From Mycolicibacterium sp. lyk4-40-TYG-92 (GTDB taxonomy: Bacteria > Actinomycetota > Actinomycetes > Mycobacteriales > Mycobacteriaceae): a DNA stretch of 64,000 nt. Of the stretch, positions 1-64,000 are shown one piece after another. The stretch covers positions 62,001 to 126,000 of the forward strand of contig NZ_JARVRX010000003.1 in assembly GCF_030209435.1 (NCBI RefSeq). The letters are read 5' to 3'. Under the pieces are notes generated by a model. The model did not search any database, was not told the DNA's origin, and worked only from the letters and a program-made list of their open reading frames with translations. Made by a program: the position numbers and the translations under genes. Every line of letters begins with the position of its first letter. Position 1 is the first letter of the stretch.

Positions 1-600
1 GCTCCCGGAACCTCGAAGACCAGGCGCTATGACATGCGACCACTGTCTCGATCCCACCACCCGCACGCCGGCGCCGACTACGGTCCGCTACCGACCGGGC
101 TTCGGCATTACCGCGGCGCCTAGCGCCTCGCGAAGATGAGCGCCCCGAGGAGCGATATTGACGTATCGGAAAAATCTTTGGGAAAACCCCCGCCTGTACG
201 AGTCCTGTGGACGTAGCATCTGCGACATACCGAGGGCCGTGCCAGGGTGGTGGACCGGCGTCAGAAAATATTGATTCTCTAACCGAGGGCACGATCGGGA
301 GCGGGGTCCGATGTCGGCAGTCGCGATGGTTGATATAGCTGAATGCCCAAGTTATTGCGGCAGCTCTGAGGCGGCTCCGGGCAAAATCCACTCTGCTTCG
401 ACCTTCGGTCCACGGCACCCACCGCGACGTCGAGACGTCCGACTTCCGACCCGATGCCGCCGTGGCGAATAGCAAAGTAGCAACGTGCTCCACTCTCGAT
501 GTCCAGGCCGCGGGAAAGCTGTAGGCGGAAGACCAAGCCCCGCAACGGGTGCGTTCAACTTCGAGCGAATTCGCAACGGAGAGAGTAGCGAGGTGCGTAC
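1..600. other. Region without a convincing gene
   Basis: I see no reading frame here with a recognisable protein or typical mycobacterial codon pattern. The two leftward frames that cross it (about 279-545 and 352-756) have arginine- and proline-rich translations with no motifs, and one runs into the sulfotransferase gene on the other strand. There is a short AT-richer patch near 264-285 and a small inverted repeat (acgtc/gacgt) near 430-441. The last 100 bases presumably hold the leader of the rightward gene starting at 601. Confidence 0.5.
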
Positions 601-1461
601 ATGGCAGACGGGTTGACCATTGTTGGAGTTGGCCGCAGTGGTACTTCGACGGCGACGGCATTTGCCGAGTTTGCAGGGCTGCGCCTGCCCCGTGATGTCC
701 TTCCAGCCGATCAGTGGAACCCTGACGGATACCTCGAAAGCAGCAGCCTCATTCATTTCAATGATCGCCTGCTGGCGGCCAGCGGTCAGACGTGGCTGAA
801 GCCACGCCGCACCGACCGCAATTCCGTAACGGAATACCGCTGCTTACGCCGCGCCATGAAGGCGTTCAAAACCTCGTTCGGGAGCGGCCCGGGTTGGGTC
901 TGGAAAGATCCCCGATTGCCCATGTTGCTTCCGTTCTGGGATCAAGTGCTCGGCGTGCAGCCGGCACTGGCCCCCTACCGAGAGCCGGTCGCAGTCGCCG
1001 CGAGCATCTCACGACGCGACAATGTCAATCTTGATGTTGCCCTTGCGATCTGGGAGCGCCATTCGCGTCAGATGCTCACCTCGGTCGCCGGTCGCCCAGT
1101 CCTGTTCAGCGATTATTCCCAACTTACCGGGCAGCCTGAATCCTGGTTCCGGCAGTTTTTCGACTTCTGCGTGGCGGCCGGGCTCAAAGTAACCGATGCA
1201 AATATCGACTTCGGTGCGCGCATTCGACACATCGACCGACCCGCCATACAGAAGAAGCCCACTTCGGAGCAATCCGAGTTGGCAGAACTGATCTGTAGCC
1301 TGGACGGCCCACACGAGAATTTCCAACAGATTTCACTACCGGATGAATCCCCGAGCACCCAGCGACTCATCGAGTCGGTGCAGAGCCCGCGCATGGCTGC
1401 CCGCATCCGCGCAACGTTCACCATGAGGCCGAAGTACGTCGTACTGGCGAACTTACTCTGA
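601..1461 (+). CDS. Sulfotransferase family protein
   Basis: This 286-residue protein is likely a PAPS-dependent sulfotransferase. Residues 7-16 form a P-loop-like phosphosulfate-binding motif (IVGVGRSGTS). Around residue 100 there is a WKDPRLP segment like the KDPR motif seen in bacterial sulfotransferases of polysaccharides and glycolipids. The ATG at 601 is preceded by a GAGG box. No signal peptide or membrane segment is visible, so it should act in the cytoplasm. It is the first gene of a surface-glycan locus, which suggests that it sulfates a sugar or lipid made there, but the acceptor cannot be read from the sequence. The family call is fairly safe and the substrate is unknown. Confidence 0.72.
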   Translation: MADGLTIVGVGRSGTSTATAFAEFAGLRLPRDVLPADQWNPDGYLESSSLIHFNDRLLAASGQTWLKPRRTDRNSVTEYRCLRRAMKAFKTSFGSGPGWVWKDPRLPMLLPFWDQVLGVQPALAPYREPVAVAASISRRDNVNLDVALAIWERHSRQMLTSVAGRPVLFSDYSQLTGQPESWFRQFFDFCVAAGLKVTDANIDFGARIRHIDRPAIQKKPTSEQSELAELICSLDGPHENFQQISLPDESPSTQRLIESVQSPRMAARIRATFTMRPKYVVLANLL

Positions 1462-1523
1462 TCACGCAATAGCGCGCACGGATGACGTTGCGCAACCAGC
1501 CAATTTACGCATCAGGTGCAGGT

Positions 1524-2162
1524 TCAACGTGCGTAGCGTGCAGTGAACGTCGGGCTGAGTAGCCGTCCGGATACCTTGGCGGTGCGCGGCAGCAGCGCAC
1601 GAAATTCACGTCGCGACAGCAATCGCGTAAATTCCTTCTGGTGGCGCTTTCGCCAAGCCGGAATCCAATGCAGAAATAGTGTCGATGTGTGGGACTCGAC
1701 TGGGAACCACTTGTTCGGTGTGGTTATGATCCACGTGCGCGCCACCCGCGTCATCTCCTCAACCATTCGCCGCTGGTCGATTTCCTGCCCTACGTGCTCA
1801 ATTATGGCGTTTGCCAACGCAAAATCGACGCAGTCGTCGACAAAGGGCAGAGCGCGTGCGTCGGCAAGCATGAACGGATACGTCGTCGCAGCACGCTCGA
1901 TGTTGATGCCTATTTTGACTGGATAGTGCTCTGCGATACACCTTTCGATAACGCCGGAATTCGCCAGATTTGGGTCGTCACCGTGTTCATCGCCCGTTGC
2001 TCCCACCAACAACACGTCCCCGGCGCCCTGCGCAGCCATGAAGCCGAGGATGAAGCGCGCCTTCTTTCTCCGGTTGTACAGGCTGTACGCAAGGACTGCC
2101 TTGCGGACGGTTTTCCCGACGAGTTCCGCCAGCGACACGCACCCACCCCCGCTCTCTGACAA
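1524..2162 (-). CDS. SAM-dependent class I methyltransferase
   Basis: A 212-residue methyltransferase of the type found in glycan clusters. The glycine-rich SAM motif near residues 50-56 (VLLVGAT) is degenerate. A clear acidic motif with the PFVDDCVDFALANAIIEHV pattern follows at about 105-125, then a conserved TTPNKWFPVE segment near 150. The same 'PNKwFPvesHt' signature occurs in methyltransferases next to O-antigen genes, and the gene at 12316-13311 has the related APNKLFPLD. The frame opens with TTG at 2162; an in-frame GTG at 2138 behind a G-rich stretch is an equally good start. The gene is on the opposite strand to its flanking genes. The acceptor is unknown. Confidence 0.7.
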   Translation of the reverse strand: MSESGGGCVSLAELVGKTVRKAVLAYSLYNRRKKARFILGFMAAQGAGDVLLVGATGDEHGDDPNLANSGVIERCIAEHYPVKIGINIERAATTYPFMLADARALPFVDDCVDFALANAIIEHVGQEIDQRRMVEEMTRVARTWIITTPNKWFPVESHTSTLFLHWIPAWRKRHQKEFTRLLSRREFRALLPRTAKVSGRLLSPTFTARYAR

Positions 2163-2507
2163 TTCCCCACAGATGCAATTAGGTCGCTGCTCGTAGCACT
2201 CGTAGCAGTGGCCAAAGTACCCCAGGGAGCGAATCCCGAGGCTCGAATCTCAATTCCCCGATCACGGCTTGCCGTAGCGACGGGCTCTCACTCCCTCAAG
2301 GCATCTCGTGCTGCCGATCACTTCAAACACCGCGTTCCAGGATCTGGCTCACGTCGACGGCCGGCTACTCGGCCCAGGTCGCGCATACGCCTTTGGCGAG
2401 CGTGGCTGCGTGTTCAAGGGCGCAACTCCGAGCCCGCCGATCAGGCTTTGCCATTTACTGACGTCAGCGTCAACATCGACGTAAGCTCTCACTCATCGGG
2501 CTGAGAG
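2163..2507. other. Intergenic region, nothing recognised
   Basis: About 345 bases separate the leftward methyltransferase from the rightward secreted-protein gene. A short near-repeat (ctcgtagca, twice) lies near 2190-2208. I see no promoter or RNA that I can defend, though promoters for both flanking genes should be here. Confidence 0.4.
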
Positions 2508-2969
2508 GTGACCATCGTGACCAGTTTCGCCACACGCATAGCAGCCATCACCGGAGGAACGCTCGCACTGACGATAGCGGCGGGCGTTGGCGGCGGAGTC
2601 GCGTCCGCCGTCGACCCGTTCGCGGGCATGCGATACGACAAGGTCGTCGAGTCCCTCAAATCCTGGAACGGCAAATCCGAAGTGGTAGCCGTCGTTGGGG
2701 ACCAGTTGAAGCGCGATGACTGCATCGTGTCTTCTTCCCGCAAAGAGAAGAAGACAGGAACCTACTTGCTGGCGCTCTACTGCGATGGCGCCTACGCAAC
2801 CGCGGGCCAGCCCGGTCGGTCAATGGGAACCCCAGAAGGGCGTAACGCCGTGAAGCACGAAGCCCAAGTCAAGTGGCTGCGTGAGAATCCCGACTACTGC
2901 CGCACGATGAAGCAGTCTCATCCCGAATGGTTCAAACAACCGGTAGAAGGGTGTGAAAACCTCGACTAG
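2508..2969 (+). CDS. Secreted protein of unknown function
   Basis: A 153-residue protein with an N-terminal export signal: a hydrophobic stretch at residues 10-32 ends in a VASA-VD cleavage-like site near residue 34, leaving a mature domain of about 120 residues. The mature part contains three cysteines (in DDCIV, DYCRT and EGCEN) and a lysine-rich segment (SSSRKEKKTG). I do not recognise the family. GTG at 2508 follows a GAGAGG box; a second GTG nine bases downstream could also serve. It stands between a methyltransferase and an acyltransferase, so it may be exported as part of the same surface-glycan locus, but nothing in the protein proves this. Confidence 0.6.
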   Translation: MTIVTSFATRIAAITGGTLALTIAAGVGGGVASAVDPFAGMRYDKVVESLKSWNGKSEVVAVVGDQLKRDDCIVSSSRKEKKTGTYLLALYCDGAYATAGQPGRSMGTPEGRNAVKHEAQVKWLRENPDYCRTMKQSHPEWFKQPVEGCENLD

Positions 2970-3091
2970 GCCGGCCATCGGGGCCCTGCGCACGAGATCG
3001 GAGCTCACGGGCGAGATGTTCGGTGGAGCTACGATCGGCCGCACCACCGGAACCCGCGCACCGGCCGTCTTCGCCGCTTTCGGATGGACAG

Positions 3092-4435
3092 ATGATCACG
3101 CGACTGTCTGAGTGGTTCCGATACGATCCGAGTCGCTATCCGCTGGGATACAACCCCGGGCTCGACGGCCTGCGCGGTACCGCGACGCTTTGCGTACTGG
3201 CAGCACACCTCAGTCCCACCTGGTGCCCCGGTGCATTCCTGTACATGGACATGTTCTTTGTGATGAGCGCGTATCTGATTACGTCGCTCCTCCTCAAGCG
3301 GTGGGCGAAGAATGGCAACGTCGGGTTTGGCACGTTCTATGCTCGCCGCGTACTTCGGCTGTTCCCCGCAAATTACGCGATGATCGGCTGCTTCGTCGTT
3401 GCCGCGTACCTGATCCTCGACGACGATTTCATTTGGCATGTCATCGAAGCGGCCGCGGCAGCTACCTACGTCTCCAACTGGACCCGCGCCTTCGAAGCTC
3501 CGATCCCCGGATTCTTAAGCCACACTTGGTCGCTCGCCGTCGAAGAACAGTTCTATCTGATCTGGCCTGTGTTACTCACATTGCTGCTAAAGGCCATCGG
3601 ACTCCGGATCCGCCTTGTTGTGCTGCTGGCGGTCCTGGCACTCGGTTCCGCCGGCTGGCGGAGTTGGCTCACGTTCCACGGAGCATCCATGGAGCGCCTG
3701 TACAACGGAACCGATGTGAGAGCCGACGCGCTCCTGATCGGCTGCGCGCTGGGTATTGCATTGGCAATGCCCAAGATACGCAACAGCCCGACCCTGCAGC
3801 GAACCGCGAAGATCCTGGCGGCCCCATCGCTGATCGCACTACTCGTGGGCGGGTTCACCATGGATCAACACAACCTCGCGATGTACGCCGGAATCTCATT
3901 GTTCTTCACTTTGGCGTCCGCGTGCCTGATAACCGCGCTGGTGCTGCCCGAGCAGACGATTGCCCACCAGGCATTTCGATCACCGCCGCTGGTCTTCCTC
4001 GGCCGCATTTGCTACGGCCTCTACATCTGGCACTTCCCGATATTCATGTTCATCATGTTCGGATTCGGGATCACCCATCCAGTGGTGGCGGGGCTGATCG
4101 GCGTTCCCTTGACATTCGCCGCCGCAATCCTATCGTGGCGATTCATCGAAAGCCCCTTCCTCAAGGCGAAGGATCGAATTCCGATCCAAGGCCCGGCGCA
4201 CGCCACACGAAAACTCAGCCCATCGCCTAGCCCGGGTATACGCTGGCAACGGCGGGAATCGCTGCTAATTCAATTGCCTTCGCTATCGCCGAGCCTGCTG
4301 CGCTCACCACGTGTAACTGCGCAGGCGAGCCAGAATCTAGCGGCCAGCGTCGATGGCTGCAGCACCGAGTCAACGGCGCACAGGGCGAACCGAACCAGGA
4401 CCAGCAGGAAGGCGGCAACTCACACCAATGAATGA
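3092..4435 (+). CDS. Acyltransferase 3 family membrane protein
   Basis: An integral membrane O-acyltransferase of the OafA/acyltransferase 3 family, which transfers acetyl or other short acyl groups to sugars across the membrane. The GLDGLRGTATLCVLAAHL motif at the N-terminus carries the conserved histidine. It is followed by the RRVLRLFPAN segment and SLAVEEQFYLIWP, all hallmark blocks of the family, then about ten hydrophobic segments ending in FIESPF. I place the start at the ATG at 3092, close to the conserved motif; a GTG at 3023 would add 23 unsupported residues. The last 70 or so residues after the FIESPF block are low-complexity and overlap the start of the next gene by 8 bases. The substrate is probably the glycan of this locus. 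Confidence 0.82.
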   Translation: MITRLSEWFRYDPSRYPLGYNPGLDGLRGTATLCVLAAHLSPTWCPGAFLYMDMFFVMSAYLITSLLLKRWAKNGNVGFGTFYARRVLRLFPANYAMIGCFVVAAYLILDDDFIWHVIEAAAAATYVSNWTRAFEAPIPGFLSHTWSLAVEEQFYLIWPVLLTLLLKAIGLRIRLVVLLAVLALGSAGWRSWLTFHGASMERLYNGTDVRADALLIGCALGIALAMPKIRNSPTLQRTAKILAAPSLIALLVGGFTMDQHNLAMYAGISLFFTLASACLITALVLPEQTIAHQAFRSPPLVFLGRICYGLYIWHFPIFMFIMFGFGITHPVVAGLIGVPLTFAAAILSWRFIESPFLKAKDRIPIQGPAHATRKLSPSPSPGIRWQRRESLLIQLPSLSPSLLRSPRVTAQASQNLAASVDGCSTESTAHRANRTRTSRKAATHTNE

Positions 4436-5243
4436 AACAACTAGTTTCACGTTCAGCCGTGAAGAACTTTTCCCCATCGCAGACGCGTATCGAGAGAAGT
4501 TTCAAAACGCCGATCCGTTTCCACACATAGTAATTGACAATTTCCTGCCTGCGGCGGTTCTGGAGCCTGTGCTGAGCGAGTTTCCGGAACCGGGTGGCAC
4601 CGAATGGCAGCAGTACGACAACGGTCGCGAAGTGAAGCTCGCGCTTGCCGACTCAGAACGGATGGGCCCAGCAACCCAACATCTGTTGGCGCAGTTCAAC
4701 TCTGCACCTTTTGTCGACTTCATCGAACGACTCACCGGGATCGAGGGGATCGTTCCTGACCCCCACTTCTTTGGAGGTGGACTGCATCAGATCCGGACCG
4801 GCGGCTTCCTCAAGGTCCACGCTGATTTCAATCGCCATCACCGACTGAACCTGGACCGGCGGTTGAACGGCCTTCTCTATCTGAACAAAGATTGGGAGGA
4901 ATCCTGGGGCGGGCACATTCAGTTGTGGGATCGCGACATGCAGCAATGCGTCCAGAAATCGCTACCCATCTTCAACCGATTCCTGCTCTTTGCGACAACC
5001 GACTTCTCGTATCACGGTCATCCAGATCCTCTGACCTGCCCGCCGCATCGTTCACGCCGGTCGATGGCGCTCTACTACTACACCAATGGCCGCCCAGATG
5101 AAGAGAAATCGTCGAGCGCACACTCGACGCTGTTTCGCGCCCGGCCGGGTGAGTCCATGAGCTCCACATTCAAGCAGAAGCTGAAGCGCTGGGTGCCGCC
5201 CGCCGCCATCGAAGGAGCGCAAAAGTTTCGGAATCAGCACTGA
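4428..5243 (+). CDS. 2-oxoglutarate/Fe(II)-dependent oxygenase, prolyl 4-hydroxylase-like
   Basis: A 271-residue member of the 2OG-Fe(II) oxygenase superfamily. The iron-binding HxD is seen as VHADFN. The distal histidine lies in YHGHPDPL, and the arginine that binds 2-oxoglutarate is likely in the RRSMALYYYTNG block, giving the usual H-x-D...H...R order. The region after HxD (RLNGLLYLN, WGGHIQLWD) is typical of the prolyl 4-hydroxylase alpha-subunit family (2OG-FeII_Oxy_3). The start is the ATG at 4428 behind AGGAAGG, overlapping the upstream acyltransferase gene by 8 bases, so the two are probably co-translated. Such enzymes occur in polysaccharide clusters, where they may hydroxylate a sugar, lipid or protein. 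The substrate is unknown. Confidence 0.8.
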   Translation: MNETTSFTFSREELFPIADAYREKFQNADPFPHIVIDNFLPAAVLEPVLSEFPEPGGTEWQQYDNGREVKLALADSERMGPATQHLLAQFNSAPFVDFIERLTGIEGIVPDPHFFGGGLHQIRTGGFLKVHADFNRHHRLNLDRRLNGLLYLNKDWEESWGGHIQLWDRDMQQCVQKSLPIFNRFLLFATTDFSYHGHPDPLTCPPHRSRRSMALYYYTNGRPDEEKSSSAHSTLFRARPGESMSSTFKQKLKRWVPPAAIEGAQKFRNQH

Positions 5244-5294
5244 GCGCGCAGATTTCGGCGCTCGCCCGATCAACGACCTCAATGCGATTACGAT

Positions 5295-6212
5295 TTGACT
5301 GAAGCGTCGATCAGTTGGGAGGTAGCAGTTTTGGTGTCGGATGTCGTGTTGAGATACCGCCAGAACTATGGCTTGGGTGACGAAATCGGGATCGAACAGG
5401 TGCAGGCCCACGAGCAGCTCGAGGCCCGGCTGACTCGCGAGTTGCTCGCATCCACACCCGAGTTGCGCTGGGAGGTCTTCAGCGCGGCGTATACCGAACT
5501 GTACGAATCTCTACCCTGGCTCAATACAACTGACGACTCTAGACCCGCATGGTGGACGGCGACATGGCTGAGGCTGGTGCCGGCGCACTCCGACGTCATC
5601 GAGGTAGGAAGCGGTCGAGCGGCCCTCATTCGTGACCTCGTGCGCTCCGGGCACCGGTGCGTCGCCACCGAGATTTCCCCAGAGCGGGGATCAAAACACC
5701 TCGCTGAGTCGGACGGGCTCCAGTGGCACATAACCGACGGCATCCACCTCGCATCATTCGAACCTGACGATTCGTTCGATGTTGTCATTTCCACACAAGT
5801 TATCGAGCACTTCCACCCTGACGACCTGCTGGTGCACTTTCAGAACGCGCGCCGCATCCTTCGACCCGGCGGCCGCTACCTGTTCGACACTCCGCACCGC
5901 AGTTCGGGCCCGCACGACCTCTCTCGCGTATTCGATTACGAACGCGCACAATTCATGCATCTGAAGGAGTACACGCACGACGAACTCACGAGCACTCTGA
6001 AGGCCGCCGGTTTCGACGAAGTAAAGGCTGTCATCGCGTTTCCGGGCGTTGTCGTCCAAACCGGCATCGGTCTACGTCTGTTGCGCTTGCTAGACCGAAT
6101 TGAAGATCGGATGATCACGCGCACCAAGTGGAAGCGAATCCTCAGGGGACTGTTGAGCAAAGTCGGGGTTTCGAGGAACATCTGGCTCGCGGCGTATCGC
6201 AAGTCCGCGTGA
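5295..6212 (+). CDS. SAM-dependent class I methyltransferase
   Basis: A 305-residue methyltransferase. Motif I is DVIEVGSGRAALIRDL near residues 99-114. The acidic residue of strand 2 is in CVATEIS. The post-I and motif II region is FDVVISTQVIEHFHPDDL followed by RRILRPGGRYLFDTPHR, all classical for the class I fold. An N-terminal 90-residue helical extension precedes the catalytic domain. The start is taken as TTG at 5295; other TTG/GTG codons lie about 40 bases downstream. It overlaps the following glycosyltransferase start by one to four bases, which indicates co-translation. It likely methylates a sugar hydroxyl of the locus product, but the position is not predictable. Confidence 0.8.
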   Translation: MTEASISWEVAVLVSDVVLRYRQNYGLGDEIGIEQVQAHEQLEARLTRELLASTPELRWEVFSAAYTELYESLPWLNTTDDSRPAWWTATWLRLVPAHSDVIEVGSGRAALIRDLVRSGHRCVATEISPERGSKHLAESDGLQWHITDGIHLASFEPDDSFDVVISTQVIEHFHPDDLLVHFQNARRILRPGGRYLFDTPHRSSGPHDLSRVFDYERAQFMHLKEYTHDELTSTLKAAGFDEVKAVIAFPGVVVQTGIGLRLLRLLDRIEDRMITRTKWKRILRGLLSKVGVSRNIWLAAYRKSA

Positions 6213-7177
6213 TGAGCAGCCCTCCCGCGTCGATCATCGTCGTCGCGTTCAACTCCGCATCGACGCTCGCCGATTGCATGACGTCGATACCGGCAGAGTA
6301 CGAGGTCATCGTCGTCGATCAGCAGTCGTCGGACTCGTCGGTGCAGACTGCGCTGGATCACCGGCCTGACGCCAAGGTGATACGGGCCGGGAAGAATCGG
6401 GGCTTCGGTGCTGGCTGCAACCTGGGTGCGGCCAACGCGGCGTCGGAAATTCTCATCTTCTTGAACCCCGACGCCGCATTCCAATCATCCGAATCCGTAA
6501 AGATCCTCGCGGAGAGCGCGGCCCAGAACAACGTTGTCGCGGGGCCCAGAATCCTCGATTCCTCAGGTGCGGACCGGACCCGGGCCCGCTACTGGTCCTG
6601 GCCGGTTGCCGACATAGTGGATGTCTTCGCGCCAAACGCGCTGATCCTCGGCCGGCTGCTCCGCGACATTCCACCCGATGACCCGGTATACACCGAAGGT
6701 GGAGAGGTCGCATTCGTCCAAGGGTCGTGTATGGCCGTGAGCGCGACGAACTTCTGGCGCGCGGGCGGGTTTGATGAGCGCTTCTATCTGTACCAGGAAG
6801 AAGAGGTGCTGGCTCGGCGCTTGCTGGACCTTGGAGTGAAGAACCGCCTTGAACCGACCGCTGTCATCACCCACCTTGTCGGACGCTCCACCTCGCAGTT
6901 CCCAGAGTTCTCCGCGGGCCACTACTTCCGCTCGCTGGCGCTGTCGCTGATCTTGTTCCGCCGCAAGCTCGTTGCGCTGCCCACGATCTTTACCCTGTGG
7001 ATGGTGCTGCGATTGATGGCACTCGTAACGCCGCTCCGCAAGCGAATCGGCTGGCGGTCCGAGCGAGGCCGAAGTTGGTACCGCGCCGCAGCAGCCGGAT
7101 TGATCTGCGGAGCCCGTCGGCGGATGGCGGACCCGCCACCCAGTTCCCCAACGCGCCCGACAACGCCTTCGCGCTGA
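6212..7177 (+). CDS. Family 2 glycosyltransferase
   Basis: A 321-residue GT2 (GT-A fold) inverting glycosyltransferase. The N-terminus SIIVVAFNSASTL and the following VIVVDQQSSDSS are the nucleotide-binding strand pair. NRGFGAGCNLGA and FLNPDA are typical of the rhamnosyltransferase-like subfamily, with the NPD block taking the place of DxD. VQGSCMAV and the GGFDERFYLYQEEEVLARR block contain the catalytic acidic residues. A short hydrophobic C-terminal part suggests membrane association. ATG at 6212 overlaps the preceding stop; a GTG at 6209 (GTGA overlap) is an alternative. It probably adds a sugar, possibly rhamnose given RmlA in the locus, to a lipid-linked acceptor. Confidence 0.83.
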   Translation: MSSPPASIIVVAFNSASTLADCMTSIPAEYEVIVVDQQSSDSSVQTALDHRPDAKVIRAGKNRGFGAGCNLGAANAASEILIFLNPDAAFQSSESVKILAESAAQNNVVAGPRILDSSGADRTRARYWSWPVADIVDVFAPNALILGRLLRDIPPDDPVYTEGGEVAFVQGSCMAVSATNFWRAGGFDERFYLYQEEEVLARRLLDLGVKNRLEPTAVITHLVGRSTSQFPEFSAGHYFRSLALSLILFRRKLVALPTIFTLWMVLRLMALVTPLRKRIGWRSERGRSWYRAAAAGLICGARRRMADPPPSSPTRPTTPSR

Positions 7178-7181
7178 GCAG

Positions 7182-8357
7182 TCAACGGGGTCGACGTGCT
7201 TTCGCAGCGGCGGCCGCGGCATAAACCGCCTCATGCTGGCGGGCGATAGTTGCCGGCCGAAGCGATTCAGCAGCCGTTCTCTGAGCCCCGTCGGCCAACG
7301 TATCGAGCAGGCCGGGCTCAGTGAACAAACGAACGATGGCGTCTCGAAGCCCTTCGACCGTCGGAGATGCCACGAGCAGGCCGTTCACGCCATCGTCGAC
7401 GGCTTCACCGAGTGCACCAACGTCGGTTGCGATGACGGGCCGGCCATTCGCGAACGCCAAGGGCACTACGCCGCTCTGGCTCGCTTCCCGATAGGGCAGA
7501 ACCACGGCGCTGACCGATCCGAACAGCTTAGGCAAATCCTCGTCTGGAACGAAACCCTCGCGCCAATCGAATAATTCGGGATTCCGGACGAGCGCGCGGG
7601 CTCTCGGACCCTCTGACCCGTGGCCGGCAATGATGAGCCGGACATCGCCCAGAACCTGCGCGGCGGCTTGTGTCGCCTCGATCAGCAGATCGAGGCCCTT
7701 GTAGTATTCCCACCACCCGAAGAACAGCAGGGAACGACCTAGCGGCATCGGGTAACTCCCTGACGGTTGAGCAAGCGCACCATGTGGCACTACTCCGACG
7801 TACGCCGACAGCGGGACCCGCGGATCCTCGCGAAGCTTTGGTACCAGGCGCTCACCATGGACGACGAACCCATCGCTGGTCTTGTAGAGGGCCCACCTCA
7901 CCAATCGCTTCAAATAGTTCGTGTGAAACTGGCGGCCGGGGTGGGGCGTGACGTCATGCACGGTCAAGATCCGGGTCGCGCGCGGCACTACGAGCGAAAG
8001 CAGCAGCAACCGCCAGTCCGAGTGCCACTGCGAATGCACTATGTGAGGACGAAAAGCCCGGGCATTCTTGACTACTCGGATCAGCGCTCCCAGACTGCGG
8101 GGGTCGAACTGTTTACCGGGAACGAAGTCGACTTCGAGCGGATCGAACATCGCAGTCTTCTCGCGAACAGCCTTGCCGGGCAGCCCCATTTCGGTGCCAT
8201 GGTCCTTGAGGACACATCTCACATCGGCCGTCTCGTTCAGTGAAAGTGCCATCGGCGCAAGGTAGTAGACAAACCAGTCTGCAATCATCAACACCCGGAG
8301 TTCGGCAGTCGATCCAGATCGGTTAGGCATGGGCTCGCGCGGCTCCATCTCTAGCAC
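7182..8357 (-). CDS. Family 4 glycosyltransferase
   Basis: A roughly 390-residue GT-B fold glycosyltransferase of family GT4. The N-terminal domain contains HSQWHSDW. The C-terminal Glycos_transf_1 domain has SLLFFGWWEYYKGLDLLIEA, RLIIAGHGSEG and the catalytic EAxxxG-like block LPYREASQSGVVPLAFANGRPVIATDVG. The frame opens with GTG at 8357; internal ATGs at 8348 and 8330 are possible starts. It lies three bases downstream of another leftward GT4 gene, so the pair is an operon transcribed away from the flippase gene. Sugar and acceptor are unknown. Confidence 0.83.
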   Translation of the reverse strand: MLEMEPREPMPNRSGSTAELRVLMIADWFVYYLAPMALSLNETADVRCVLKDHGTEMGLPGKAVREKTAMFDPLEVDFVPGKQFDPRSLGALIRVVKNARAFRPHIVHSQWHSDWRLLLLSLVVPRATRILTVHDVTPHPGRQFHTNYLKRLVRWALYKTSDGFVVHGERLVPKLREDPRVPLSAYVGVVPHGALAQPSGSYPMPLGRSLLFFGWWEYYKGLDLLIEATQAAAQVLGDVRLIIAGHGSEGPRARALVRNPELFDWREGFVPDEDLPKLFGSVSAVVLPYREASQSGVVPLAFANGRPVIATDVGALGEAVDDGVNGLLVASPTVEGLRDAIVRLFTEPGLLDTLADGAQRTAAESLRPATIARQHEAVYAAAAAAKARRPR

Positions 8358-8360
8358 AGC

Positions 8361-9572
8361 CTAACCTCGGTGGATGCTGCCGGGGACAGCCGTGCGACAG
8401 TTCCACCCAGTTCGCCTGCGGCGCTTGGCCGCTAGGTCGACTGCCCGAACAAACACGGGCGACAAATTCCGCCAGAACACCTCCGTCGTGAACTCGGACT
8501 CGACCCGAGTCCAGGCAGCGAACCCGATCTTGTCTATGAGGCCAGGCTCGTCGAGTACCCGCAATATCGCTTGTTGCAAGCTCACCTGGTCGCCCGGCGT
8601 GACCAGGAAGCCGGACACTCCGTCCTCGATCATCTCCACCGCGCCGCCATGCCGGGCCGCAATGACCACACATCCGCTACGCATGCCTTCCAGCACCACG
8701 GTAGGCAAGGGATCAGGAAGTATCGACGGAACCACGACAACGTGCATCGAGTCGAAAAGGGCTGGAATGTCTGAATGGAAGCCAACCGCCCGTATTTGGC
8801 CGGACAGCCCCCGACTGTTGATGGCCGATTCGATCTCATCGGTGCGCCACAGCTCGTTCGGCACAGGTTCGCCGGCGATGACGAACTCGACAGGCGCACC
8901 TTGCGAGGCGAGTCCGACTGCAGCGTCAAGGAATACGCCATACCCTTTCCACTCGCTCAACCGACCGGCAAAGCAGACGCGAAGCGGCACCACGCTGGGC
9001 TTTACGGGAAGCGCACGCGGCGCGATTCCATTGCGTAGCAACGTGACGTGTGGCGCAGCGTCGGTACTGCCGCACAAGTGCCGAAGTACCGCCCCCGACA
9101 CAGCGATTACCTGGTCGGCGGTAAGCGGCAACTTTCGAAAGAGCCACGCCAGCCCGCGGGGATGCTCGATGATCTCGTGGACATGCCAAATAAGGCTCCA
9201 GCGACGCTTCCGGCCCAGGAAAGCGCCGATGATAAGCGCCGACGTATTGACGTAGACGATCTCGGGATCGAACGCCCTGATCTGCTGGCGCACGAACCAG
9301 CGGGCCTTCGCGAGGCCGGCGAGGTACTTCAGCAGGTTGCTTTTGGTCAGATACCGTCGCCTCGCCGTACCCAACGGTCCGTGCCGGACGGTGACGCCGA
9401 TTTCGGTCAAGCGATCTGTCAACCATCCGGGGCCCGCGTCGTCGGGCAGCAGTACGTAGACCTGCGCCTGCATTTGGCACAGGTACTTCGCCACCGACAA
9501 GAGCACCCGGTCAGATCCGTAAGCTTCGTCTGCCGGATGCAGAAGCAATACGCGACTACCGGACTTGAGCAC
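8361..9572 (-). CDS. Family 4 glycosyltransferase
   Basis: A 403-residue GT4 enzyme. It begins with the nucleotide-sugar fold strand SRVLLLHPADEAYGSDRVLL. It has LIWHVHEIIEHP in the N-terminal domain and, in the C-terminal domain, LRVCFAGRLSEWKGYGVFLDA, EFVIAGEPVP and the VVPSILPDPLPTVVLEGM block with the conserved glutamate. The start is the GTG at 9572. It is the promoter-proximal gene of the leftward pair with 7182-8357. It should act at the cytoplasmic face of the membrane on a lipid-linked glycan. Confidence 0.83.
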   Translation of the reverse strand: MLKSGSRVLLLHPADEAYGSDRVLLSVAKYLCQMQAQVYVLLPDDAGPGWLTDRLTEIGVTVRHGPLGTARRRYLTKSNLLKYLAGLAKARWFVRQQIRAFDPEIVYVNTSALIIGAFLGRKRRWSLIWHVHEIIEHPRGLAWLFRKLPLTADQVIAVSGAVLRHLCGSTDAAPHVTLLRNGIAPRALPVKPSVVPLRVCFAGRLSEWKGYGVFLDAAVGLASQGAPVEFVIAGEPVPNELWRTDEIESAINSRGLSGQIRAVGFHSDIPALFDSMHVVVVPSILPDPLPTVVLEGMRSGCVVIAARHGGAVEMIEDGVSGFLVTPGDQVSLQQAILRVLDEPGLIDKIGFAAWTRVESEFTTEVFWRNLSPVFVRAVDLAAKRRRRTGWNCRTAVPGSIHRG

Positions 9573-10004
9573 GACACTCCATCCGGCTCCACGTGCAACA
9601 TGTTTTCGACGCAGACGCCTTGCTTACCGTCCCCGTGATGGTCGGGCACATCTGTAGCGCTCTCCCCGACGTCGGGGCTGACGCGCTCCCTTCACAAGCA
9701 CTTGGCTTCGGGTTTTCTCGGCACGAACGCACGGTTGCAACTGTAGTGTTGTACGCAGATTCAGTTGGCCTAACTTCACAGTAATTACTTGGTATTTCAG
9801 CGGGATCCAGGATCTGCTGACCGTCATGGGAACGACGTTGGATGCCTTGAGCACATCGAAATTGGTGTCACCGCTACCCCGTCGATTTGCTCAGGACTTC
9901 TACACAACTCCAGGATTCGGCGGCGCCTGGTCCTACGGGAGCGCCGCCCGAGGATCAGCAGACGCCGGCGCCCAGGCGGGTGCCAGAAGTGGGGTTCGAT
10001 CACA
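9573..10004. other. Divergent intergenic region, no gene
   Basis: This 430-base stretch lies between a leftward glycosyltransferase operon and a rightward flippase gene, so it should hold both promoters. It includes an AT-richer segment near 9765-9800. A rightward frame remains open through part of it, but its translation up to about 10004 is arginine- and proline-rich and unlike a flippase N-terminus, so I treat it as non-coding. Confidence 0.45.
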
Positions 10005-11558
10005 TTGACAGAATCCGAGGAAGCACGGCCGACAAAGGGCGCAACGTCACTCAAGCTGGGTTCCGCTGTCCAAATGCTTCCAATTGTGGCCGGTTACAGC
10101 GTCCAGATCGTCTGCACCCCGTACGTCGTCGCGCGGCTTGGCCTGCACGATTTCGGCGTCTGGGCCGTCACCGGAGCAATCGTGCAGTACGGCGCGCTCC
10201 TCGATCTGGGCGCGGCACGAGCCACTGTCCGATATGTGGCCTTGTTCCACACCAAAGGCGATGTCAGGGGTCAGGGCAGTGTCCTCACCATGTGCTTCGG
10301 GATGCTGCTTGCGATCTGGGCAATCCTCAGCGGCGCAGCAGTATTGGCAGCAGAGCCCATGACTCATGTGCTTGGGTTGGATGATCCGGCGTTGACGCGC
10401 TGCCTGTTTCTGAGTTCGATCTCGATCTTGATTCTCGGCATCCTGGGCTGGGTGCTGACAGCTGCATCTATCGGTATCGGCCGGGTCGTACCGACAACCG
10501 TCGGCCTGGCCATCTTGTCGGTACTTCAAGCGTCCGGAGGCGTCGTGGCGCTGGCATTGGATCCGACATTGCGGGCGTTTGCCTATGGGTCCGTCGCCGG
10601 TTCAGTCCTTGGTTGTGCTGTGGTGCTCGTCATCAAACTTGGCGGCGAACGCCGAATACCCTTCGCCATCCCGACGCCGGCGTTGATGCGTGAATATTTC
10701 GGCTATGCACTGACGTCGCAGGTCGCGGCCGCCGCCGATACGTTGGTATTGCAATCGGGAAAGATCATCGCGGGCCTCATGATCGGACCTTCCGCGGCGG
10801 GCGTCTATGAGCTTGCCAATCGGCTCGCGATGGGGGCGCAAGTCTTGGGCAGCGCCTCAGCATCCACCTTGACCCCGCACCTGACGCAGAGTTACATCAC
10901 CGGTGGCATGGACGGTGTCCTCCGCCAGTACGAGCATCTCACTCGGCGCAACACATCAGTCGCACTGATCTTCCCGTTTGCTATGGCTGCCACCGCTTTG
11001 TCGGCGATCACCGTTTGGCTCGGCCACGATCGCCAGCAGGTCACCGTCGTATTGCTCGCGCTACTGGCCGGAATAGCCGTCAACCTGTCGACCGCAATAT
11101 GTTCATGCACGCTATCGGCAATCGGCAGGCCGGCAGTGATCGCGCAAGTGTCGGTGGTCACCGGCATCATTCAAACGATCGCCGCAGTAGCCGCCACATA
11201 CTTCTGGGGATTCGCGGGACTCGCTGGGGCACTTGCCATCTGCGTTCCTATCGCGAAGTTCCTCGGCCTTCGCTATGCGCATCTGAAGCTCAACATCCCG
11301 TTGAAGCTGTACACCCGTGGTGTTGCGGGACCCTTCGCCGCCGCCGCTATGGCGGCCATAGCCGCTCTACCCTTCAATTTGATAGCGGAGACCGACGACC
11401 GCAGGTCGGCCATCTTGCCCTTCTGCGCATCGGCCGGGGTGTTCTTCGCAACCTATTTATTCGTCAGCTGGAAGCGTGAATACTTACCCGAGATGCCGCT
11501 TCCTTCGAAATGGCGCGCAGCATTCAAAGGGAAAGGCCTGCCCAGCCGAAGCCGGTAG
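10005..11558 (+). CDS. Wzx-type polysaccharide flippase (MATE/MOP family)
   Basis: A multispanning membrane protein of about 517 residues from the polysaccharide-exporter (MOP) superfamily. About twelve to fourteen hydrophobic segments begin with SAVQMLPIVAGYSVQIVCTPYVVARLGLHDFGVWAVTG, the conserved opening of Wzx-like flippases. The likely role is to turn the lipid-linked repeat unit made by this locus to the outer face of the membrane. I take TTG at 10005, after an AAGTGGGG-like box, as the start because upstream residues look non-coding; the frame is open back to 9789. The C-terminus ends in a basic cytoplasmic tail. No Wzy-type polymerase is obvious in the window. Confidence 0.8.
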   Translation: MTESEEARPTKGATSLKLGSAVQMLPIVAGYSVQIVCTPYVVARLGLHDFGVWAVTGAIVQYGALLDLGAARATVRYVALFHTKGDVRGQGSVLTMCFGMLLAIWAILSGAAVLAAEPMTHVLGLDDPALTRCLFLSSISILILGILGWVLTAASIGIGRVVPTTVGLAILSVLQASGGVVALALDPTLRAFAYGSVAGSVLGCAVVLVIKLGGERRIPFAIPTPALMREYFGYALTSQVAAAADTLVLQSGKIIAGLMIGPSAAGVYELANRLAMGAQVLGSASASTLTPHLTQSYITGGMDGVLRQYEHLTRRNTSVALIFPFAMAATALSAITVWLGHDRQQVTVVLLALLAGIAVNLSTAICSCTLSAIGRPAVIAQVSVVTGIIQTIAAVAATYFWGFAGLAGALAICVPIAKFLGLRYAHLKLNIPLKLYTRGVAGPFAAAAMAAIAALPFNLIAETDDRRSAILPFCASAGVFFATYLFVSWKREYLPEMPLPSKWRAAFKGKGLPSRSR

Positions 11559-11592
11559 ACAAGTCGGTCTTGGCCGCGACACCGGCGTAGTT

Positions 11593-12258
11593 CTAGTTCG
11601 GCGTCTCGCTGTCTGGCCGCCGCCGGTCGAGACGTACGGCAAGTGGTGCCACGACGGTCTCACCGGCAGCAACGTCATGCATCACCGTCGCGTTGGCCCC
11701 GACTGTGGCGCCGTCGTGCAGGGTGATCGGCCCGAGGACAATGGCGCCGGCCGCGACCCAGACTCGGTCACCGAGCGTCGGCCGGCCCTTGGCGGTGTAG
11801 CCGATACTCACCTGATGGTTGATCCAGCAATGGCTTCCGATTGACTCGGCGCTGACGATCGTCCCCACTCCGTGCTGAATGAACAGCGCGGGGCCGATGC
11901 TGTCGGCAACAAGTTTGGGGTATGCAGGCGGCCGATACATCACGTACAGGATGAGGCGGACCGGCAACGGCGCACACCGTAGTCGGTAGTGCACCAATGT
12001 CCGGAACTCAGGCAGCATGCTGCTCAGATATGCGAATCGTGAGGACCAACCGAGTGCCTCGAGTTCGCGGTCCCCAAGGCAACGCACCCACCAATCGACA
12101 TCCGCGGCAACTGTCGCCGCAGCCTCAGATCTGTTGACGCCAAACCGAAGTGGGAACGTCCAGAAGCGCATGAGCGGAACCAATCTCATCCGAACGCTAC
12201 GCCCCATGCATCGAATTCTAATGGACCTGGGGCAGCCGATGGCGCCATCTGAATCCAT
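11593..12258 (-). CDS. Serine acetyltransferase-like left-handed beta-helix acetyltransferase
   Basis: A 221-residue acetyltransferase. The C-terminal half (from about residue 125) is a hexapeptide-repeat left-handed beta-helix: GPALFIQHGVGTIVSAESIG, then SHCWINHQVSIGYTAKGRPTLGDRVWVAAGAIVLGPITLHDGATVGANATV. The order of blocks resembles CysE, but the context argues for acetylation of a sugar rather than cysteine synthesis. The N-terminal 110 residues are helical. ATG at 12258 is used; an ATG at 12207 (MGRSV) is an alternative. It is convergent with the flippase gene and lies just downstream of a leftward methyltransferase. Confidence 0.75.
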   Translation of the reverse strand: MDSDGAIGCPRSIRIRCMGRSVRMRLVPLMRFWTFPLRFGVNRSEAAATVAADVDWWVRCLGDRELEALGWSSRFAYLSSMLPEFRTLVHYRLRCAPLPVRLILYVMYRPPAYPKLVADSIGPALFIQHGVGTIVSAESIGSHCWINHQVSIGYTAKGRPTLGDRVWVAAGAIVLGPITLHDGATVGANATVMHDVAAGETVVAPLAVRLDRRRPDSETPN

Positions 12259-12315
12259 TCGACCAGGTTATGTTCGCAGCGCTACGAGCGGGTCGCTGCC
12301 GGTCCACGCCCCGGA

Positions 12316-13311
12316 TCAGCGCTCCCCGCAGGTCAATTCGACTGCCAGGAATGGCGCCAACGGTGTTGCGCCCAGCCAGCTTGGCAGATGATTCAGATAG
12401 AAGCGTGCCGCGGGCACCACCCACCCTGCACGCGCTGAACCGACACGCACGAATTGGAAATAGTTCGCCATGCTGAGTGGACGGATCTTGCTCGCACCCG
12501 CCGCGCGCGCCATTCGCCGAACCTCGGCGAAAGACATCAACGGGTGCGGCCCCCAGGTTGGGTGAAGGCAGAGGTGCGTTCGCTCGAAGAGACGGTGCCC
12601 AAACTTGCTCGTTGACCAGTCATGTGCTGGATCCAACGGGAAAAGCTTATTTGGCGCGACGATGATGGCTCGGCCGCCCGGCTTCAGGACCCGCATCATT
12701 TCGCTGATGTAGCGCTGGCGGTCAGATTCTCGTACCGCCGGCGGGTCTGGCTCACCAATGTGTTCGATGACACCGAAGGACCAGACCAGGTCGAACATGT
12801 CGGACTCGAACGGAAGATCCAGTGCGGAGCCGGACACCACGCGCTCAGGACTCGCCTCAGCGCTCTGCCAGCCGGGCAGGTTACCGGGGAGGTCGACTCC
12901 CCAAGCATCGATCGTCGGGCATGACTCGACGATTGACTTTCCGATTGAGCCGGTTCCACATCCGATGTCCAGCGCGTTGTGGTCTCCCGGTCGCAGTTGA
13001 CGGACCAGCCACCGCTCGGCACGATCGGCTGCGCCGCAATCTATCTGCTCAGCCAAGTAGTCGTCGGATGGAACAAGCGCAATGGTCGACGAATGCGGCA
13101 TCAAATTGAGATAGCCGCCGTCAAGCAGTGGATAAGTTATCGAGCAGGTCCGACAGACGGCGCCTGCCTCGTGACGGTCCAAGTTTCCATGACATTCAGG
13201 GCAGGCTATTGGACTCACGAGCGGCAGCCTTTCGGCCGTTCCTTCGATGCTCACTGTCGAAGTATGCCACGCCCGGATTCCTCGAAACTGCGTTTTCTCG
13301 TTGTCCCCCAA
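12316..13311 (-). CDS. Methyltransferase with N-terminal zinc-ribbon (Trm112-like) segment
   Basis: A class I SAM-dependent methyltransferase. An N-terminal CPECHG...CRTC pair of CxxC motifs at about residues 38-57 forms a Trm112-like zinc ribbon. Motif I is ALDIGCGTGSIGKSI; the later blocks are FDLVWSFGVIEHIGEPDPP and RVLKPGGRAIIVAPNKLFPLDPAHDW. The final segment LPSWLGATPLAPFLAVEL suggests membrane proximity. The frame opens with TTG at 13311, and GTG at 13254 is a plausible alternative start closer to the zinc ribbon. It shares the 'PNK-FP' block with the gene at 1524-2162, so the two may act on related acceptors. Confidence 0.75.
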   Translation of the reverse strand: MGDNEKTQFRGIRAWHTSTVSIEGTAERLPLVSPIACPECHGNLDRHEAGAVCRTCSITYPLLDGGYLNLMPHSSTIALVPSDDYLAEQIDCGAADRAERWLVRQLRPGDHNALDIGCGTGSIGKSIVESCPTIDAWGVDLPGNLPGWQSAEASPERVVSGSALDLPFESDMFDLVWSFGVIEHIGEPDPPAVRESDRQRYISEMMRVLKPGGRAIIVAPNKLFPLDPAHDWSTSKFGHRLFERTHLCLHPTWGPHPLMSFAEVRRMARAAGASKIRPLSMANYFQFVRVGSARAGWVVPAARFYLNHLPSWLGATPLAPFLAVELTCGER

Positions 13312-13553
13312 GTATCTTTTGCGACTGACGGCCGGGTGTTCGCAAACGGCTCAGCGGTGAGCGACGGACGACGTTTCGGCCTTCAACAATCGAACGAATC
13401 TGCACGCTAAGGTCTTTCGACAGACATCCAAACTGGCTACTCGAGTATCACCAGCGCGATTAGAAGTCCGGCGCCGTGCGCGATTCGAACAGTTACCCAT
13501 TACGCCTATACGCCACACCGAGCAAGCCCTGAATCGCTCGAATGCCGATTCCG

Positions 13554-14750
13554 CTACATGGCGAGCCTCTGGGAACCAACAGGGTTCGGGACTGGAATGT
13601 TCAGCGCCGCAGCACGACTCAGGATGGGATGGACTTCGGCGTGCGCCGCGACGCCGCGCGCTTCCATCACAGCGCGCATTGCACCGTCATAACTGCGGGC
13701 AACCTGCGCCCACGAATAGTGCTGGGCAGCCCGCAGCATGCCGGCGTGCGATTCCTGCTCCCGCGCAGCGCGATTATCCATCAAATGAAGCACGGTCTTG
13801 GCGATCAGTTCCGGGTCGTCAGAGACAAACTCACCTGCAGAACCGAGCACCTCCCGGTTGTAGTCGGTGTCGCGCGCCAGAATCGGCGCACCTGCGGCCA
13901 TCGCCTGCACCAATGCCGGGTTGGTCCCGCCGACGCTGTGACCGTGGAAGTAGAGACCGGCGTGTTGCCACAGCGCAAGCAACAACTCGTCATCGTGCAC
14001 ATGTCCCAGCCAGGTGACCGAAGGATGGGCGGACAGACGTCGGGCAGTGTCGTCCAGCTCACCGCCGTATCCGGAGCTCCCGACGATCACCACGGGGTAT
14101 TGTTCGGCGATCGCCGGCACCGCCTCGAAGAACTGCGACACGGTGTTCTCGGGAACGAATCTCGTTACTACCAAAACGTATTCGCGATGGTTCAGGCCCC
14201 CTGGCACCGGTAGCTCGGCCGTGATGTCGCCGCCATAAGGAATGAAAGTCCCCTCGGCGCCAAAGGTGTCTTTCCAGTACTTGGCGATCCGGCGCGCATC
14301 AAAAACAAGACCGTCCGCCCACTGCGCCGTACACTCGGCAGCCCGTCTATAGACCTTCTTGGCGAGGGGACTCCACTTATCGCGTTCCCATTCCAGCCCA
14401 TCGACATTCACCAACGTCGGGATACCACGCGCCCGCAGAATCGGGAGAAAATACCCATTCGCGCAATTCATGATCAATGCGACGTCAGGCTTGCGCACGG
14501 CAGCGTCCAAGGCAGCGGTCAGACCATGCGACAGCGTGCTCAGCTTTTGCGTCTCCATACCCCACGTGACCCGTCGCTTGATACGCGGATCCAAAGTGGG
14601 GTCGTCCGGCTTCGTGGCGCCGCGCCTGCCATATACCGTGACGTCCCAGCCCATATCTGCGAGATCTGGTGCAAGTTTTCGGACGGCCGTCTCAAATCCC
14701 CCGTAATAACTGGGGTACCCGCGCGTTCCGATTATTGCTACTGAAGACAT
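13554..14750 (-). CDS. Family 4 glycosyltransferase with DUF1972 N-terminal domain
   Basis: A 398-residue GT4 glycosyltransferase whose N-terminus (MSSVAIIGTRGYPSYYGGFE) is the DUF1972 signature found in Cps2T/WsaF-like rhamnosyltransferases. The C-terminal Rossmann domain includes YVLVVTRFVPENTVSQFFEA, PVVIVGSSGYGGELDD and the conserved YFHGHSVGGTNPALVQAMAAGAPILA donor-binding block. The start is an unambiguous ATG at 14750. RmlA next door supports an activated rhamnose or another dTDP-hexose as donor, but this is inference. It is followed upstream by a long AT-rich spacer. Confidence 0.84.
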   Translation of the reverse strand: MSSVAIIGTRGYPSYYGGFETAVRKLAPDLADMGWDVTVYGRRGATKPDDPTLDPRIKRRVTWGMETQKLSTLSHGLTAALDAAVRKPDVALIMNCANGYFLPILRARGIPTLVNVDGLEWERDKWSPLAKKVYRRAAECTAQWADGLVFDARRIAKYWKDTFGAEGTFIPYGGDITAELPVPGGLNHREYVLVVTRFVPENTVSQFFEAVPAIAEQYPVVIVGSSGYGGELDDTARRLSAHPSVTWLGHVHDDELLLALWQHAGLYFHGHSVGGTNPALVQAMAAGAPILARDTDYNREVLGSAGEFVSDDPELIAKTVLHLMDNRAAREQESHAGMLRAAQHYSWAQVARSYDGAMRAVMEARGVAAHAEVHPILSRAAALNIPVPNPVGSQRLAM

Positions 14751-15201
14751 CAGGCCCCCGATCTAGACCAAGCTCCAATGGTGCGGAAGCGGGCTTCTAA
14801 TGGGAATCCGATGGAACCCACATGAAGGCCCGATACGAGGGCGATGCTACGACCACAGCGGACCATCAGGAAGCTCTTTCGCGAAGTTTTTTGCTAAACC
14901 GTCAATATAGTTTTATTGCTTTTCGTTAGCCTGTTTTATCGATTTCTAGACCAGCAATCAATTGAGTATTTGCATGAGCAACTTCAGCCATTGCCGTCCA
15001 CCAAGCACGCCGGGGTCGACCTAAACTAACAGGAACGTTAAATAATTGCAGGTCAGGGCTTCGCGGAATCCGGTACCTGCGGTCCCCGCGTAGGCGACTC
15101 TCCCCTTGCCCACCAGCCTCGAGGGGTAGCCGCAGCGGGGCTCAGCAACGTCTCGCCAGACTGCGCCGCACGCGGTGCCAGATCGGCCGATAGACCGCCA
15201 T
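14751..15201. other. AT-rich intergenic region
   Basis: No gene is visible in these 450 bases between two leftward genes. The stretch 14881-14940 has 20 G/C in 60 by hand count (33%), far below the surrounding DNA, with runs such as GTTTTTTGC and TAGTTTTATTG. It is a good place for the promoter of the glycosyltransferase gene at 13554-14750 and for binding of an AT-preferring nucleoid protein such as Lsr2. Confidence 0.5.
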
Positions 15202-16077
15202 TCACCACCCACTATCCAGAAGATCGAGCAGGTAGGAGCCATAGCCCGACCGTACGAGCCGCTCAGCTCGCTCCCGGAGCTCGTCGTCGGTGAGGAAGCC
15301 CTGTCTCCATGCGATCTCCTCGGGGACGCCGATCTTGAGCCCCGTCCGCCGCTCCATGGTGCGGACGAACTCTGCCGCATCGGTCATGTGGTCAACCGTT
15401 CCGGTATCGAGCCACACCGTCCCGCGGGGTAGCACCTGCACGTGCAGCTGGCCCCGCTCCAGGTACCGCCTGTTGACGTCGGTGATCTCGTACTCACCGC
15501 GATCACTCGGCTTCAAGTCCCGCGCGATCGACACCACGTCATTGTCGTAGAAGTAGAGGCCAGGAACAGCGTAATTACTTTTGGGTACTTTGGGTTTTTC
15601 CTCAAGAGAGACCGCCAATCCATTGGCGTCGAACTCAATGACGCCATAATCACTCGGCTCCGCCACCCAATACGCGAAAATTGCGCCACCATCGACTGCG
15701 TTGAAATACTGTAGTCGAGTACCCAAACCCGTGCCGTACAGCAGATTGTCACCTAGTACGAGCACGACTTTATCCGCGCCGATAAAGTCCGCACCAATAC
15801 AGAATGCCTGCGCCAGCCCGTCCGGGGACGGCTGGCGTGCATAAGTGATCGATACGCCGAATCGCGACCCGTCGCCCAAAAGACGCTCGAAACTGGGCGC
15901 ATCGAAAGGCGTTGTTATTACCAGGATGTCGCGGATCCGCGCCAGCAGCAGTGTCGACAGCGGGTAATAGACCATCGGCTTGTCATAGACCGGAATCAAC
16001 TGCTTGGACACACCCAGCGTGATCGGGTGCAGTCTGGTGCCTGACCCGCCCGCTAGGATGATGCCCTTCACGGGCAT
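15202..16077 (-). CDS. rmlA: Glucose-1-phosphate thymidylyltransferase
   Basis: RmlA makes dTDP-glucose from glucose-1-phosphate and dTTP, the first step towards dTDP-rhamnose and other dTDP-deoxyhexoses. The 291 residues show the full set of family motifs: [80 protein letters not shown] and [11 protein letters not shown] choose the ATG at 16077, which gives the usual family length; the open frame runs on to 16419, but those residues have no family similarity and overlap the divergent phosphatase. No rmlB, rmlC or rmlD is in the window, so dedicated sugar-converting enzymes must lie elsewhere. Confidence 0.93.
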
Positions 16078-16111
16078 ATCGTGGCACGTCAAGGCCGTGC
16101 GCACGGGATTA

Positions 16112-16127
16112 TTAACGTTTGCGTTAA
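16112..16127. promoter_or_regulatory. Inverted repeat in the rmlA/phosphatase divergent region
   Basis: The 6-bp arms TTAACG and CGTTAA are separated by TTTG and are perfectly complementary. The repeat lies 35 bases upstream of the rmlA start and 20 bases before the proposed phosphatase start, in a locally AT-rich segment. It could be an operator for both genes or part of the phosphatase leader. Function is not shown by sequence alone. Confidence 0.4.
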
Positions 16128-16147
16128 GGCTCTTTTGGGAGGTCGAC

Positions 16148-16660
16148 CTGCGCATCCTCTTCGTCTGCACCGGAAACATCTGCAGATCCCCTACGGCAGA
16201 ACGACTTTCAGCGGGACTGGCCGCGCAGATGGGCATCCCCGACTTCACCGCGTCGAGCGCGGGAATCCACGCCGTGATCGGCCATCCGATCCATCGCTTC
16301 GCGGCTGAGGTCTTGATCGGACTCGGCGGCGATCCCGCGAACTTCGCCGCGCGACAGCTGACTCCGCGCATCGCCTCCGATGCCGACCTCGTCCTCACCA
16401 TGACGTCGGCCCACCGCACAGCCGTCCTCGAACTCGCGCCGCGTCAGCTTCGGAGGACATTCACCCTCGGCGAGGCCTCGCTCCTGGCTTCCACCTACGG
16501 GGCACGCACAGTTGCCGACCTCGCTCCGCTACGCCTCCGCCTCAACGAACACCAGCCGGTCGAGATCGCTGACCCCATTGGGCGGGACCTCGACGCCTTT
16601 GAGGCAGTGGGTGAACAGATCGCCGCGCTGCTACCGCCGGTGATCGCGCTGACCCGCTAA
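16148..16660 (+). CDS. Low-molecular-weight protein tyrosine phosphatase (Wzb-like)
   Basis: A small phosphotyrosine phosphatase of about 170 residues. The P-loop [10 protein letters not shown] (catalytic C and R of CX5R) lies at the very N-terminus, and the general-acid region appears to be EIADPIGRD near the end. In polysaccharide loci this family (Wzb/Etp) dephosphorylates the chain-length tyrosine kinase. No Wzc-like kinase is in view. No ATG, GTG or TTG fits the family N-terminus. A GTG at 16097 would add 17 residues, whereas CTG at 16148 gives the classical (M)[14 protein letters not shown] start and has a GGGAGG box five bases upstream. It is divergent from rmlA. Confidence 0.8.
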
Positions 16661-16669
16661 CCGGACCAC

Positions 16670-17749
16670 TCAAACCCAGCGCGTTGCCTCGACCTCGGCA
16701 GGCAGCGGCGGGTGCAGCGGTACGTCGAGGCCGTCATAGATACCCGGCTTCTGGGTCGCGAGCCATTCGATCGCGCCGAGGAGCCGGTTGGCCGCGGTGG
16801 TGTTGCCGCCATCGGCGCGCGTGCCACCGGGCACGTCGGCCCGGACCACGATGGTCAGCTGCGGATCGCCGTCGATGATGACGCGGTGATCGCCCACACC
16901 CTCGTCCGGCTGCGGCCAATCCGGCGCGCAGGACGGGTCGATGCGGGTGATGTGCTCGATGATCACGCGCTGCACGCCCTGCGACCACCCGATGACCTCC
17001 AGCCGGAAGGCGCCCTGGGTCCCGGCCTCGAACCGGCCCATGACGTTCTCGACGGTCTCGGTCAGTGGCAGGCGCTCGCAGGTCTCGGTGATGTCGTCGA
17101 TCTCGATGCCCAAGCCGCGGCCAATCAGCCGGACGTTGCCACCCCAGACCATGGTCGGGATGGTCGGGATCAGCATCAGCGGCGTCTCATCCATCGAACC
17201 GCCGAAACCACAGCGCACGCGCACCGCTTCGGGCTGGTTGTACGTGGAGTAGTCGAAGATCTCCTGACACCGGATGGTCTTGATCCGGGTGCACAGCCCG
17301 GCCGCCGTCACAGCGAGCGCGTCATTGCCCCATCCGGGGTCGACACCTGATACCAGCAACGAGGCGTTGCCGGTCGCCGCCGCGTCAGCGAGCCGCTCGA
17401 CCCATTCGGCCGGCGCCGAAGCCGGGTCATACAGCGAGTACAGCGACGGCGTCACCACGTGCTTGCCGGCCCGCAGGCAGCGCTCGATGTCGGCGATGGC
17501 CTCCTCCGGGCGGATGTCTCCGGAAGACATATAGGCCACGGCGTCGCACTCCGCGAGGGCCGCGTCGACGTCGGTGGTGGCGGCCTTTCCCGTCGCGGTG
17601 TCGAGCTTGCCGAACGTCGCCGCATCGCGGCCGGCCTTGTCCGGACTCGAGGTGATGACCGCGGTCAGCTCGAGCCCCGGGAACGCGACCGCTGATCGGA
17701 TCGCCGTCGCCCCCATATTTCCTGTTCCCCACACCGCTACCCGACGCAT
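16670..17749 (-). CDS. NAD(P)-binding reductase with dihydrodipicolinate reductase-type N-domain
   Basis: A 359-residue protein. The N-terminal Rossmann fold starts with RRVAVWGTGNMGATAIRS, continues with LTAVITSSPDKAG and ECDAVAYMSSGDIRPEE, and has a middle block with VSGVDPGWGND and YSTYNQPEAVR. It is too long for the lysine-pathway DapB (about 245 residues) and resembles the DapB-N family that includes 2,4-diaminopentanoate dehydrogenase and many uncharacterised mycobacterial proteins. ATG at 17749 is chosen because it directly precedes the nucleotide-binding motif; the frame opens 12 codons earlier. Its 3' end faces the phosphatase gene with a 9-base gap. The substrate is not predictable. 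Confidence 0.7.
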   Translation of the reverse strand: MRRVAVWGTGNMGATAIRSAVAFPGLELTAVITSSPDKAGRDAATFGKLDTATGKAATTDVDAALAECDAVAYMSSGDIRPEEAIADIERCLRAGKHVVTPSLYSLYDPASAPAEWVERLADAAATGNASLLVSGVDPGWGNDALAVTAAGLCTRIKTIRCQEIFDYSTYNQPEAVRVRCGFGGSMDETPLMLIPTIPTMVWGGNVRLIGRGLGIEIDDITETCERLPLTETVENVMGRFEAGTQGAFRLEVIGWSQGVQRVIIEHITRIDPSCAPDWPQPDEGVGDHRVIIDGDPQLTIVVRADVPGGTRADGGNTTAANRLLGAIEWLATQKPGIYDGLDVPLHPPLPAEVEATRWV

Positions 17750-18057
17750 CTCGCCACATAACCACGGCATGGTGACCCGCCTCACAGCGACCCCCCAGGA
17801 TTGCCCTCAAACCGCGCCGATCCGGGTCTGCGATCGCGGCGGGCGCAAGCCTTCGCGTCGACCGTCAGGCCCCCACAACAGGGCTCCCACTGACCCCAAC
17901 TGACACGTCCTCCTCAGTTCCGGAGGTTTCCGGTGGCGGACATCACATTCGGCCTAAGCTGCAGGTCAGCGGGCATAAATCACCCCGAGTGCCGCCCCGT
18001 TCAACCACTGGGTTGGTTAGCTACGAAAAATTTGCTCTTGACTGCTTTGCGAAGAAG

Positions 18058-18071
18058 TTACCCGGCGGTAT
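18058..18071. promoter_or_regulatory. Candidate operator, fadE5 distal site
   Basis: The sequence TTACCCGGCGGTAT is an imperfect palindrome matching the pattern TTAC(C/T)-N5-GTA(A/T) found again at 18084-18097 and 33271-33284. It overlaps a putative -10 element (TATAGT, 18069-18074), the expected place for a repressor site. The shared pattern is seen in the sequence; regulation is inferred. Confidence 0.4.
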
Positions 18072-18081
18072 AGTTAAGGCC

Positions 18082-18099
18082 AGTTACTGGTGGGTAACT
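18082..18099. promoter_or_regulatory. Candidate operator, fadE5 proximal site
   Basis: AGTTAC and GTAACT are perfect 6-bp inverted arms around TGGTGG, about 50 bases before the fadE5 start. The 14-base core TTACTGGTGGGTAA matches the core between fadA2 and fabG4 (TTACTCTGGAGTAA) at 10 of 14 positions, including both ends. This size and symmetry suit a TetR-family regulator. Confidence 0.5.
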
Positions 18100-18147
18100 T
18101 AGCCCTGAGTACCCAACCCCAACAGTCCATCTCATCGAGGAGAAATC

Positions 18148-19983
18148 GTGGGCCACTACAAGAGCAACGTCCGTGACCAGGTGTTCAACCTGTTCGAGGT
18201 CTTCGGCGTGGACAAGGCTATGGGTGAAGGCAAGTTCGCCGACCTGGATGCCGAAACCGCCGGCGATATGCTCAACGAGATCGCGCGCCTCGCCGAGGGC
18301 CCGATCGCCGATTCGTTCGCCGACGGCGACCGCAACCCGCCGGTCTTCGACCCCGCGACCCACACCGTCACCCTGCCCGCGCCCTTCAAGAAGTCGATGC
18401 GCGCCCTGCTCGACGGCGGCTGGGACAAGGTCGGCCTGAAAGAGGAGCTCGGCGGCATGCCGATGCCCCGCGCGCTGCAGTGGGCGCTCATCGAGCACGT
18501 CCTCGGCGCCAACCCCGCCGCCTACATGTACGCCATGGGCTCGGGTATGTGCGAAATCTTCTACAACAACGGCACCGACGAGCAGAAGAAGTGGGCCGTC
18601 CTCGCTGCCGAGCGCGGCTGGGGCGCCACCATGGTGCTGACCGAGCCCGACGCCGGCTCTGACGTGGGCGCCGGCCGCACCAAGGCCACCCAGCAGGCCG
18701 ACGGCACCTGGCACATCGACGGTGTGAAGCGATTCATCACCTCGGCCGACTCGGACGACCTGTTCGAAAACATCATGCACCTGGTCCTGGCCCGCCCCGA
18801 GGGCGCCGGCCCGGGCACCAAGGGTCTGTCGCTGTTCTTCGTGCCGAAGTTCCACTTCGACCCCGAGACCGGTGAGCCCGGCGAGCGCAATGGCGCCTTC
18901 GTCACCAACGTCGAGCACAAGATGGGCCTGAAGGTTTCGGCCACCTGTGAGCTGACCCTGGGCCAGCACGGCGTCCCCGCCGTCGGTTGGCTCGTCGGCG
19001 AGGTGCACAACGGCATTGCGCAGATGTTCGACGTCATCGAGCAGGCCCGCATGATGGTCGGCACCAAGGCCATCGCGACCCTGTCGACCGGCTACCTGAA
19101 CGCTCTCGAGTACGCCAAGAGCCGCATCCAGGGTGCTGACCTGACCCAGATGATGGACAAGACCGCTCCGCGCGTCACGATCATGCACCACCCCGACGTG
19201 CGCCGGGCGCTGCTGACCCAGAAGTCCTACGCCGAGGGCCTGCGCGCCGTGTACCTGTACACCGCGACGTTCCAGGACCCCGAGGTCGCCAAGGCCGTCC
19301 ACGGTGTGGACGCCGAGCTGGCCTTCAAGGTCAACGACCTCATGCTCCCGATCGTCAAGGGTGTCGGCTCCGAGCGCGCCTACGAGAAGCTGACCGAGTC
19401 GCTGCAGACCTTCGGTGGTTCCGGCTTCCTGCAGGACTACCCGGTCGAGCAGTACATCCGTGACGCCAAGATCGACTCGCTGTACGAAGGCACCACCGCC
19501 ATCCAGGCGCAGGACTTCTTCTTCCGCAAGATCATCCGCGACAAGGGCCAGGCCCTGGCCTTCGTCGCCGGCGAGATCGAGCAGCTGATCAAGAACCAGG
19601 ACGGCAACGGCCGCCTGAAGGCCGAGCGCGAACTGCTCGCCACCGCCCTGGGCGACGTCCAGAGCATGGCCGCCACGCTGACCGGCTACCTGATGGCCGC
19701 TCAGGAAGACTCGAAGTCCATCTACAAGGTGGGTCTGGGTTCGGTCCGCTTCCTGGTGGCCGTCGGTGACCTGGTCATCGGCTGGCTGCTGCTGAAGCAG
19801 GCCGCGGTTGCCATCAAGGCACTCGACGAGGGCGCCACCGGCGACGACCGGGCGTTCTACGAGGGCAAGATCGCGTCGGCTTCGTTCTTCGCCAAGAACA
19901 TGCTGCCGCTGCTCACCAGCGTCCGCGCCGTCATCGAGTCCGTCGACAACGAGGTCATGGAGCTGGACGAAGCGTCCTTCTGA
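18148..19983 (+). CDS. fadE5: Acyl-CoA dehydrogenase FadE5
   Basis: A 611-residue acyl-CoA dehydrogenase whose length and sequence match FadE5 (Rv0244c), the mycobacterial enzyme that performs the first oxidation of beta-oxidation on a broad range of acyl-CoAs. Visible features are the FAD-binding [13 protein letters not shown] block, the [11 protein letters not shown] segment, [38 protein letters not shown] with the catalytic-region glutamate, and a long C-terminal helical extension typical of this subgroup. GAGGAG lies eight bases before the start codon. Codon use is strongly biased, suggesting high expression. fadA2, fabG4 and htdX lie 12 kb downstream instead of immediately next door as in M. 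tuberculosis. Confidence 0.93.
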
Positions 19984-19992
19984 TCCTCAGGC

Positions 19993-20036
19993 AAAACAGC
20001 AGCCCCCGGCATCCGCCGGGGGCTGCTGTTTTTTGT
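19993..20036 (+). terminator. Rho-independent terminator after fadE5
   Basis: A perfect 16-bp stem (AACAGCAGCCCCCGGC paired with its complement at 20015-20030) closes a 4-base loop and is followed by a T run, giving TTTTTT across 20029-20034. It begins 12 bases after the fadE5 stop codon and is one of the clearest intrinsic terminators in the window. Confidence 0.9.
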
Positions 20037-20220
20037 CGGTGCGCCGGCGCAGAATTTTGCAGGTAGCCGTCTACGAACCCGGAAACACGTGTCGGCCGAA
20101 GGGATGAACTTTGCTCCCAAAGCCCTCACCGGGTCACAGGCGGTGTACGACAGTGGGAAAGGGGGAGGGCAAGACGACCACGGTGCAGCGCATGATCGCG
20201 ACGGTGTTGGGGAGACGCTA

Positions 20221-20709
20221 GTGGGGGCTGCGGAGAAACGCAGGGTGCGGACAGTCTTTGCTGTCACGTTCTTGTGGATCGCCCTGCTGCAATATGTCTT
20301 CCTCGGCATGGCGCGCGGGGAACCCTATCCGGCACTCATTCTCCCGGGATTCCCGGCGAACTGTCCCGGCTGCCTGTTGGAAACCGGGACGCCCAGGGCC
20401 AACGAGCCGGGGCTCATCGTTCGTTTCGCGGATGGGCATGTCGAGCCGGCGCCAATCGACACCATCCTGCCTCCGGGCCCGTCGGTGCCCTTCATCGCGT
20501 TCTCGACTGCATACGACAATGACGCCTTCAAGGAAAACCCTGCGGCAGTCGCGTGGCTCCGATCGAAAATCATGAAGCGGTTCCCGGGCCAAGATGTTGT
20601 AGGCCTGGAAATCGTATGGCGCACCGCGACATACCCTGCCGCTGAGCCATCGGCGACTGAGTATGCGCCATTGCGCACCGTCCGCATCGACTTCGGAAAT
20701 GCGAAGTGA
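20221..20709 (+). CDS. Small membrane-anchored protein paired with an HTTM protein
   Basis: A 162-residue protein of unknown function with one N-terminal membrane segment (TVFAVTFLWIALLQYVFLGMA, roughly residues 11-31). The extracytoplasmic domain contains a CPGC pair (NCPGCLLE) near residue 50. I choose GTG at 20221, preceded by GGGGAGA; the frame is open further upstream but without support. Its last bases overlap the next gene's start (GTGA), so the two are translationally coupled. The arrangement, a small anchored protein followed by an HTTM-domain membrane protein, resembles SdpA-SdpB pairs in outline, but I cannot show homology. Confidence 0.6.
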   Translation: MGAAEKRRVRTVFAVTFLWIALLQYVFLGMARGEPYPALILPGFPANCPGCLLETGTPRANEPGLIVRFADGHVEPAPIDTILPPGPSVPFIAFSTAYDNDAFKENPAAVAWLRSKIMKRFPGQDVVGLEIVWRTATYPAAEPSATEYAPLRTVRIDFGNAK

Positions 20710-21842
20710 GGCTCGCCGATAAATTCGACCGCTGGGTCGAAGACGGACCGTTCACCTCTGAGGATTTGGGTATCTACCGGATCATTTATGCGCTGGGCGC
20801 GCTGCTGGTCGCGCCGGATATCGCATGGCTCTCCGACTATCCGGATTTCATGTTTCGCCCGCCTCCGGGCCCGCTTCAACTCCTCTCGGGATTTCCGTCC
20901 CCGGCAACACTCATCGGATTGGAAGTACTTCGTTCGGTCATTCTCATCATGCTCGGACTGGGTATATGGACAAAGTATGTGTCGCTCGCAGCCTGGTTCA
21001 TCCTGTCCGCGACCTATGGCGTGACGTTCTGTTTGGGAAAGGTCGACCACACGATCTTGTTGACGTTGCCGCCTCTGGTGTTGGCGTTCGCCAATTGGGG
21101 GAACTGCTTTTCGGTCGACGCACTGCGGCGCCGCAGTGAATCTGCTGGTCAGGCGCAGTGGCCCTTGCGCCTGTTGGCCCTGCTGATCGGGTGGGGCTTT
21201 TTTGCCGCCGGGCTGACCAAGGCGCTGACAGGCTGGTTGTCTTTTTCGAGCCAGGCGTCGCGCGGATACTTCGTACTCGGGTTCGTGACCCAAGACCGGA
21301 CACACTGGCTGGCGCGGTGGATAGCCGAACATGACGTGCTCGCCGCGTGGGAAGTCGTCGACTGGATGACTGTCGCTTTCGAGCTCTCCGTACTGATTTC
21401 CCTACCGTGGTGGCGGGCTTTCCGGATTACGCTCGCGGTAGCGACCATATTTCATTTGGTCGTATTGCTGATCATGAACATTGATTTCAGTCATGCCGTC
21501 GTGGCTTACGGTGCTTTTGTCTCGTGGGGTGCGACTGCCCGACGGATAAGCAGTTCACGGATCGGCAGATCCGGCTTGAGGGTGCTGGAATCGCGGCGCC
21601 AACTATTGACGGGCGCCGGCGGTCGCATTCTTTTGATGGTGCTGGCGATTGCAGTCGGCGCCGGGGCATGGTTCCTGATGGTGAGCCCCACGGGCACAAT
21701 ATCTACCGGCCCGATCGGCAGTAACCTGATCATTGTTATCGGCGCACTGATTGGGCTGACGTATCTCACGTTCGAAGCGCGGGCTGCCGTCACCGAGATC
21801 CGGCGGCAACGCGCCGGCAGTGCTGAACAGCCGGTCCCCTGA
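20706..21842 (+). CDS. HTTM (vitamin K carboxylase-like) domain membrane protein
   Basis: A 378-residue polytopic membrane protein. It resembles the HTTM superfamily in its N-terminal amphipathic helix followed by a loop (GIYRIIYALGALLVAPDIAWL). It then has about eight hydrophobic segments, with a charged GKVDHTILLTLPPLVLAFANWGNCFSVDAL block and FHLVVLLIMNIDFSHAVVAYGAFVSWG. Bacterial HTTM proteins include SdpB, which matures a toxin peptide, and many uncharacterised proteins. It starts at GTG 20706, overlapping its partner by four bases, and its stop is 20 bases from the convergent pucR gene. Function is unknown, and the family call is moderately sure. Confidence 0.65.
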   Translation: MRLADKFDRWVEDGPFTSEDLGIYRIIYALGALLVAPDIAWLSDYPDFMFRPPPGPLQLLSGFPSPATLIGLEVLRSVILIMLGLGIWTKYVSLAAWFILSATYGVTFCLGKVDHTILLTLPPLVLAFANWGNCFSVDALRRRSESAGQAQWPLRLLALLIGWGFFAAGLTKALTGWLSFSSQASRGYFVLGFVTQDRTHWLARWIAEHDVLAAWEVVDWMTVAFELSVLISLPWWRAFRITLAVATIFHLVVLLIMNIDFSHAVVAYGAFVSWGATARRISSSRIGRSGLRVLESRRQLLTGAGGRILLMVLAIAVGAGAWFLMVSPTGTISTGPIGSNLIIVIGALIGLTYLTFEARAAVTEIRRQRAGSAEQPVP

Positions 21843-21862
21843 CGGTCCGGACTACTGCCCGC

Positions 21863-23041
21863 CTAATCCGGCAGGCGCTGGCTGATCTCGAAGGCCAGGC
21901 ACAGCTCGGCGACGTCGCGGGGACGCGACAGGGACCGTCCCGTCCGCTCCTCGATGCGGTGCAGGCGGTGCCGAATGGTGTTGGGGTGACAGAAGATTGC
22001 TGATGCCGCTTCGTTGGCGGAGCCACCGGCGTCGAGCCAGGCCTGAAAGGTCTGGGAGAGCATGGCCCGCTCCTCGGGAGGCAGCGCACGGAGGCCGCCG
22101 AGCACCGACTCCTCGATGCGGTTCATCACCTCAGGCGCGCTGACGGCGGCGAACGCCAGCGGCGCGTCGTCGAAGGCGCAGACGAAACCGTCGCGGCTCG
22201 GCTTGCCGGCCACCGCAAGCCGGGCCAGGCGCAGGCCCTCGCCCGTCTCCGCCAGGCCGGCGAACGCCGGACTGAGGCCGACCCGCGCCGTCGCGATCTT
22301 GCGCAGTACCTCGACCAGCACGCCGTACGTCGCGTCCTGCCGCAAGTGCACGACGCCGACCTGCAGGTCCGGCAGCAGGCGCCAGGCAGAGCGGATGTCG
22401 CGGGCCGCGAGCTTGCTCGCGATCTCGGGCAGCCCGAGCTTGCCGATGGCCGGAATCTCCGCCGCCGCGACCACGTAGGGGCCCGTTGTCGGCAGGCCCA
22501 GCAGATCAGCCGCCTCCCACAGGCTTTGGTTGTCGGTGATGCGGCCGAGCAGCACCGCCTCGACCAACGCCGACCGTTCCTCTTCCCGGTCCATGATCTG
22601 GCTGGTGAGCTGTTCGCGGTACGCGCCGGTCATCGCCTGCGTGAACTCGTCCTGGCTGAGGAAGATGCGCGCACTGGCCTCCAGGATCGACTCGGTCGGG
22701 ATGCCGGCCTCTCGTGCGGCGGCGACACTGCTCTCCCACATGGAGCGGAAACCGATGCGATAGGCGGTCATCACCGATGCCAGCGGAATGCCCTCGACGG
22801 CCCGTTGCCGGCCGGTCGCTTCCGCCGGCGACAGGTCCGCCTCGCCGTCGTTGCAGAGGGTGTGGAACACGAAAGTCATATTGGCGACGCAACTTTCGCG
22901 CACGTTGTCACGCGCCGAGGGCGTGGCGCGGTAGCCGTCGATCCGGCTGTAGATGCGGTCGGCCAATTGCTCACCGAGAGTCTCCACGCGGGTCAGCATG
23001 ATCCGGCTGAGTTCCCGCATGTGCTCGTCGACCCCGGCCAT
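21863..23041 (-). CDS. PucR-family transcriptional regulator
   Basis: A 392-residue regulator with a C-terminal PucR helix-turn-helix domain (ANEAASAIFCHPNTIRHRLHRIEERTGRSL, about residues 340-370) and a central region of the CdaR/GGDEF-like type. The N-terminal helical domain (about residues 1-150) resembles RsbR/sensor domains of mycobacterial PucR proteins. It is divergent from fadD by about 100 bases, so it most likely controls the fadD-phaC-phaZ-like operon, probably in response to a fatty acid-derived ligand. The start is the ATG at 23041. Confidence 0.85.
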   Translation of the reverse strand: MAGVDEHMRELSRIMLTRVETLGEQLADRIYSRIDGYRATPSARDNVRESCVANMTFVFHTLCNDGEADLSPAEATGRQRAVEGIPLASVMTAYRIGFRSMWESSVAAAREAGIPTESILEASARIFLSQDEFTQAMTGAYREQLTSQIMDREEERSALVEAVLLGRITDNQSLWEAADLLGLPTTGPYVVAAAEIPAIGKLGLPEIASKLAARDIRSAWRLLPDLQVGVVHLRQDATYGVLVEVLRKIATARVGLSPAFAGLAETGEGLRLARLAVAGKPSRDGFVCAFDDAPLAFAAVSAPEVMNRIEESVLGGLRALPPEERAMLSQTFQAWLDAGGSANEAASAIFCHPNTIRHRLHRIEERTGRSLSRPRDVAELCLAFEISQRLPD

Positions 23042-23148
23042 CAGCCAACCTTAGGCGAGGTGCCGATTGTGGCCGGTCACATTTGGCGGTGGGCACTGTT
23101 GTTCCCGCCACCATCGCCTCTGAAGCCGCGCGGAATCACGCTTGATGC

Positions 23149-24651
23149 ATGACCAACCTGAGCCAGAACCTCGTCGCCAGCGCCACCCGTCGCCCGGACG
23201 GTGTCGCCCTACGCTGCGACGACCAGACCTACACGTACGCCCAGTTCGACAACGCCGCCGCTCGCGTCGCCACGCTGTTGCAGCAGGCCGGTATCGAACC
23301 GGGCGACCGGGTGGGCGTCATGCTGCCGAACGGTCCGGCCTTCGCCGCCGCGTTCTACGGGATTCTGTACGCCGGTGCCGTCGCAGTGCCGATGAACCCG
23401 CTGCTCAAGGCCCCCGAGATCGAGTTCTACCTCTCCAACACCACGGCCAGGGCGCTGTTCGCCCCACCGGCCTTCGCCGGCGAGGCGCAGGCCGGTGCCG
23501 AGGCTGCAGGCGCCGACTGCTGGGTGGTCGACGATGCCGGGTTGGCGGCGCTGATCGACGGCCTGCCCGCACAACCGGCCCCGGTCGAGCGCGCGGACGA
23601 CGACACCGCCGTCGTCCTCCACACGTCGGGTACGACGGGCAAGCCCAAGGGCGCCGAGCTGACCCACGGCGGTCTGCGCCGCAATGCCGACGTGTGTGTG
23701 CGGACGCTGCTGAACATCGGGCCTGACGACGTGGTGATGGGCTGCCTGCCGCTGTTCCACGTGTTCGGCCTGACGTGCGGGCTGAACTCGGCGGTGCTGG
23801 CCGGGGCGACCCTGAGCCTGCTGCCGCGCTTCGATCCGGCGAAGGCGCTGGAACTGGTCGAGCGCGACGGCGTCACCATCTTCGAGGGCGTGCCGACGAT
23901 GTACTCGGCGCTGCTGGCGACGCCCGGTGCGGCGTCGACGACCACGCTGCGGGTGGCGGTCTCCGGCGGTGCGGCCATTCCAGTTCAGGTGCTGCAGGAC
24001 TTCGAGAAGACCTTCGACTGCCCCATCCTGGAGGGCTACGGCCTGTCCGAGACCTCGCCGGTGGCGGCGTTCAACCACCCGAACCGCACACGCAAGCCCG
24101 GCTCGATCGGTACGCCGGTCGAGGGCGTGGAGATGCGGATAGTCGACAACGACGGCGTCGAGGTGACACAGGGCGAGCCAGGCGAAATCCAGATCCGCGG
24201 ACACAATGTCATGAAGGGCTACTGGAACCTGCCCGAAGCCACCGCCGAGGCCATCAACGCCGACGGCTGGTTCGCCACCGGCGACATCGCCCGCACCGAC
24301 GAAGACGGCTACTACTACATCGTCGACCGCAAGAAGGCACTCATCATCCGCGGCGGATTCAACGTCTACCCCCGCGAGATCGAAGAGGTGCTCTACACCC
24401 ACCCCGCCGTCGCCGAAGCGGCTGTCGTGGGCATCCCGCATGACTCGCTCGGCGAAGAGGTCGGCGCCGCCGTCAGCCTCAAGCCGGGCATCGAGGTCGC
24501 CGCCGATGAACTCCGCGAGTTCGTCAAGAGCCAGGTGGCCGCCTACAAGTACCCGCGACGCATCTGGTTCCTCAACGACCTGCCCAAGGGCCCGACCGGG
24601 AAGCTCCTCCGTCGCGAAATCACCATTCCCACAACCGAAAGCGACAACTGA
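23149..24651 (+). CDS. fadD: Fatty-acid-CoA ligase (FadD family)
   Basis: A 500-residue ANL-superfamily acyl-CoA synthetase that activates a carboxylic acid with ATP and CoA. The P-loop is VVLHTSGTTGKPKGAELTH near residues 157-175. The A5 motif is EGYGLSETSP, the A7/A8 region is WFATGDIARTDEDGYYYIVDRKKALIIRGG, and the C-terminal catalytic lysine lies in LPKGPTGKLLRREI. ATG at 23149 is used. One base separates its stop from the phaC-like start, so it should supply CoA thioesters for that enzyme or for degradation. Chain-length specificity is not predictable, so I give only the generic symbol. Confidence 0.9.
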   Translation: MTNLSQNLVASATRRPDGVALRCDDQTYTYAQFDNAAARVATLLQQAGIEPGDRVGVMLPNGPAFAAAFYGILYAGAVAVPMNPLLKAPEIEFYLSNTTARALFAPPAFAGEAQAGAEAAGADCWVVDDAGLAALIDGLPAQPAPVERADDDTAVVLHTSGTTGKPKGAELTHGGLRRNADVCVRTLLNIGPDDVVMGCLPLFHVFGLTCGLNSAVLAGATLSLLPRFDPAKALELVERDGVTIFEGVPTMYSALLATPGAASTTTLRVAVSGGAAIPVQVLQDFEKTFDCPILEGYGLSETSPVAAFNHPNRTRKPGSIGTPVEGVEMRIVDNDGVEVTQGEPGEIQIRGHNVMKGYWNLPEATAEAINADGWFATGDIARTDEDGYYYIVDRKKALIIRGGFNVYPREIEEVLYTHPAVAEAAVVGIPHDSLGEEVGAAVSLKPGIEVAADELREFVKSQVAAYKYPRRIWFLNDLPKGPTGKLLRREITIPTTESDN

Positions 24652-24652
24652 C

Positions 24653-26338
24653 ATGGCTATGACACCACCTGATGAACTGGCCGCCCCACTCGACCTGCTG
24701 CTGACCAGCGCCACCAAACCGTTCGCGCGCCGGATGATGCCCGACCAGACCTGGGCCCGCATGGGTGTCAGCCTGGCCAAGCAGCCCGGCACTGTGCTCG
24801 AGCGCGGCAAGGAGCTGGCCCGCGAGCTCGGCAGCATCGCCACCGGAGACTGCGACCGCGCCCCGCTACGCGCCGACAAGCGGTTCAGCGACCCTGCATG
24901 GCAACAGAATCCGGTGCTGCACCGCATCATGCAGGCCTACCTCGCCGCGTCGGACACCGCCGAGAAACTGTTCTCCGACGCCGACCTGGACTGGCGCGAC
25001 GAAGCCCGGATGCGGTTCGTCTTCGACAACGCCATCGAGGGCCTGGCCCCCACCAACAACCCGTTGATCAGCCCGCTGGGCTGGAAGGCCATGATCGACA
25101 CCGGCGGGCTCAGTGCCGTCCGCGGCCTGAAAGCCTTTGCCCGCGACATGATGTCGTCACCGCGGGTGCCGGCCATGGTCGAGCCGGATGCCTACACCGT
25201 CGGCGAGACGGTCGCCGTCACCAAAGGTGCGGTGGTGCTGCAGACTCGGATGTTCGAACTCATCCAGTACGCACCCCAGACCCCGACAGTGCACTCGGTT
25301 CCGCTGCTGATGGTGCCGCCGGTGATCAACAAGTACTACATCATGGACATCGCCCCCGGGCGCAGCATGATCGAGTACTTCGTGCAGCAGGGCCAGCAGG
25401 TGTTCGCCATCTCGTGGCGCAATCCCCAAGCCCGGCACAAGGATTGGGACGTCAACGCCTACGGCGCGGCGATCATCGAGGCCATCGATGCGGTGCGGGC
25501 CATCACCGGCGCGGCCGGCACCCACCTGATGGCGAGCTGCTCGGGCGGCATCATCACAGCCATGACCGCGGCGCACCTGGCCGAGACCGGCGACGGCGAC
25601 AAGGTCGCGAGTCTCACCCTCGCGGTGACGGTGCTGGACCAGGACCGGGCCGGATTCGCCTCTGCCGCAATGAGCGACCGCGCCGCACAGGCCGCCATCG
25701 CCACGTCGGCCCGCAAGGGCTACCTGGACGGCAAGGCCATGGCCGAGATGTTCGCCTGGCTGCGCCCGACCGATCTGGTGTGGCGCTACTGGGTGAACAA
25801 CTACGTGCAGGGCCGCAGCCCGGCCGCGTTCGACGTCTTGTTCTGGAACGCCGATACCACCCGCATGGCGGCCGCGCTGCACCGCGACATGGTGCTGATG
25901 GGCCTGAACAATTCGTTGGTCACTCCGGGCGCGGTGAGCATGCTGGGCACGCCCGTGGACCTGTCGAAGATCACGTGCGACGCCTACGTCATCGGCGGCA
26001 TCGCCGACCACATCTCACCGTGGCAGGCCACCTACCGCAGCGCAAAGCTGTTGGGCAGCAAGGACAACCGCTACGTGCTGTCCACCAGTGGCCACATCGC
26101 GGCGCTCGTCAACCCGCCGGGCAACCCGAAGGCGTCGTACCGGATCGCCCAGGTGCAGGACGGGACACCGGAGGAATGGCTGGCCGACGCCGAAAAGTCC
26201 AGTGATTCCTGGTGGCCCGACTATGTCGCGTGGCTCGCCGAGCGCAGCGGCGACGACGTCGACGCCCCGACGACGCTGGGCGCCGAGGGCTTCATCGCCA
26301 CCGGCCCGGCACCCGGCACGTACGTGCTGCAGAAATGA
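24653..26338 (+). CDS. phaC: Poly(3-hydroxyalkanoate) synthase-like protein
   Basis: A 561-residue PhaC-type polymerase in the alpha/beta hydrolase superfamily. The lipase box with the nucleophilic cysteine is HLMASCSGGI (about residue 290). The catalytic aspartate is in IGGIADHISPW and the histidine in LSTSGHIAALVNPP, which gives the C-D-H triad of PHA synthases. The conserved block VPPVINKYYIMDIAPGRSM and VFAISWRNP are also family hallmarks. The first glycine of the G-x-C-x-G box is replaced by alanine. The ATG at 24653 follows fadD by one base, and the 3' end overlaps the next gene (ATGA). It could polymerise hydroxyacyl-CoA; a role as a related acyltransferase cannot be excluded. Confidence 0.82.
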   Translation: MAMTPPDELAAPLDLLLTSATKPFARRMMPDQTWARMGVSLAKQPGTVLERGKELARELGSIATGDCDRAPLRADKRFSDPAWQQNPVLHRIMQAYLAASDTAEKLFSDADLDWRDEARMRFVFDNAIEGLAPTNNPLISPLGWKAMIDTGGLSAVRGLKAFARDMMSSPRVPAMVEPDAYTVGETVAVTKGAVVLQTRMFELIQYAPQTPTVHSVPLLMVPPVINKYYIMDIAPGRSMIEYFVQQGQQVFAISWRNPQARHKDWDVNAYGAAIIEAIDAVRAITGAAGTHLMASCSGGIITAMTAAHLAETGDGDKVASLTLAVTVLDQDRAGFASAAMSDRAAQAAIATSARKGYLDGKAMAEMFAWLRPTDLVWRYWVNNYVQGRSPAAFDVLFWNADTTRMAAALHRDMVLMGLNNSLVTPGAVSMLGTPVDLSKITCDAYVIGGIADHISPWQATYRSAKLLGSKDNRYVLSTSGHIAALVNPPGNPKASYRIAQVQDGTPEEWLADAEKSSDSWWPDYVAWLAERSGDDVDAPTTLGAEGFIATGPAPGTYVLQK

Positions 26339-27150
26339 CGGTCACCGAGCAGTACGTGTCGGTCGGTGGCCAGCGGCTACGGGTCCGCATTGACCATGGC
26401 AGCGACCCGAGCGCGGTTCCCCTGGTGCTGTGCAACGGCATCGGCGCCAGCCTGGAGGTGCTCGACCCCTTCGTCGAGCACCTGCCCGGCACTGTGATCC
26501 GGTTCGACGTGCCAGGCACCGGCGGCTCGCCGACCTCCTTCGCGCCCTACGGCTTTCCCTATCTGGCATGGGTCCTGGGCCGGCTGCTGAACAAACTGGG
26601 GTTCACGGTCGTCGACATCCTCGGCCTGTCCTGGGGTGGGGCGCTGGCGCAGCAGTTCGCCTTCCAGAATCCACGGCGCTGCCGGCGGCTGGTGCTGGTG
26701 GCCACCGGGACCGGCGCGGTGATGATTCCGGGCCACCCGCAGGTTCTCGCGAAAATGGTGACACCGAAACGATTCTCGAACGCCGGGTACGCGGCATCGA
26801 TCGCCGGGGAACTCTACGGTGGCACCGTCCGCCAACACGGCGACGACATCGCCAAGCTGTTCCTCCAGCAGCTGCATGCGGGTTCGAAGATCGGCTACGT
26901 GCACCAACTGCTGGCCGGCGCGGTGTGGACGAGCATCCACGCGCTGCCGGCGGTGCGTCAGGAGACCCTGATCGTGGCGGGCACCGACGACCCGATCATC
27001 CCCGTAGCCAACGCCCGCATCATGAATTTCCTACTGCCGCACTCGCATCTGCATCTGCATTCCGGCGGGCACGTCGACCTCATCACCAACGCCGGGGAGT
27101 TGGCGCCGGTGATCGCCACGTTCCTGACCGAACCCGGCGAACGCGCTTGA
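26335..27150 (+). CDS. phaZ: Alpha/beta hydrolase, PHA depolymerase-like
   Basis: A 271-residue alpha/beta hydrolase with the nucleophile elbow GLSWGGALAQQF, an oxyanion-hole loop CNGIGASLEVLDPF, an aspartate in IVAGTDDPIIPVANARI and the histidine in HSGGHVDLITN. This arrangement and the FDVPGTGGSP block are characteristic of intracellular medium-chain PHA depolymerases. Its ATG overlaps the PhaC-like stop by four bases, which strongly supports a shared function in storage-polymer turnover. The specific substrate is inferred from context. Confidence 0.78.
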   Translation: MTVTEQYVSVGGQRLRVRIDHGSDPSAVPLVLCNGIGASLEVLDPFVEHLPGTVIRFDVPGTGGSPTSFAPYGFPYLAWVLGRLLNKLGFTVVDILGLSWGGALAQQFAFQNPRRCRRLVLVATGTGAVMIPGHPQVLAKMVTPKRFSNAGYAASIAGELYGGTVRQHGDDIAKLFLQQLHAGSKIGYVHQLLAGAVWTSIHALPAVRQETLIVAGTDDPIIPVANARIMNFLLPHSHLHLHSGGHVDLITNAGELAPVIATFLTEPGERA

Positions 27151-27198
27151 GCGCGAGCCGGCGCCAGGAGCCGAGGATGACGTCCACCGCGCTCGGGC

Positions 27199-27912
27199 TC
27201 AGGCGACGACGCCGCCGACCAGATGGCCGACGAGGTAGGTGGCACTCAGTGCGAGCGCGCCGCCGATTACGTTGCGTGCCACGGCCTTTCCAACCGGTGC
27301 ACCGCCGAGCCGGGCCGACACCACGCCGGTGATCGCCAGTGCCAGCAGCACTGCGAACATCGTGACCGGAACACGCAGTGCCGTCGGGGGCAACAGGATC
27401 GCCACCAGAGGCAACAACGCGCCGATGGTGAACGACACCGCCGACGAGAAGGCCGCCGCCCACGGGTTGGCCAGATCGCCTGGCGTGATGCCCAATTCGA
27501 CGACCGCGTGCGCGGCGAACGCGTTGTGGTCGGTCAGCTCCTCGGCCGCGGTCCGGGCCGTCGACGTCGACAGGCCTCTGCCTTCCAGCAGGCTTGCCAG
27601 CTCATCGAGTTCCGCTGCGGGATCCTCTTTGAGCTCGCGACGTTCTTTGGCCAGCAGGGCCCGTTCGGTGTCGCGCTGCGAGCTGACCGACACGTACTCG
27701 CCCAACGCCATCGACACCGCGCCCGCCACCAGTCCGGCCATACCGGCGGTGAAGATCGGCCCGCGGTCGGCCGTCGCGGCCGCGACACCGACGACGATGC
27801 CGGCGGTCGACACGATGCCATCGTTGGCACCGAGCACGCCAGCGCGCAACCAGTTCAGCTTCGACGCAACCGAACCCGCGTGGGGCTCGGCTTCATGGGA
27901 CGAGATCGCCAT
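27199..27912 (-). CDS. VIT family iron/manganese transporter
   Basis: A 237-residue membrane protein of the VIT1/CCC1 family, which moves ferrous iron or manganese. The family opening LNWLRAGVLGANDGIVSTAGIVVGVAAA is followed by GAVSMALGEYVSVSSQRDTE, which carries the conserved glutamates. A cytoplasmic metal-binding helical domain (about residues 85-150, rich in E and D) precedes three C-terminal membrane segments. ATG at 27912 is used. It is downstream of, and on the same strand as, the F420-type oxidoreductase gene, with a 61-base gap. Confidence 0.9.
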   Translation of the reverse strand: MAISSHEAEPHAGSVASKLNWLRAGVLGANDGIVSTAGIVVGVAAATADRGPIFTAGMAGLVAGAVSMALGEYVSVSSQRDTERALLAKERRELKEDPAAELDELASLLEGRGLSTSTARTAAEELTDHNAFAAHAVVELGITPGDLANPWAAAFSSAVSFTIGALLPLVAILLPPTALRVPVTMFAVLLALAITGVVSARLGGAPVGKAVARNVIGGALALSATYLVGHLVGGVVA

Positions 27913-27973
27913 TCCTGCAACGCTATGCGGGCGCGCGGCGATCCGCCAGCCAATGAAGCCTTGCCAAACCTGG

Positions 27974-28891
27974 TCAGGATTCCAGCTTTTTGAGCGCCGC
28001 GCGGGTGCGGGCCCGGCCTTCGGCCGACGGATCGAACGTCACGCCGACGTATTCGTCGACCCCGGCGGCTTCGAGTTCGGCCAGCCGATGGCGCACCGTC
28101 TGCTCATCGCCGATGATCGCGATGTCCTCCGGACCGGCGTAGCCCTCGCGATCGAGCATCGCCCGGTACGACGGCAGGTGACCGTAGATCGCGAACTGCT
28201 CGGCAGCCTGCTTCCGGGCGCCGTCGACGTCGTCGGTCACGGCAACCGGGATGGCCGCGACCACCCGAACCGCGTCGGCACGGCCGGCGTCGGCAGCGGC
28301 CTGGCGCAACATCGGACCGACATGGCCCGCAAGTGTTTTCGGTCCGGTCATCCAGGTGACGGTGCCCGACGAGCGCCGTCCGGCGATCTGCAGCAGCTTC
28401 GGTCCGAGTGCGGCGATGTACACGGGCGGGGTCGGCGCGCCGGGGATGATCAGCGCGCCGCGGGTGGTCACCGTCTCCCCGGTGGCGTCGGCCTTCTCGC
28501 CGTTCAGCAACGGCAACAATCCGTCCAGGTACTCGTTGAGCCGGCGCACTGGCTTGTCCCACGGAATGCCCCACATGCCCTCGGTGACGGCCTGATGCGT
28601 CATCCCGAGCCCGAGCAGCAGACGGCCGCCCGCCATCTGGCTGATGGTCAGCGCCCGCTGCGCCAGCAGCATCGGAAGCTGATTCTGGATGGGCAGCACG
28701 CCGGTGCCGACCTCGATGCCGTCGACCTCACGCAGCCCGACCGCCAGCACGGTGAGAAGGTCTGGCTCGTAAGGCATCTGGGCGAACCAGACCCTGCGGA
28801 AGCCCTCGTCACGCAGCTGGGCGAGGTATGCCACGGTGTCGTCGACTGGCGATTTGAGACCACTCAACGAACCGAAAATGCTGATCTGCAC
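27974..28891 (-). CDS. LLM-class F420-dependent oxidoreductase
   Basis: A 305-residue luciferase-like TIM-barrel oxidoreductase of the kind that uses coenzyme F420 in mycobacteria. Visible features are the N-terminal MQISIFGSL, GFRRVWFAQMPYEPDLLTVLAVG, the conserved IEVGTGVLPIQNQLPMLLAQRALTISQMAGGRLLLGLGMTH block, and PPVYIAALGPKLLQIAG. GTG at 28891, with AAGGAG upstream, fits the family start; the frame is open much further but those residues are spurious. It is divergent from the TDT transporter by 81 bases. The substrate is unknown. Confidence 0.86.
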   Translation of the reverse strand: MQISIFGSLSGLKSPVDDTVAYLAQLRDEGFRRVWFAQMPYEPDLLTVLAVGLREVDGIEVGTGVLPIQNQLPMLLAQRALTISQMAGGRLLLGLGMTHQAVTEGMWGIPWDKPVRRLNEYLDGLLPLLNGEKADATGETVTTRGALIIPGAPTPPVYIAALGPKLLQIAGRRSSGTVTWMTGPKTLAGHVGPMLRQAAADAGRADAVRVVAAIPVAVTDDVDGARKQAAEQFAIYGHLPSYRAMLDREGYAGPEDIAIIGDEQTVRHRLAELEAAGVDEYVGVTFDPSAEGRARTRAALKKLES

Positions 28892-28972
28892 GGGATGCTC
28901 CTTGAAGCCGGTTTGGGTCACCTGTTTGTATCGAACCATGACTTCCCAGCGAGTAGTGCAGGCGGATCGCGC

Positions 28973-30088
28973 ATGAGTACGGATGCGCCCGAGACTGCCC
29001 GGCTGCAATATTTCGGGCCCAACTGGTTCGCATCGGTCATGGGCACCGGCATTGTCGCCACCGCCGCTGCGTCGCTGCCCGTGCACCTGCCGGGACTGCG
29101 GGGCTTCGCCGAAGGCGTCTGGGTGATCGCCACCGCCCTGCTGGTGCTGCTGATCGTCGCGGTGTCGGTGCAGTGGGTACGCCACCCCACCGTGGCGCGC
29201 AGCCAGGTCCGCAATCCGCAGATGACGCACTTCTACGGCGCGGCGCCGATGGCGCTGATGACCGTCGGCGTCGGCGCGCTGCTGATCGGCAAGGACCTGA
29301 TCGGCACGCGCTTCGCCGTCGACCTCGACTGGATCCTGTGGACCGCGGGCACCATCGGCGGCCTGTTCACCGCGATGACCATCCCGTTCCTGATGTTCAC
29401 GCAGCTGGAAGTCGGGCCGGACGCCGCGTTCGGCGGCTGGCTGATGCCCGTCGTGCCGCCGATGGTGTCGGCGGCGTCGGGCGCACTGCTGCTGCCGCAC
29501 CTGCCGCCGGGCACGGCCCGCACCACGATGTTCTACGGCTGCTTCGCGATGTTCGGGCTGTCGCTGATCGCGGCGCTCATCATCATCACGATGATCTGGA
29601 GCCGGCTGGCGCACTACGGCACCTCGGGGTCCGCGCGCGTGCCGACGCTGTGGATCGTGCTGGGACCGCTGGGGCAGGGCATCACCGCCGCGGGGCTGCT
29701 GGGGACGGCCGCGGCCTCGGCGATCAGCCCGGAGCTGGCGTCGGGCATGAACATCTTCGCGGTGCTGTTCGGTGTCCCGGTGTGGGGCTTCGCGGTGCTG
29801 TGGATCAGCCTCGCCAGCGCACTGACGGTGCGCACCATGCGGCGCGGCATGCCCTTCGCCCTGACATGGTGGAGCCTGACCTTCCCCGTCGGCACATTCG
29901 TCACCGGCACGTCGCAGCTCGCCTTGCACACCGGGCTGCCGGCCTTCCGCGTCGCCGCCGTCGCGGCATATGTCTTCCTGCTGTGCACCTGGGCACTGGT
30001 CGCGGTGCGGACGTTGCGTGGCTGTGTCGGAGGCAGTCTGTTCACCCCACCGCCTGCTCCGGCCGTCATCCACAAGGACCCGAAATGA
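28973..30088 (+). CDS. TDT-family transporter (TehA/SLAC1-like)
   Basis: A 371-residue integral membrane protein with about ten helices, related to the tellurite-resistance/dicarboxylate transporter (TDT) family. The opening FGPNWFASVMGTGIVATAAASLPVHLPG is a family signature, and the pairs of hydrophobic segments repeat as in SLAC1 anion channels. Substrates in the family include C4-dicarboxylates, sulfite and anions. The start is the ATG at 28973. Neighbours give no strong clue to the transported ion. Confidence 0.82.
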   Translation: MSTDAPETARLQYFGPNWFASVMGTGIVATAAASLPVHLPGLRGFAEGVWVIATALLVLLIVAVSVQWVRHPTVARSQVRNPQMTHFYGAAPMALMTVGVGALLIGKDLIGTRFAVDLDWILWTAGTIGGLFTAMTIPFLMFTQLEVGPDAAFGGWLMPVVPPMVSAASGALLLPHLPPGTARTTMFYGCFAMFGLSLIAALIIITMIWSRLAHYGTSGSARVPTLWIVLGPLGQGITAAGLLGTAAASAISPELASGMNIFAVLFGVPVWGFAVLWISLASALTVRTMRRGMPFALTWWSLTFPVGTFVTGTSQLALHTGLPAFRVAAVAAYVFLLCTWALVAVRTLRGCVGGSLFTPPPAPAVIHKDPK

Positions 30089-30125
30089 TCGACACTGCGC
30101 GGGTGTACGACCTAGACCCCGACAG

Positions 30126-30602
30126 TCAGCAGGTGTCGCCGGTGGTGCCCCCGTAGGTGGCGATCTTGTACTCGGTGGCGGCCAGCGAGAGGGTCAGTTC
30201 ACGGATCTGGCGGCGGATCGTGTCGCGATGTTCCAGCAGCATGTCCAGTCGTTCTGGCACGGTCTGCTCGCCGCTGTCCACGAGTGCGATGTAGTGCTGC
30301 AGATCGCGAATAGCCATGCCGGACAAGCGCATCCGAGTGAGGAAGACCAGTCGGCGGACCGCCTCGGGTCCGTAGCTGCGGTGGCCGCTGCTGTCGCGGT
30401 CGACCTCGACCAGGCCGGCCCGTTCGTAGTAGCGCAAGGTGTGCGCGGAGACGTCGAGCAGGTCGGCAACGTCGGTGATCGTCATCGGATCGCTGAGGCC
30501 GTCGGTGTCCGCGAGCCGGTGGATCACCTCGATCGACATCGGGCCGTCCATCTCGCCGAGCGCCGCGAGCGCCCTGTTCATCAGGTCGTCGGTGGAGGAC
30601 AT
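30126..30602 (-). CDS. MerR-family transcriptional regulator
   Basis: A 158-residue MerR-type regulator. The helix-turn-helix begins at ITDVADLLDVSAHTLRYYERAGLVEVDRDSSGHRSYGPEAVRRLVFLTRMRLSGM-like sequence at about residues 41-95 and shows the typical winged-helix order. A coiled-coil dimerisation helix follows (PERLDMLLEHRDTIRRQIREL). There is no obvious metal-binding cysteine cluster. The start is the ATG at 30602, eight bases after the upstream dehydrogenase stop, so it is probably co-transcribed with that gene and may regulate it. Confidence 0.88.
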   Translation of the reverse strand: MSSTDDLMNRALAALGEMDGPMSIEVIHRLADTDGLSDPMTITDVADLLDVSAHTLRYYERAGLVEVDRDSSGHRSYGPEAVRRLVFLTRMRLSGMAIRDLQHYIALVDSGEQTVPERLDMLLEHRDTIRRQIRELTLSLAATEYKIATYGGTTGDTC

Positions 30603-30610
30603 ACTCGATC

Positions 30611-31483
30611 CTAGATCGGCCGCGATGAGGCGGCGGCGTCCGCAAAGTCGGCGCTGCGGGCCAGCGTTGCCCACCGGCCGACCTCGTCGAGACCGCGGTG
30701 ATAAGTGGCCGTGAGCCGCTCGACGGCCTCGGCACCCAGCGGCAGCCGCAGCGGCACATCCTCGGAGCGGACCAGGGAGACGATGATCTCTGCGGCCGCG
30801 ACGGGGTCACCTTCCTGCTTCCCGTCCGCGCCGGCCATGTCGGCTCGCACGTCGGCCAGGACTTCCCGATAGGTCGACGACGCGGTGGTGAAGTCGAGCA
30901 CCTCGGCGGCGTTGAAGGCGGTGCGGAACCGGCTCGGCTCGACCAGCATCACCCGAATGCCGAACGGCGCGACCTCCCCGGCCAGGGCTTCCGACCACCC
31001 CTCCAACGCGAACTTCGACGCCGAGTACGTCGAGACGCCGGGGAACGACATGCGGCCGCCTTGGCTGCTCATCTGGACGATCGTCCCGCGTCCCTGTGCC
31101 CGCATGACCGGCAACGCCGCGCGCACCAGGGCGGCAGGACCGAAGAGATGCAGGTCCATCAGGTCGCGCAATTGCGCATCGGTGACTTCCTCGGCGGCGC
31201 CGACGATGGCCCGCCCCGCGTTGTTCACCAGCACATCGAGGCGACCGTAGCGATCGACGGCCGCCTCGATGAGCTTGGTGGCGCCGCTCACGCCTCGGGC
31301 ATCGAACGCAACGCCCGCGAAGTGGTCACCGTAGGTGGCGCTCAGGTCGGCCACACTGTCCGGATTACGGACCGCGGCGACAACCTGATCGCCTGCGGCA
31401 AGGGCGGCCTCGGCCAGTGCCCGCCCAAGTCCTTTCGAGGCGCCGGTGATGATCCAGGTCTGTGGTGACGTCGAGGTTGTCAT
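30611..31483 (-). CDS. Short-chain dehydrogenase/reductase
   Basis: A 290-residue classical SDR. The cofactor motif is WIITGASKGLGRALAEAAL (TGxxxGxG), the NNAG block is VLVNNAGRAIVGAAEEV, and the catalytic residues are in QMSSQGGRMSFPGVSTYSASKFALEGW (S...YxxxK). It is an NAD(P)-dependent oxidoreductase of unknown substrate. The ATG at 31483 gives a normal SDR length; the frame runs about 100 codons further upstream without support. It lies directly upstream of the MerR gene. Confidence 0.86.
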   Translation of the reverse strand: MTTSTSPQTWIITGASKGLGRALAEAALAAGDQVVAAVRNPDSVADLSATYGDHFAGVAFDARGVSGATKLIEAAVDRYGRLDVLVNNAGRAIVGAAEEVTDAQLRDLMDLHLFGPAALVRAALPVMRAQGRGTIVQMSSQGGRMSFPGVSTYSASKFALEGWSEALAGEVAPFGIRVMLVEPSRFRTAFNAAEVLDFTTASSTYREVLADVRADMAGADGKQEGDPVAAAEIIVSLVRSEDVPLRLPLGAEAVERLTATYHRGLDEVGRWATLARSADFADAAASSRPI

Positions 31484-31894
31484 GGCTGCGACGCTAAGAG
31501 TTTGAGCGCGCTCGAACGCAAGCCCGAACCTCCGCCGCGACGGCCGTGGGAATTCGGTCGATACGAGGACGCGCGGATGTTGCGGTCGGCAGGGCAGGTT
31601 GCACGTCTGCTCCGGGGTGCTACGCCGAACGTGCAGCTTTTGGCGCCAGTTCTCGAATCTGACGGCCGAAAGCTGCACGTTCGTCGTAGCAGCGCTGGGC
31701 CCATACCGACCTGGACAGGCCTCCTGGCCCCGGACACGAGAGTGCCCCGTGCCTCCGTCAGGTCGGGGGTCAGACGGAAACACGAGGCACTATGGGTATC
31801 GCAGCGGCTTCGCGGGGCGTTACACACTCGGCGAAATTAGTGGAAATGGCCGCAAAACCGCAGGTCGTGCGGCCATCTCCGGCGCGTTCGGAAG
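31484..31894. other. Intergenic region holding a long inverted repeat
   Basis: There is no gene in the 411 bases between fadA2 and the dehydrogenase. The only structure I can defend is the 22-bp inverted repeat at 31619-31690, given as its own entry. Small frames here translate the two arms and look spurious. Confidence 0.55.
31619..31690. repeat. Long intergenic inverted repeat (22-bp arms)
   Basis: Arms at 31619-31640 and 31669-31690 are complementary at 21 of 22 positions, including a perfect 15-bp core (CGAACGTGCAGCTTT), with a 28-base loop. There is no T run on either strand, so it is not a standard terminator. It may be one copy of a dispersed mycobacterial palindromic repeat or an RNA-processing hairpin downstream of fadA2. 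Confidence 0.75.
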
Positions 31895-33196
31895 TTAGGC
31901 CTCCAGGATGGCCGTGACGCCCTGCCCACCTGCAGCGCAGATGGAGATCAGGCCACGCACCGGCTTGCCGGTCTCCTTCTTCTTCTCGGCGAGCTGCTTG
32001 GCCAGCTGGGCCACGATGCGGCCGCCGGTCGCGGCGAACGGGTGACCCGCGGCCAGCGACGAGCCGTTGACGTTGAGCTTCGACCGGTCGATCGAGCCGA
32101 GCGGCGCGTCGAGGCCGAGGCGGCCCTTGCAGTACTCGGGCGACTCCCAGGCCGCGAGTGTGGCCAGCACGACGGAGGCGAAGGCCTCGTGGATCTCGTA
32201 GAAGTCGAAGTCCTGCAGCGTCAGGCCGTTACGGGCCAGCAGGCGCGGCACGGCGTAGGTCGGGGCCATGAGCAGGCCGTCCGTGCCGTTGACGTAGTCG
32301 ACGGCGGCGGTTTCGGAGTCGACGAAGTAGGCCAGCACCGGGATGTCGTGTTCGGCGGCCCACTCATCGGTCGACAGCAGCGCCACCGACGCGCCGTCGG
32401 TCAGCGGGGTCGAGTTGCCTGCGGTCATGGTGGCGTCGCCCAGCTTCACGCCGAAGACCGGCTTGAGCTTGGCCAGCTTCTCGGTCGACGAGTCGCCACG
32501 CAGGTTGTTGTCGCGGTACAGGCCCAGGAAGGGGCTGACCAGGTCGTCGAAGAAGCCGCGGTCGTAGGCGGCGGCCATGTTCTGGTGGCTGGCGGCGGCC
32601 AGGGCGTCCTGGTCGGTGCGCTTGACGCCCATCTCCTTGGCGGTCTGGGCCGCGTGCTCGCCCATCGACAGGCCGGTGCGGGCCTCGCTGTTGACCGGGA
32701 TCTCGACGCCGACGGCGGCCGGCAGCTTGCCGACGAGCTTGAGGCGGTCGACGTTCGACTTGGCACGGCGCAGGCTCAGCAACACGCGGCGCAGGTCATT
32801 GCCAAGGGCGATGGGCGCGTCCGAGGCGGTGTCCACACCACCGGCCGCGGCCACCTGATAGCGACCGGCAGCGATGCCGTCAGCGGCCGCGATGGCCGAC
32901 TGCAGACCGGTACCACAGGCCTGCTGCAGGTCGAAGGCCGGCGTGTAGGGCGACAGCGAGGTGCCGAGCACACATTCGCGCATGAGATTGAAATCACGGC
33001 TGTGCTTGAGGACTGCGCCACCGATGACCATATCGAGCTTCTCGCCCTTGAGGTTGAAGCGGTCGATCAGGCCGTCCAGGGCCGCGGTGAACATGTCCTG
33101 GTTGGAGGCGTTTGCGTACGCGCCGTCGGAGCGCGCGAAGGGAATGCGGTTACCACCCAGGACGGCCACGCGGCGGCGGCTGTTGGTCTCGGCCAC
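31895..33196 (-). CDS. fadA2: Acetyl-CoA acetyltransferase FadA2
   Basis: A 433-residue thiolase matching FadA2 (Rv0243). It cleaves 3-ketoacyl-CoA in beta-oxidation, or condenses acetyl-CoA units in reverse. The active-site nucleophile is in DLQQACGTGLQSAIAA near residue 92. The HEAF block is YEIHEAFASVVLATLAAW, GHPFAATGGR holds the second catalytic histidine, and SICAAGGQGVTAI holds the C-terminal cysteine. The GTG start at 33196 has CTGGAG upstream. It is divergent from fabG4-htdX, a conserved arrangement, and probably shares the 14-bp operator with fadE5. Confidence 0.93.
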   Translation of the reverse strand: MAETNSRRRVAVLGGNRIPFARSDGAYANASNQDMFTAALDGLIDRFNLKGEKLDMVIGGAVLKHSRDFNLMRECVLGTSLSPYTPAFDLQQACGTGLQSAIAAADGIAAGRYQVAAAGGVDTASDAPIALGNDLRRVLLSLRRAKSNVDRLKLVGKLPAAVGVEIPVNSEARTGLSMGEHAAQTAKEMGVKRTDQDALAAASHQNMAAAYDRGFFDDLVSPFLGLYRDNNLRGDSSTEKLAKLKPVFGVKLGDATMTAGNSTPLTDGASVALLSTDEWAAEHDIPVLAYFVDSETAAVDYVNGTDGLLMAPTYAVPRLLARNGLTLQDFDFYEIHEAFASVVLATLAAWESPEYCKGRLGLDAPLGSIDRSKLNVNGSSLAAGHPFAATGGRIVAQLAKQLAEKKKETGKPVRGLISICAAGGQGVTAILEA

Positions 33197-33256
33197 GGTT
33201 TTTCTCCAGTTCCTTGACGTTTGATGACTGAGGCAAGATGTTGCTTGACGCCTATA

Positions 33257-33284
33257 TTACCCACCGTTCTTACTCTGGAGTAAG
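33257..33284. promoter_or_regulatory. Candidate operator between fadA2 and fabG4
   Basis: The perfect inverted arms CTTACT and AGTAAG flank CTGG at 33269-33284, giving the core TTACTCTGGAGTAA. Immediately upstream is TTACCCACC (33257-33265), the exact complement of GGTGGGTAA inside the proximal fadE5 site. The same dyad therefore stands at both fatty-acid promoters, centred so that one repressor could block both divergent genes. Confidence 0.5.
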
Positions 33285-33341
33285 TTCGTCTCTGACAAGA
33301 CGGTTCCGTCTATACGACACACGTCCGCAGAAAGGTCCGCA

Positions 33342-34703
33342 ATGGCTGACGTCCTCTCCCAAGTCCTCACCTCTGGCCCCGGTTCGTTCCTGGCCAAGCA
33401 GCTCGGCGTGCCGCAGCCCCAGCCGCTGCGCCGCTACAAGGCCGGCGAACCCCCGCTGGCCGGCCCACTGCTGATCGGCGGCGAAGGCCGCGTCGCCGAG
33501 CCGCTGCGCGCTGCCCTAGCTGACGACTACGACCTGGTCGGCAACAACGTGGGCGGCCGCTGGGCCGACTCGTTCGGCGGTCTGCTGTTCGACGCCACCG
33601 GCATCACCAAGCCCGAGCAGCTCAAGCAGCTCCACCAGTTCTTCACGCCCGTCCTGCGCAACCTGGCCGCCAACAGCCGCGTCGTCGTCGTCGGCACCAC
33701 GCCCGACGAGACCGACAGCATCGACGAGCGCATCGCCCAGCGCGCCCTGGAAGGCTTCACTCGGTCGCTCGGCAAGGAGCTGCAGCGCGGCGCCACCATC
33801 GGCCTGGTCTACCTGTCCGCCAAGGCCGCGCCGGCCGCGTCGGGCATCGAGTCGACCGTCCGCTTCCTGCTGTCGGGCAAGTCAGCGTACGTCGACGGCC
33901 AGGTGTTCTACGTCGGCGCCGCCGACTCCGTCGCCCCGGCAGACTGGGACAAGCCGCTCGCCGGCAAGGTCGCGCTGGTGACCGGTGCCGCCCGCGGCAT
34001 CGGCGCCGAGATCGCCCGCGTCTTCGCGCGCGACGGTGCTGCCGTCGTCGCCATTGACGTCCCGCAGGCCGCGGACGCGCTGGCTGAGACCGCCGCCGCG
34101 GTCGGTGGCACCGCGCTGGCCCTGGACGTGACGGCCGACGACGCGGTGGACCAGATCGTCGCGCACCTGACCGAACATCACTCGGAAACTTCGGGTGGCA
34201 AGGCTCACATACTCGTCAACAACGCCGGCATCACCCGCGACAAGCTGCTCGCCAACATGGACGACGCCCGCTGGGACTCCGTCATCGCCGTGAACCTGCT
34301 TGCGCCGCAACGTCTTGCGCAGGGTCTGGTGGAGAACGGCACCATCGGTGAGGGCGGCCGGATCGTCGGCCTGTCGTCGATGGCGGGTATCGCCGGCAAC
34401 CGCGGCCAGACCAACTACGCCGCCACCAAAGCCGGCATGATCGGCATGACCGACGCGTACGCCGAAGTTTTCGGCGAGAAGGGCGTCACCATCAACGCCG
34501 TCGCGCCGGGCTTCATCGAGACCAAGATGACCGACGCCATCCCGCTGGCCACGCGCGAGGTCGGCCGCCGGCTCAACTCGCTGTTCCAGGGCGGCCTGCC
34601 GGTCGACGTCGCCGAGCTGATCGCCTACTTCGCCAGCCCCGCCTCGAATGCCGTCACCGGCAACACGATTCGGGTCTGCGGCCAGGCCCTGTTGGGAGCC
34701 TGA
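33342..34703 (+). CDS. fabG4: High-molecular-weight 3-oxoacyl reductase FabG4
   Basis: A 453-residue protein with the two-domain architecture of FabG4 (Rv0242c). The N-terminal flavodoxin-like half of about 210 residues lacks catalytic motifs. The C-terminal half is a complete SDR with [39 protein letters not shown] and the active site [26 protein letters not shown]. The family reduces 3-ketoacyl-CoA, preferring NADH. The ATG at 33342 has GAAAGG upstream. The gene is followed by htdX after a single base, so the reductase and dehydratase are made together. Confidence 0.93.
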
Positions 34704-34704
34704 G

Positions 34705-35547
34705 ATGAGCCAGCCCAACGGTCTTCTCAACATGGCACGGGCGGTGGCGGGTGCGCTGCCGTTCGTGTCGCGGGGTTCCACCCTGCCGGCGCGCACCGTG
34801 ACGGTGTCGGGCCTGACCATCGACCCGAAGAACGTCGCCGAGTACGCCGCGGTGACCGGGCTGCGGTTCGGCGACACCGTGCCGCTGACCTACCCGTTCG
34901 CGCTGACGTTCCCGACCATGATGTCGTTGGTCACCGGATTCGATTTCCCGTTCGCCGCAATGGGTTCGGTGCACATCGAGAACCACATCACCCAGCACCG
35001 GCCCATCAAGGTGACCGACAAGCTGGACGTGGCCGTGCGCGCGGAGAACCTGCGCGAGCACCGCAAGGGCCTGCTGGTCGACATCATCACCGACATCAAG
35101 GTCGGCAATGACCTGGTGTGGAGCCAGGTCACCACGTTCCTGCACCAGCAGCGGACCAGTCTTTCGGGCGAGCCGAAGCCGGAGCCGGTGAAGCAGCCGA
35201 AGCTGCCGCCGCCCAACGCGGTCATCAGCATCACGCCGGGCCAGATTCGGCACTACGCCGACGTCGGCGGCGACCACAACCCGATCCACACCAGCTCGAT
35301 CGGCGCCAAGCTGTTCGGCTTCCCGACCGCCATTGCGCACGGAATGTTCAGCGCCGCAGCGGTTCTGGCCAACATCGAGGGCCAGCTGCCGGACGCGGTG
35401 AAGTACTCCGTGAAGTTCGGCAAGCCCGTGCTGCTGCCGGCCAAGGTGGGCCTGTACGTCGAACCCATCGACGGCGGCTGGGAACTGGCGCTGCGCAACC
35501 TGTCCAAGGGTTACCCGCACCTGACGGCGACGGTCACCAGTTTGTAG
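34705..35547 (+). CDS. htdX: 3-hydroxyacyl-thioester dehydratase HtdX
   Basis: A 280-residue MaoC-like (R)-specific hydratase/dehydratase corresponding to HtdX (Rv0241c). The catalytic hydratase-2 motif is visible near residues 187-215: HYADVGGDHNPIH with the Asp/His pair, followed by GFPTAIAHGMFSAAAV. The N-terminal half is a degenerate hot-dog domain, as in other double-hot-dog MaoC proteins. The ATG at 34705 comes one base after the fabG4 stop. Together with FabG4 and FadA2 it completes a fatty-acyl cycle. Confidence 0.92.
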   Translation: MSQPNGLLNMARAVAGALPFVSRGSTLPARTVTVSGLTIDPKNVAEYAAVTGLRFGDTVPLTYPFALTFPTMMSLVTGFDFPFAAMGSVHIENHITQHRPIKVTDKLDVAVRAENLREHRKGLLVDIITDIKVGNDLVWSQVTTFLHQQRTSLSGEPKPEPVKQPKLPPPNAVISITPGQIRHYADVGGDHNPIHTSSIGAKLFGFPTAIAHGMFSAAAVLANIEGQLPDAVKYSVKFGKPVLLPAKVGLYVEPIDGGWELALRNLSKGYPHLTATVTSL

Positions 35548-35550
35548 TCA

Positions 35551-35607
35551 CGAGCAGACGCAAAACCCCCCTTTTACTCCGAAAAATGGGGGTTTTCGCG
35601 TCTGCTC
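35551..35607. terminator. Hairpin between convergent htdX and btuD genes
   Basis: The arm CGAGCAGACGCAAAACCCCC (35551-35570) pairs with 35588-35607, with a single extra base in the second arm. It lies between two convergent stop codons and could terminate transcription from both sides. The A/T stretches lie inside the stem instead of after it. I recall that the outer part, CGAGCAGACGC, is common between mycobacterial genes. Confidence 0.65.
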
Positions 35608-35612
35608 GCGGG

Positions 35613-36386
35613 TTAGGGCGGGAGTAATTGGACAGACGGGCGGCCGTCTCCTGAACCGTCCGGGACGATGCGGGCAGCGACGCCATAAGCCGACCAAATC
35701 AATTCAGCGGTAAGGACTTCCGCGGGCGTACCGGCGGCAACAACCCGCCCCTTGTCGAGCACGACGAGCCGGTCGCAGAACAACGCCGCGAGCGTCAGGT
35801 CGTGCAGTGTCACCACCGCCGTCACCGGCAGCGCCCGGATCAGAGCGAGCAGTTCGAACTGGTGCCGGATGTCGAGGTGATTGGTAGGCTCGTCGAGCAG
35901 CAGTTCGCGGGGCTCCTGCGCGAGTGCCCGGGCGATCTGCACGCGCTGCTGCTCGCCGCCGGAAAGCGTGCGCCAATCCCGGTCGCGCATGGCCGTCGTC
36001 TCGGTCTGCTCCAGAGCACGCTCGACCGCGCGGTCGTCGGCCGCAGTGTCGCCGGACCAGATGCCACGGTGCGGAATTCGGCCCAACCGAACGATCTGTT
36101 CGACGGTGAGCTCCAGCTCCGTGCTGACCTGCTGCTCGACCACCGCGACGCGCTGCGCCACCGCGCGGCGACGATGGCCGGCAAGCGGCTGCCCGTCGAG
36201 CCGCACGGCGCCGGCGTCCGGATGCCGTAGCCCGGCCAGCAACCGCAGCAGCGACGACTTGCCGGCGCCGTTGGGCCCGAGCAGCCCCAATGTCTCACCG
36301 TCGGCCACGGCCAGCGACACCCCGTCGATGACGAGCCTGCCGCCCGCCGACCAGCTGACCGATTCGGCACTGAGCGCGCCCGTCAT
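35613..36386 (-). CDS. btuD: Corrinoid ABC transporter ATP-binding protein
   Basis: A 257-residue ABC ATPase of the iron-siderophore/B12 subclass. Walker A is GPNGAGKSSLLRLL, the signature is LSGGEQQRVQIARAL, Walker B is ELLLDEPTNHLDIRHQFELL, and the switch histidine is in TAVVTLHDLTLA. The start is the ATG at 36386 with GGAGG five bases before it; it overlaps the permease stop (ATGA). By sequence alone it could serve a siderophore. The cobalamin riboswitch in front of the operon is the reason I assign it to vitamin B12 or another corrinoid. Confidence 0.82.
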   Translation of the reverse strand: MTGALSAESVSWSAGGRLVIDGVSLAVADGETLGLLGPNGAGKSSLLRLLAGLRHPDAGAVRLDGQPLAGHRRRAVAQRVAVVEQQVSTELELTVEQIVRLGRIPHRGIWSGDTAADDRAVERALEQTETTAMRDRDWRTLSGGEQQRVQIARALAQEPRELLLDEPTNHLDIRHQFELLALIRALPVTAVVTLHDLTLAALFCDRLVVLDKGRVVAAGTPAEVLTAELIWSAYGVAARIVPDGSGDGRPSVQLLPP

Positions 36387-37387
36387 CGAATCCTCCTGCG
36401 CCGAGAGAGAATCCACATGAAGATGGGTACTCCGACGAGTGCGGTCACTACACCGACAGGCAGTTCCTGCGGCGCGAACACCGTACGGGCCGCGGCGTCG
36501 ACCCAGACCAGGAAGATGGCGCCGGTGACCGCGGTGACCGGCAACAGCCGCCGGTGCGACGGCCCGACGATCATGCGCGCCGCGTGCGGCAACACCAGTC
36601 CGACGAAACCGATTGCGCCCGCGGCACTCACCAGCACGGCGGTCAGGAGCGCCGTCGTCGCCAGCAAGACGGCGCGGACCCGGCGCACCGATACCCCCAA
36701 CGCGGCGGCCGCATCACGGCCGAAGGCGAACGCGTCCAAGGCATCTGACTGCAGCCAGCAGATCGCCAGGCAGGCCGCGCAGACGAGGCCGCACAACGCC
36801 ACCTGAGACCAGCCGGCCCCGGCCAGCGAGCCCAGTAGCCAGAACAGCACCCCGCGGGTCTGTTGCGCGTCGGCCGACGAGAACACCACAATCGCCGTTG
36901 CGGCGGAAAAGAGTTGGGTACCGGCGACTCCGGCCAGCAGTACCCGGTCCTGTCCGCCGCCGGACACTGCGGCGAGCGCCAGGACCAGACCGAACGCGAT
37001 CACCGCACCGACGAACGCGCCCCCCGACAGCGTCAGCGCACCACCGATACCCGCGACGACGACCAGCACCGCTCCCGTCGACGCTCCGGAGGAGATGCCC
37101 AGCATGAACGGGTCGGCCAGCGGGTTGCGCATCAGCGACTGCAGGATCGCCCCGCAGATGGCCAGGCCCGCACCACAGATCGCGGCCAACAGCGCGCGGG
37201 GCAGCCGCAGTTCCCAGACGATGCCGTCGTCGATCGGCGCGATCTGTGCGGGCCGACCCCAAAGATGTTGCGCGACGACCGCATACACGTCTCCGAAACC
37301 GAGGTCGGCAGGCCCGATGATCATGGCCGCCGCGATCGACAGCGCCAGGACCGCGCAGCCGAGCATCACCATTCCGGCGGTGCGCAC
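36383..37387 (-). CDS. btuC: Corrinoid ABC transporter permease (FecCD family)
   Basis: A 334-residue FecCD/BtuC permease with about ten membrane helices. Family blocks include RLPRALLAAICGAGLAICGAILQSLMRNPLADPFMLGISSGASTGA-like sequence in the first third and GAIGFVGLVLPHAARMIVGPSHRRLLPVTAVTGA near the C-terminus, the loop that couples to the ATPase. I use GTG at 37387, six bases after the btuF stop; the frame stays open to 37774 without support. It ends overlapping btuD by four bases. Confidence 0.84.
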   Translation of the reverse strand: MRTAGMVMLGCAVLALSIAAAMIIGPADLGFGDVYAVVAQHLWGRPAQIAPIDDGIVWELRLPRALLAAICGAGLAICGAILQSLMRNPLADPFMLGISSGASTGAVLVVVAGIGGALTLSGGAFVGAVIAFGLVLALAAVSGGGQDRVLLAGVAGTQLFSAATAIVVFSSADAQQTRGVLFWLLGSLAGAGWSQVALCGLVCAACLAICWLQSDALDAFAFGRDAAAALGVSVRRVRAVLLATTALLTAVLVSAAGAIGFVGLVLPHAARMIVGPSHRRLLPVTAVTGAIFLVWVDAAARTVFAPQELPVGVVTALVGVPIFMWILSRRRRIR

Positions 37388-37392
37388 AGCAG

Positions 37393-38400
37393 TCAGGACT
37401 TCCCGTCCAGCCCGAAAGCGCGTAGTCCGGACGCGACGGTCTCGACGGCGTCGACATTGCGCAGTGACGGGTCCATCGCACTGGCCGGCAAGATGATCCA
37501 CCGCCGCTCCCGTACGGCCTTCAACTTGCTTGCCGCCGGGTCGGTTTCGAGGAACTTGATCTTGTCGGCGACGCTGTCGCCGTCCTTGCCCCGCGTCAGA
37601 TCGGCGAGCACCAGCACGTCGGGGTCCCGCTGCAGGATGGCCTCCCACGAGATCTCGGGCCATAGCTGCCGGTTGTCGGCGAACGCATTGCGGGCCCCCA
37701 CCGCGGTGGTGATGATGCCGGGCGCACCACAGCAGCCGGCGATGTACGGCGTTCTGGTACCGGCGTACCACCACATCAGGGAGACGTCGTCGGCTTTGAG
37801 ACCGTTGGTGGCGGTCGTCATTCGCGAGCGCAGCGTCGATACCAGTCGGTCTCCCCGTTCTGAAACACCGAAAATCTTGGCGACATCAACGATTTCGGCG
37901 TACATGTCGTCGAGTGTCAACGCGCGTTGTTGCGCCGCATCCTGGCCGCCGCACTCACTGGACGACTGGTATGTCGGCACTCCCAGCCGCTCGAACCGAT
38001 CGCGCGGCGCGACGCCCTGATCGGTGAACGACCAGTCGAACGTCGCATACACGAAGTCGGGTTTCTCTTTCAGCACCCGCTCGAACGACGGGAAATCCCG
38101 GCTCAGCACAGGCACTTTGGCGTTGTCGGCGGCGAGGTCGGGCCGGACGTCGTCGCTCCAGGACGCGGTACCGACCATCCGGTCGGCGAGGCCGAGCGCC
38201 AGGAGCAGTTCATTGGCCGGCTGGTTGATCGAAACAGCGCGCTGCGGTGGCGCTTTCACGGTCACCGTCCGTCCACAGTTCTTCAGCGTGACGGGATTGC
38301 CGGCGGCTCCGGCGTTGACAGTTCCGGTCGCCCGCGGTCCGCCACAGGAGCAGACCAGCGAAACAACCAGTGCGACAAGCACAATGGTACGTCGAGACAC
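37393..38400 (-). CDS. btuF: Corrinoid-binding lipoprotein of the ABC transporter
   Basis: A 335-residue periplasmic-binding-protein family lipoprotein. A short hydrophobic signal ends in a lipobox-like LVCSC (Cys19), so the protein is anchored outside the membrane. The PBP fold appears from RAVSINQPANELLLALGLADRMVGTASW through ISWEAILQRDPDVLVLADLTRG. It is first in an operon with btuC (six-base gap) and btuD. GTG at 38400 follows a GGAAGG box. FecB-type siderophore receptors look similar; the riboswitch upstream makes corrinoid the better assignment. Confidence 0.83.
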   Translation of the reverse strand: MSRRTIVLVALVVSLVCSCGGPRATGTVNAGAAGNPVTLKNCGRTVTVKAPPQRAVSINQPANELLLALGLADRMVGTASWSDDVRPDLAADNAKVPVLSRDFPSFERVLKEKPDFVYATFDWSFTDQGVAPRDRFERLGVPTYQSSSECGGQDAAQQRALTLDDMYAEIVDVAKIFGVSERGDRLVSTLRSRMTTATNGLKADDVSLMWWYAGTRTPYIAGCCGAPGIITTAVGARNAFADNRQLWPEISWEAILQRDPDVLVLADLTRGKDGDSVADKIKFLETDPAASKLKAVRERRWIILPASAMDPSLRNVDAVETVASGLRAFGLDGKS

Positions 38401-38479
38401 GGCGGCGCCTTCCGATCCGGGACTCAGGTCGCGGAGTCCATGCGTGGGCGGGTCCTCGCGCCGCCAGGCCGCGAGAGCC

Positions 38480-38642
38480 CGAGCCAGCAGGTCTTCGGAC
38501 TCGGGATCGACCAGGCCGGAGCGCCTTCCCAGCCCACGTGGGGCCAGTGGCAGTTGCTCCGCCTGTCCCCCTCACCGCTGCGCGTCAGTTCCGGGTTCGC
38601 ACCGGATTCCCTGACCCAACCGCGTTGGGTTCGACTGGCTCG
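38480..38642 (-). promoter_or_regulatory. Cobalamin (AdoCbl-type) riboswitch controlling btuFCD
   Basis: Read on the minus strand, the leader of btuF contains the conserved blocks of a B12 riboswitch in order. These are GGGAATCCGGTGCGAACCC, GGAACTGACGCGCAGCGGT, GCCACTGG, GGGAAGGCG and the B12 box GAGTCCGAAGACCTGCTGGC. The outer helix P1 is visible as CGAGCCAG (minus strand of 38635-38642) pairing with CTGGCTCG (38480-38487). The 80 bases between the box and the GTG start include a 6-bp hairpin (38420-38439) and may sequester the ribosome-binding site when ligand is bound. Expression of the importer should be shut off by cobalamin. Confidence 0.93.
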
Positions 38643-39039
38643 AGTCGGACCATACCAGCGCCGCGGGGGTGGTATGCCTGGCAAGCAGTTCGCCGTGAGC
38701 ATTCATTCTGCGCTGAGAGCGACAAATGTCGAGTGGACGCGGCCGTGAGCGCAGGATCGACCGCGGCGCCCGGTTGACCCTGCGGCCACGGCGCAAAAGT
38801 TCGAGTACCCACCACCGCCAGCGCAGAGTCAACACACGCGTGAGTGATCCTGCGGCCAGGGCGTGGTTGCCCAAGTGGCACTTGCGAATTGAAGCCGTCA
38901 GCAAATGTTGACGTTGTCAGCCCAAGCTGACCGCTCCCGGCGAAACATGCCAACAGAGACCGATACTCAAGTTGCAGATGTGACGACTCGCGTCATGCCC
39001 GCAGCGCCACGTACCGCCCGCCGGGAAGGCCGAAAAGAA
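38643..39039. other. Intergenic region upstream of the btuFCD riboswitch
   Basis: No gene is seen in about 400 bases. The promoter of the riboswitch-led operon must be here on the minus strand. A 15-base direct repeat (CCTGCGGCCA-C/G-GGCG) occurs at 38779-38793 and 38849-38863, and a perfect dyad GTCAGC-CCAA-GCTGAC is at 38916-38931. I assign no function to either. Confidence 0.45.
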
Positions 39040-39639
39040 TCAGGGCTCGGCGCGCTTACCCTTCAGGCCGCGCCAGAACAGGTTGATCATCAGCTCGGTG
39101 GCGTCGTTGACGTCGGTGTCGCCGGCGCTGACGCGGGAGGCGATGGCCTCACCGGCGCCCACGAGGGCCACGGCCATCATCTCGAAGTCGCTGTCCGGCT
39201 CCGGGTTTCGGGTACCGGTGCTGAGCAGCCGGGCCACCAGGTCGATGATCTTCTCGCGGCCCTCGCGCACGGTGTGGGCGAACGCCTGCGAGCTGGTGGC
39301 CTGCGTGTAGAGCACGATCCAGGACGCCCGGTTGCGGTCGATGTACGTCATGAACGACAGCACCGCGTTGCGCAGCAGGTCGCGCGGGCTCTGGGTGAAG
39401 TTGATGTCGGCCCGCACGGTATCGACGAAGCGGGTCAGCTCCCGATCCAGGCAGGCGGCGAACAGCTCTTCCTTCGAGCCGTAGTAGAGGTACAGCATCG
39501 GCTTCGAGATCTCGGCCTGCGCGGCGATCGCGTCCATCGAGGTCTCGTGATAGCCGTTCACCGAGAACATCTGCACGGCGGCGTCGAGCATCTGCTGTTC
39601 GCGGACGGCCCGCGGCAGCCGTTTGGTTCCACCTGCCAT
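39040..39639 (-). CDS. TetR-family transcriptional regulator (Rv0238-like)
   Basis: A 199-residue TetR regulator. The N-terminal helix-turn-helix is REQQMLDAAVQMFSVNGYHETSMDAIAAQAEISKPMLYLYYGSKEELFAACLD-like sequence at about residues 13-63; the rest is the alpha-helical ligand domain. It follows lpqI by 25 bases on the same strand, as Rv0238 follows Rv0237 in M. tuberculosis, so the two are likely one transcript. The targets are unknown. It is a candidate reader of the dyads near fadE5 and fabG4, but only because it is close to them. Confidence 0.88.
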   Translation of the reverse strand: MAGGTKRLPRAVREQQMLDAAVQMFSVNGYHETSMDAIAAQAEISKPMLYLYYGSKEELFAACLDRELTRFVDTVRADINFTQSPRDLLRNAVLSFMTYIDRNRASWIVLYTQATSSQAFAHTVREGREKIIDLVARLLSTGTRNPEPDSDFEMMAVALVGAGEAIASRVSAGDTDVNDATELMINLFWRGLKGKRAEP

Positions 39640-39664
39640 CAGATCAGGGTATGCAACGAGCGGC

Positions 39665-40852
39665 TCACTTCACGCATTTCGCGCCCGGACCCTTCATGGC
39701 CGCCACCCGCAGCACCGACTTGTCGACCTGCGCCTGGTCCAGCTGGCCGGCCTTCGCGGCCGCCTCGAGCTTGTCCAGCACCTCCGGGATGCCATCGGTG
39801 GTGATCCACAGGGCGACGTCCGCGCCGGCCTGCAGCGCCTTGAGCGCCGCGTCGGCCACGCCGAAGTGCTGGGTGATGGCCGCCATGCCGGTCAGATCGT
39901 CGGTGAACACCACTCCGTCGAACGGCGGGCCGCCGTACTCGCCGCTGCGCAGCAAGTCGTAGGCCGGCTTGCTCAGGCTGGCCGGGTCGTCGCCGAGCGT
40001 CAGGCCCGGCACCTGCAGATGACCGACCATCACGGCGACGGGCTGCTGCGTCGTCAGCGTCCGGTACGGCACCAGGTCGTTGTCCTTCAGCGCCTCCAGC
40101 GGCGGCGTCTTCACGCCACCGGTGTGCGAGTCGCCCGAGCCGTGCCCGTGTCCCGGGAAGTGCTTGAGCACCGGTACGAGTGCCGCCTCGCGCAGGCCCG
40201 CGGCGTATGCCCCGGCGTACTCGGTGACCTTCTGCGGGTCCGAGCCGAAGGAGCGGTCCCCGATGACCTCGTCGTCGGCCTCTTCGGTCACGTCGGCGTC
40301 GGGCGCGAAGTCGACGGTGATGCCGAACTTGTCCTTCATCTGCTGCCCGCGGTCCTTGGCGATGGCCTGCACCTCGGCCGGGGACTTGGTCGCCGCAAGG
40401 ACCCGCGCCGACTCCTGCGGGCCGATCAGCTTCTTGAGCCGGGACACCCGGCCCCCCTCCTCGTCGATGCTGACCGCCAGCGGCAGCGCGCCCGATGCGG
40501 CCTGCAGCGCAGGGATCGAGCCGTCCGACAGCATGGACAGGTCCGTCCAGCTACCGATGAAGATGCCGCCGACCTGCTGCTGTGTCACCGCGGCGCGGGC
40601 ATCGGCGGCGTCCTTGACGCCCACCATGAGCAACTGGGCCAGCTTCTGCCGCAGGGTGAGGGTGCTGAGCAGCGCGTTCGGATCGCACGGCGGGGCGGTC
40701 GGTGCGGGCGCGTCCATCGGCTTGCTCGACGACGCGGTGCTGGGGGCCTGGCTGGACGTGCTGGACGCCGCCGGACGGTCGGACGACGACGAGCAACCGG
40801 CGACCAATCCGGACACCAGTGCCAGCGCGCCGAGGGTTCGGGTCAGGGACAT
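39665..40852 (-). CDS. lpqI: Lipoprotein beta-N-acetylglucosaminidase LpqI
   Basis: A 395-residue family GH3 enzyme matching LpqI (Rv0237), which removes GlcNAc from peptidoglycan fragments during recycling. The lipobox LVAGC puts the lipidated cysteine at residue 20, followed by a serine-rich linker to about residue 55. The catalytic domain shows SIDEEGGRVSRL, the GH3 NagZ signature KHFPGHGHGSGDSH with its His/Asp pair, and the nucleophile in VVFTDDLTGM. The start is the ATG at 40852. Synteny with tetR and the DUF2613/aftD genes is conserved. Confidence 0.93.
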   Translation of the reverse strand: MSLTRTLGALALVSGLVAGCSSSSDRPAASSTSSQAPSTASSSKPMDAPAPTAPPCDPNALLSTLTLRQKLAQLLMVGVKDAADARAAVTQQQVGGIFIGSWTDLSMLSDGSIPALQAASGALPLAVSIDEEGGRVSRLKKLIGPQESARVLAATKSPAEVQAIAKDRGQQMKDKFGITVDFAPDADVTEEADDEVIGDRSFGSDPQKVTEYAGAYAAGLREAALVPVLKHFPGHGHGSGDSHTGGVKTPPLEALKDNDLVPYRTLTTQQPVAVMVGHLQVPGLTLGDDPASLSKPAYDLLRSGEYGGPPFDGVVFTDDLTGMAAITQHFGVADAALKALQAGADVALWITTDGIPEVLDKLEAAAKAGQLDQAQVDKSVLRVAAMKGPGAKCVK

Positions 40853-40970
40853 GGGGTCCGAGCCTAGCCGTGCGAGGAGTCGCGCGACCGGGGCACATTG
40901 GTCCCGCGATGACCTGCACGCAGGCCGGCGAGCACGGAAGCAGGCAGGTCGTCATGCTAGTTTGGGCGCC

Positions 40971-41144
40971 ATGGACCGCTTCCTCGTGCCCGCCGGAGCC
41001 AGCATCGTGGTCGGTCTGTTGCTCGGCGCTGCAGCGGTCTTCGGCACCACGCTGATGCTGGAGCAGGACACCAAGCCGACGCTGCAATCGGGCGATCCAG
41101 CGTCATCGGTGCTCAACCGGGTCGAATACGGCAACCGCAGCTGA
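40971..41144 (+). CDS. Small membrane/secreted protein, DUF2613
   Basis: A 57-residue protein equivalent to Rv0236A. It has one hydrophobic segment (LVPAGASIVVGLLLGAAAVFG, residues 5-25) and a short polar tail (EQDTKPTLQSGDPASSVLNRVEYGNRS). The family has no known function but is regularly found next to aftD. The ATG at 40971 is the only good start. It is divergent from lpqI and immediately upstream of aftD, so it is probably co-transcribed with the arabinosyltransferase. Confidence 0.85.
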   Translation: MDRFLVPAGASIVVGLLLGAAAVFGTTLMLEQDTKPTLQSGDPASSVLNRVEYGNRS

Positions 41145-41148
41145 TCCC

Positions 41149-44100
41149 GCGGCGCCGCTCTCGCGGCGCTGCCTATGGGTCGTCAGCGCGGCCGCACTGG
41201 TCCTGACGTTCGCCCAGTCACCGGGCCGGGTCTCGCCCGACACCAAACTCGATCTCACCGCCAACCCCGCACGCTTCCTGTCGCGGGCCGCGAATCTGTG
41301 GAGCAGCGACCTCCCCTTCGGCCAGTCGCAGAACCAGGCCTACGGCTACCTGTTCCCGCACGGCACGTTCTTCCTCGCCGGTGACGTCATCGGCCTGCCC
41401 GGCTGGGTGACTCAGCGACTGTGGTGGGCACTGCTGCTGGTCGTCGGATTCTGGGGGCTGGTGCGCGTCGCCGAGGCCCTCGGCATCGGCAGCCGATCGT
41501 CCCGCGTCCTCGCCGCCGTGGCGTTCGCCCTGTCCCCGCGGGCGCTGACGACGCTGGGCGCCATCTCGTCCGAGACTCTGCCGATGATGCTGGCGCCGTG
41601 GGTGCTGCTGCCGGTGATCCTGGCGCTGCGCGGCGATCCGCGGATTCGGCAGCTGGCGGCCCGCTCGGCCGCCGCCGTCGCGCTGATGGGCGCGGTGAAT
41701 GCCGTCGCCACGCTGACGGGCTGCCTGGCCGCGATCTTCTGGTGGGCCGCGCACCGGCCCAACCGGCGCTGGTGGCGCTTCACGGCCTGGTGGTTCGGCT
41801 GCACGCTGCTCGCGATCCTGTGGTGGGCCGTGGCGCTGCTGCTGCTCGGCCGGATCAGCCCGCCGTTCCTGGACTTCATCGAATCGTCGGGCGTGACGAC
41901 GCAGTGGCTGTCGCTGACCGAGGTGCTGCGCGGAACCTACGGCTGGACGGCGTTCGTCGCGACCAATGCGACGGCCGGGTCGTCGCTGGTGACCGGTTCG
42001 GTGGCGGTACTGGCCACGACACTGGTGGCGGCCGGCGGCATGGCCGGCCTGGCGATGCGCAGCATGCCGGCGCGTGGGCGGCTCATCTCGATGCTGCTAC
42101 TCGGTCTGCTGCTGCTGGCGGTCGCGTACTCGGGTGGCCTGGGCTCGCCGATCGCGCACCAGGTGCAGATCTTCCTGGACGCCGCCGGCACGCCGCTGCG
42201 CAACGTCCACAAACTCGAGCCCGTGCTGCGGCTGCCGCTGGCGCTGGGCCTGGCCCACGTGCTGGGCCGGATTCCGTTGCCGGGCACCGTGCCGCGGCGG
42301 GAGTGGATCAACGCGTTCGCGCACCTCGAGCGGGACAAGCGGATGGCCGTGGCCGTGGTGCTGCTGACAGCGCTGGCCGCCGGCACGTCGCTGGCGTGGA
42401 CGGGCCGGCTCGCCGCGCCGGGTACCTACCGCGCCATCCCGCAGTACTGGCACCAGACCGCGGACTGGCTCGACGCCCACAACGCCGAGACGCCGGGACG
42501 CGTGCTCGTCGCTCCGGGTGCGCCGTTCGCGAACCAGGTCTGGGGCAATACGCATGACGAGCCGCTGCAGGTCCTCGAGCGCGGCGCGTGGGGCGTGCGC
42601 GACTCGATTCCGCTGACGCCGCCCGAGACCATCCGCGCCCTGGACTCCGTGCAACGCCTGTTCGCCACCGGGCGGCCGTCCGCCGGATTGGCCGACACGC
42701 TTTCCCGCCAAGGTATTTCGTTCGTCGTGGTGCGCAACGACCTCGATCCCGACAACTCCCGGTCCGCGCGGCCGCTGCTGGTGCACCGGGCCTTGGAAGG
42801 TTCCCGGGGGATCACAAAAGTCGCCCAGTTCGGTGACCCCGTCGGCCCGGGCACGCTCGACGGCTTCGTCTCCGACAGCGGCCTGCGGCCGCGCTACCCC
42901 GCCGTCGAGATCTACCGCGTGACGGGCGCCGCGACCACCGTGCCGTACCTGGCCGACGCCGACACCATGCCCCGCATCGACGGCGGGCCCGAATCACTGC
43001 TGCGCATCGACGAGCGTCGCCGCCTGATGGGCCGAAACCCGTTGGGCCCCATGATCTTGACGTCCGACGCGCAGCGCGCCGGACTGCCGGTGCCCGAGGT
43101 CACCGTCACCGACACCCCGCTGGCCCGGGAAACCGACTACGGCCGTGTCGATGACCACTCGTCGGCGGTGCGGGCCCCCGACGACCCGCGGCGCACCTTC
43201 AACCGCGTCATGGACTACCCCAGCCCGGGCGCCACGACCGCCTACGGCCAGTGGCCGGGCGGACGGATCACGACGTCGAGTTCGTCGTCCGATTCCACCG
43301 CGCTGCCCAACGTGGCGACGGCGGCCGGGCCGGCCGCGGCGATCGACGGCGACACTTCGACCAGCTGGGTGTCCAGCTCGTTGCAAACCGCTGTGGGGCA
43401 ATGGCTTCAGGTCGACTTCGACCATCCGGTGACCAACGCGACCATCACCCTGACACCCAGCGCCACCGCCGTCGGCGCCCAGGTGCGCCGGATCGAAGTG
43501 GCAACAGCCAACGGCACCAGCACCATTCGTTTCGACCAGCCCGGCAAACCACTTACCGCAGCCCTGCCCTATGGCGAGACGTCGTGGATCCGGTTTACCG
43601 CGACCGGCACCGACGACGGCTCCCCCGGCGTGCAGTTCGGCATCACCGACTTCTCCGTGACGCAGTACGACGCGTCCGGTTTCGCCCACGCCGTGAGCCT
43701 GCGGCACACCGTCGACGTTCCCGGTCCACCGCCGGGATCAGCTGTCGCACAATGGGATCTGGGCAACGACCAACTGGGCCGGCCCGGCTGCGCCCAGGGC
43801 CCGAACGGGGTCCGGTGCGCCGCCACCATGGCCCAATCGCCCGAAGAGCCCGTGAACATGAGCCGCACCCTCACCGTGCCGGCTCCGGTCGCCGTCGTCC
43901 CCACGATCTGGGTGCAGGCCCGGCAGGGGCCGCACCTGGCCGACCTCGTGACCCAGCCCGGCACCACCCGGGCGTCCGGTGATTCCGACGTCATCGACGT
44001 CGAGGGATCGGCCTACGCCGCCACCGACGGCGACCCGCGCACCGCCTGGGTGGCCCCGCAGGGCATCGTCCAGTTCCGGGGCGGCGCCAACCTGACCGTG

Positions 44101-45333
44101 CACCTGCCGGCCCCGACGACCGTCAGCGCCCTGCGACTCACGCCCAGCGCCTCCGAGCTGCCGGCGCATCCGACCGTCGTCGCCGTCGATCTCGGCAACG
44201 GACCGCAGGTCCGACGGATCGGCGACGGGCCGCAGACCATCAAGCTCGCCCCCGCCAAGACCGACACCATCAAGCTGTCGATCCTCGACTGGCACGACCT
44301 GATCGACCGCACGTCACTGGGATTCGATCAGGTGAAGCCGCCGGGCCTGGCCGAGGTCACCGCCCTCGACGACCGCGGCGCGCCGATCGCCCCCGCCGAC
44401 GCGGCTGCCAACCGGCGCCGCGCCATCACGCTGCCGTGTGGCCGCGGACCGATCATCGCGATCGCGGGCCAGTTCCTGCAGACCTCGGTGCACACCACGG
44501 TCGGCGCGCTGCTGGAGAGCGAGCCCATCGCGGCCCAGCCGTGCCAGTCCGCGCCGCTGCAACTGCCCGCCGGGAAGCAGGAGCTGCTGATCAGCCCCGG
44601 CCCGTTCTTCACCGTCGTCGGCGCCCGCCTCACCGGCCCGCTCGCGACCCACATCCACAGCGCCCCAACAACTCCCGCGCAGCTGAAGAAATGGACGTCC
44701 GACCACCGCGAGGTGGACGTGGCCCCGTCTCCGGTACAGCGGGTGCTCGTCGTGCCCGAGAGCGTCAACCCCGGCTGGACGGCTCATACCGCCAACGGCG
44801 CCATCCTCACGCCGGTGACCATCAACGGCTGGCAACAGGGCTGGGTGCTACCGGCCGGCACCGCGGGCATCGTGACGCTGACGTTCCCGCTCAACACTCC
44901 GTACCGCATCGGGCTGTTCGGCGGGCTCGCGCTGCTCCCGTTCCTGGCACTGTTGGCGCTGCTACCGATGCGGCGCCGCGTCGATGACGACGCGACGCAG
45001 ACCTGGCAGCCGGGTCCCGCGGTCGTCGGCGTGGCCCTCGTCGGGTTCGGTTTCCTGGTGGCCGGATTCGCGGGTCTGGCGACCGTCGGCGCGGCCATCG
45101 GCATCCGGTACCTACTGAGATCACGGGTGCGATGGCTGGACGGCTGGACCGTCATCGCCTCGGCGAGCGGCCTGATCGGTGCGGGCGCGGTGCTCAGCGC
45201 GTACCCGTGGCGGTCGGTGGACGGCTACGTGGGGCATTCACCGTGGGTGCAGTTCCTGGCACTGGTCTCCGTCGCGGCGCTGGCCGCGTCGTTGTGGGAC
45301 CCGCCGCCGCGTGCGGAGAAATTGATCAGCTGA
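41149..45333 (+). CDS. aftD: Alpha-arabinofuranosyltransferase AftD
   Basis: A very large GT-C membrane enzyme (GT53 family) that adds arabinofuranose to arabinogalactan and lipoarabinomannan from decaprenyl-phosphoarabinose. About a dozen hydrophobic segments occur in the first 450 and last 130 residues, enclosing a long extracytoplasmic region with F5/8-type carbohydrate-binding features (AAIDGDTSTSWVSS and a second AATDGDPRTAWVAP). Coding sequence with strong AftD character (ALVLTFAQSPGRVSPDTKLD) runs in frame from about 41149, giving about 1,394 residues, close to the 1,400 of Rv0236c. No ATG, GTG or TTG exists in that frame before GTG 41407, so the start is uncertain: a non-standard start or a one-base error is possible. 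Confidence 0.9.
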   Translation, partial: AAPLSRRCLWVVSAAALVLTFAQSPGRVSPDTKLDLTANPARFLSRAANLWSSDLPFGQSQNQAYGYLFPHGTFFLAGDVIGLPGWVTQRLWWALLLVVGFWGLVRVAEALGIGSRSSRVLAAVAFALSPRALTTLGAISSETLPMMLAPWVLLPVILALRGDPRIRQLAARSAAAVALMGAVNAVATLTGCLAAIFWWAAHRPNRRWWRFTAWWFGCTLLAILWWAVALLLLGRISPPFLDFIESSGVTTQWLSLTEVLRGTYGWTAFVATNATAGSSLVTGSVAVLATTLVAAGGMAGLAMRSMPARGRLISMLLLGLLLLAVAYSGGLGSPIAHQVQIFLDAAGTPLRNVHKLEPVLRLPLALGLAHVLGRIPLPGTVPRREWINAFAHLERDKRMAVAVVLLTALAAGTSLAWTGRLAAPGTYRAIPQYWHQTADWLDAHNAETPGRVLVAPGAPFANQVWGNTHDEPLQVLERGAWGVRDSIPLTPPETIRALDSVQRLFATGRPSAGLADTLSRQGISFVVVRNDLDPDNSRSARPLLVHRALEGSRGITKVAQFGDPVGPGTLDGFVSDSGLRPRYPAVEIYRVTGAATTVPYLADADTMPRIDGGPESLLRIDERRRLMGRNPLGPMILTSDAQRAGLPVPEVTVTDTPLARETDYGRVDDHSSAVRAPDDPRRTFNRVMDYPSPGATTAYGQWPGGRITTSSSSSDSTALPNVATAAGPAAAIDGDTSTSWVSSSLQTAVGQWLQVDFDHPVTNATITLTPSATAVGAQVRRIEVATANGTSTIRFDQPGKPLTAALPYGETSWIRFTATGTDDGSPGVQFGITDFSVTQYDASGFAHAVSLRHTVDVPGPPPGSAVAQWDLGNDQLGRPGCAQGPNGVRCAATMAQSPEEPVNMSRTLTVPAPVAVVPTIWVQARQGPHLADLVTQPGTTRASGDSDVIDVEGSAYAATDGDPRTAWVAPQGIVQFRGGANLTVHLPAPTTVSALRLTPSASELPAHPTVVAVDLGNGPQVRRIGDGPQTIKLAPAKTDTIKLSILDWHDLIDRTSLGFDQVKPPGLAEVTALDDRGAPIAPADAAANRRRAITLPCGRGPIIAIAGQFLQTSVHTTVGALLESEPIAAQPCQSAPLQLPAGKQELLISPGPFFTVVGARLTGPLATHIHSAPTTPAQLKKWTSDHREVDVAPSPVQRVLVVPESVNPGWTAHTANGAILTPVTINGWQQGWVLPAGTAGIVTLTFPLNTPYRIGLFGGLALLPFLALLALLPMRRRVDDDATQTWQPGPAVVGVALVGFGFLVAGFAGLATVGAAIGIRYLLRSRVRWLDGWTVIASASGLIGAGAVLSAYPWRSVDGYVGHSPWVQFLALVSVAALAASLWDPPPRAEKLIS

Positions 45334-45339
45334 ACATCG

Positions 45340-46551
45340 TCAGCGCCGGCGACGCACCGCCGGCAGCGCGACCAGGCAGGTGGCGGCGAGCACGCCGACT
45401 CCGATGGCGAAGCAGATGCCGGCGCTGCGCAGCCCCCAGCGCTGCGCGGCCAGGCCTTCGCCGATGACGGGCAGCGAGATGGCCAGGTAGGCCACCACGA
45501 ACAGCGTTGAGGTGACTTCGGCGCGCCGGTCGACCGGCGTGGCCTCGGTGATGGCGGCCAGGCCGCGGCTGAAGCTGATGCCTTGTCCCGCACCGGAAAT
45601 GATCGCGGCGGCGACGAGTCCGGCGAGTGAGCTGGTGACCAGCGCCGCGGTCAAGACGATCATGCCGAGCACCAGCGTGGCGCAGCCGATGGCCAGCGCG
45701 CGGTGTGGCTGCATCCGGTTGGCCGCCACCTGGGCCCCTGCTGAGGCGAGGAAGGCGCAGCTAGCGACCACCCCGGCTGCGGCATGGTTCTCGATGCCGA
45801 TCATGGTGGACAGGAATGCCGGTGCCAGCGCGGCGAACAGTCCCATGCACGCAAACCCCGCGAACGTCCCGATGGCCGCGAGGGCGAAGGTGCCACGCAC
45901 CTCCGCGGGAAGCTGCAGCCGCTGTGCACCGAGTTGTCCTGTCCTGGCCGATGTTTCGGGCACCGCGATGACCGCGAGACCTGCCGCCACCGCCAATCCG
46001 ATGTGCAACGCGAAGGCCAGCTGCAGCGGCGCCGGACAGTACTGAACCAGAACACCGGCCAACAAGGGACCGGCGCCCAGACCGCCGATGTTGGCGATGG
46101 TGGTGATCGCGGCAGCCTTGCTGCGCCACTTCGGCGGTGCGGATTCGATGATCGCCGCGGTGGCCGTGCCGGTGAAGATGCCGGCAGACAATCCGGACAA
46201 CACCCGAGCCACCACCAGAGTGAGCACGGTGTCAGCGACCAGGAACGTCGCGGCACTGGCGACCGCGAGGGCCACCCCGGTGAGCAGAACCGGCCGTCGG
46301 CCGACTGCGTCGGACCAGCGCCCGAACAGCACCAGCGCCGCCAGCACGCCACCGGCGTAGGCCGCGTAGATCACCGTGCCGGTGAGGACGGTGAAGCCGA
46401 CGGTGCCGGCGTACAGGGCATACATCGGGGTCGGCAGGGTGGTGCCGGCCATGATCACCGCGAATGCGTAGGCCAGCAGCACGGTGGCCGCGCAGCCACC
46501 GGACCTGCGGTTTCGACCGCTCGACGTGCGGGCCTCGGCGCTGACCGTCAT
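45340..46551 (-). CDS. MFS transporter
   Basis: A 403-residue major facilitator with twelve predicted helices. The motif A loop between helices 2 and 3 is GRWSDAVGRRPVLLTG, and the motif C-like glycine-rich stretch is ATITTIANIGGLGAGPLLAGVLV (near residue 150). It is the last gene of a leftward operon and overlaps the FAD monooxygenase stop/start by four bases (ATGA). It may import the compound degraded by the pathway or export a product. Confidence 0.86.
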   Translation of the reverse strand: MTVSAEARTSSGRNRRSGGCAATVLLAYAFAVIMAGTTLPTPMYALYAGTVGFTVLTGTVIYAAYAGGVLAALVLFGRWSDAVGRRPVLLTGVALAVASAATFLVADTVLTLVVARVLSGLSAGIFTGTATAAIIESAPPKWRSKAAAITTIANIGGLGAGPLLAGVLVQYCPAPLQLAFALHIGLAVAAGLAVIAVPETSARTGQLGAQRLQLPAEVRGTFALAAIGTFAGFACMGLFAALAPAFLSTMIGIENHAAAGVVASCAFLASAGAQVAANRMQPHRALAIGCATLVLGMIVLTAALVTSSLAGLVAAAIISGAGQGISFSRGLAAITEATPVDRRAEVTSTLFVVAYLAISLPVIGEGLAAQRWGLRSAGICFAIGVGVLAATCLVALPAVRRRR

Positions 46552-48110
46552 GACCGCTTCGATGACGCCGACGTCGCGGACGGCGGCGTCATGGCCTGTA
46601 CCGCGCCCCGAGTTGTTTCGGCGAGGTCGTGGATGGCGATGTGGCCGATGTAACCGTCGGGCCGAATGAGCACCAGCGTGTCCCGGGTCAAGCCATAGAT
46701 CTTGGCGAATTCTCCGGTCGGGTCACTGAGTGCGCCGTCAGGGCCGCCATCGATGACGAGGCGGTCGAGTCGCGCACCGCCGGTGGGCCAGTCCAGCGCC
46801 GCCAACGCGTCAGCGGCGTGCCGACCGTAGGCCAGCGCGGTGAAATGCGGTCCGCGGCAAGCGTCGAACAGTCGTACGCGGCGCCCGTCCGCGGTGACGA
46901 GGTCGGCGTCCGGCGCGCGGTCACCCACGCGCAGCGTCGCGGTGTGGTCGGCGGCCAGCGGCGCCAGCGGCCCGCCGCGGTAGGTCAGGGCGAGTTGTTT
47001 CTCGTCCTTGCCGCGCCGCATGCTCGAGGGGTCGAGCTTGGCAATCCCTTCGTACTTCTTCGTGGAGAGCCCGAGCACGCCGGCGGCGATGGGCCGGCGT
47101 TCCTGCTCGTAGGTGTCGAGGAGCCGATCGTCGGCACCGGCGAGGACCTGGCCGAGTTTCCAGCCCAGGTTGTAGGCGTCGCCGATGCCGGTGTTGAGGC
47201 CCTGGGCGCCGGCGGGGGTGTGCACGTGGGCGGCGTCACCGATCAGCAGGACGCGACCGCGGCGGTAGTTCTCGGCCAGCCGGATGTTGGGCCGAAACAC
47301 CGACTGCCACTGGATGTCTCGCAGCGCGAGGCGCTTGTTGCGGGTGTGCGATTGGATGCGCGCGTTGATCTGAGCCAGGTTTTGCGGCGGTTGTTCGTCG
47401 GGCGCGAGCCGGATCATCCACTGGAAGGTGTCGCTGTGCGGCAGCGGGCAGGCGCCCACGAAGCGGCCTTTGACGCCGGGCCACACGTGCCAGTACTTGC
47501 GCGACAGGCCACCCGAGACGGCGCCGTCGACGATGAGGATGCGGTCGGCCTCGTCGGTGGATCCGCTGAACTCGACGCCAAGGATTTTGCGGATCCGGCT
47601 GGCGCCGCCGTCGGCGCCGGCGAGGTACCGCGCGGTGATGTCCTCGCCGCCATCCGCGGTCGTGACGTGTGCGGTGACATGGGTGCCGTCGTCGGTGTAA
47701 TCCACCAGCTCGGTGCCGAATTCGACACGCCCGCCGAGGGATTCGAACCGCGCGTGCAATGCACGGTCAGTGCGGTGCTGCGGGATCAGCCAGGTGTCGG
47801 GATAGGGCACGTCGGGACTGCGCTTGCCCTTTGCCATCGCGCGGTACGGGATGGTGAGGGGGCCGAGGTGGATTCCCATCGGCGGGTACAGGGCGCCCTG
47901 ATCGACGATGTCGGGCAGGGCGCCCAGGTCCTCGAGAACCTCGAGGGTGCGCGGCTGGACGCCTTTGGCGCGCGAACCGTCGAAGGCGTGCGGCGCCTTG
48001 TCGATGAGACGTACCGCCACGCCTCGGCGGGCGAGGTCGATCGCGAGCGCGGTGCCGGCAGGCCCCGCGCCGATGATCAAGACGTCGGTCGTGCTGCTTG
48101 TTGTGGTCAT
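46548..48110 (-). CDS. FAD-dependent aromatic monooxygenase (PheA/TfdB family)
   Basis: A 520-residue class A flavoprotein hydroxylase. The FAD-binding GxGxxG is DVLIIGAGPAGTALAIDLARRG at the N-terminus, and the DG motif is in YLAGADGGASRIRKILGV. The GD motif is RVLLIGDAAHVHTPAGAQGLNTGIGDAYNLGWKL, and a C-terminal thioredoxin-like domain follows residue 390. Members hydroxylate phenols and related rings with NAD(P)H and oxygen. It starts at ATG 48110, downstream of two alpha/beta hydrolases and overlapping the MFS gene, so it belongs to a catabolic operon. The ring substrate is unknown. Confidence 0.88.
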   Translation of the reverse strand: MTTTSSTTDVLIIGAGPAGTALAIDLARRGVAVRLIDKAPHAFDGSRAKGVQPRTLEVLEDLGALPDIVDQGALYPPMGIHLGPLTIPYRAMAKGKRSPDVPYPDTWLIPQHRTDRALHARFESLGGRVEFGTELVDYTDDGTHVTAHVTTADGGEDITARYLAGADGGASRIRKILGVEFSGSTDEADRILIVDGAVSGGLSRKYWHVWPGVKGRFVGACPLPHSDTFQWMIRLAPDEQPPQNLAQINARIQSHTRNKRLALRDIQWQSVFRPNIRLAENYRRGRVLLIGDAAHVHTPAGAQGLNTGIGDAYNLGWKLGQVLAGADDRLLDTYEQERRPIAAGVLGLSTKKYEGIAKLDPSSMRRGKDEKQLALTYRGGPLAPLAADHTATLRVGDRAPDADLVTADGRRVRLFDACRGPHFTALAYGRHAADALAALDWPTGGARLDRLVIDGGPDGALSDPTGEFAKIYGLTRDTLVLIRPDGYIGHIAIHDLAETTRGAVQAMTPPSATSASSKRS

Positions 48111-48113
48111 GGG

Positions 48114-48995
48114 TCAAGCCGATCTGTAGAAGGTCGCCAATTGATCGGCGACGACGAGCGGGCGTTCGAACGGAGCCATGTGGCCGCAGTCATCGATGAC
48201 GTGGCATTGGCTGGGCCGGAGCAGTTCACGGACCTGGTCCAGGCTGCTGATCGGGGTGACGTTGTCCTGGCGACCCCAGATCAATTGGGTGGGCAGGCCG
48301 AGTGCGCCGGTCTGCCGGTAGAGCTCGGCGCGCTGGAACAATGGAAAGTGCTGCAGCGTCGCGAAAAGAGCGTAGATGGACCCTTCGTATCGCGAGGCGT
48401 CGCCGATCATGGCCGCCAGTGCGGCAGCGCGGTAGGGCTCCGCCACATTGTGTCCCAGATGCTGTTCGAGGAAGCGTCGCCCGAACCGCTTGGCGATGGC
48501 GCCGGCCGCGATGTCATTGCGCAGCAACAGTTTCTGCGCGACGGGTTGCCGGCTCAGCCCGGCGGGGCCCACCAGCGTCAGGGTGGCCGCACTCCCGACG
48601 TGTTGCCTCACATAGGCCATGGAGATCAGCGCACCCATCGACGTGCCCACCACGTGGTAGGACGCGGGTAGGTCGAGGTGCTGGACGAGTTCGCGGAGTT
48701 GGCGGACGAACAGCGCCTCGTCGTAGCGGGCGACGACGCGGTCGGAGTAGCCGCGGCCGTAGGCACTGTAGGCCAGTGTGCGCAGGCCGCGGGCATGGAG
48801 CTCGGCAGCCAAGTCGTCCCAGTAGAACAACGGAATCGTCAGCCCGCCGGCCAGCACGACGACGTCGCCGCCGTCGGGCCCGGTCAGCTCGTAATGTGTT
48901 ACGCCGTCGGATAATCGGATGTAGTCGCCGCGCAGAGTGCCCCGTGTGGCGGCATCGAGCCGGCGGTCTTCACCACTTGCCACGAAGTACTTCAT
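48114..48995 (-). CDS. Alpha/beta hydrolase
   Basis: A 293-residue alpha/beta hydrolase. The nucleophile elbow is VVGTSMGALISMAY, the aspartate is in LIWGRQDNVTPIS, and the histidine is in DDCGHMAPFERPL. VVLAGGLTIPLFYWD supplies the oxyanion loop. It is similar to C-C bond hydrolases and esterases of ring-degradation pathways. The start overlaps the stop of the upstream hydrolase by four bases (ATGA), and three bases separate it from the monooxygenase. The substrate is inferred to be a ring-cleavage or ester intermediate. Confidence 0.83.
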   Translation of the reverse strand: MKYFVASGEDRRLDAATRGTLRGDYIRLSDGVTHYELTGPDGGDVVVLAGGLTIPLFYWDDLAAELHARGLRTLAYSAYGRGYSDRVVARYDEALFVRQLRELVQHLDLPASYHVVGTSMGALISMAYVRQHVGSAATLTLVGPAGLSRQPVAQKLLLRNDIAAGAIAKRFGRRFLEQHLGHNVAEPYRAAALAAMIGDASRYEGSIYALFATLQHFPLFQRAELYRQTGALGLPTQLIWGRQDNVTPISSLDQVRELLRPSQCHVIDDCGHMAPFERPLVVADQLATFYRSA

Positions 48996-49834
48996 TCGGC
49001 GCCCCCGAACTGGAGGGACCGCAGGTACTCGGCGATCGCGTCGGCCACCCAGACGGGGTCTTCCTCGGGGAGCAGGTGCCCGCCGTCGGGATGGACTTTT
49101 TCAACGCTGCCGGCGATGTCGCGGGTGAAGTGCTGGCCGTCCATGTCGGCACTGCGCAACACCAGGGTCGGCACGTGGATGTGGGGAATCTCGCCACTGC
49201 GGTCGGGCTGGTCGGTGCACAGGAAATCGACGAACGCTGCGCGGTTACCGGGCCGGTTCCACATCCGGTGCGCGCGCTCCACCATCGCGGCGTCGACGAT
49301 GTCGGAGTTGGGCCCGACGGCCTGGCGCAGACTGCGCTCGACGGCGCGCCGCGGCATGAACCGTCGCAACAGCTGACCCACAATGGGATTGCGCGCCAGT
49401 GCCATCGCAGCCGGCAGTTCCTTGTCGGGGTAGCCGGTGGCATTGATCAACACCAGACCCGTCAGCTGCAGATGGTCGGGGTGATCGAGCGCGAGGTTCC
49501 AGGCGATGTTGCCGCCCAGCGAGTTACCCGCCACGGCGCATCGCTCGACGCCGAGGGCGTCCAAGAAGCGCGCGAGCGTCTCGGCGTACGTAGTGACGCG
49601 GTAGTCGCGGTCGGGACGCGGCCCCGTCACCCCGAAACCGGGCAGGTCCAGACGGATCACGTCGAAGGACGGCCATAGCCGTTGGGCGACGGCCTCCACC
49701 CCGTACAGCGACGACGCGCTGCCGTGCAGCAGCACCAAGGTCGGGCCCGTACCCGAGCGCTTGTAGTGGATCCGCATGCCGTCGACGGTGGCGAACTGCG
49801 AGTTCGAATGAACGTCGGTATCGCTGATTTCCAT
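48992..49834 (-). CDS. Alpha/beta hydrolase (MhpC-like)
   Basis: A 280-residue alpha/beta hydrolase, first gene of the leftward operon. It shows VLLHGSASSLYGVEA (oxyanion hole), AVAGNSLGGNIAWNLAL (nucleophile), an acidic residue near LRSADMDGQHF and HPDGGHLLPEEDP (catalytic histidine). It resembles meta-cleavage product hydrolases. I choose ATG at 49834, although no ribosome-binding site is visible; ATG at 49882 would add 16 residues and almost touch the divergent tetR start. A 15-base motif shared with the amidohydrolase promoter abuts the chosen start codon. Confidence 0.82.
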   Translation of the reverse strand: MEISDTDVHSNSQFATVDGMRIHYKRSGTGPTLVLLHGSASSLYGVEAVAQRLWPSFDVIRLDLPGFGVTGPRPDRDYRVTTYAETLARFLDALGVERCAVAGNSLGGNIAWNLALDHPDHLQLTGLVLINATGYPDKELPAAMALARNPIVGQLLRRFMPRRAVERSLRQAVGPNSDIVDAAMVERAHRMWNRPGNRAAFVDFLCTDQPDRSGEIPHIHVPTLVLRSADMDGQHFTRDIAGSVEKVHPDGGHLLPEEDPVWVADAIAEYLRSLQFGGAE

Positions 49835-49848
49835 AATGGATACAGTGT
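49834..49848 (-). promoter_or_regulatory. Shared 15-bp motif, site 1 (candidate TetR operator)
   Basis: On the minus strand this reads ACACTGTATCCATTA and is identical in all 15 bases to the plus-strand site at 50632-50646. It lies between the divergent tetR gene and the hydrolase operon, next to a small dyad (TCCAT-A-ATGGA, 49830-49840). Binding by the neighbouring TetR protein is inferred. Confidence 0.55.
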
Positions 49849-49891
49849 TGCCGTTATTGTGATTGCTGTCAAGGGTCGGCATACTGGCCGC

Positions 49892-50575
49892 GTGAGCACA
49901 TCACGTACCAGCGCCGAGCTGGAGCAGAGCCCGCGGCGATCGCGCGGCCGTCCCCGGGTGCCGCTGGACCGGATCATCGCGACAGCCGTTGCGCTCCTGG
50001 ACGAGGACGGCGCAGACGCGCTGTCGATGCGCAATCTGGCGCAGCGTCTCGACTCGGGTACCGCGACGCTGTACCGGCATTTCACCGGCCGGCCTCAGCT
50101 GGTCGCCCAGGTGATCGACAGCGTGCTGGCCGAGGCGCACGTCGACGACGAGGCACTCGACGCCATGACATGGCAGCAAGCCTGCGAAGCGTTGGCGCAC
50201 AACCTGTTCGATGTATTCCGGCGCCACCCGCACGTCGCACCACTGCTGGTCGAGAAGATTCCGACCGGGCCCAATGCGATGGCCCAGCGCGAGCAGACAA
50301 TCGCACTGCTGCTCAAATCGGGCTTCGCGCCGCCATTGGCCGCGCAGGCGTGCGCCACGCTGGCGCGCTACGTGCTGGGGTTCGCCACGCAGCTGTCCCC
50401 GCCGGACACCGACGCCGCGGACCGGGACAAGGTCTGGCAGTCCCTGGACCCACAGGCGTTTCCCGCCACCGTCAGCGTGGCCGATCACCTGCCTGTGCCA
50501 CTGGAACAGGAGTTCGCCTTCGGCCTGGAACTGCTGATCAAAGGCCTGAGTCAGGTTGCGCACCAAAGTAGTTGA
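49892..50575 (+). CDS. TetR-family regulator of the catabolic island
   Basis: A 227-residue TetR-type repressor with a basic N-terminal arm (RRSRGRPRVPLDRI). The helix-turn-helix is IIATAVALLDEDGADALSMRNLAQRLDSGTATLYRHFTGRPQL-like sequence, and the C-terminal ligand domain is of the TetR_C type found with tetracycline-repressor-like proteins. GTG at 49892 is used. It sits between the leftward hydrolase/monooxygenase operon and the rightward amidohydrolase gene, and identical 15-bp motifs occur at both flanking promoters, so it probably represses both. Confidence 0.87.
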   Translation: MSTSRTSAELEQSPRRSRGRPRVPLDRIIATAVALLDEDGADALSMRNLAQRLDSGTATLYRHFTGRPQLVAQVIDSVLAEAHVDDEALDAMTWQQACEALAHNLFDVFRRHPHVAPLLVEKIPTGPNAMAQREQTIALLLKSGFAPPLAAQACATLARYVLGFATQLSPPDTDAADRDKVWQSLDPQAFPATVSVADHLPVPLEQEFAFGLELLIKGLSQVAHQSS

Positions 50576-50631
50576 GCCCTGACGGCAACCTGGTCACGAT
50601 TGCCTGTTGACATCGCACGACATTATCGGAC

Positions 50632-50646
50632 ACACTGTATCCATTA
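50632..50646 (+). promoter_or_regulatory. Shared 15-bp motif, site 2 (candidate TetR operator)
   Basis: ACACTGTATCCATTA lies 56 bases after the tetR stop and about 100 bases before the amidohydrolase start. It is an exact copy of the motif in front of the hydrolase operon, placed so that both transcription units run away from tetR with the motif in the same orientation relative to each unit. Confidence 0.55.
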
Positions 50647-50743
50647 ATCTCGCTGTGGTTATCGGCGCGTGGGTGGATTCGCGCTGCGGCACCGATCACA
50701 CCAGCGCGACGGCGCCCCGCGAAGGCCGTACAGGAGACAATCA

Positions 50744-52141
50744 GTGACCCGAATTCTGTTGCGCGACGCGCAAGTAGTGACCATGGCTCCGAATCGGCCC
50801 GACGCCGAGCGCATCGACATCCTCATCGAGGACGATCGCATCGCTGCGATGGGCGACCGCGTCGACGCCACCGGCGCCGACGTCGTCAACCTCACCGGCC
50901 GCATCGTCATCCCAGGGCTCATCAATGCCCACCTGCACACCTGGCAGACCGCGCTCCGGTTCGCCGGCGCGGACTGGTCGTTACTGGAATACCTGGCCCA
51001 CACCCACGGCCACGTCGCCCGCAGATACCGCCCCGAGGACATGCACATCGGCACCTTGGCCGGTGCGTTGAACCAGATCAATTGTGGCACAACAACAGTG
51101 GGCGACTGGTGCCACAACTGCCTGACGCCGGCGCACGCCGACGCCGCGATCGACGCGCTGAACGCCGCCGGCATCCGCGCCGTCTTTTTGCACGGCACCC
51201 CGCATGGCGGCCCCGCCAAACCTCATGACCTGCGCGAGGTCGACCGACTCCTCGACGGCCCCATCGCCAAGAGCGCACTGCTCACCCTGGGCATGGCCAT
51301 CAAGGGCCCCCAGTTGTCGACGTCCGACGTGGCGATCGCGGACTTGCGGGCAGCCGTCGAACGCGGCGTGATCGCATCGATGCACCAGAGCGTCGGCGCC
51401 CCCGGGCCGGGCTGGAAAGCCGTCGGCACTGCCGGCCTGTGGGGGCCACATGCCAACATCGTGCACGGCACCGGCCTGACCGACGACTGGGTCAAGAGGC
51501 TCGTCGACGCCGGAGCCAGCTTCACGTCCACCCCGGAAAACGAACTGGGGCAGGGACATTGCACGTCGATCACCGAACAACTACTGCGCGCCCACGCGGC
51601 GCCATCGCTGGGCACCGACACCGAGACCGCCGTCGGCGGCGAAGTTCTCACTGCCGCCCGCATCACCTTGGCCCACCAACGCGGACTGGCCCACGAGTTG
51701 GAATTGCACCGAACCGGCATGGGCGCACCGAGCGTCATGCCCACCAGCAAGCAGGCACTGTCGTGGGCGACCGTCCACGGCGCGCGCGCCCTGGGCTTGT
51801 CCGACCGCGTCGGCCACCTCGCCCCCGGGATGCATGCCGATCTGGTCGTCATCGACGCCCGGGCTTTGAACCTGTGGCCCGCCCACGACCCCATCGCTGC
51901 GGCGTTGCAAGCCGGCATCGCCAACATCGAGGCCGTCATGATCGCCGGCAACTGGCGCAAGCGCCACCATGCTCTGACGGACACCGACATCGATGCGGTC
52001 AAGGACCGGCTGAAGGAGTCGGGCGCACGTTTCGCAGACAAGATCCGCGCGACCGGCCCGGTGGCCCGCACCCGACGCCGCGTCGTCCGCACCGTTGTGC
52101 GCCGGCACCTCCGCCACCAGACGCGCTCCGGTGGCGGGTAG
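50744..52141 (+). CDS. Amidohydrolase family protein (chlorohydrolase/deaminase type)
   Basis: A 465-residue metal-dependent amidohydrolase of the AtzA/TrzN/cytosine-deaminase group. The N-terminal metal site is VIPGLINAHLHTWQTALR (HxH), a conserved INCGTTTVGDWCHN follows, and the later metal ligands are likely MHQSVGAPG, IVHGTGLTDD and SLGTDTETAVGG (Asp). The C-terminal beta domain includes DRVGHLAPGMHADLVVIDA. GTG at 50744 has CAGGAGAC upstream. It would hydrolyse a C-N or C-Cl bond of a ring or side chain, and it fits with the divergent monooxygenase/hydrolase operon under one TetR regulator. Confidence 0.86.
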   Translation: MTRILLRDAQVVTMAPNRPDAERIDILIEDDRIAAMGDRVDATGADVVNLTGRIVIPGLINAHLHTWQTALRFAGADWSLLEYLAHTHGHVARRYRPEDMHIGTLAGALNQINCGTTTVGDWCHNCLTPAHADAAIDALNAAGIRAVFLHGTPHGGPAKPHDLREVDRLLDGPIAKSALLTLGMAIKGPQLSTSDVAIADLRAAVERGVIASMHQSVGAPGPGWKAVGTAGLWGPHANIVHGTGLTDDWVKRLVDAGASFTSTPENELGQGHCTSITEQLLRAHAAPSLGTDTETAVGGEVLTAARITLAHQRGLAHELELHRTGMGAPSVMPTSKQALSWATVHGARALGLSDRVGHLAPGMHADLVVIDARALNLWPAHDPIAAALQAGIANIEAVMIAGNWRKRHHALTDTDIDAVKDRLKESGARFADKIRATGPVARTRRRVVRTVVRRHLRHQTRSGGG

Positions 52142-52149
52142 GAACGCCG

Positions 52150-53337
52150 CTACCCGACCGCGGCGGGCTCCGGAACGTCCGTGATCGCACTGTCGCGCGG
52201 TGACGGCGCATGCCGCGATTCCCAGCGGCGCAGCAGCTCGCGGCACGGCGACTCGATCAAGCCGTAGCTGACGGCGGCGATCGCGAACCCGAAAATCCAG
52301 GTGAGTATCAGCACGATCGGCATGTGGCCGTTGAACGGGAACTCGCCGATCACCGGGAACACCATCGCCAGCGCCGCGAGGTGCCAGATGAACAGGCCGT
52401 AGGACCAGCGTCCCAGCGTCACCATCGCGGTGCTGCCGAGGATGCGGTGCGGCGTTCCGGGTGCGTCCAGCACCAGCGGTGCCAGCAGCGCCCCGGCGAC
52501 GACGGCGCCCATCGCCGTCTTGACCACCACCTGGCTGACGGCGCCCGGCGCGAGTCCGATGTTGCCGGCCAGCGGGGTCGCCGCGATGACGAACGCCGCC
52601 CCGGCGATGGCCGCCATCACCCACCGGCGCCGGGCCAGCTCGTGCATACGGCCGACGGGCATGACCGTCAGCTCGGCCAGCAGCATGCCGGCGGCGAACC
52701 ACGAGAACAGCGCCGGCAGCCAGTTCATCTGGTTGACGCCGAACGGCAGGTGCCACGGCAGCGCGGGCCACGCGAAGCTCGCCACCGCCAGCGCCGCGAT
52801 CACGGGCACGCGCCAGTCCACCGGCAGTCGGCGGGCCAGCAGCGCCAACAGCGGCAGCACCAGATAGAAGGAGACCTCGACGGCCAGGCTCCACATCTGC
52901 GTCAGCCCGGCGGTCAGCGTCAGCGGCACATAGACCTGGGTCAGCGTGAGGTTGGCGAGCCACACCGTGAGGTCGGCGTGGGCGTCGGGCAGCAGCGCCA
53001 GGATGACCACGACGGCCACCAGATAGCCCGGCATGATCCGGACGATGCGCGAGCGCAGATAGTGGCCCGTCGGCGGCCGGTGCCGTAGGCCCCGTGCGGC
53101 GGCGGCGTGCCCCCGCCACAACAGGAAGCCCGACAGCGCGAAGAACACGGCGACCGCCAGGTCGAAACGGGTGAACAACCGGCCGTACCAGCCGCTGCTG
53201 TTGGCTGTCTGGAACGCCACGTGCGTGAGCACGACACCCATGGCGGCGCAGGCCCGCATGCCCTCGACAGCGGGCAGGAAACTGCGGGTGCCGCTCACCT
53301 CAGCACCGTCCGCGGTGTCGTGTCCCTGGTCGCCCAC
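52150..53337 (-). CDS. Acyltransferase 3 family membrane protein (Rv0228-like)
   Basis: A 395-residue membrane O-acyltransferase. The family opening is FLPAVEGMRACAAMGVVLTHVAFQ with the conserved histidine, then AVAVFFALSGFLLWRGH, RIVRIMPGYLVAVV and MWSLAVEVSFYLVLPLLAL, with about ten membrane helices and a final GLIESPCRELLRRWE. Position next to the DUF3068 gene matches Rv0228. It likely acylates an envelope glycan or glycolipid. The ATG at 53337 is used; it is divergent from DUF3068 by 139 bases. Confidence 0.87.
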   Translation of the reverse strand: MGDQGHDTADGAEVSGTRSFLPAVEGMRACAAMGVVLTHVAFQTANSSGWYGRLFTRFDLAVAVFFALSGFLLWRGHAAAARGLRHRPPTGHYLRSRIVRIMPGYLVAVVVILALLPDAHADLTVWLANLTLTQVYVPLTLTAGLTQMWSLAVEVSFYLVLPLLALLARRLPVDWRVPVIAALAVASFAWPALPWHLPFGVNQMNWLPALFSWFAAGMLLAELTVMPVGRMHELARRRWVMAAIAGAAFVIAATPLAGNIGLAPGAVSQVVVKTAMGAVVAGALLAPLVLDAPGTPHRILGSTAMVTLGRWSYGLFIWHLAALAMVFPVIGEFPFNGHMPIVLILTWIFGFAIAAVSYGLIESPCRELLRRWESRHAPSPRDSAITDVPEPAAVG

Positions 53338-53476
53338 GACCCCAGTGTGCCGGGTGCCCGGTCTCGGCGGCGAATCTCACCGACGCCCGCACACCACTCT
53401 GAGGGTGTGCCTTAGTAAGGGCTGTTAGGGTCAGTCGGGTTGCTGTGTGGCTGGCAGACAAAGTAAGGAGCACGGG

Positions 53477-54673
53477 TTGAACCGCGCTGTGGGGTTGCGA
53501 ATCGCGGCATGCGTGTTGATGGGGCTCGGCGCCGCCCTGCTGATTGCTGCTCTGCTGTTGACTACTTATACGTCGGGCAAAATCGCCAAGATTCCGCTCG
53601 ACATCGACACCACGCTGGTCAGCAACGGCACCGGGACCGCACTGGACCCCGCGTCGCTGCTGGGCGAGAAGTTCGTCGTCAACAAGAACGTGCCACTGGT
53701 GCTGCAGCGACAGCTCAGCGTCGAGAACCCGGCGAACGCCGACGTGGTGACGCTGCAGGTCGGTAACACCGTGCGCCGCACCGACAAGCAACAGGACAAC
53801 GGCCTGCTGCTCGCGCTCGTCGACACCGTGACGCTCAACCGCACCACCGCCGCCGCGGTGACCGGTGCGGCCGGCTCGGTGCAGAAGCCGCGCACCATCG
53901 AGGACCAGAATCCGCCGACCAACATCGCGCTGCCGCACACCGGGCTGAGCTACCGCTTCCCGTTCAGCACGGAGAAGAAGACCTACCAGGTGTTCGACCC
54001 GATCGCGCAGAAGGCGTACGACGCCAACTACGAGGGCGAAGAAGACGTCAACGGGCTGTCGGTCTACAAGTTCACCCAGAACGTCGGCTTCGACGCCGAC
54101 GGCAAGCTGGTCGAGCCGATCAAGTTCTCGTCGCTGTACGACAAGGACGAAGACGGTTCGGTGACCGCCCGCGCCGAGCTGTGGGGCGTGCCGTCCGCCG
54201 AGCCCACCGACCCGATCACCATGCAGCGCTACTACGCCGCAGCGCGCACCTTCTGGGTGGACCCGGTCTCCGGCACCATCGTCAAGGAGAAGGACCGCGG
54301 CTTCCACTACTACTCGCGCGATGCCCTCAAGCCTGAGGTGACGTTCGCCGACTACACCGTCACCTCCAACGAGCAGACAGTCGAGTCGCAGGTGGCCGCC
54401 GCCCACGACGAGCGTGACAAGCTGGCCCTGTGGGACCGCATCCTGCCCATCACCTTCGGTGGTCTGGGACTGGTCTTCCTCGTCGGTGGCGTGCTGCTGG
54501 CCGGGTACAGCCTGCGTTCGCAGGCCGCGTTGATCGACCCGGGCCTCGACGCCGCCGGGCACGGTTTCTTCGGCCGGCGTGACACCGATTCCGGGCCGAT
54601 GCCCGCCGCTGAAGCCATGACCGAGAAGCTGCCCACCCAGCGGCCGACCGATCTGCCACCGGACCGGATCTGA
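53477..54673 (+). CDS. DUF3068 membrane protein (Rv0227c-like)
   Basis: A 398-residue protein with one membrane segment near each end (AACVLMGLGAALLIAALLLTTY and ILPITFGGLGLVFLVGGVLLAGYSL) and a roughly 330-residue extracytoplasmic domain between them. It is a porin-like DUF3068 protein equivalent to Rv0227c. I recall that the Corynebacterium and M. smegmatis relatives are needed for lipomannan maturation and lipoarabinomannan synthesis. TTG at 53477 with AAGGAG seven bases upstream is the start. Its stop overlaps the next gene's proposed CTG start by four bases. Confidence 0.88.
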   Translation: MNRAVGLRIAACVLMGLGAALLIAALLLTTYTSGKIAKIPLDIDTTLVSNGTGTALDPASLLGEKFVVNKNVPLVLQRQLSVENPANADVVTLQVGNTVRRTDKQQDNGLLLALVDTVTLNRTTAAAVTGAAGSVQKPRTIEDQNPPTNIALPHTGLSYRFPFSTEKKTYQVFDPIAQKAYDANYEGEEDVNGLSVYKFTQNVGFDADGKLVEPIKFSSLYDKDEDGSVTARAELWGVPSAEPTDPITMQRYYAAARTFWVDPVSGTIVKEKDRGFHYYSRDALKPEVTFADYTVTSNEQTVESQVAAAHDERDKLALWDRILPITFGGLGLVFLVGGVLLAGYSLRSQAALIDPGLDAAGHGFFGRRDTDSGPMPAAEAMTEKLPTQRPTDLPPDRI

Positions 54674-56385
54674 TCTCTTTTCGTCCGCGCATCACCCGCC
54701 GCTTCGCTCGCCCTGAATCCCTGCCGGCGCTGTACGCGCTGGGGCTGACGCTCGCTGTCACCGCGCCACTGCTGGCGCCCGGTTATCTGCTGCTTCGTGA
54801 CGCGGTCTCGACGCCGCGGTCGTATCTGTCCGACGCCGCCCTGGGTTTGTCCGAGGCCGCGCCGCGGGCCCTGCCGCAGGACTTCTTCCTGGCCGTCCTC
54901 TCGCCCGTCGTCGACGGCGGAGTGCTGGTCAAAGCGCTGCTGATCCTGGGCCTGTGGTGCGCCGGCTGGGGCGCGGCGAAGCTGGCCGCCTCGGTTCTCG
55001 ACGCCGGTCTCGGCGGGCAGCTGGTGGCCGTCACCGTCGCGGTGTGGAACCCCTACGTCGCCGAGCGGTTGTTGCAGGGGCACTGGAGCCTGCTGGTCGG
55101 CTACGGCTGCCTGCCCTGGGTCGCCCGCTCGAGCAATTTGTGCACGATTTCTCGCGGTGAGCGCGAACAATCGTGCACAGATCGCTGGGGCCTGGTGTTC
55201 TGGATCGCGCTGGCCGGGCTGACGCCGACGGGTCTGCTGCTGGCATTGGTGGTGGCGCTGGTGTGTTCGCGGACCTGGCGCGGGGTGTGGGTGGCGCTGG
55301 CCGCTTCAGTCGGAGCCGCGCTGCCCTGGCTGGTGGCGACGGTCGTGGCCCGCTCGGTGCTGCCGGTGGCGAGCGCCGGCGTGCCGGCATTCGCGGCGCG
55401 GGCAGAACCGGGACTCGGGACGCTGGGCAGCCTGGCCGGACTCGGCGGTATCTGGAACGCCGGCGCCGTTCCGGTGTCCCGGACGACGCTGTGGGCCCTG
55501 GTCGGGACGGTGGCGCTGCTGGCTGTGGTGGCCTGTGGAGCGCGGAAGGCGTGGTCGGTGGCGGCGGCTCGGCCGCTGCTGGTGCTCGCGGTCGTCGCCG
55601 TGGTGGTGCCCGCGCTGCTCGCGACCGATCCCGGGTCGGCGTTCCTCGACTGGCTGATCCGGACCGTCCCCAGTACCGGCGTGCTGCGCGACGGCCAGAA
55701 GTGGGTGGCGCTGGCAATGCCGGGCTATGCCCTGGCCGGTGCCGCCGCGGTGACGGTGCTTCGGCGCTGGCTGCCAACGGCTTTCGCGGCGGCGGGATGT
55801 TGCGTGGTGGTCGTGGCCGCGTTACCTGACCTGGCATGGGGTGTCGGCAGCCAGCTGCGGTCGGTGCAGTACCCGGCCGGCTGGTATTCGGTTGCGGCGC
55901 AGATCAATTCCGACCCGAGGCCCGTCGCGGTGCTGCCGCCCGACGTCATCCGGCAGTTCCCGTGGGCCGGCCCCTCGGCGGTCCTGGACCCGCTGCCCCG
56001 CTGGGTCTCCGCCGACGTGCTGGCGACCGGGGACCTCGTGATCGGGGGCCGGACCGTGCCGGGCGAAGGCGTGCGGGCACGGCGGGTGCAGGACCTGCTG
56101 CTGCGGGGCGCCGACGTGCACCAGTTGGCCGCGGCCGGGGTCGGCTGGGTGGTCGTGGAGGGCGGAGAAGGCGCAGTTCCCGCGTCATCATTGCCGATTG
56201 CCTATCGGGACAACGACATTGCGCTGTATCGAGTGGGTGGGACGACTCCCGCGGCAGCGGGACGGCCGCTGCTGATCGCCGCACACGTGGTGTGGTTGGG
56301 CATGCTGATCGGCGCGCTCGCCGCGATGGTGCTCCAGCGGCGGCGGGGCCTCAGTACGCTCCGTCGCCGCGTGCCACCACACTGA
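54670..56385 (+). CDS. GT-C-like polytopic membrane protein (Rv0226c-like)
   Basis: A large membrane protein of about 571 residues with ten or more hydrophobic helices, corresponding in place and length to Rv0226c (576 residues). A DAA-x-GLSEAAPRALPQDFF loop after the first helices and the ERLLQGHWSLLVGYGCLPW block resemble GT-C mannosyl/arabinosyl-transferases, but I cannot assign a reaction. Hydrophobic coding sequence runs in frame from CTG 54670, which overlaps the DUF3068 stop as CTGA; the first ordinary start would be GTG/ATG-like only near 54847 and would remove about 60 conserved residues. Residues about 155-172 come from a palindromic insert. The last 35 bases overlap the convergent sugar transferase gene. 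Confidence 0.78.
   Translation: MISFRPRITRRFARPESLPALYALGLTLAVTAPLLAPGYLLLRDAVSTPRSYLSDAALGLSEAAPRALPQDFFLAVLSPVVDGGVLVKALLILGLWCAGWGAAKLAASVLDAGLGGQLVAVTVAVWNPYVAERLLQGHWSLLVGYGCLPWVARSSNLCTISRGEREQSCTDRWGLVFWIALAGLTPTGLLLALVVALVCSRTWRGVWVALAASVGAALPWLVATVVARSVLPVASAGVPAFAARAEPGLGTLGSLAGLGGIWNAGAVPVSRTTLWALVGTVALLAVVACGARKAWSVAAARPLLVLAVVAVVVPALLATDPGSAFLDWLIRTVPSTGVLRDGQKWVALAMPGYALAGAAAVTVLRRWLPTAFAAAGCCVVVVAALPDLAWGVGSQLRSVQYPAGWYSVAAQINSDPRPVAVLPPDVIRQFPWAGPSAVLDPLPRWVSADVLATGDLVIGGRTVPGEGVRARRVQDLLLRGADVHQLAAAGVGWVVVEGGEGAVPASSLPIAYRDNDIALYRVGGTTPAAAGRPLLIAAHVVWLGMLIGALAAMVLQRRRGLSTLRRRVPPH
55133..55185. repeat. Palindromic element inside a coding sequence
   Basis: The arms 55133-55149 and 55169-55185 are complementary at 15 of 17 positions, with a perfect 11-bp core (TGTGCACGATT). 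An inner stem TCGCG/CGCGA sits in the loop. The element adds in-frame polar residues with two cysteines (NLCTISRGEREQSCTD) to a loop between membrane helices. It looks like a dispersed palindromic element that the protein tolerates. Confidence 0.7.
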
Positions 56386-57832
56386 TGGTCTTCAGGATGA
56401 TGCCGACGTCCGTCAGCATCGACCAGTTGTCGACGTACGAAAGATCAAGGCGCACAGCCTTGTCCCACGTCAGGTCGGACCGGCCGCTGATCTGCCACAA
56501 CCCCGTCACACCCGGCTTGACGAGCAGCTTGCGCCTGATGTCGCCGTTGTAGGTCTCGACCTCCCGGCGCAGCGGGGGCCGCGGACCGACCACACTCATG
56601 TCCTGCTTGAGCACATTGATGAACTGCGGGAGCTCGTCGATGCTGTAGCGGCGCAACACTTTACCGACCAGCGTCACCCGCGGATCGTCGCGCATCTTGA
56701 ACATGACGCCGCCCGCCATCTCATTCGACGGAAGCAGTTCGCCGAGACGCTCCTCCGCGTCGACCACCATGCTGCGGAACTTGATCATGGTGAACGGCTC
56801 ACCGTCCAACCCGATGCGTTCCGACCGGTAGAACACCGGACCGCGACTCGTCATCTTGATGGCGATGGCCGCGAGCACGAGCAGCGGCGCCGTCCCGATC
56901 AGCGCCGCCAGCGCGAATCCGAAGTCGAACGCCTTCTTCAGGAAACTCTTGGCGCCGTGATACTGCGGCTTCTCGACGTGCAGCAGCGGCATGCCGGCCA
57001 CCGGCCGCATCGCCAGCCGCGCACCCGCCACGTCGAGCAAGCCGGGCGACACCACGAGGTCGACATCGGAGGCCTCCAGACGCCAGGTGAGCCGCTGGAT
57101 TCCGGCGACACCGAAGTGTTCGGCGTCGGTCAGCGCCACGGTGTCGGCGGCGCAGCGGTCGCCTAGTGCGCCAAGCGCGTCGTTCTCGTCGCCGAAGATC
57201 GGGATCACCCGGTCGCCGACCGTGATGATGTCACCGCGCGCGCCGGGCTGGCCGGGGATGCCGGCGCCGACCACCACATAGCCGTCGCCGGGGTCGTTCA
57301 TGAGTTCGGTGGCCAGGACCGCGATGGCGTCCCGATCACCAATGGCAAGAACAGATGTCAGGCATTCGCCCGCGTGCCGGCGCGCACGAACGCGGCGCCG
57401 CCACACCTTGCGGCCGATCAGCAGTCCGATCGTGCCCAAAGGGAAAGCCAGGGCCAGGTAACCGCGCGCGATCTCGAGCCGCGCCAGCAGGGCCACGATC
57501 GCGATCACCCCGAACGTCCAGAAAGACGCTGCGACGACGCGGCGATACTCTTCGATGCCACAGCCGAGGATCGACGCCGAGCGGGCGTGGTGCAGCGTCA
57601 GAACGGCCAGCCACAGGCAAGCCAGCACCAGCGAATACCCGGTATAGAGCATGGAGGCCGACGGGCCGTAACCCGCTCCGCCGAATCGGACCCATTGCGC
57701 GAACAGCATCGCGAGGACGATGGCCGCGGCGTCGGTGATCAGCACACGACGCGCGTAATGCGGCTGCCAGACCGTGCGTGAACTCGGCAGCCGGGTGAGC
57801 CCGAACGTCGACAGCGTCATCGGCAACTCCAC
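56351..57832 (-). CDS. Polyprenyl-phosphate sugar-1-phosphate transferase (PF02397 family)
   Basis: A 493-residue bacterial sugar transferase that starts a lipid-linked glycan by moving sugar-1-phosphate from a nucleotide sugar onto polyprenyl phosphate. Four N-terminal helices and a CoA-binding-like domain (LTSVLAIGDRDAIAVLATELM) precede the catalytic domain. The catalytic domain shows KKAFDFGFALAALIGTAPLLVLAAIAIKMTSRGPVFYRSERIG, FTMIKFRSMVVDAEER, RRYSIDELPQFINVLKQDMSVVGPRPPL and KPGVTGLWQISGRSDLTW. GTG at 57832 or ATG at 57820 can start it. It has no Rv022x counterpart in my memory and may initiate the glycan made by the 601-16077 locus. Confidence 0.88.
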   Translation of the reverse strand: MELPMTLSTFGLTRLPSSRTVWQPHYARRVLITDAAAIVLAMLFAQWVRFGGAGYGPSASMLYTGYSLVLACLWLAVLTLHHARSASILGCGIEEYRRVVAASFWTFGVIAIVALLARLEIARGYLALAFPLGTIGLLIGRKVWRRRVRARRHAGECLTSVLAIGDRDAIAVLATELMNDPGDGYVVVGAGIPGQPGARGDIITVGDRVIPIFGDENDALGALGDRCAADTVALTDAEHFGVAGIQRLTWRLEASDVDLVVSPGLLDVAGARLAMRPVAGMPLLHVEKPQYHGAKSFLKKAFDFGFALAALIGTAPLLVLAAIAIKMTSRGPVFYRSERIGLDGEPFTMIKFRSMVVDAEERLGELLPSNEMAGGVMFKMRDDPRVTLVGKVLRRYSIDELPQFINVLKQDMSVVGPRPPLRREVETYNGDIRRKLLVKPGVTGLWQISGRSDLTWDKAVRLDLSYVDNWSMLTDVGIILKTISVVARGDGAY

Positions 57833-58172
57833 ATGCTCTACTCCTCAGAACCGGCGGTACATCGATGGAGCGGGATATCCAATTGCATTGAATGAGAACG
57901 GAGTTCGAACGCACAGCATCACCGGGCCCAGTTGCCTGGATCCGCAAAATTCGAGGGACACCCGAAGGCCAAAACCCGGAGGTGGCCCTCATTTCTATTA
58001 AATTTGACTTGGCCGTCAGTTTATGCGGCGGGGCGATGTCGAACAGCAAAACGGCGGATTTGCATCAGAAATGATCGCCACCATGAGGACGGGTTGCTGG
58101 TGACCCGCCATTCAAGGGCCCCGGACATGCCACCTGGCCCGAAGACCCGGTTGCCGGGCGTCATCGCCTCTT
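57833..58172. other. Intergenic region upstream of the sugar transferase
   Basis: No gene is seen in these 340 bases. A low-GC segment (TTTCTATTAAATTTGACTT, near 57990-58008) is a good candidate for the leftward promoter of the sugar transferase. It also contains the end of the type VII-associated operon transcript; I find no clear terminator. Confidence 0.45.
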
Positions 58173-58955
58173 TCAGTCGACAGGCGCGCGCGTAGCCGTC
58201 GGACGAGCCGCCGGCGCGCTCGGATCGATCGGCGCCCGCCCGGCTCCGCTCGAATTACCTTGAACCGCTTGATCGTGGGACGTCTGAGGCCGGCCCGTTC
58301 CGTCGCGCTCTGCCCGTGCAGACTTCTTACGTTCCGCATCATCGCCCTCACGCGCGCCCCGTTCAGCGTCGCGCACCTTGAGGTCCTTGCCCTGACCGGC
58401 GCCGCCAGCCGAAGTAGACTGCGATGCTTGCTGTGCAGCTTGTGCGATCTGCTGCGGGATCTGTTGCAGGCCCTGCGCCAGGCCCTGCAAAGGCTGGGTG
58501 ACCGATTGCGCCAGCTGACCGACCTGCTGGCCCACCTGCCCCAGCATTTGGCCCATTTGGCCGATCATCTGTTGGCCTGCCTGAGCACTGGGAGCGCCGT
58601 CGGTCGGTCCGCCCGTCTGGCTACCGGAACCATTACCGTCCATCCCGCCCGCAGCGGCCTTGATTCGTTCCCCAGCTTGTCGATCGCCGTCAGCGTATGC
58701 CCTCGACGCGCGCTGCAGGCGTTCCGAAAACTTGTCGGCAGTCTCCGTGACAGCGCCAAAGACCTCACCACGGCCCTCCAGCGCACTCGAAAGCGCCGTG
58801 GAAACGGCGGACGACACGACGCCGTGGCTGGTGTCAACGCCCTTACCGTCGGGCGCACCCGCGCCGAGTAGACCTGACATACCCGAGGAGACATCGGCGT
58901 GCTGCTGGGCGTAGTTCAACAATCCCGCAGGGTCGACGCGCAGCGGTTCGGTCAT
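58173..58955 (-). CDS. EspC-like type VII secretion substrate
   Basis: A 260-residue protein whose first 100 residues look like the EspC/DUF2580 group of ESX-associated substrates. It begins TEPLRVDPAGLLNYAQQHADV, then has two amphipathic helices, followed by Y87-A-D-G-D91, a fit to the general type VII secretion signal YxxxD/E. The middle (about residues 125-185) is glutamine-rich with GQMGQMLGQVGQQVGQLAQ-type near-repeats likely to form a long helix. The C-terminal 70 residues are charged and disordered. ATG at 58955 follows GGGAGAT. It is the last gene of a leftward trio and is expected to be exported. Confidence 0.7.
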   Translation of the reverse strand: MTEPLRVDPAGLLNYAQQHADVSSGMSGLLGAGAPDGKGVDTSHGVVSSAVSTALSSALEGRGEVFGAVTETADKFSERLQRASRAYADGDRQAGERIKAAAGGMDGNGSGSQTGGPTDGAPSAQAGQQMIGQMGQMLGQVGQQVGQLAQSVTQPLQGLAQGLQQIPQQIAQAAQQASQSTSAGGAGQGKDLKVRDAERGAREGDDAERKKSARAERDGTGRPQTSHDQAVQGNSSGAGRAPIDPSAPAARPTATRAPVD

Positions 58956-58998
58956 GACAGATCTCCCGTCCAGTGGGTAGCGAGTTCCAATGGAGACG

Positions 58999-59916
58999 TC
59001 AAGGTCGGTCACCTATTGGCAGCGGCCACCCCGGGATTGCGTCGCCGTGCGGAGGCGGCGTGTCTCTGAACCCGGTGATGGTGGCGCGACGTTCCGCGGC
59101 GTTCTGCGGCATGACGGCATTACAACGGTTTTGAGGTTCGGGGTATCTCCAATGCAGCGACTTTGTATCGCCTTTTGGACCCCATCCGCCAAAACTCGCC
59201 GCAGTGATAAACCAGTTGCCGAAAACGTCGAGGTCGGGCGAGAAAGCAGGCCCCTTCTGCGGAGTCGTAACATCACCGGGAGCATCCGGACCGATGCGAG
59301 GATCGTGCTGAGTCAGCGTGATCCGGACGGGATATACCCCGAGATCTTCAGGCTTGTCACCACCCTTATATGGCTCCCCGGTCACCGCGTCCGCGTTGAC
59401 GGCAACAAACTTTCCTGGTCGCACGCGGCTGGCCACAAAATGGGGATAGGACCCTGTACAGACGATTGCTTCCCAGCCAGCCCCCTGCGGCACAAGCTCC
59501 AGGAAATGGTTGATCTCGTATCCGAAATGCGCAACCGCGCCCTTCGGAGTAGTCGGATATCCCTCGCCCAGCGGACGCACATACGTCTGTTGCAATAATT
59601 CCGCTTGCTTGAATGTCAGATTCTCCGGCGTCGCCCGCATGAAACCGGGATACACGTTGCTCGCATCCACAGTGAACGTCGCAACCCCATAGGCTTCCAC
59701 ATACGCACGGACCACCATGGCCGGACCCGTCGTAAGGTCAATGCCGGGTTCGGCGCTCCAACGGAACCGGAAATCATTGAGCAGGGGCGGCCAATACTGG
59801 AACAGGCGCTTCGACTCGGACGTCGTTGCACCGGTATCAGTTTTCGGATCATCGATACATCCAGAAACCAGCGAGACAACAGCAAAAAGACACGCAGCGA
59901 TTCTCGTTATTCGCAT
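58999..59916 (-). CDS. Lipoprotein of unknown function
   Basis: A 305-residue predicted lipoprotein: the signal ends in LVSGC with the modified cysteine at residue 20. The mature domain has GIDLTTGPAMVVRAYVEAYG, a ...VNADAVTGEPYKGGD... segment and two further cysteines (IVCTG and NRCNA), and no catalytic motif that I recognise. It lies three bases downstream of the WXG-like protein gene and 43 bases upstream of the EspC-like gene, so the three should be one operon. It may act as a surface partner of the exported proteins. Confidence 0.72.
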   Translation of the reverse strand: MRITRIAACLFAVVSLVSGCIDDPKTDTGATTSESKRLFQYWPPLLNDFRFRWSAEPGIDLTTGPAMVVRAYVEAYGVATFTVDASNVYPGFMRATPENLTFKQAELLQQTYVRPLGEGYPTTPKGAVAHFGYEINHFLELVPQGAGWEAIVCTGSYPHFVASRVRPGKFVAVNADAVTGEPYKGGDKPEDLGVYPVRITLTQHDPRIGPDAPGDVTTPQKGPAFSPDLDVFGNWFITAASFGGWGPKGDTKSLHWRYPEPQNRCNAVMPQNAAERRATITGFRDTPPPHGDAIPGWPLPIGDRP

Positions 59917-59919
59917 TAT

Positions 59920-62322
59920 CTAACCGGTCCCATAGATCGAGCCAGTGTAGGTGTTCCAGTACGACTGCAGAAGACTATCGATGGACCCTGATTTACCGAT
60001 TGATTCAAGATAAGCCACGACCGCATTGTGGTAGTCCTGATAATCCCTGCCACCGTTTTGATCAGGCGGCTTCAACTTTCCATCTTCGAAATAGCCTGAC
60101 AACTTCGACAAATCCCCCGCGTTCGACTGCGCCAGTACCTCCGCCATGTGCTGCTGCGTGGGAAATGTACCTGGAATGACAGGACTGGCTGCCTTACCTT
60201 CCTTCGGCTCCGGGCCGATGATGTATTCCTTACCGAGGTCCATCACGTCCTTCGCAGCACCACCGGGGGCGCCGAATTGGTCGACACCCGCGCCGGCAAT
60301 GTCGTACAACTTCGAACGCAGTTGCCACGCATCGTGCTGAGCCTGAAAATCGTTGTGCAGTCGGGAATTTGCTTCGTCGAAGCTTCCCAGATTCAGCGCT
60401 GCCTGTAGACGACCTGCGGCCTGAGCCGAGAAGTCATCTTTCGCGCCATTTGGGTCCACCGCGGACAATGCCGCCTTGTCGAACATCTCATTCACGTGGT
60501 GCTGAGTGGCCTCGAAAACGATCTGGCTGGCAGTCTTCGGCACATGCGCGTCGGGCTTTTGGTCGGCCGGCGGATGGTCGGACATCAGCACGCTCATGAC
60601 GTGGCGCGTGTTCGTCGGTTCAGTCTTACTGCCATCAGCCGGATCAAGTGGCGGGAACAGTCCGTTGTTTCCACCGGTGTTGTTGCCCACCATGTCGTCA
60701 AGATACGGAGATAAGGCCCGCGCCCAATCACGGGTGAGTTCGGGGTTGACCTGGCCAAGGGACTGGCCGAGCGATTGGCCCGGCGCGCTTTCCAAATTCA
60801 GCAAGTGATGCTTGTCCGGGTCGCTCATGTACTCGGCGAGAGCATGCGCCGTCTGCGCAGCACGACCGTTCGAATCGTGCGCGGCAGTGTCTCCGACCCA
60901 GTCAAAGAGGCCGCCAGCGGCCAATCCGTTGTCCTGCCACTCATGCTTGGTGAGATTATCGAGAAAATTGTCCCTGCCAGACCCAGTAACGGCATCGTGG
61001 ATCACCATGTCGTCCTTGTTCAGGGCGTTGAACATATTCTGTAGGGTCGGGTCAACGTGCTCGTGGTACCAACGCGCGCGGTCTGCCCCATCGGCTCCGG
61101 GCGCGTGAGCCTGAGCGATCGTCATGTTGTTCGACTGATCCAGCATTTCCTGGCTTTTTGTGAACAGCCCTGAATCGAGGGCGGTTCCTGCCTGGAGATC
61201 GCGATTGCCGCTCTGGACGATGTTGGCGAGGTCGTTCAGTCCAGTCGTTCCATGCATTGGACCGATGGGGTCCGGTGGTACCAACCACCGACCGTCTGCG
61301 AACACGCCACTGCTGAAATCCTGTGTCAGAGCGGGCCCATCGAGCACCTTCTGAATGCCGTCGGGCAGGGCGTACTTTCCACCGCTGGACGGATGGTCAA
61401 TTGACGGAGGTTGTGTCTCCGGCAGTCCCGTCTTGATGTTGGGGTTCGATGCGAGCTGAAAGACATCAGCGACGCGTTTACCGTCAGGGCCGGCTTTGTC
61501 CATGATCGCTTTGATCTCGGCCGGCGTCTTGTCGCCGAATGCGCGGGAGAATCCCTGGAGATACGCCATCTGGTCGGGCGGCATATTCAGTTTTCCGTTG
61601 TGCAGCGCGGCCTGTTGCTCGGGACTCAGGGTGGTGTTTTGTGTCAGACGCTCACGCTGTTCCGGGGTCAGCTGTCCGTTCTGCAGGGCATTGGCATCGT
61701 CAGCGCCCGTTTGAGCCGGCGACTTCTTGTCGTCCTTGCCATCCTTTTTGTCATCGCCGACGACCGTTTCCTTGTCGCCCTTGTTGTCCTTGTCGTCCTT
61801 CTTGTCGTCCTTCGGCGACAGCGGCAGGTCGCCTTTGATTGCGCTGTACTGCGTTGTGAGCGCCTTGATGTCGCCGGCAACGGCATTCTGCTGCGTCACA
61901 GTCGACGTCAGCAGATCGCTAACCTGCTTGAGTCCCTGACTGGCGATGGGCAACAACTGCATGTCGCGGTTACGTCCGGCCGGCACCTGGGCCGCCATAT
62001 CCTGAACCCACTTACGGGTCTCATCAAGGCCCTGCCGACCCTTCGTGACGATCTCGGCCGATCGATCGACAGTGGCGCGCAACTGCTGGTCCAGGTCCGC
62101 CAGTCCACCTAGGGCACGTCCCTGACTGTTGTTGGCCTTGCCATAAGCAGTGGACGCGGTACCGCTCCAGTTATCCCCTGGCGCTGCAGCCTGCACGGTG
62201 GCCTGCATGCCACGCAACTGCGTGCTCTTGTCGAAATGTTCGCCCGTCTGCGGCGTACCGGTACCGAATGTGGCGTGCGCCCGCTGCCACACCGAATCAA
62301 ACGCATCGAGCACATCCCCCAT
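59920..62322 (-). CDS. Large WXG-like type VII-associated protein
   Basis: An 800-residue protein, first gene of the trio. Its N-terminal 110 residues form two long helices around N51-W52-S53-G54, a WXG100-like turn, as in large ESX effectors and LXG-type proteins. A Lys/Asp-rich linker (about residues 170-205, KDDKKDDKDN-type) follows, then a 600-residue region with long helical stretches and several His/Asp/Trp-rich segments (e.g. WYHEHVDPTLQNMF, HEWQDNGLAAGG). I recall similar mycobacterial proteins labelled 'TPR repeat region-containing'. No enzymatic or toxin domain is recognisable. There is no signal peptide. The start is the ATG at 62322. Confidence 0.68.
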   Translation of the reverse strand: MGDVLDAFDSVWQRAHATFGTGTPQTGEHFDKSTQLRGMQATVQAAAPGDNWSGTASTAYGKANNSQGRALGGLADLDQQLRATVDRSAEIVTKGRQGLDETRKWVQDMAAQVPAGRNRDMQLLPIASQGLKQVSDLLTSTVTQQNAVAGDIKALTTQYSAIKGDLPLSPKDDKKDDKDNKGDKETVVGDDKKDGKDDKKSPAQTGADDANALQNGQLTPEQRERLTQNTTLSPEQQAALHNGKLNMPPDQMAYLQGFSRAFGDKTPAEIKAIMDKAGPDGKRVADVFQLASNPNIKTGLPETQPPSIDHPSSGGKYALPDGIQKVLDGPALTQDFSSGVFADGRWLVPPDPIGPMHGTTGLNDLANIVQSGNRDLQAGTALDSGLFTKSQEMLDQSNNMTIAQAHAPGADGADRARWYHEHVDPTLQNMFNALNKDDMVIHDAVTGSGRDNFLDNLTKHEWQDNGLAAGGLFDWVGDTAAHDSNGRAAQTAHALAEYMSDPDKHHLLNLESAPGQSLGQSLGQVNPELTRDWARALSPYLDDMVGNNTGGNNGLFPPLDPADGSKTEPTNTRHVMSVLMSDHPPADQKPDAHVPKTASQIVFEATQHHVNEMFDKAALSAVDPNGAKDDFSAQAAGRLQAALNLGSFDEANSRLHNDFQAQHDAWQLRSKLYDIAGAGVDQFGAPGGAAKDVMDLGKEYIIGPEPKEGKAASPVIPGTFPTQQHMAEVLAQSNAGDLSKLSGYFEDGKLKPPDQNGGRDYQDYHNAVVAYLESIGKSGSIDSLLQSYWNTYTGSIYGTG

Positions 62323-62400
62323 ACCGACCTAGTCTATTCGTGGTCGGCGAACTGCCAGACGGTAATTTCCCAGCTCAAGCCAGTTTCGCTCGCAGTCGCG

Positions 62401-63588
62401 TCAGACGATCCCGTTGACGAACTTGCCGTCCCGGACCGCTTGGGCAACGGTCAGCATCGCGGAAGCGCTTTGCGGCCACGAGAATTCGGCAGCCCGCACC
62501 TGTGCCTTGGCGCCCAGCTGATCGCGCAGGACGGCGTCGGTCAGCAGGGTCTCGAGCGCGGTCACCAAGCCGCGGTGGTCGTCGACCAGCAGGCCCGTCA
62601 CCCCGTCGACGATCGAGTCGGTGAGGCCACCCGAGGACCGGTAGCCGACCGTCGGCACGCCGTGCTGCGCGGCCTCGATGACGGCCAGCGCCCAGCCTTC
62701 CTTGCGCGACGGCAGCGCATGGACCCAAGCCTGTTGCAGCACTTCGTGTTTGGTGGCCTCGTCGACGTGGCCGTGGAACGTGACCGCGGAACTGATGCCG
62801 AGCCGCCGGGCGTGCGCGACCAGCCGCTCGTCCCACCAGCCGCCGCCGACGACATCCAGCCGGAGGCCCGGCACCACCGGCGCCAGCAGCGCGACGGCGT
62901 CGAGCACGTCCTCGATCTGCTTGTGCGGCACCAACCGCGACAGCACCACGATGCGCGGCTGCTCCGAGCGCGACGCCGACAACGACTCAGCAGGCGCGAG
63001 GTCGACCCCGTTGCGGACGACGGCGATCCGCGAAGCGTCGACGCCCAGGTCCACCAGATCGCGCGCCGACGGCAGCGACACCGTCACGTACTGGTTGTTC
63101 CGATGCAGCCGGGGCGAGAGCCGCGACTCCACGAACCAGCCGAACTTGCTCATCAACCGCCCAGCTACCGGCCACTGGTCGCGGTGGCAGTGATGGACCA
63201 GCACCATCGCGCGCCGGCCGTAGGCCAAGCGAGCCAGGAAAGGAATGCCGTTCTGCGAATCGATCACCACATCCGGCCGGACGCCGCGCAGCGGACCCAG
63301 CCCGACGCGGGCCAGCACCATGGCCAGCCCGGCCCAGATGTAGACCGACAACCGGCCACCGCCGCGGCTGATCCGGATGCCGTCGACAACTTCGGTGCGC
63401 GACGCCCCGCGATACCGGGCGGTCCGCAGCGTCACCCGCACTCCGGACTCGGCCAGCTGTGCGCCGATGCGCTGGAGATACGTCTCACTGCCACCGCCCT
63501 GGGGGTGGCCGGTATCGCGCCAGCAGAGCAGCAGCACCGACCGGATCTCGTCAGGAGATCCAGCAGGCTGCTGGGGGTGGTCTGGCAT
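62401..63588 (-). CDS. Family 4 glycosyltransferase (Rv0225-like)
   Basis: A 395-residue GT4 enzyme matching the position and size of Rv0225. N-terminal SVLLLCWRDTGHPQGGGSETYLQRIG is the acceptor-domain opening, MVLVHHCHRDQWPVAGRLM follows, and the donor domain has RIVVLSRLVPHKQIEDVLDAV, LRLDVVGGGWWDERL and ALPSRKEGWALAVIEAAQHGVPTVGYRSSGG with the catalytic-region glutamate. ATG at 63588 is used. It is divergent from the methyltransferase gene by 33 bases, as in the conserved core. It probably works on an envelope polysaccharide or lipoglycan. Confidence 0.88.
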   Translation of the reverse strand: MPDHPQQPAGSPDEIRSVLLLCWRDTGHPQGGGSETYLQRIGAQLAESGVRVTLRTARYRGASRTEVVDGIRISRGGGRLSVYIWAGLAMVLARVGLGPLRGVRPDVVIDSQNGIPFLARLAYGRRAMVLVHHCHRDQWPVAGRLMSKFGWFVESRLSPRLHRNNQYVTVSLPSARDLVDLGVDASRIAVVRNGVDLAPAESLSASRSEQPRIVVLSRLVPHKQIEDVLDAVALLAPVVPGLRLDVVGGGWWDERLVAHARRLGISSAVTFHGHVDEATKHEVLQQAWVHALPSRKEGWALAVIEAAQHGVPTVGYRSSGGLTDSIVDGVTGLLVDDHRGLVTALETLLTDAVLRDQLGAKAQVRAAEFSWPQSASAMLTVAQAVRDGKFVNGIV

Positions 63589-63621
63589 CGAATGAAGGGT
63601 ACCGGTCAGTAGGGTTGCGGA

Positions 63622-64000
63622 GTGAATCGCTGGGCAGCCAAACGACTGGTCACCACGCGCAAGCGGGCCACCCTCTCCCGCTCGATCCGACTGCTCAGCG
63701 AGTTCCGTTTCGAGCAGACCGACCCGGCCCGCTTCTACGGCGGCCTCGCCCGCGACACGGTCGCCTTGGTGGACGGCCTGTGGCGCGACCTCAACGGAAC
63801 CGCACCCGAGGGCGCGACGGTGCTCGACGTGGGCGGTGGCCCTGGCTACTTCGCCACCGAATTCTCCAGCGCCGGAATGACGTACATCGGTGTCGAGCCC
63901 GATGAGGCCGAGGCGCACGCCGGAGCCGCCCTGGCGGCGACATCCAGCACGAGCCCGGCCGCCCAGCCCGATGCCGCCGGCACCTTCGTGCGCGCCTCGG
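63622..64000 (+). CDS. SAM-dependent methyltransferase, partial (Rv0224c-like)
   Basis: The first 126 codons of a class I methyltransferase, cut off by the window edge. It starts at GTG 63622. The SAM-binding motif I is TVLDVGGGPGYFATEF near residues 67-82, followed by MTYIGVEPDEAEA (the acidic residue of strand 2). The position beside the Rv0225-like glycosyltransferase matches Rv0224c. The acceptor is unknown. Confidence 0.83.
   Translation, partial: MNRWAAKRLVTTRKRATLSRSIRLLSEFRFEQTDPARFYGGLARDTVALVDGLWRDLNGTAPEGATVLDVGGGPGYFATEFSSAGMTYIGVEPDEAEAHAGAALAATSSTSPAAQPDAAGTFVRAS

What the first reader, a model, noticed from the sequence alone, without database searches (positions are those of the whole stretch)
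58173..62322. Possible undescribed type VII-associated export cassette
Three tightly packed genes encode an 800-residue protein with a WXG-like helical hairpin, a lipoprotein, and an EspC-like protein with a YxxxD signal and a Gln-rich helical stalk. There is no ESX core gene nearby, so the cassette would use a chromosomal ESX machine in trans. The large protein's 600-residue body has no recognised domain, and its pairing with a lipoprotein could mean a surface complex, an immunity pair or a contact-dependent effector.
Basis: partly seen in the sequence, partly recalled or inferred. Interest (0 to 1): 0.7.

Follow-up and report, generated by a model that had tools for sequence, protein, structure and literature searches.

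The report
ESX-exported toxin with lipoprotein immunity
Three genes that sit in this mycobacterium's chromosome, at a spot where four close relatives lack them, look like a chromosomal cousin of phage toxin-immunity cassettes: a large protein likely exported as a toxin against other bacteria, a lipoprotein predicted to protect the producer, and a likely export partner; in some relatives the lipoprotein is instead a cut-down copy of the large protein's own tail.

Summary
The three genes are real, co-directional and tightly packed. The big protein carries Pfam EspA_EspE (19-100) and TPR_23 (229-475), so its body is not wholly unknown; 476-800 match nothing in Pfam. The third gene is EspC-family, probably starting at 58955. 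No ESX core is near; three EccB loci lie elsewhere in the genome.

The cassette is a 4.3-kb insert: four relatives have the flanking genes 307-324 bp apart. In 151 genomes of the family the lipoprotein occurs only with TPR_23 (41/55 against 0/96); in 78 of 107 sampled loci it follows the big gene within 84 bp. Its divergence follows big-protein residues 421-570 and not the export domain. Tandem copies, stand-alone copies and export-domain swaps complete a polymorphic toxin-immunity pattern. Mycobacterial prophages carry the same triad, named toxin-immunity.

New here: the chromosomal EspA/EspC-type version, and lipoproteins that are copies of the big protein's own C-terminal domain, nine of nine lacking the same ~60-residue stretch.

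Verdict: new variant of a known kind. Toxicity, export and immunity are inferred; no toxin domain is recognised, and 19 of 107 big genes have no lipoprotein that I could see.

The parts
59920..62322 (-). Large protein (BIG), 800 aa, ATG; predicted T7SS-exported toxin
   Evidence: PF18879 + PF23275; model m7ac77e2287d2 pLDDT 80.6, pTM 0.69
62023..62268 (-). BIG residues 19-100, EspA_EspE export domain with W52-x-G54
   Evidence: PF18879 7.1e-22; swapped as a block in relatives (P0136, P0150, P0167)
60898..61638 (-). BIG residues 229-475, TPR_23 domain
   Evidence: PF23275 2.6e-65
59923..61014 (-). BIG residues 437-800, C-terminal domain (homologous to a class of lipoproteins in relatives)
60118..60357 (-). 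BIG residues 656-735, stretch largely missing from the nine C-domain lipoproteins; contains the Gly/Pro-rich segment that is the most hydrophobic 28-mer in 67 of 104 BIGs
   Evidence: in the window's own protein only weakly hydrophobic (KD 0.31)
58999..59916 (-). Lipoprotein (LIP), 305 aa; predicted immunity lipoprotein, NTF2-like fold suggested
59857..59868 (-). Lipobox VSGC (Cys20)
   Evidence: sequence; invariant Cys20
58173..58955 (-). EspC-family protein, 260 aa from ATG 58955 (279 aa from GTG 59012), YADGD signal, Gln-rich stalk; likely export partner
   Evidence: PF10824 52.5 bits; start
58067..62397 (.). Inserted segment, absent from the same site in four relatives, which have 65-71 bp of unrelated sequence there

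Best explanation
The three genes at 58173-62322 form a chromosomal cassette predicted to export a polymorphic toxin (the 800-residue protein) through one of the cell's own ESX machines, with the EspC-like protein as its likely export partner and the lipoprotein as the likely immunity protein on the producer's membrane. Inferred sequence of events: the WxG hairpin of the big protein pairs with the YxxxD-bearing EspC-like protein to make a composite export signal; an ESX machine in trans secretes the pair; the TPR_23/C-terminal body acts at the envelope of neighbouring cells, probably at the cytoplasmic membrane seen from outside, because the protector is a lipoprotein; the lipoprotein, moored on the producer's membrane, blocks residues of about 421-800. 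Shown: cassette structure, insertion, co-occurrence, module swaps, co-variation, prophage counterparts named toxin-immunity. Inferred: export, toxicity, target, and the direct BIG-LIP contact.
For: Known domains for T7SS export in BIG and EspC. LIP only in TPR_23 genomes: 41 of 55 against 0 of 96 in the family; 87 of 98 in the genus. LIP within 84 bp of the BIG stop in 78 of 107 sampled BIGs, more than one LIP ORF in 21. LIP divergence follows BIG 421-570 (partial rank correlation 0.45, 0 of 300 permutations; genus only 0.42, 0 of 500) and not the export domain (-0.01 and 0.04). Export domain swapped as a block: P0167 82-98% identical to the window in 1-160 and mostly 20-40% after; P0136 mostly 20-40% in the N-terminus and 57-98% over 201-580. 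EspC lies downstream mostly where the N-terminus is EspA-type (8 of 26 against 4 of 81) and upstream otherwise (40 of 81 against 1 of 26). Stand-alone LIPs at 7 sites. Prophage triads, with Aegeus gp34, annotated 'polymorphic toxin immunity protein', matching the LIP model at 3e-56; LIP model matched in 6 of 6 prophage/plasmid cassettes tested. Two other prophage cassettes are reported toxic in M. smegmatis without their imm gene (PMC10654092, section 8 read). Lipoprotein slot filled in some relatives by a copy of BIG's own C-domain. Insert with an empty site in four relatives.
Against: No toxin domain or catalytic motif is recognised in 476-800. Unlike classical polymorphic toxins the C-domain is recognisably homologous across the family rather than replaced outright. 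29 of 107 BIGs have no NTF2-like LIP downstream; 10 of these have another lipoprotein, 19 none that I recognised, one of those (L136) at a contig end. My lipobox pattern was met by 84 of 103 LIP ORFs. In the genus-only test the TPR part 205-320 also keeps some correlation with LIP (0.22, 0 of 500), and permutations do not remove phylogeny. The two cassettes tested in print were not shown to be of the TPR_23/LIP type; the authors call the role unclear.
Confidence: 0.62

Rival explanations
1. A surface complex: the exported BIG is kept on the producer's own envelope by the lipoprotein, forming an adhesin, filament or envelope structure, without a toxin.
For: The lipoprotein is near-constant beside BIG in many loci and co-varies with it; C-domain lipoproteins could be anchors that polymerise with BIG; published EspC filament is a reference title in PMC9811218.
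Against: Tandem LIPs in 21 of 78 loci, stand-alone LIPs without BIG at 7 sites, a stand-alone C-domain lipoprotein on a plasmid, prophage carriage next to genes named toxin-immunity are what immunity genes do; an anchor has no use without its partner.
Confidence: 0.15
2. A host- or predator-directed ESX effector in the manner of EspA, with a lipoprotein that helps export or modulates the host.
For: EspA_EspE domain; deposited names 'EspA/EspE family type VII secretion system effector'; authors of the prophage cassettes leave pathogenicity open (PMC10654092 passages).
Against: Found in 18 of 31 genera of the family in chromosomes, prophages and plasmids, with the polymorphic pattern above; nothing ties it to a host.
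Confidence: 0.12
3. A secretion chaperone or accessory: the TPR_23 part is an EspK-like domain that holds another ESX substrate.
For: PMC9811218 passages: the EspK C-terminal domain resembles Rv3899c(184-410), and Rv0029 and Rv2082 have the same fold; that these are TPR_23 proteins is my recollection, not a call.
Against: No profile match of BIG or of TPR_23 alone to that structure and it is not among the fold matches listed (inconclusive); a chaperone needs no co-varying lipoprotein.
Confidence: 0.08

Closest known systems
Prophage PT-Imm / PEST cassettes of the M. abscessus-chelonae complex (PMC8092301, PMC9934374: passages; PMC10654092: passages and all of section 8)
   Same: WXG/EspC-like small protein, large protein with N-terminal export hairpin, downstream immunity protein, some predicted lipoproteins; the prophage Aegeus, prophiFSAT01-1, FSQJ01-1, FVLQ01-1 and GD79-1 cassettes encode TPR_23 BIG and NTF2-like LIP homologues
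   Different: Here chromosomal, inserted between two glycosyltransferase-type genes, with an EspA-type instead of a WXG100/PE-PPE-like or CpnT-like export domain and the EspC gene at the 3' end
TslA/TilA of Staphylococcus aureus (PMC10730906, passages)
   Same: T7SS-exported toxin, helical partner protein(s), immunity lipoprotein adjacent to the toxin-domain end of the gene, in variable copy number
   Different: TslA is a phospholipase with reversed domain order; TilA is DUF576; no sequence relation was found here
EsxX/ExiCD of S. aureus (PMC12744356, passages)
   Same: Exported T7SS toxin proposed to insert a Gly-rich segment into the target membrane; outward-acting immunity genes also occur as orphans
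   Different: ExiCD are polytopic membrane proteins, the inner immunity ExiAB has no counterpart seen here; glycine zipper is a different motif from the PG-rich stretch described here
EspA/EspC and EspE/EspF, ESX-1-associated substrates
   Same: Same Pfam families at the N-terminus of BIG (PF18879) and in the third gene (PF10824)
   Different: Those are short proteins without the TPR_23/C-domain body or a lipoprotein (recalled, no call)
TPR_23 proteins near EspK/Rv3899c (PMC9811218, passages)
   Same: TPR_23 domain (recalled for the Rv proteins)
   Different: No lipoprotein pairing is described in the passages seen

Membership tests
PT-Imm / PEST toxin-immunity cassettes | Three genes: WXG100/EspC-like small protein, large protein, downstream immunity gene | tested here: met
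   gene order differs (EspC last)
PT-Imm / PEST toxin-immunity cassettes | Large protein with N-terminal WxG export hairpin | tested here: met
   PF18879 78.1 bits, W52/G54 invariant, helices; of EspA type, not one of the three published superfamilies as described
PT-Imm / PEST toxin-immunity cassettes | Immunity protein co-varies with the C-terminal part | tested here: met
   strongest for 421-570, weaker for the last 100 residues
PT-Imm / PEST toxin-immunity cassettes | Carried by a prophage beside an attachment site (PEST means phage-encoded) | tested here: not met
   Insert of only the three genes between a glycosyltransferase and a sugar transferase gene, no phage gene inside; so a relative of PEST, not a PEST
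PT-Imm / PEST toxin-immunity cassettes | Toxic without its immunity gene | not testable with these tools
   needs an experiment; published for two other cassettes
EspA/EspE family (PF18879) | Profile match over the curated cut-off | tested here: met
   78.1 against 27 bits
EspA/EspE family (PF18879) | Secretion through ESX | not testable with these tools
   no secretome data
EspC family (PF10824) | Profile match over cut-off and YxxxD signal | tested here: met
   52.5 against 23.5 bits; YADGD in the sequence
TPR_23 (PF23275) | Profile match over cut-off | tested here: met
   221 against 27 bits
EspK-like chaperones | Fold of the EspK C-terminal domain | tested here: inconclusive
   not among the matches
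TilA/DUF576 or LpqN-type lipoproteins | Pfam match of the lipoprotein to such a family | tested here: not met
   only a sub-threshold DUF5548 match at E 0.046; works like TilA at most
NTF2-like / VirB8-like fold (LIP) | Clear structural match | tested here: inconclusive

The most novel reading that the evidence does not exclude
Immunity by an anchored, disarmed copy of the toxin itself: in several lineages the lipoprotein in the immunity slot is the exported protein's own C-terminal domain or tip on a lipid anchor with the membrane-active segment removed, so that it would cap or out-compete incoming toxin at the membrane. The NTF2-like lipoprotein of the window would do the same job at the same site by binding instead of mimicry, and EspA/EspC-type export would be a fourth way into a family-wide, chromosomal ESX toxin arsenal.
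Probability: 0.35. Interest if true: 0.82.

Novelty: new variant of a known kind. Interest (0 to 1): 0.62.

Why it matters
Mycobacterial ESX systems are known above all for virulence; toxin-immunity cassettes are in print for M. abscessus-chelonae prophages with the role left open. If right, chromosomal relatives occur in 18 of 31 genera of the family by TPR_23 and 16 of 31 by the lipoprotein, which would make ESX-mediated competition a common trait of these bacteria and give a concrete reason for many 'EspA/EspE effector' and orphan lipoprotein annotations. The C-domain lipoproteins point to a precise, mutable stretch (656-735) as the likely active part, and make the question 'what do the non-virulence ESX substrates do' directly testable in laboratory M. 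smegmatis.

Tried and rejected

Limits: the 100 regions fetched were picked from the places listed (lists that hold more places, and one search's is cut), mostly from the top, so 78 of 107 is not an unbiased rate; the 151- and 297-genome surveys are. One locus is there twice (L013 = L122); one search removed it. Gene calls are my own GC3 heuristic. The HMMs used to label loci were rebuilt from those loci. Co-occurrence was read from the answers and recounted.
Full report

WHERE IT SITS. The genome (6.17 Mb, 34 contigs) has one TPR_23 match, nine EspC matches, eight over the cut-off, and three EccB loci, two of them with an EspG gene close by. The closest named relative of BIG is 86% identical, from Mycolicibacterium phocaicum. 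Relatives G364, G347, G290 and G298, whose flanking glycosyltransferase is 93-98% identical to the window's, have the two flanking genes 307, 307, 309 and 324 bp apart instead of 4571. Alignment breaks at window 62396-62399 and resumes at 58062-58066, with 65-71 bp of other sequence in the relatives. Three of the four have no TPR_23 at all; G347 has one elsewhere. The cassette is thus a discrete 4.3-kb gain here, or a loss in the four. Its G+C (0.605) is below the rest of the window (0.66), but other stretches of the window are as low.

HOW WIDESPREAD. In 151 genomes of the family TPR_23 is in 55 (18 of 31 genera), LIP in 41 (16 of 31 genera); all 41 LIP genomes are TPR_23 genomes and none of the 96 others has LIP (Fisher p 3e-25, which ignores phylogeny). 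In 297 genomes of the genus: LIP 98, TPR_23 127, both 87. EccB is in 148 of the 151; no TPR_23 in the 3 without; 38 of the 55 TPR_23 genomes have a single EccB, so one ESX machine suffices, which one is not shown.

THE CASSETTE ACROSS LOCI. I mapped 104 loci (window, L013-L015, L075-L174), with 107 BIGs of at least 500 aa. LIP follows BIG in 78, its match starting 12-84 bp after the stop; 21 of the 78 have more than one LIP ORF close by. 26 BIGs have the EspA-type N-terminus of the window; EspC lies downstream in 8 of 26 and upstream in 1, while for the other 81 it lies directly upstream in 40 and downstream in 4. So the partner gene goes with the type of export domain.

MODULES MOVE. Sliding identity against the window: P0091 (M. 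phocaicum) is 100% over 201-320, 52-72% over 321-440, about 90% after, and 62-72% at the last 80-100 residues. P0167 is 82-98% identical over 1-160 and mostly 20-40% after. P0136 is mostly 20-40% in the N-terminus, 57-98% over 201-580, 30-48% after. LIP divergence was compared with that of six BIG segments. Partial rank correlations, 78 loci: 1-165 -0.01; 205-320 -0.07; 321-420 0.13; 421-570 0.45; 571-700 0.07; 701-800 0.12; permutations reaching the value: 172, 283, 0, 0, 28, 0 of 300. Genus only, 46 loci: 0.04, 0.22, 0.18, 0.42, 0.07, 0.19; 89, 0, 0, 0, 60, 0 of 500. Pairs with like N and unlike 421-570 have a median LIP identity of 33% (19 pairs), unlike N and like 421-570 43% (5 pairs), both like 66% (69), both unlike 29% (608). 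LIP belongs with the body, not with the export domain. The test does not remove phylogeny.

STAND-ALONE LIPOPROTEINS. Of the 11 genus genomes with LIP but no TPR_23 match, two are cut by a contig end with BIG remnants (L175, L179), three keep only a C-terminal BIG ORF (L177, L181, L183), one LIP has an in-frame stop (L184), and five have an intact LIP ORF with no BIG in the stretch (L176, L178, L180, L182, L185; L185 is a whole 4.7-kb contig). Two more stand alone in genomes with BIG elsewhere (L186, L187). Orphans are what immunity genes commonly show and what an anchor should not.

COPIES OF THE TAIL AS LIPOPROTEINS. In six loci (L099, L158, L161, L163, L165, L170) the gene right after BIG is not LIP but a 306-322-aa lipoprotein whose mature part is homologous to BIG 437-800; L099 has three in a row, and L015 has one beside its LIP array. 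They are an old side branch: 28-38% to their own BIG, no closer to it than to others. In an alignment with 19 BIGs, all nine have 20-23 residues where BIGs have a median of 85 (window 656-735), while the rest of the domain is there. That stretch holds a Pro-Gly-rich segment that is the most hydrophobic 28-mer in 67 of 104 BIGs (the first 60 residues left out); in the window's own BIG it is the second best and only weakly hydrophobic (0.31). In another genus (L094) a 170-aa lipoprotein has 38 of 39 residues of its own BIG's tip and lacks the same stretch. L082 and L112 have tandem lipoproteins resembling the last ~60-80 residues of their own BIG (49% over 79 aa; 64% over 56 aa; for L082b its own BIG is no better than L112's). 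A stand-alone member sits on a M. arabiense plasmid. Reading: whatever the lipoprotein does, it does to the C-domain, and the missing stretch is the likely active part. A duller reason is that a hydrophobic stretch may hinder Sec export of the copy.

WHAT IS KNOWN. Window BIG finds three phage records, a prophage BIG six. In the five fetched, EspC/WXG-like gene, BIG and LIP stand in this order; LIP matched in 5 of 5 and in plasmid pGD54 (E 1e-43 to 3e-56), the small partner in 4 of 4 phage and 1 of 1 plasmid proteins tested (FVLQ01-1's was not tested). Aegeus gp34 is annotated 'polymorphic toxin immunity protein'; prophiGD79-1 genes 80-82 are described as kin of a polymorphic toxin, immunity and WXG100 set (PMC9934374 passages). 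PEST cassettes are sorted into three export superfamilies, WXG100/PE-PPE-like or CpnT-like; two were toxic in M. smegmatis without imm; the role is called unclear; prophages with PEST were found in the M. abscessus-chelonae complex with one exception (PMC10654092). The EspA/EspC-type, chromosomal cassette of the window is therefore a new variant of that kind. TslA/TilA and EsxX/ExiCD are functional precedents for a lipoprotein and for an orphan-forming outward-acting immunity.

AGAINST. No enzyme or toxin domain is recognised. The C-domain is not replaced outright between relatives. 29 of 107 BIGs have no LIP; of these 10 have another lipoprotein (six C-domain loci, L082, L094, one of L112, L174) and 19 none that I recognised, followed for example by gyrA-like (L125, L128, L131) or PE-like genes (L100, L101, L167, L172; both names recalled from sequence). 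So the TPR_23 family as a whole is wider than the toxin-immunity cassette.

VERDICT. Toxin-immunity cassette exported by an ESX machine in trans, 0.62. Surface complex 0.15, host-directed effector 0.12, chaperone 0.08.

Noticed in passing
own genome G000 (L001-L008, and C28:160904): Nine EspC-family matches, only one beside a TPR_23 gene; the others may be further ESX substrate loci.
   Followed up: no
window 901-5550: Lowest-GC 4-kb stretch of the window (0.59) with acyltransferase, 2OG-Fe(II) oxygenase and glycosyltransferase genes, perhaps another acquired piece.
   Followed up: partly
window 41407-45333: AftD arabinofuranosyltransferase gene, so the cassette lies in a cell-wall/glycan biosynthesis region.
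   Followed up: no
L201 (plasmid pGD54, NZ_CP065277.1): Complete EspC-BIG-LIP cassette on a 31-kb M. abscessus plasmid, all three annotated hypothetical.
   Followed up: partly
L125, L128, L131: BIG without lipoprotein close to a gyrA-like gene in three genomes (gene name recalled from sequence).
   Followed up: no
L100, L101, L167, L172: BIG without lipoprotein followed by a ~450-aa PE-like protein (recalled from sequence).
   Followed up: no
G181, G218, G264, G319, G404, G437 and others: Several LIP copies with in-frame stops, that is decaying copies beside intact ones.
   Followed up: no
L112: Three BIG genes with different lipoprotein partners in 15 kb, two on one strand and one opposite.
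   Followed up: partly
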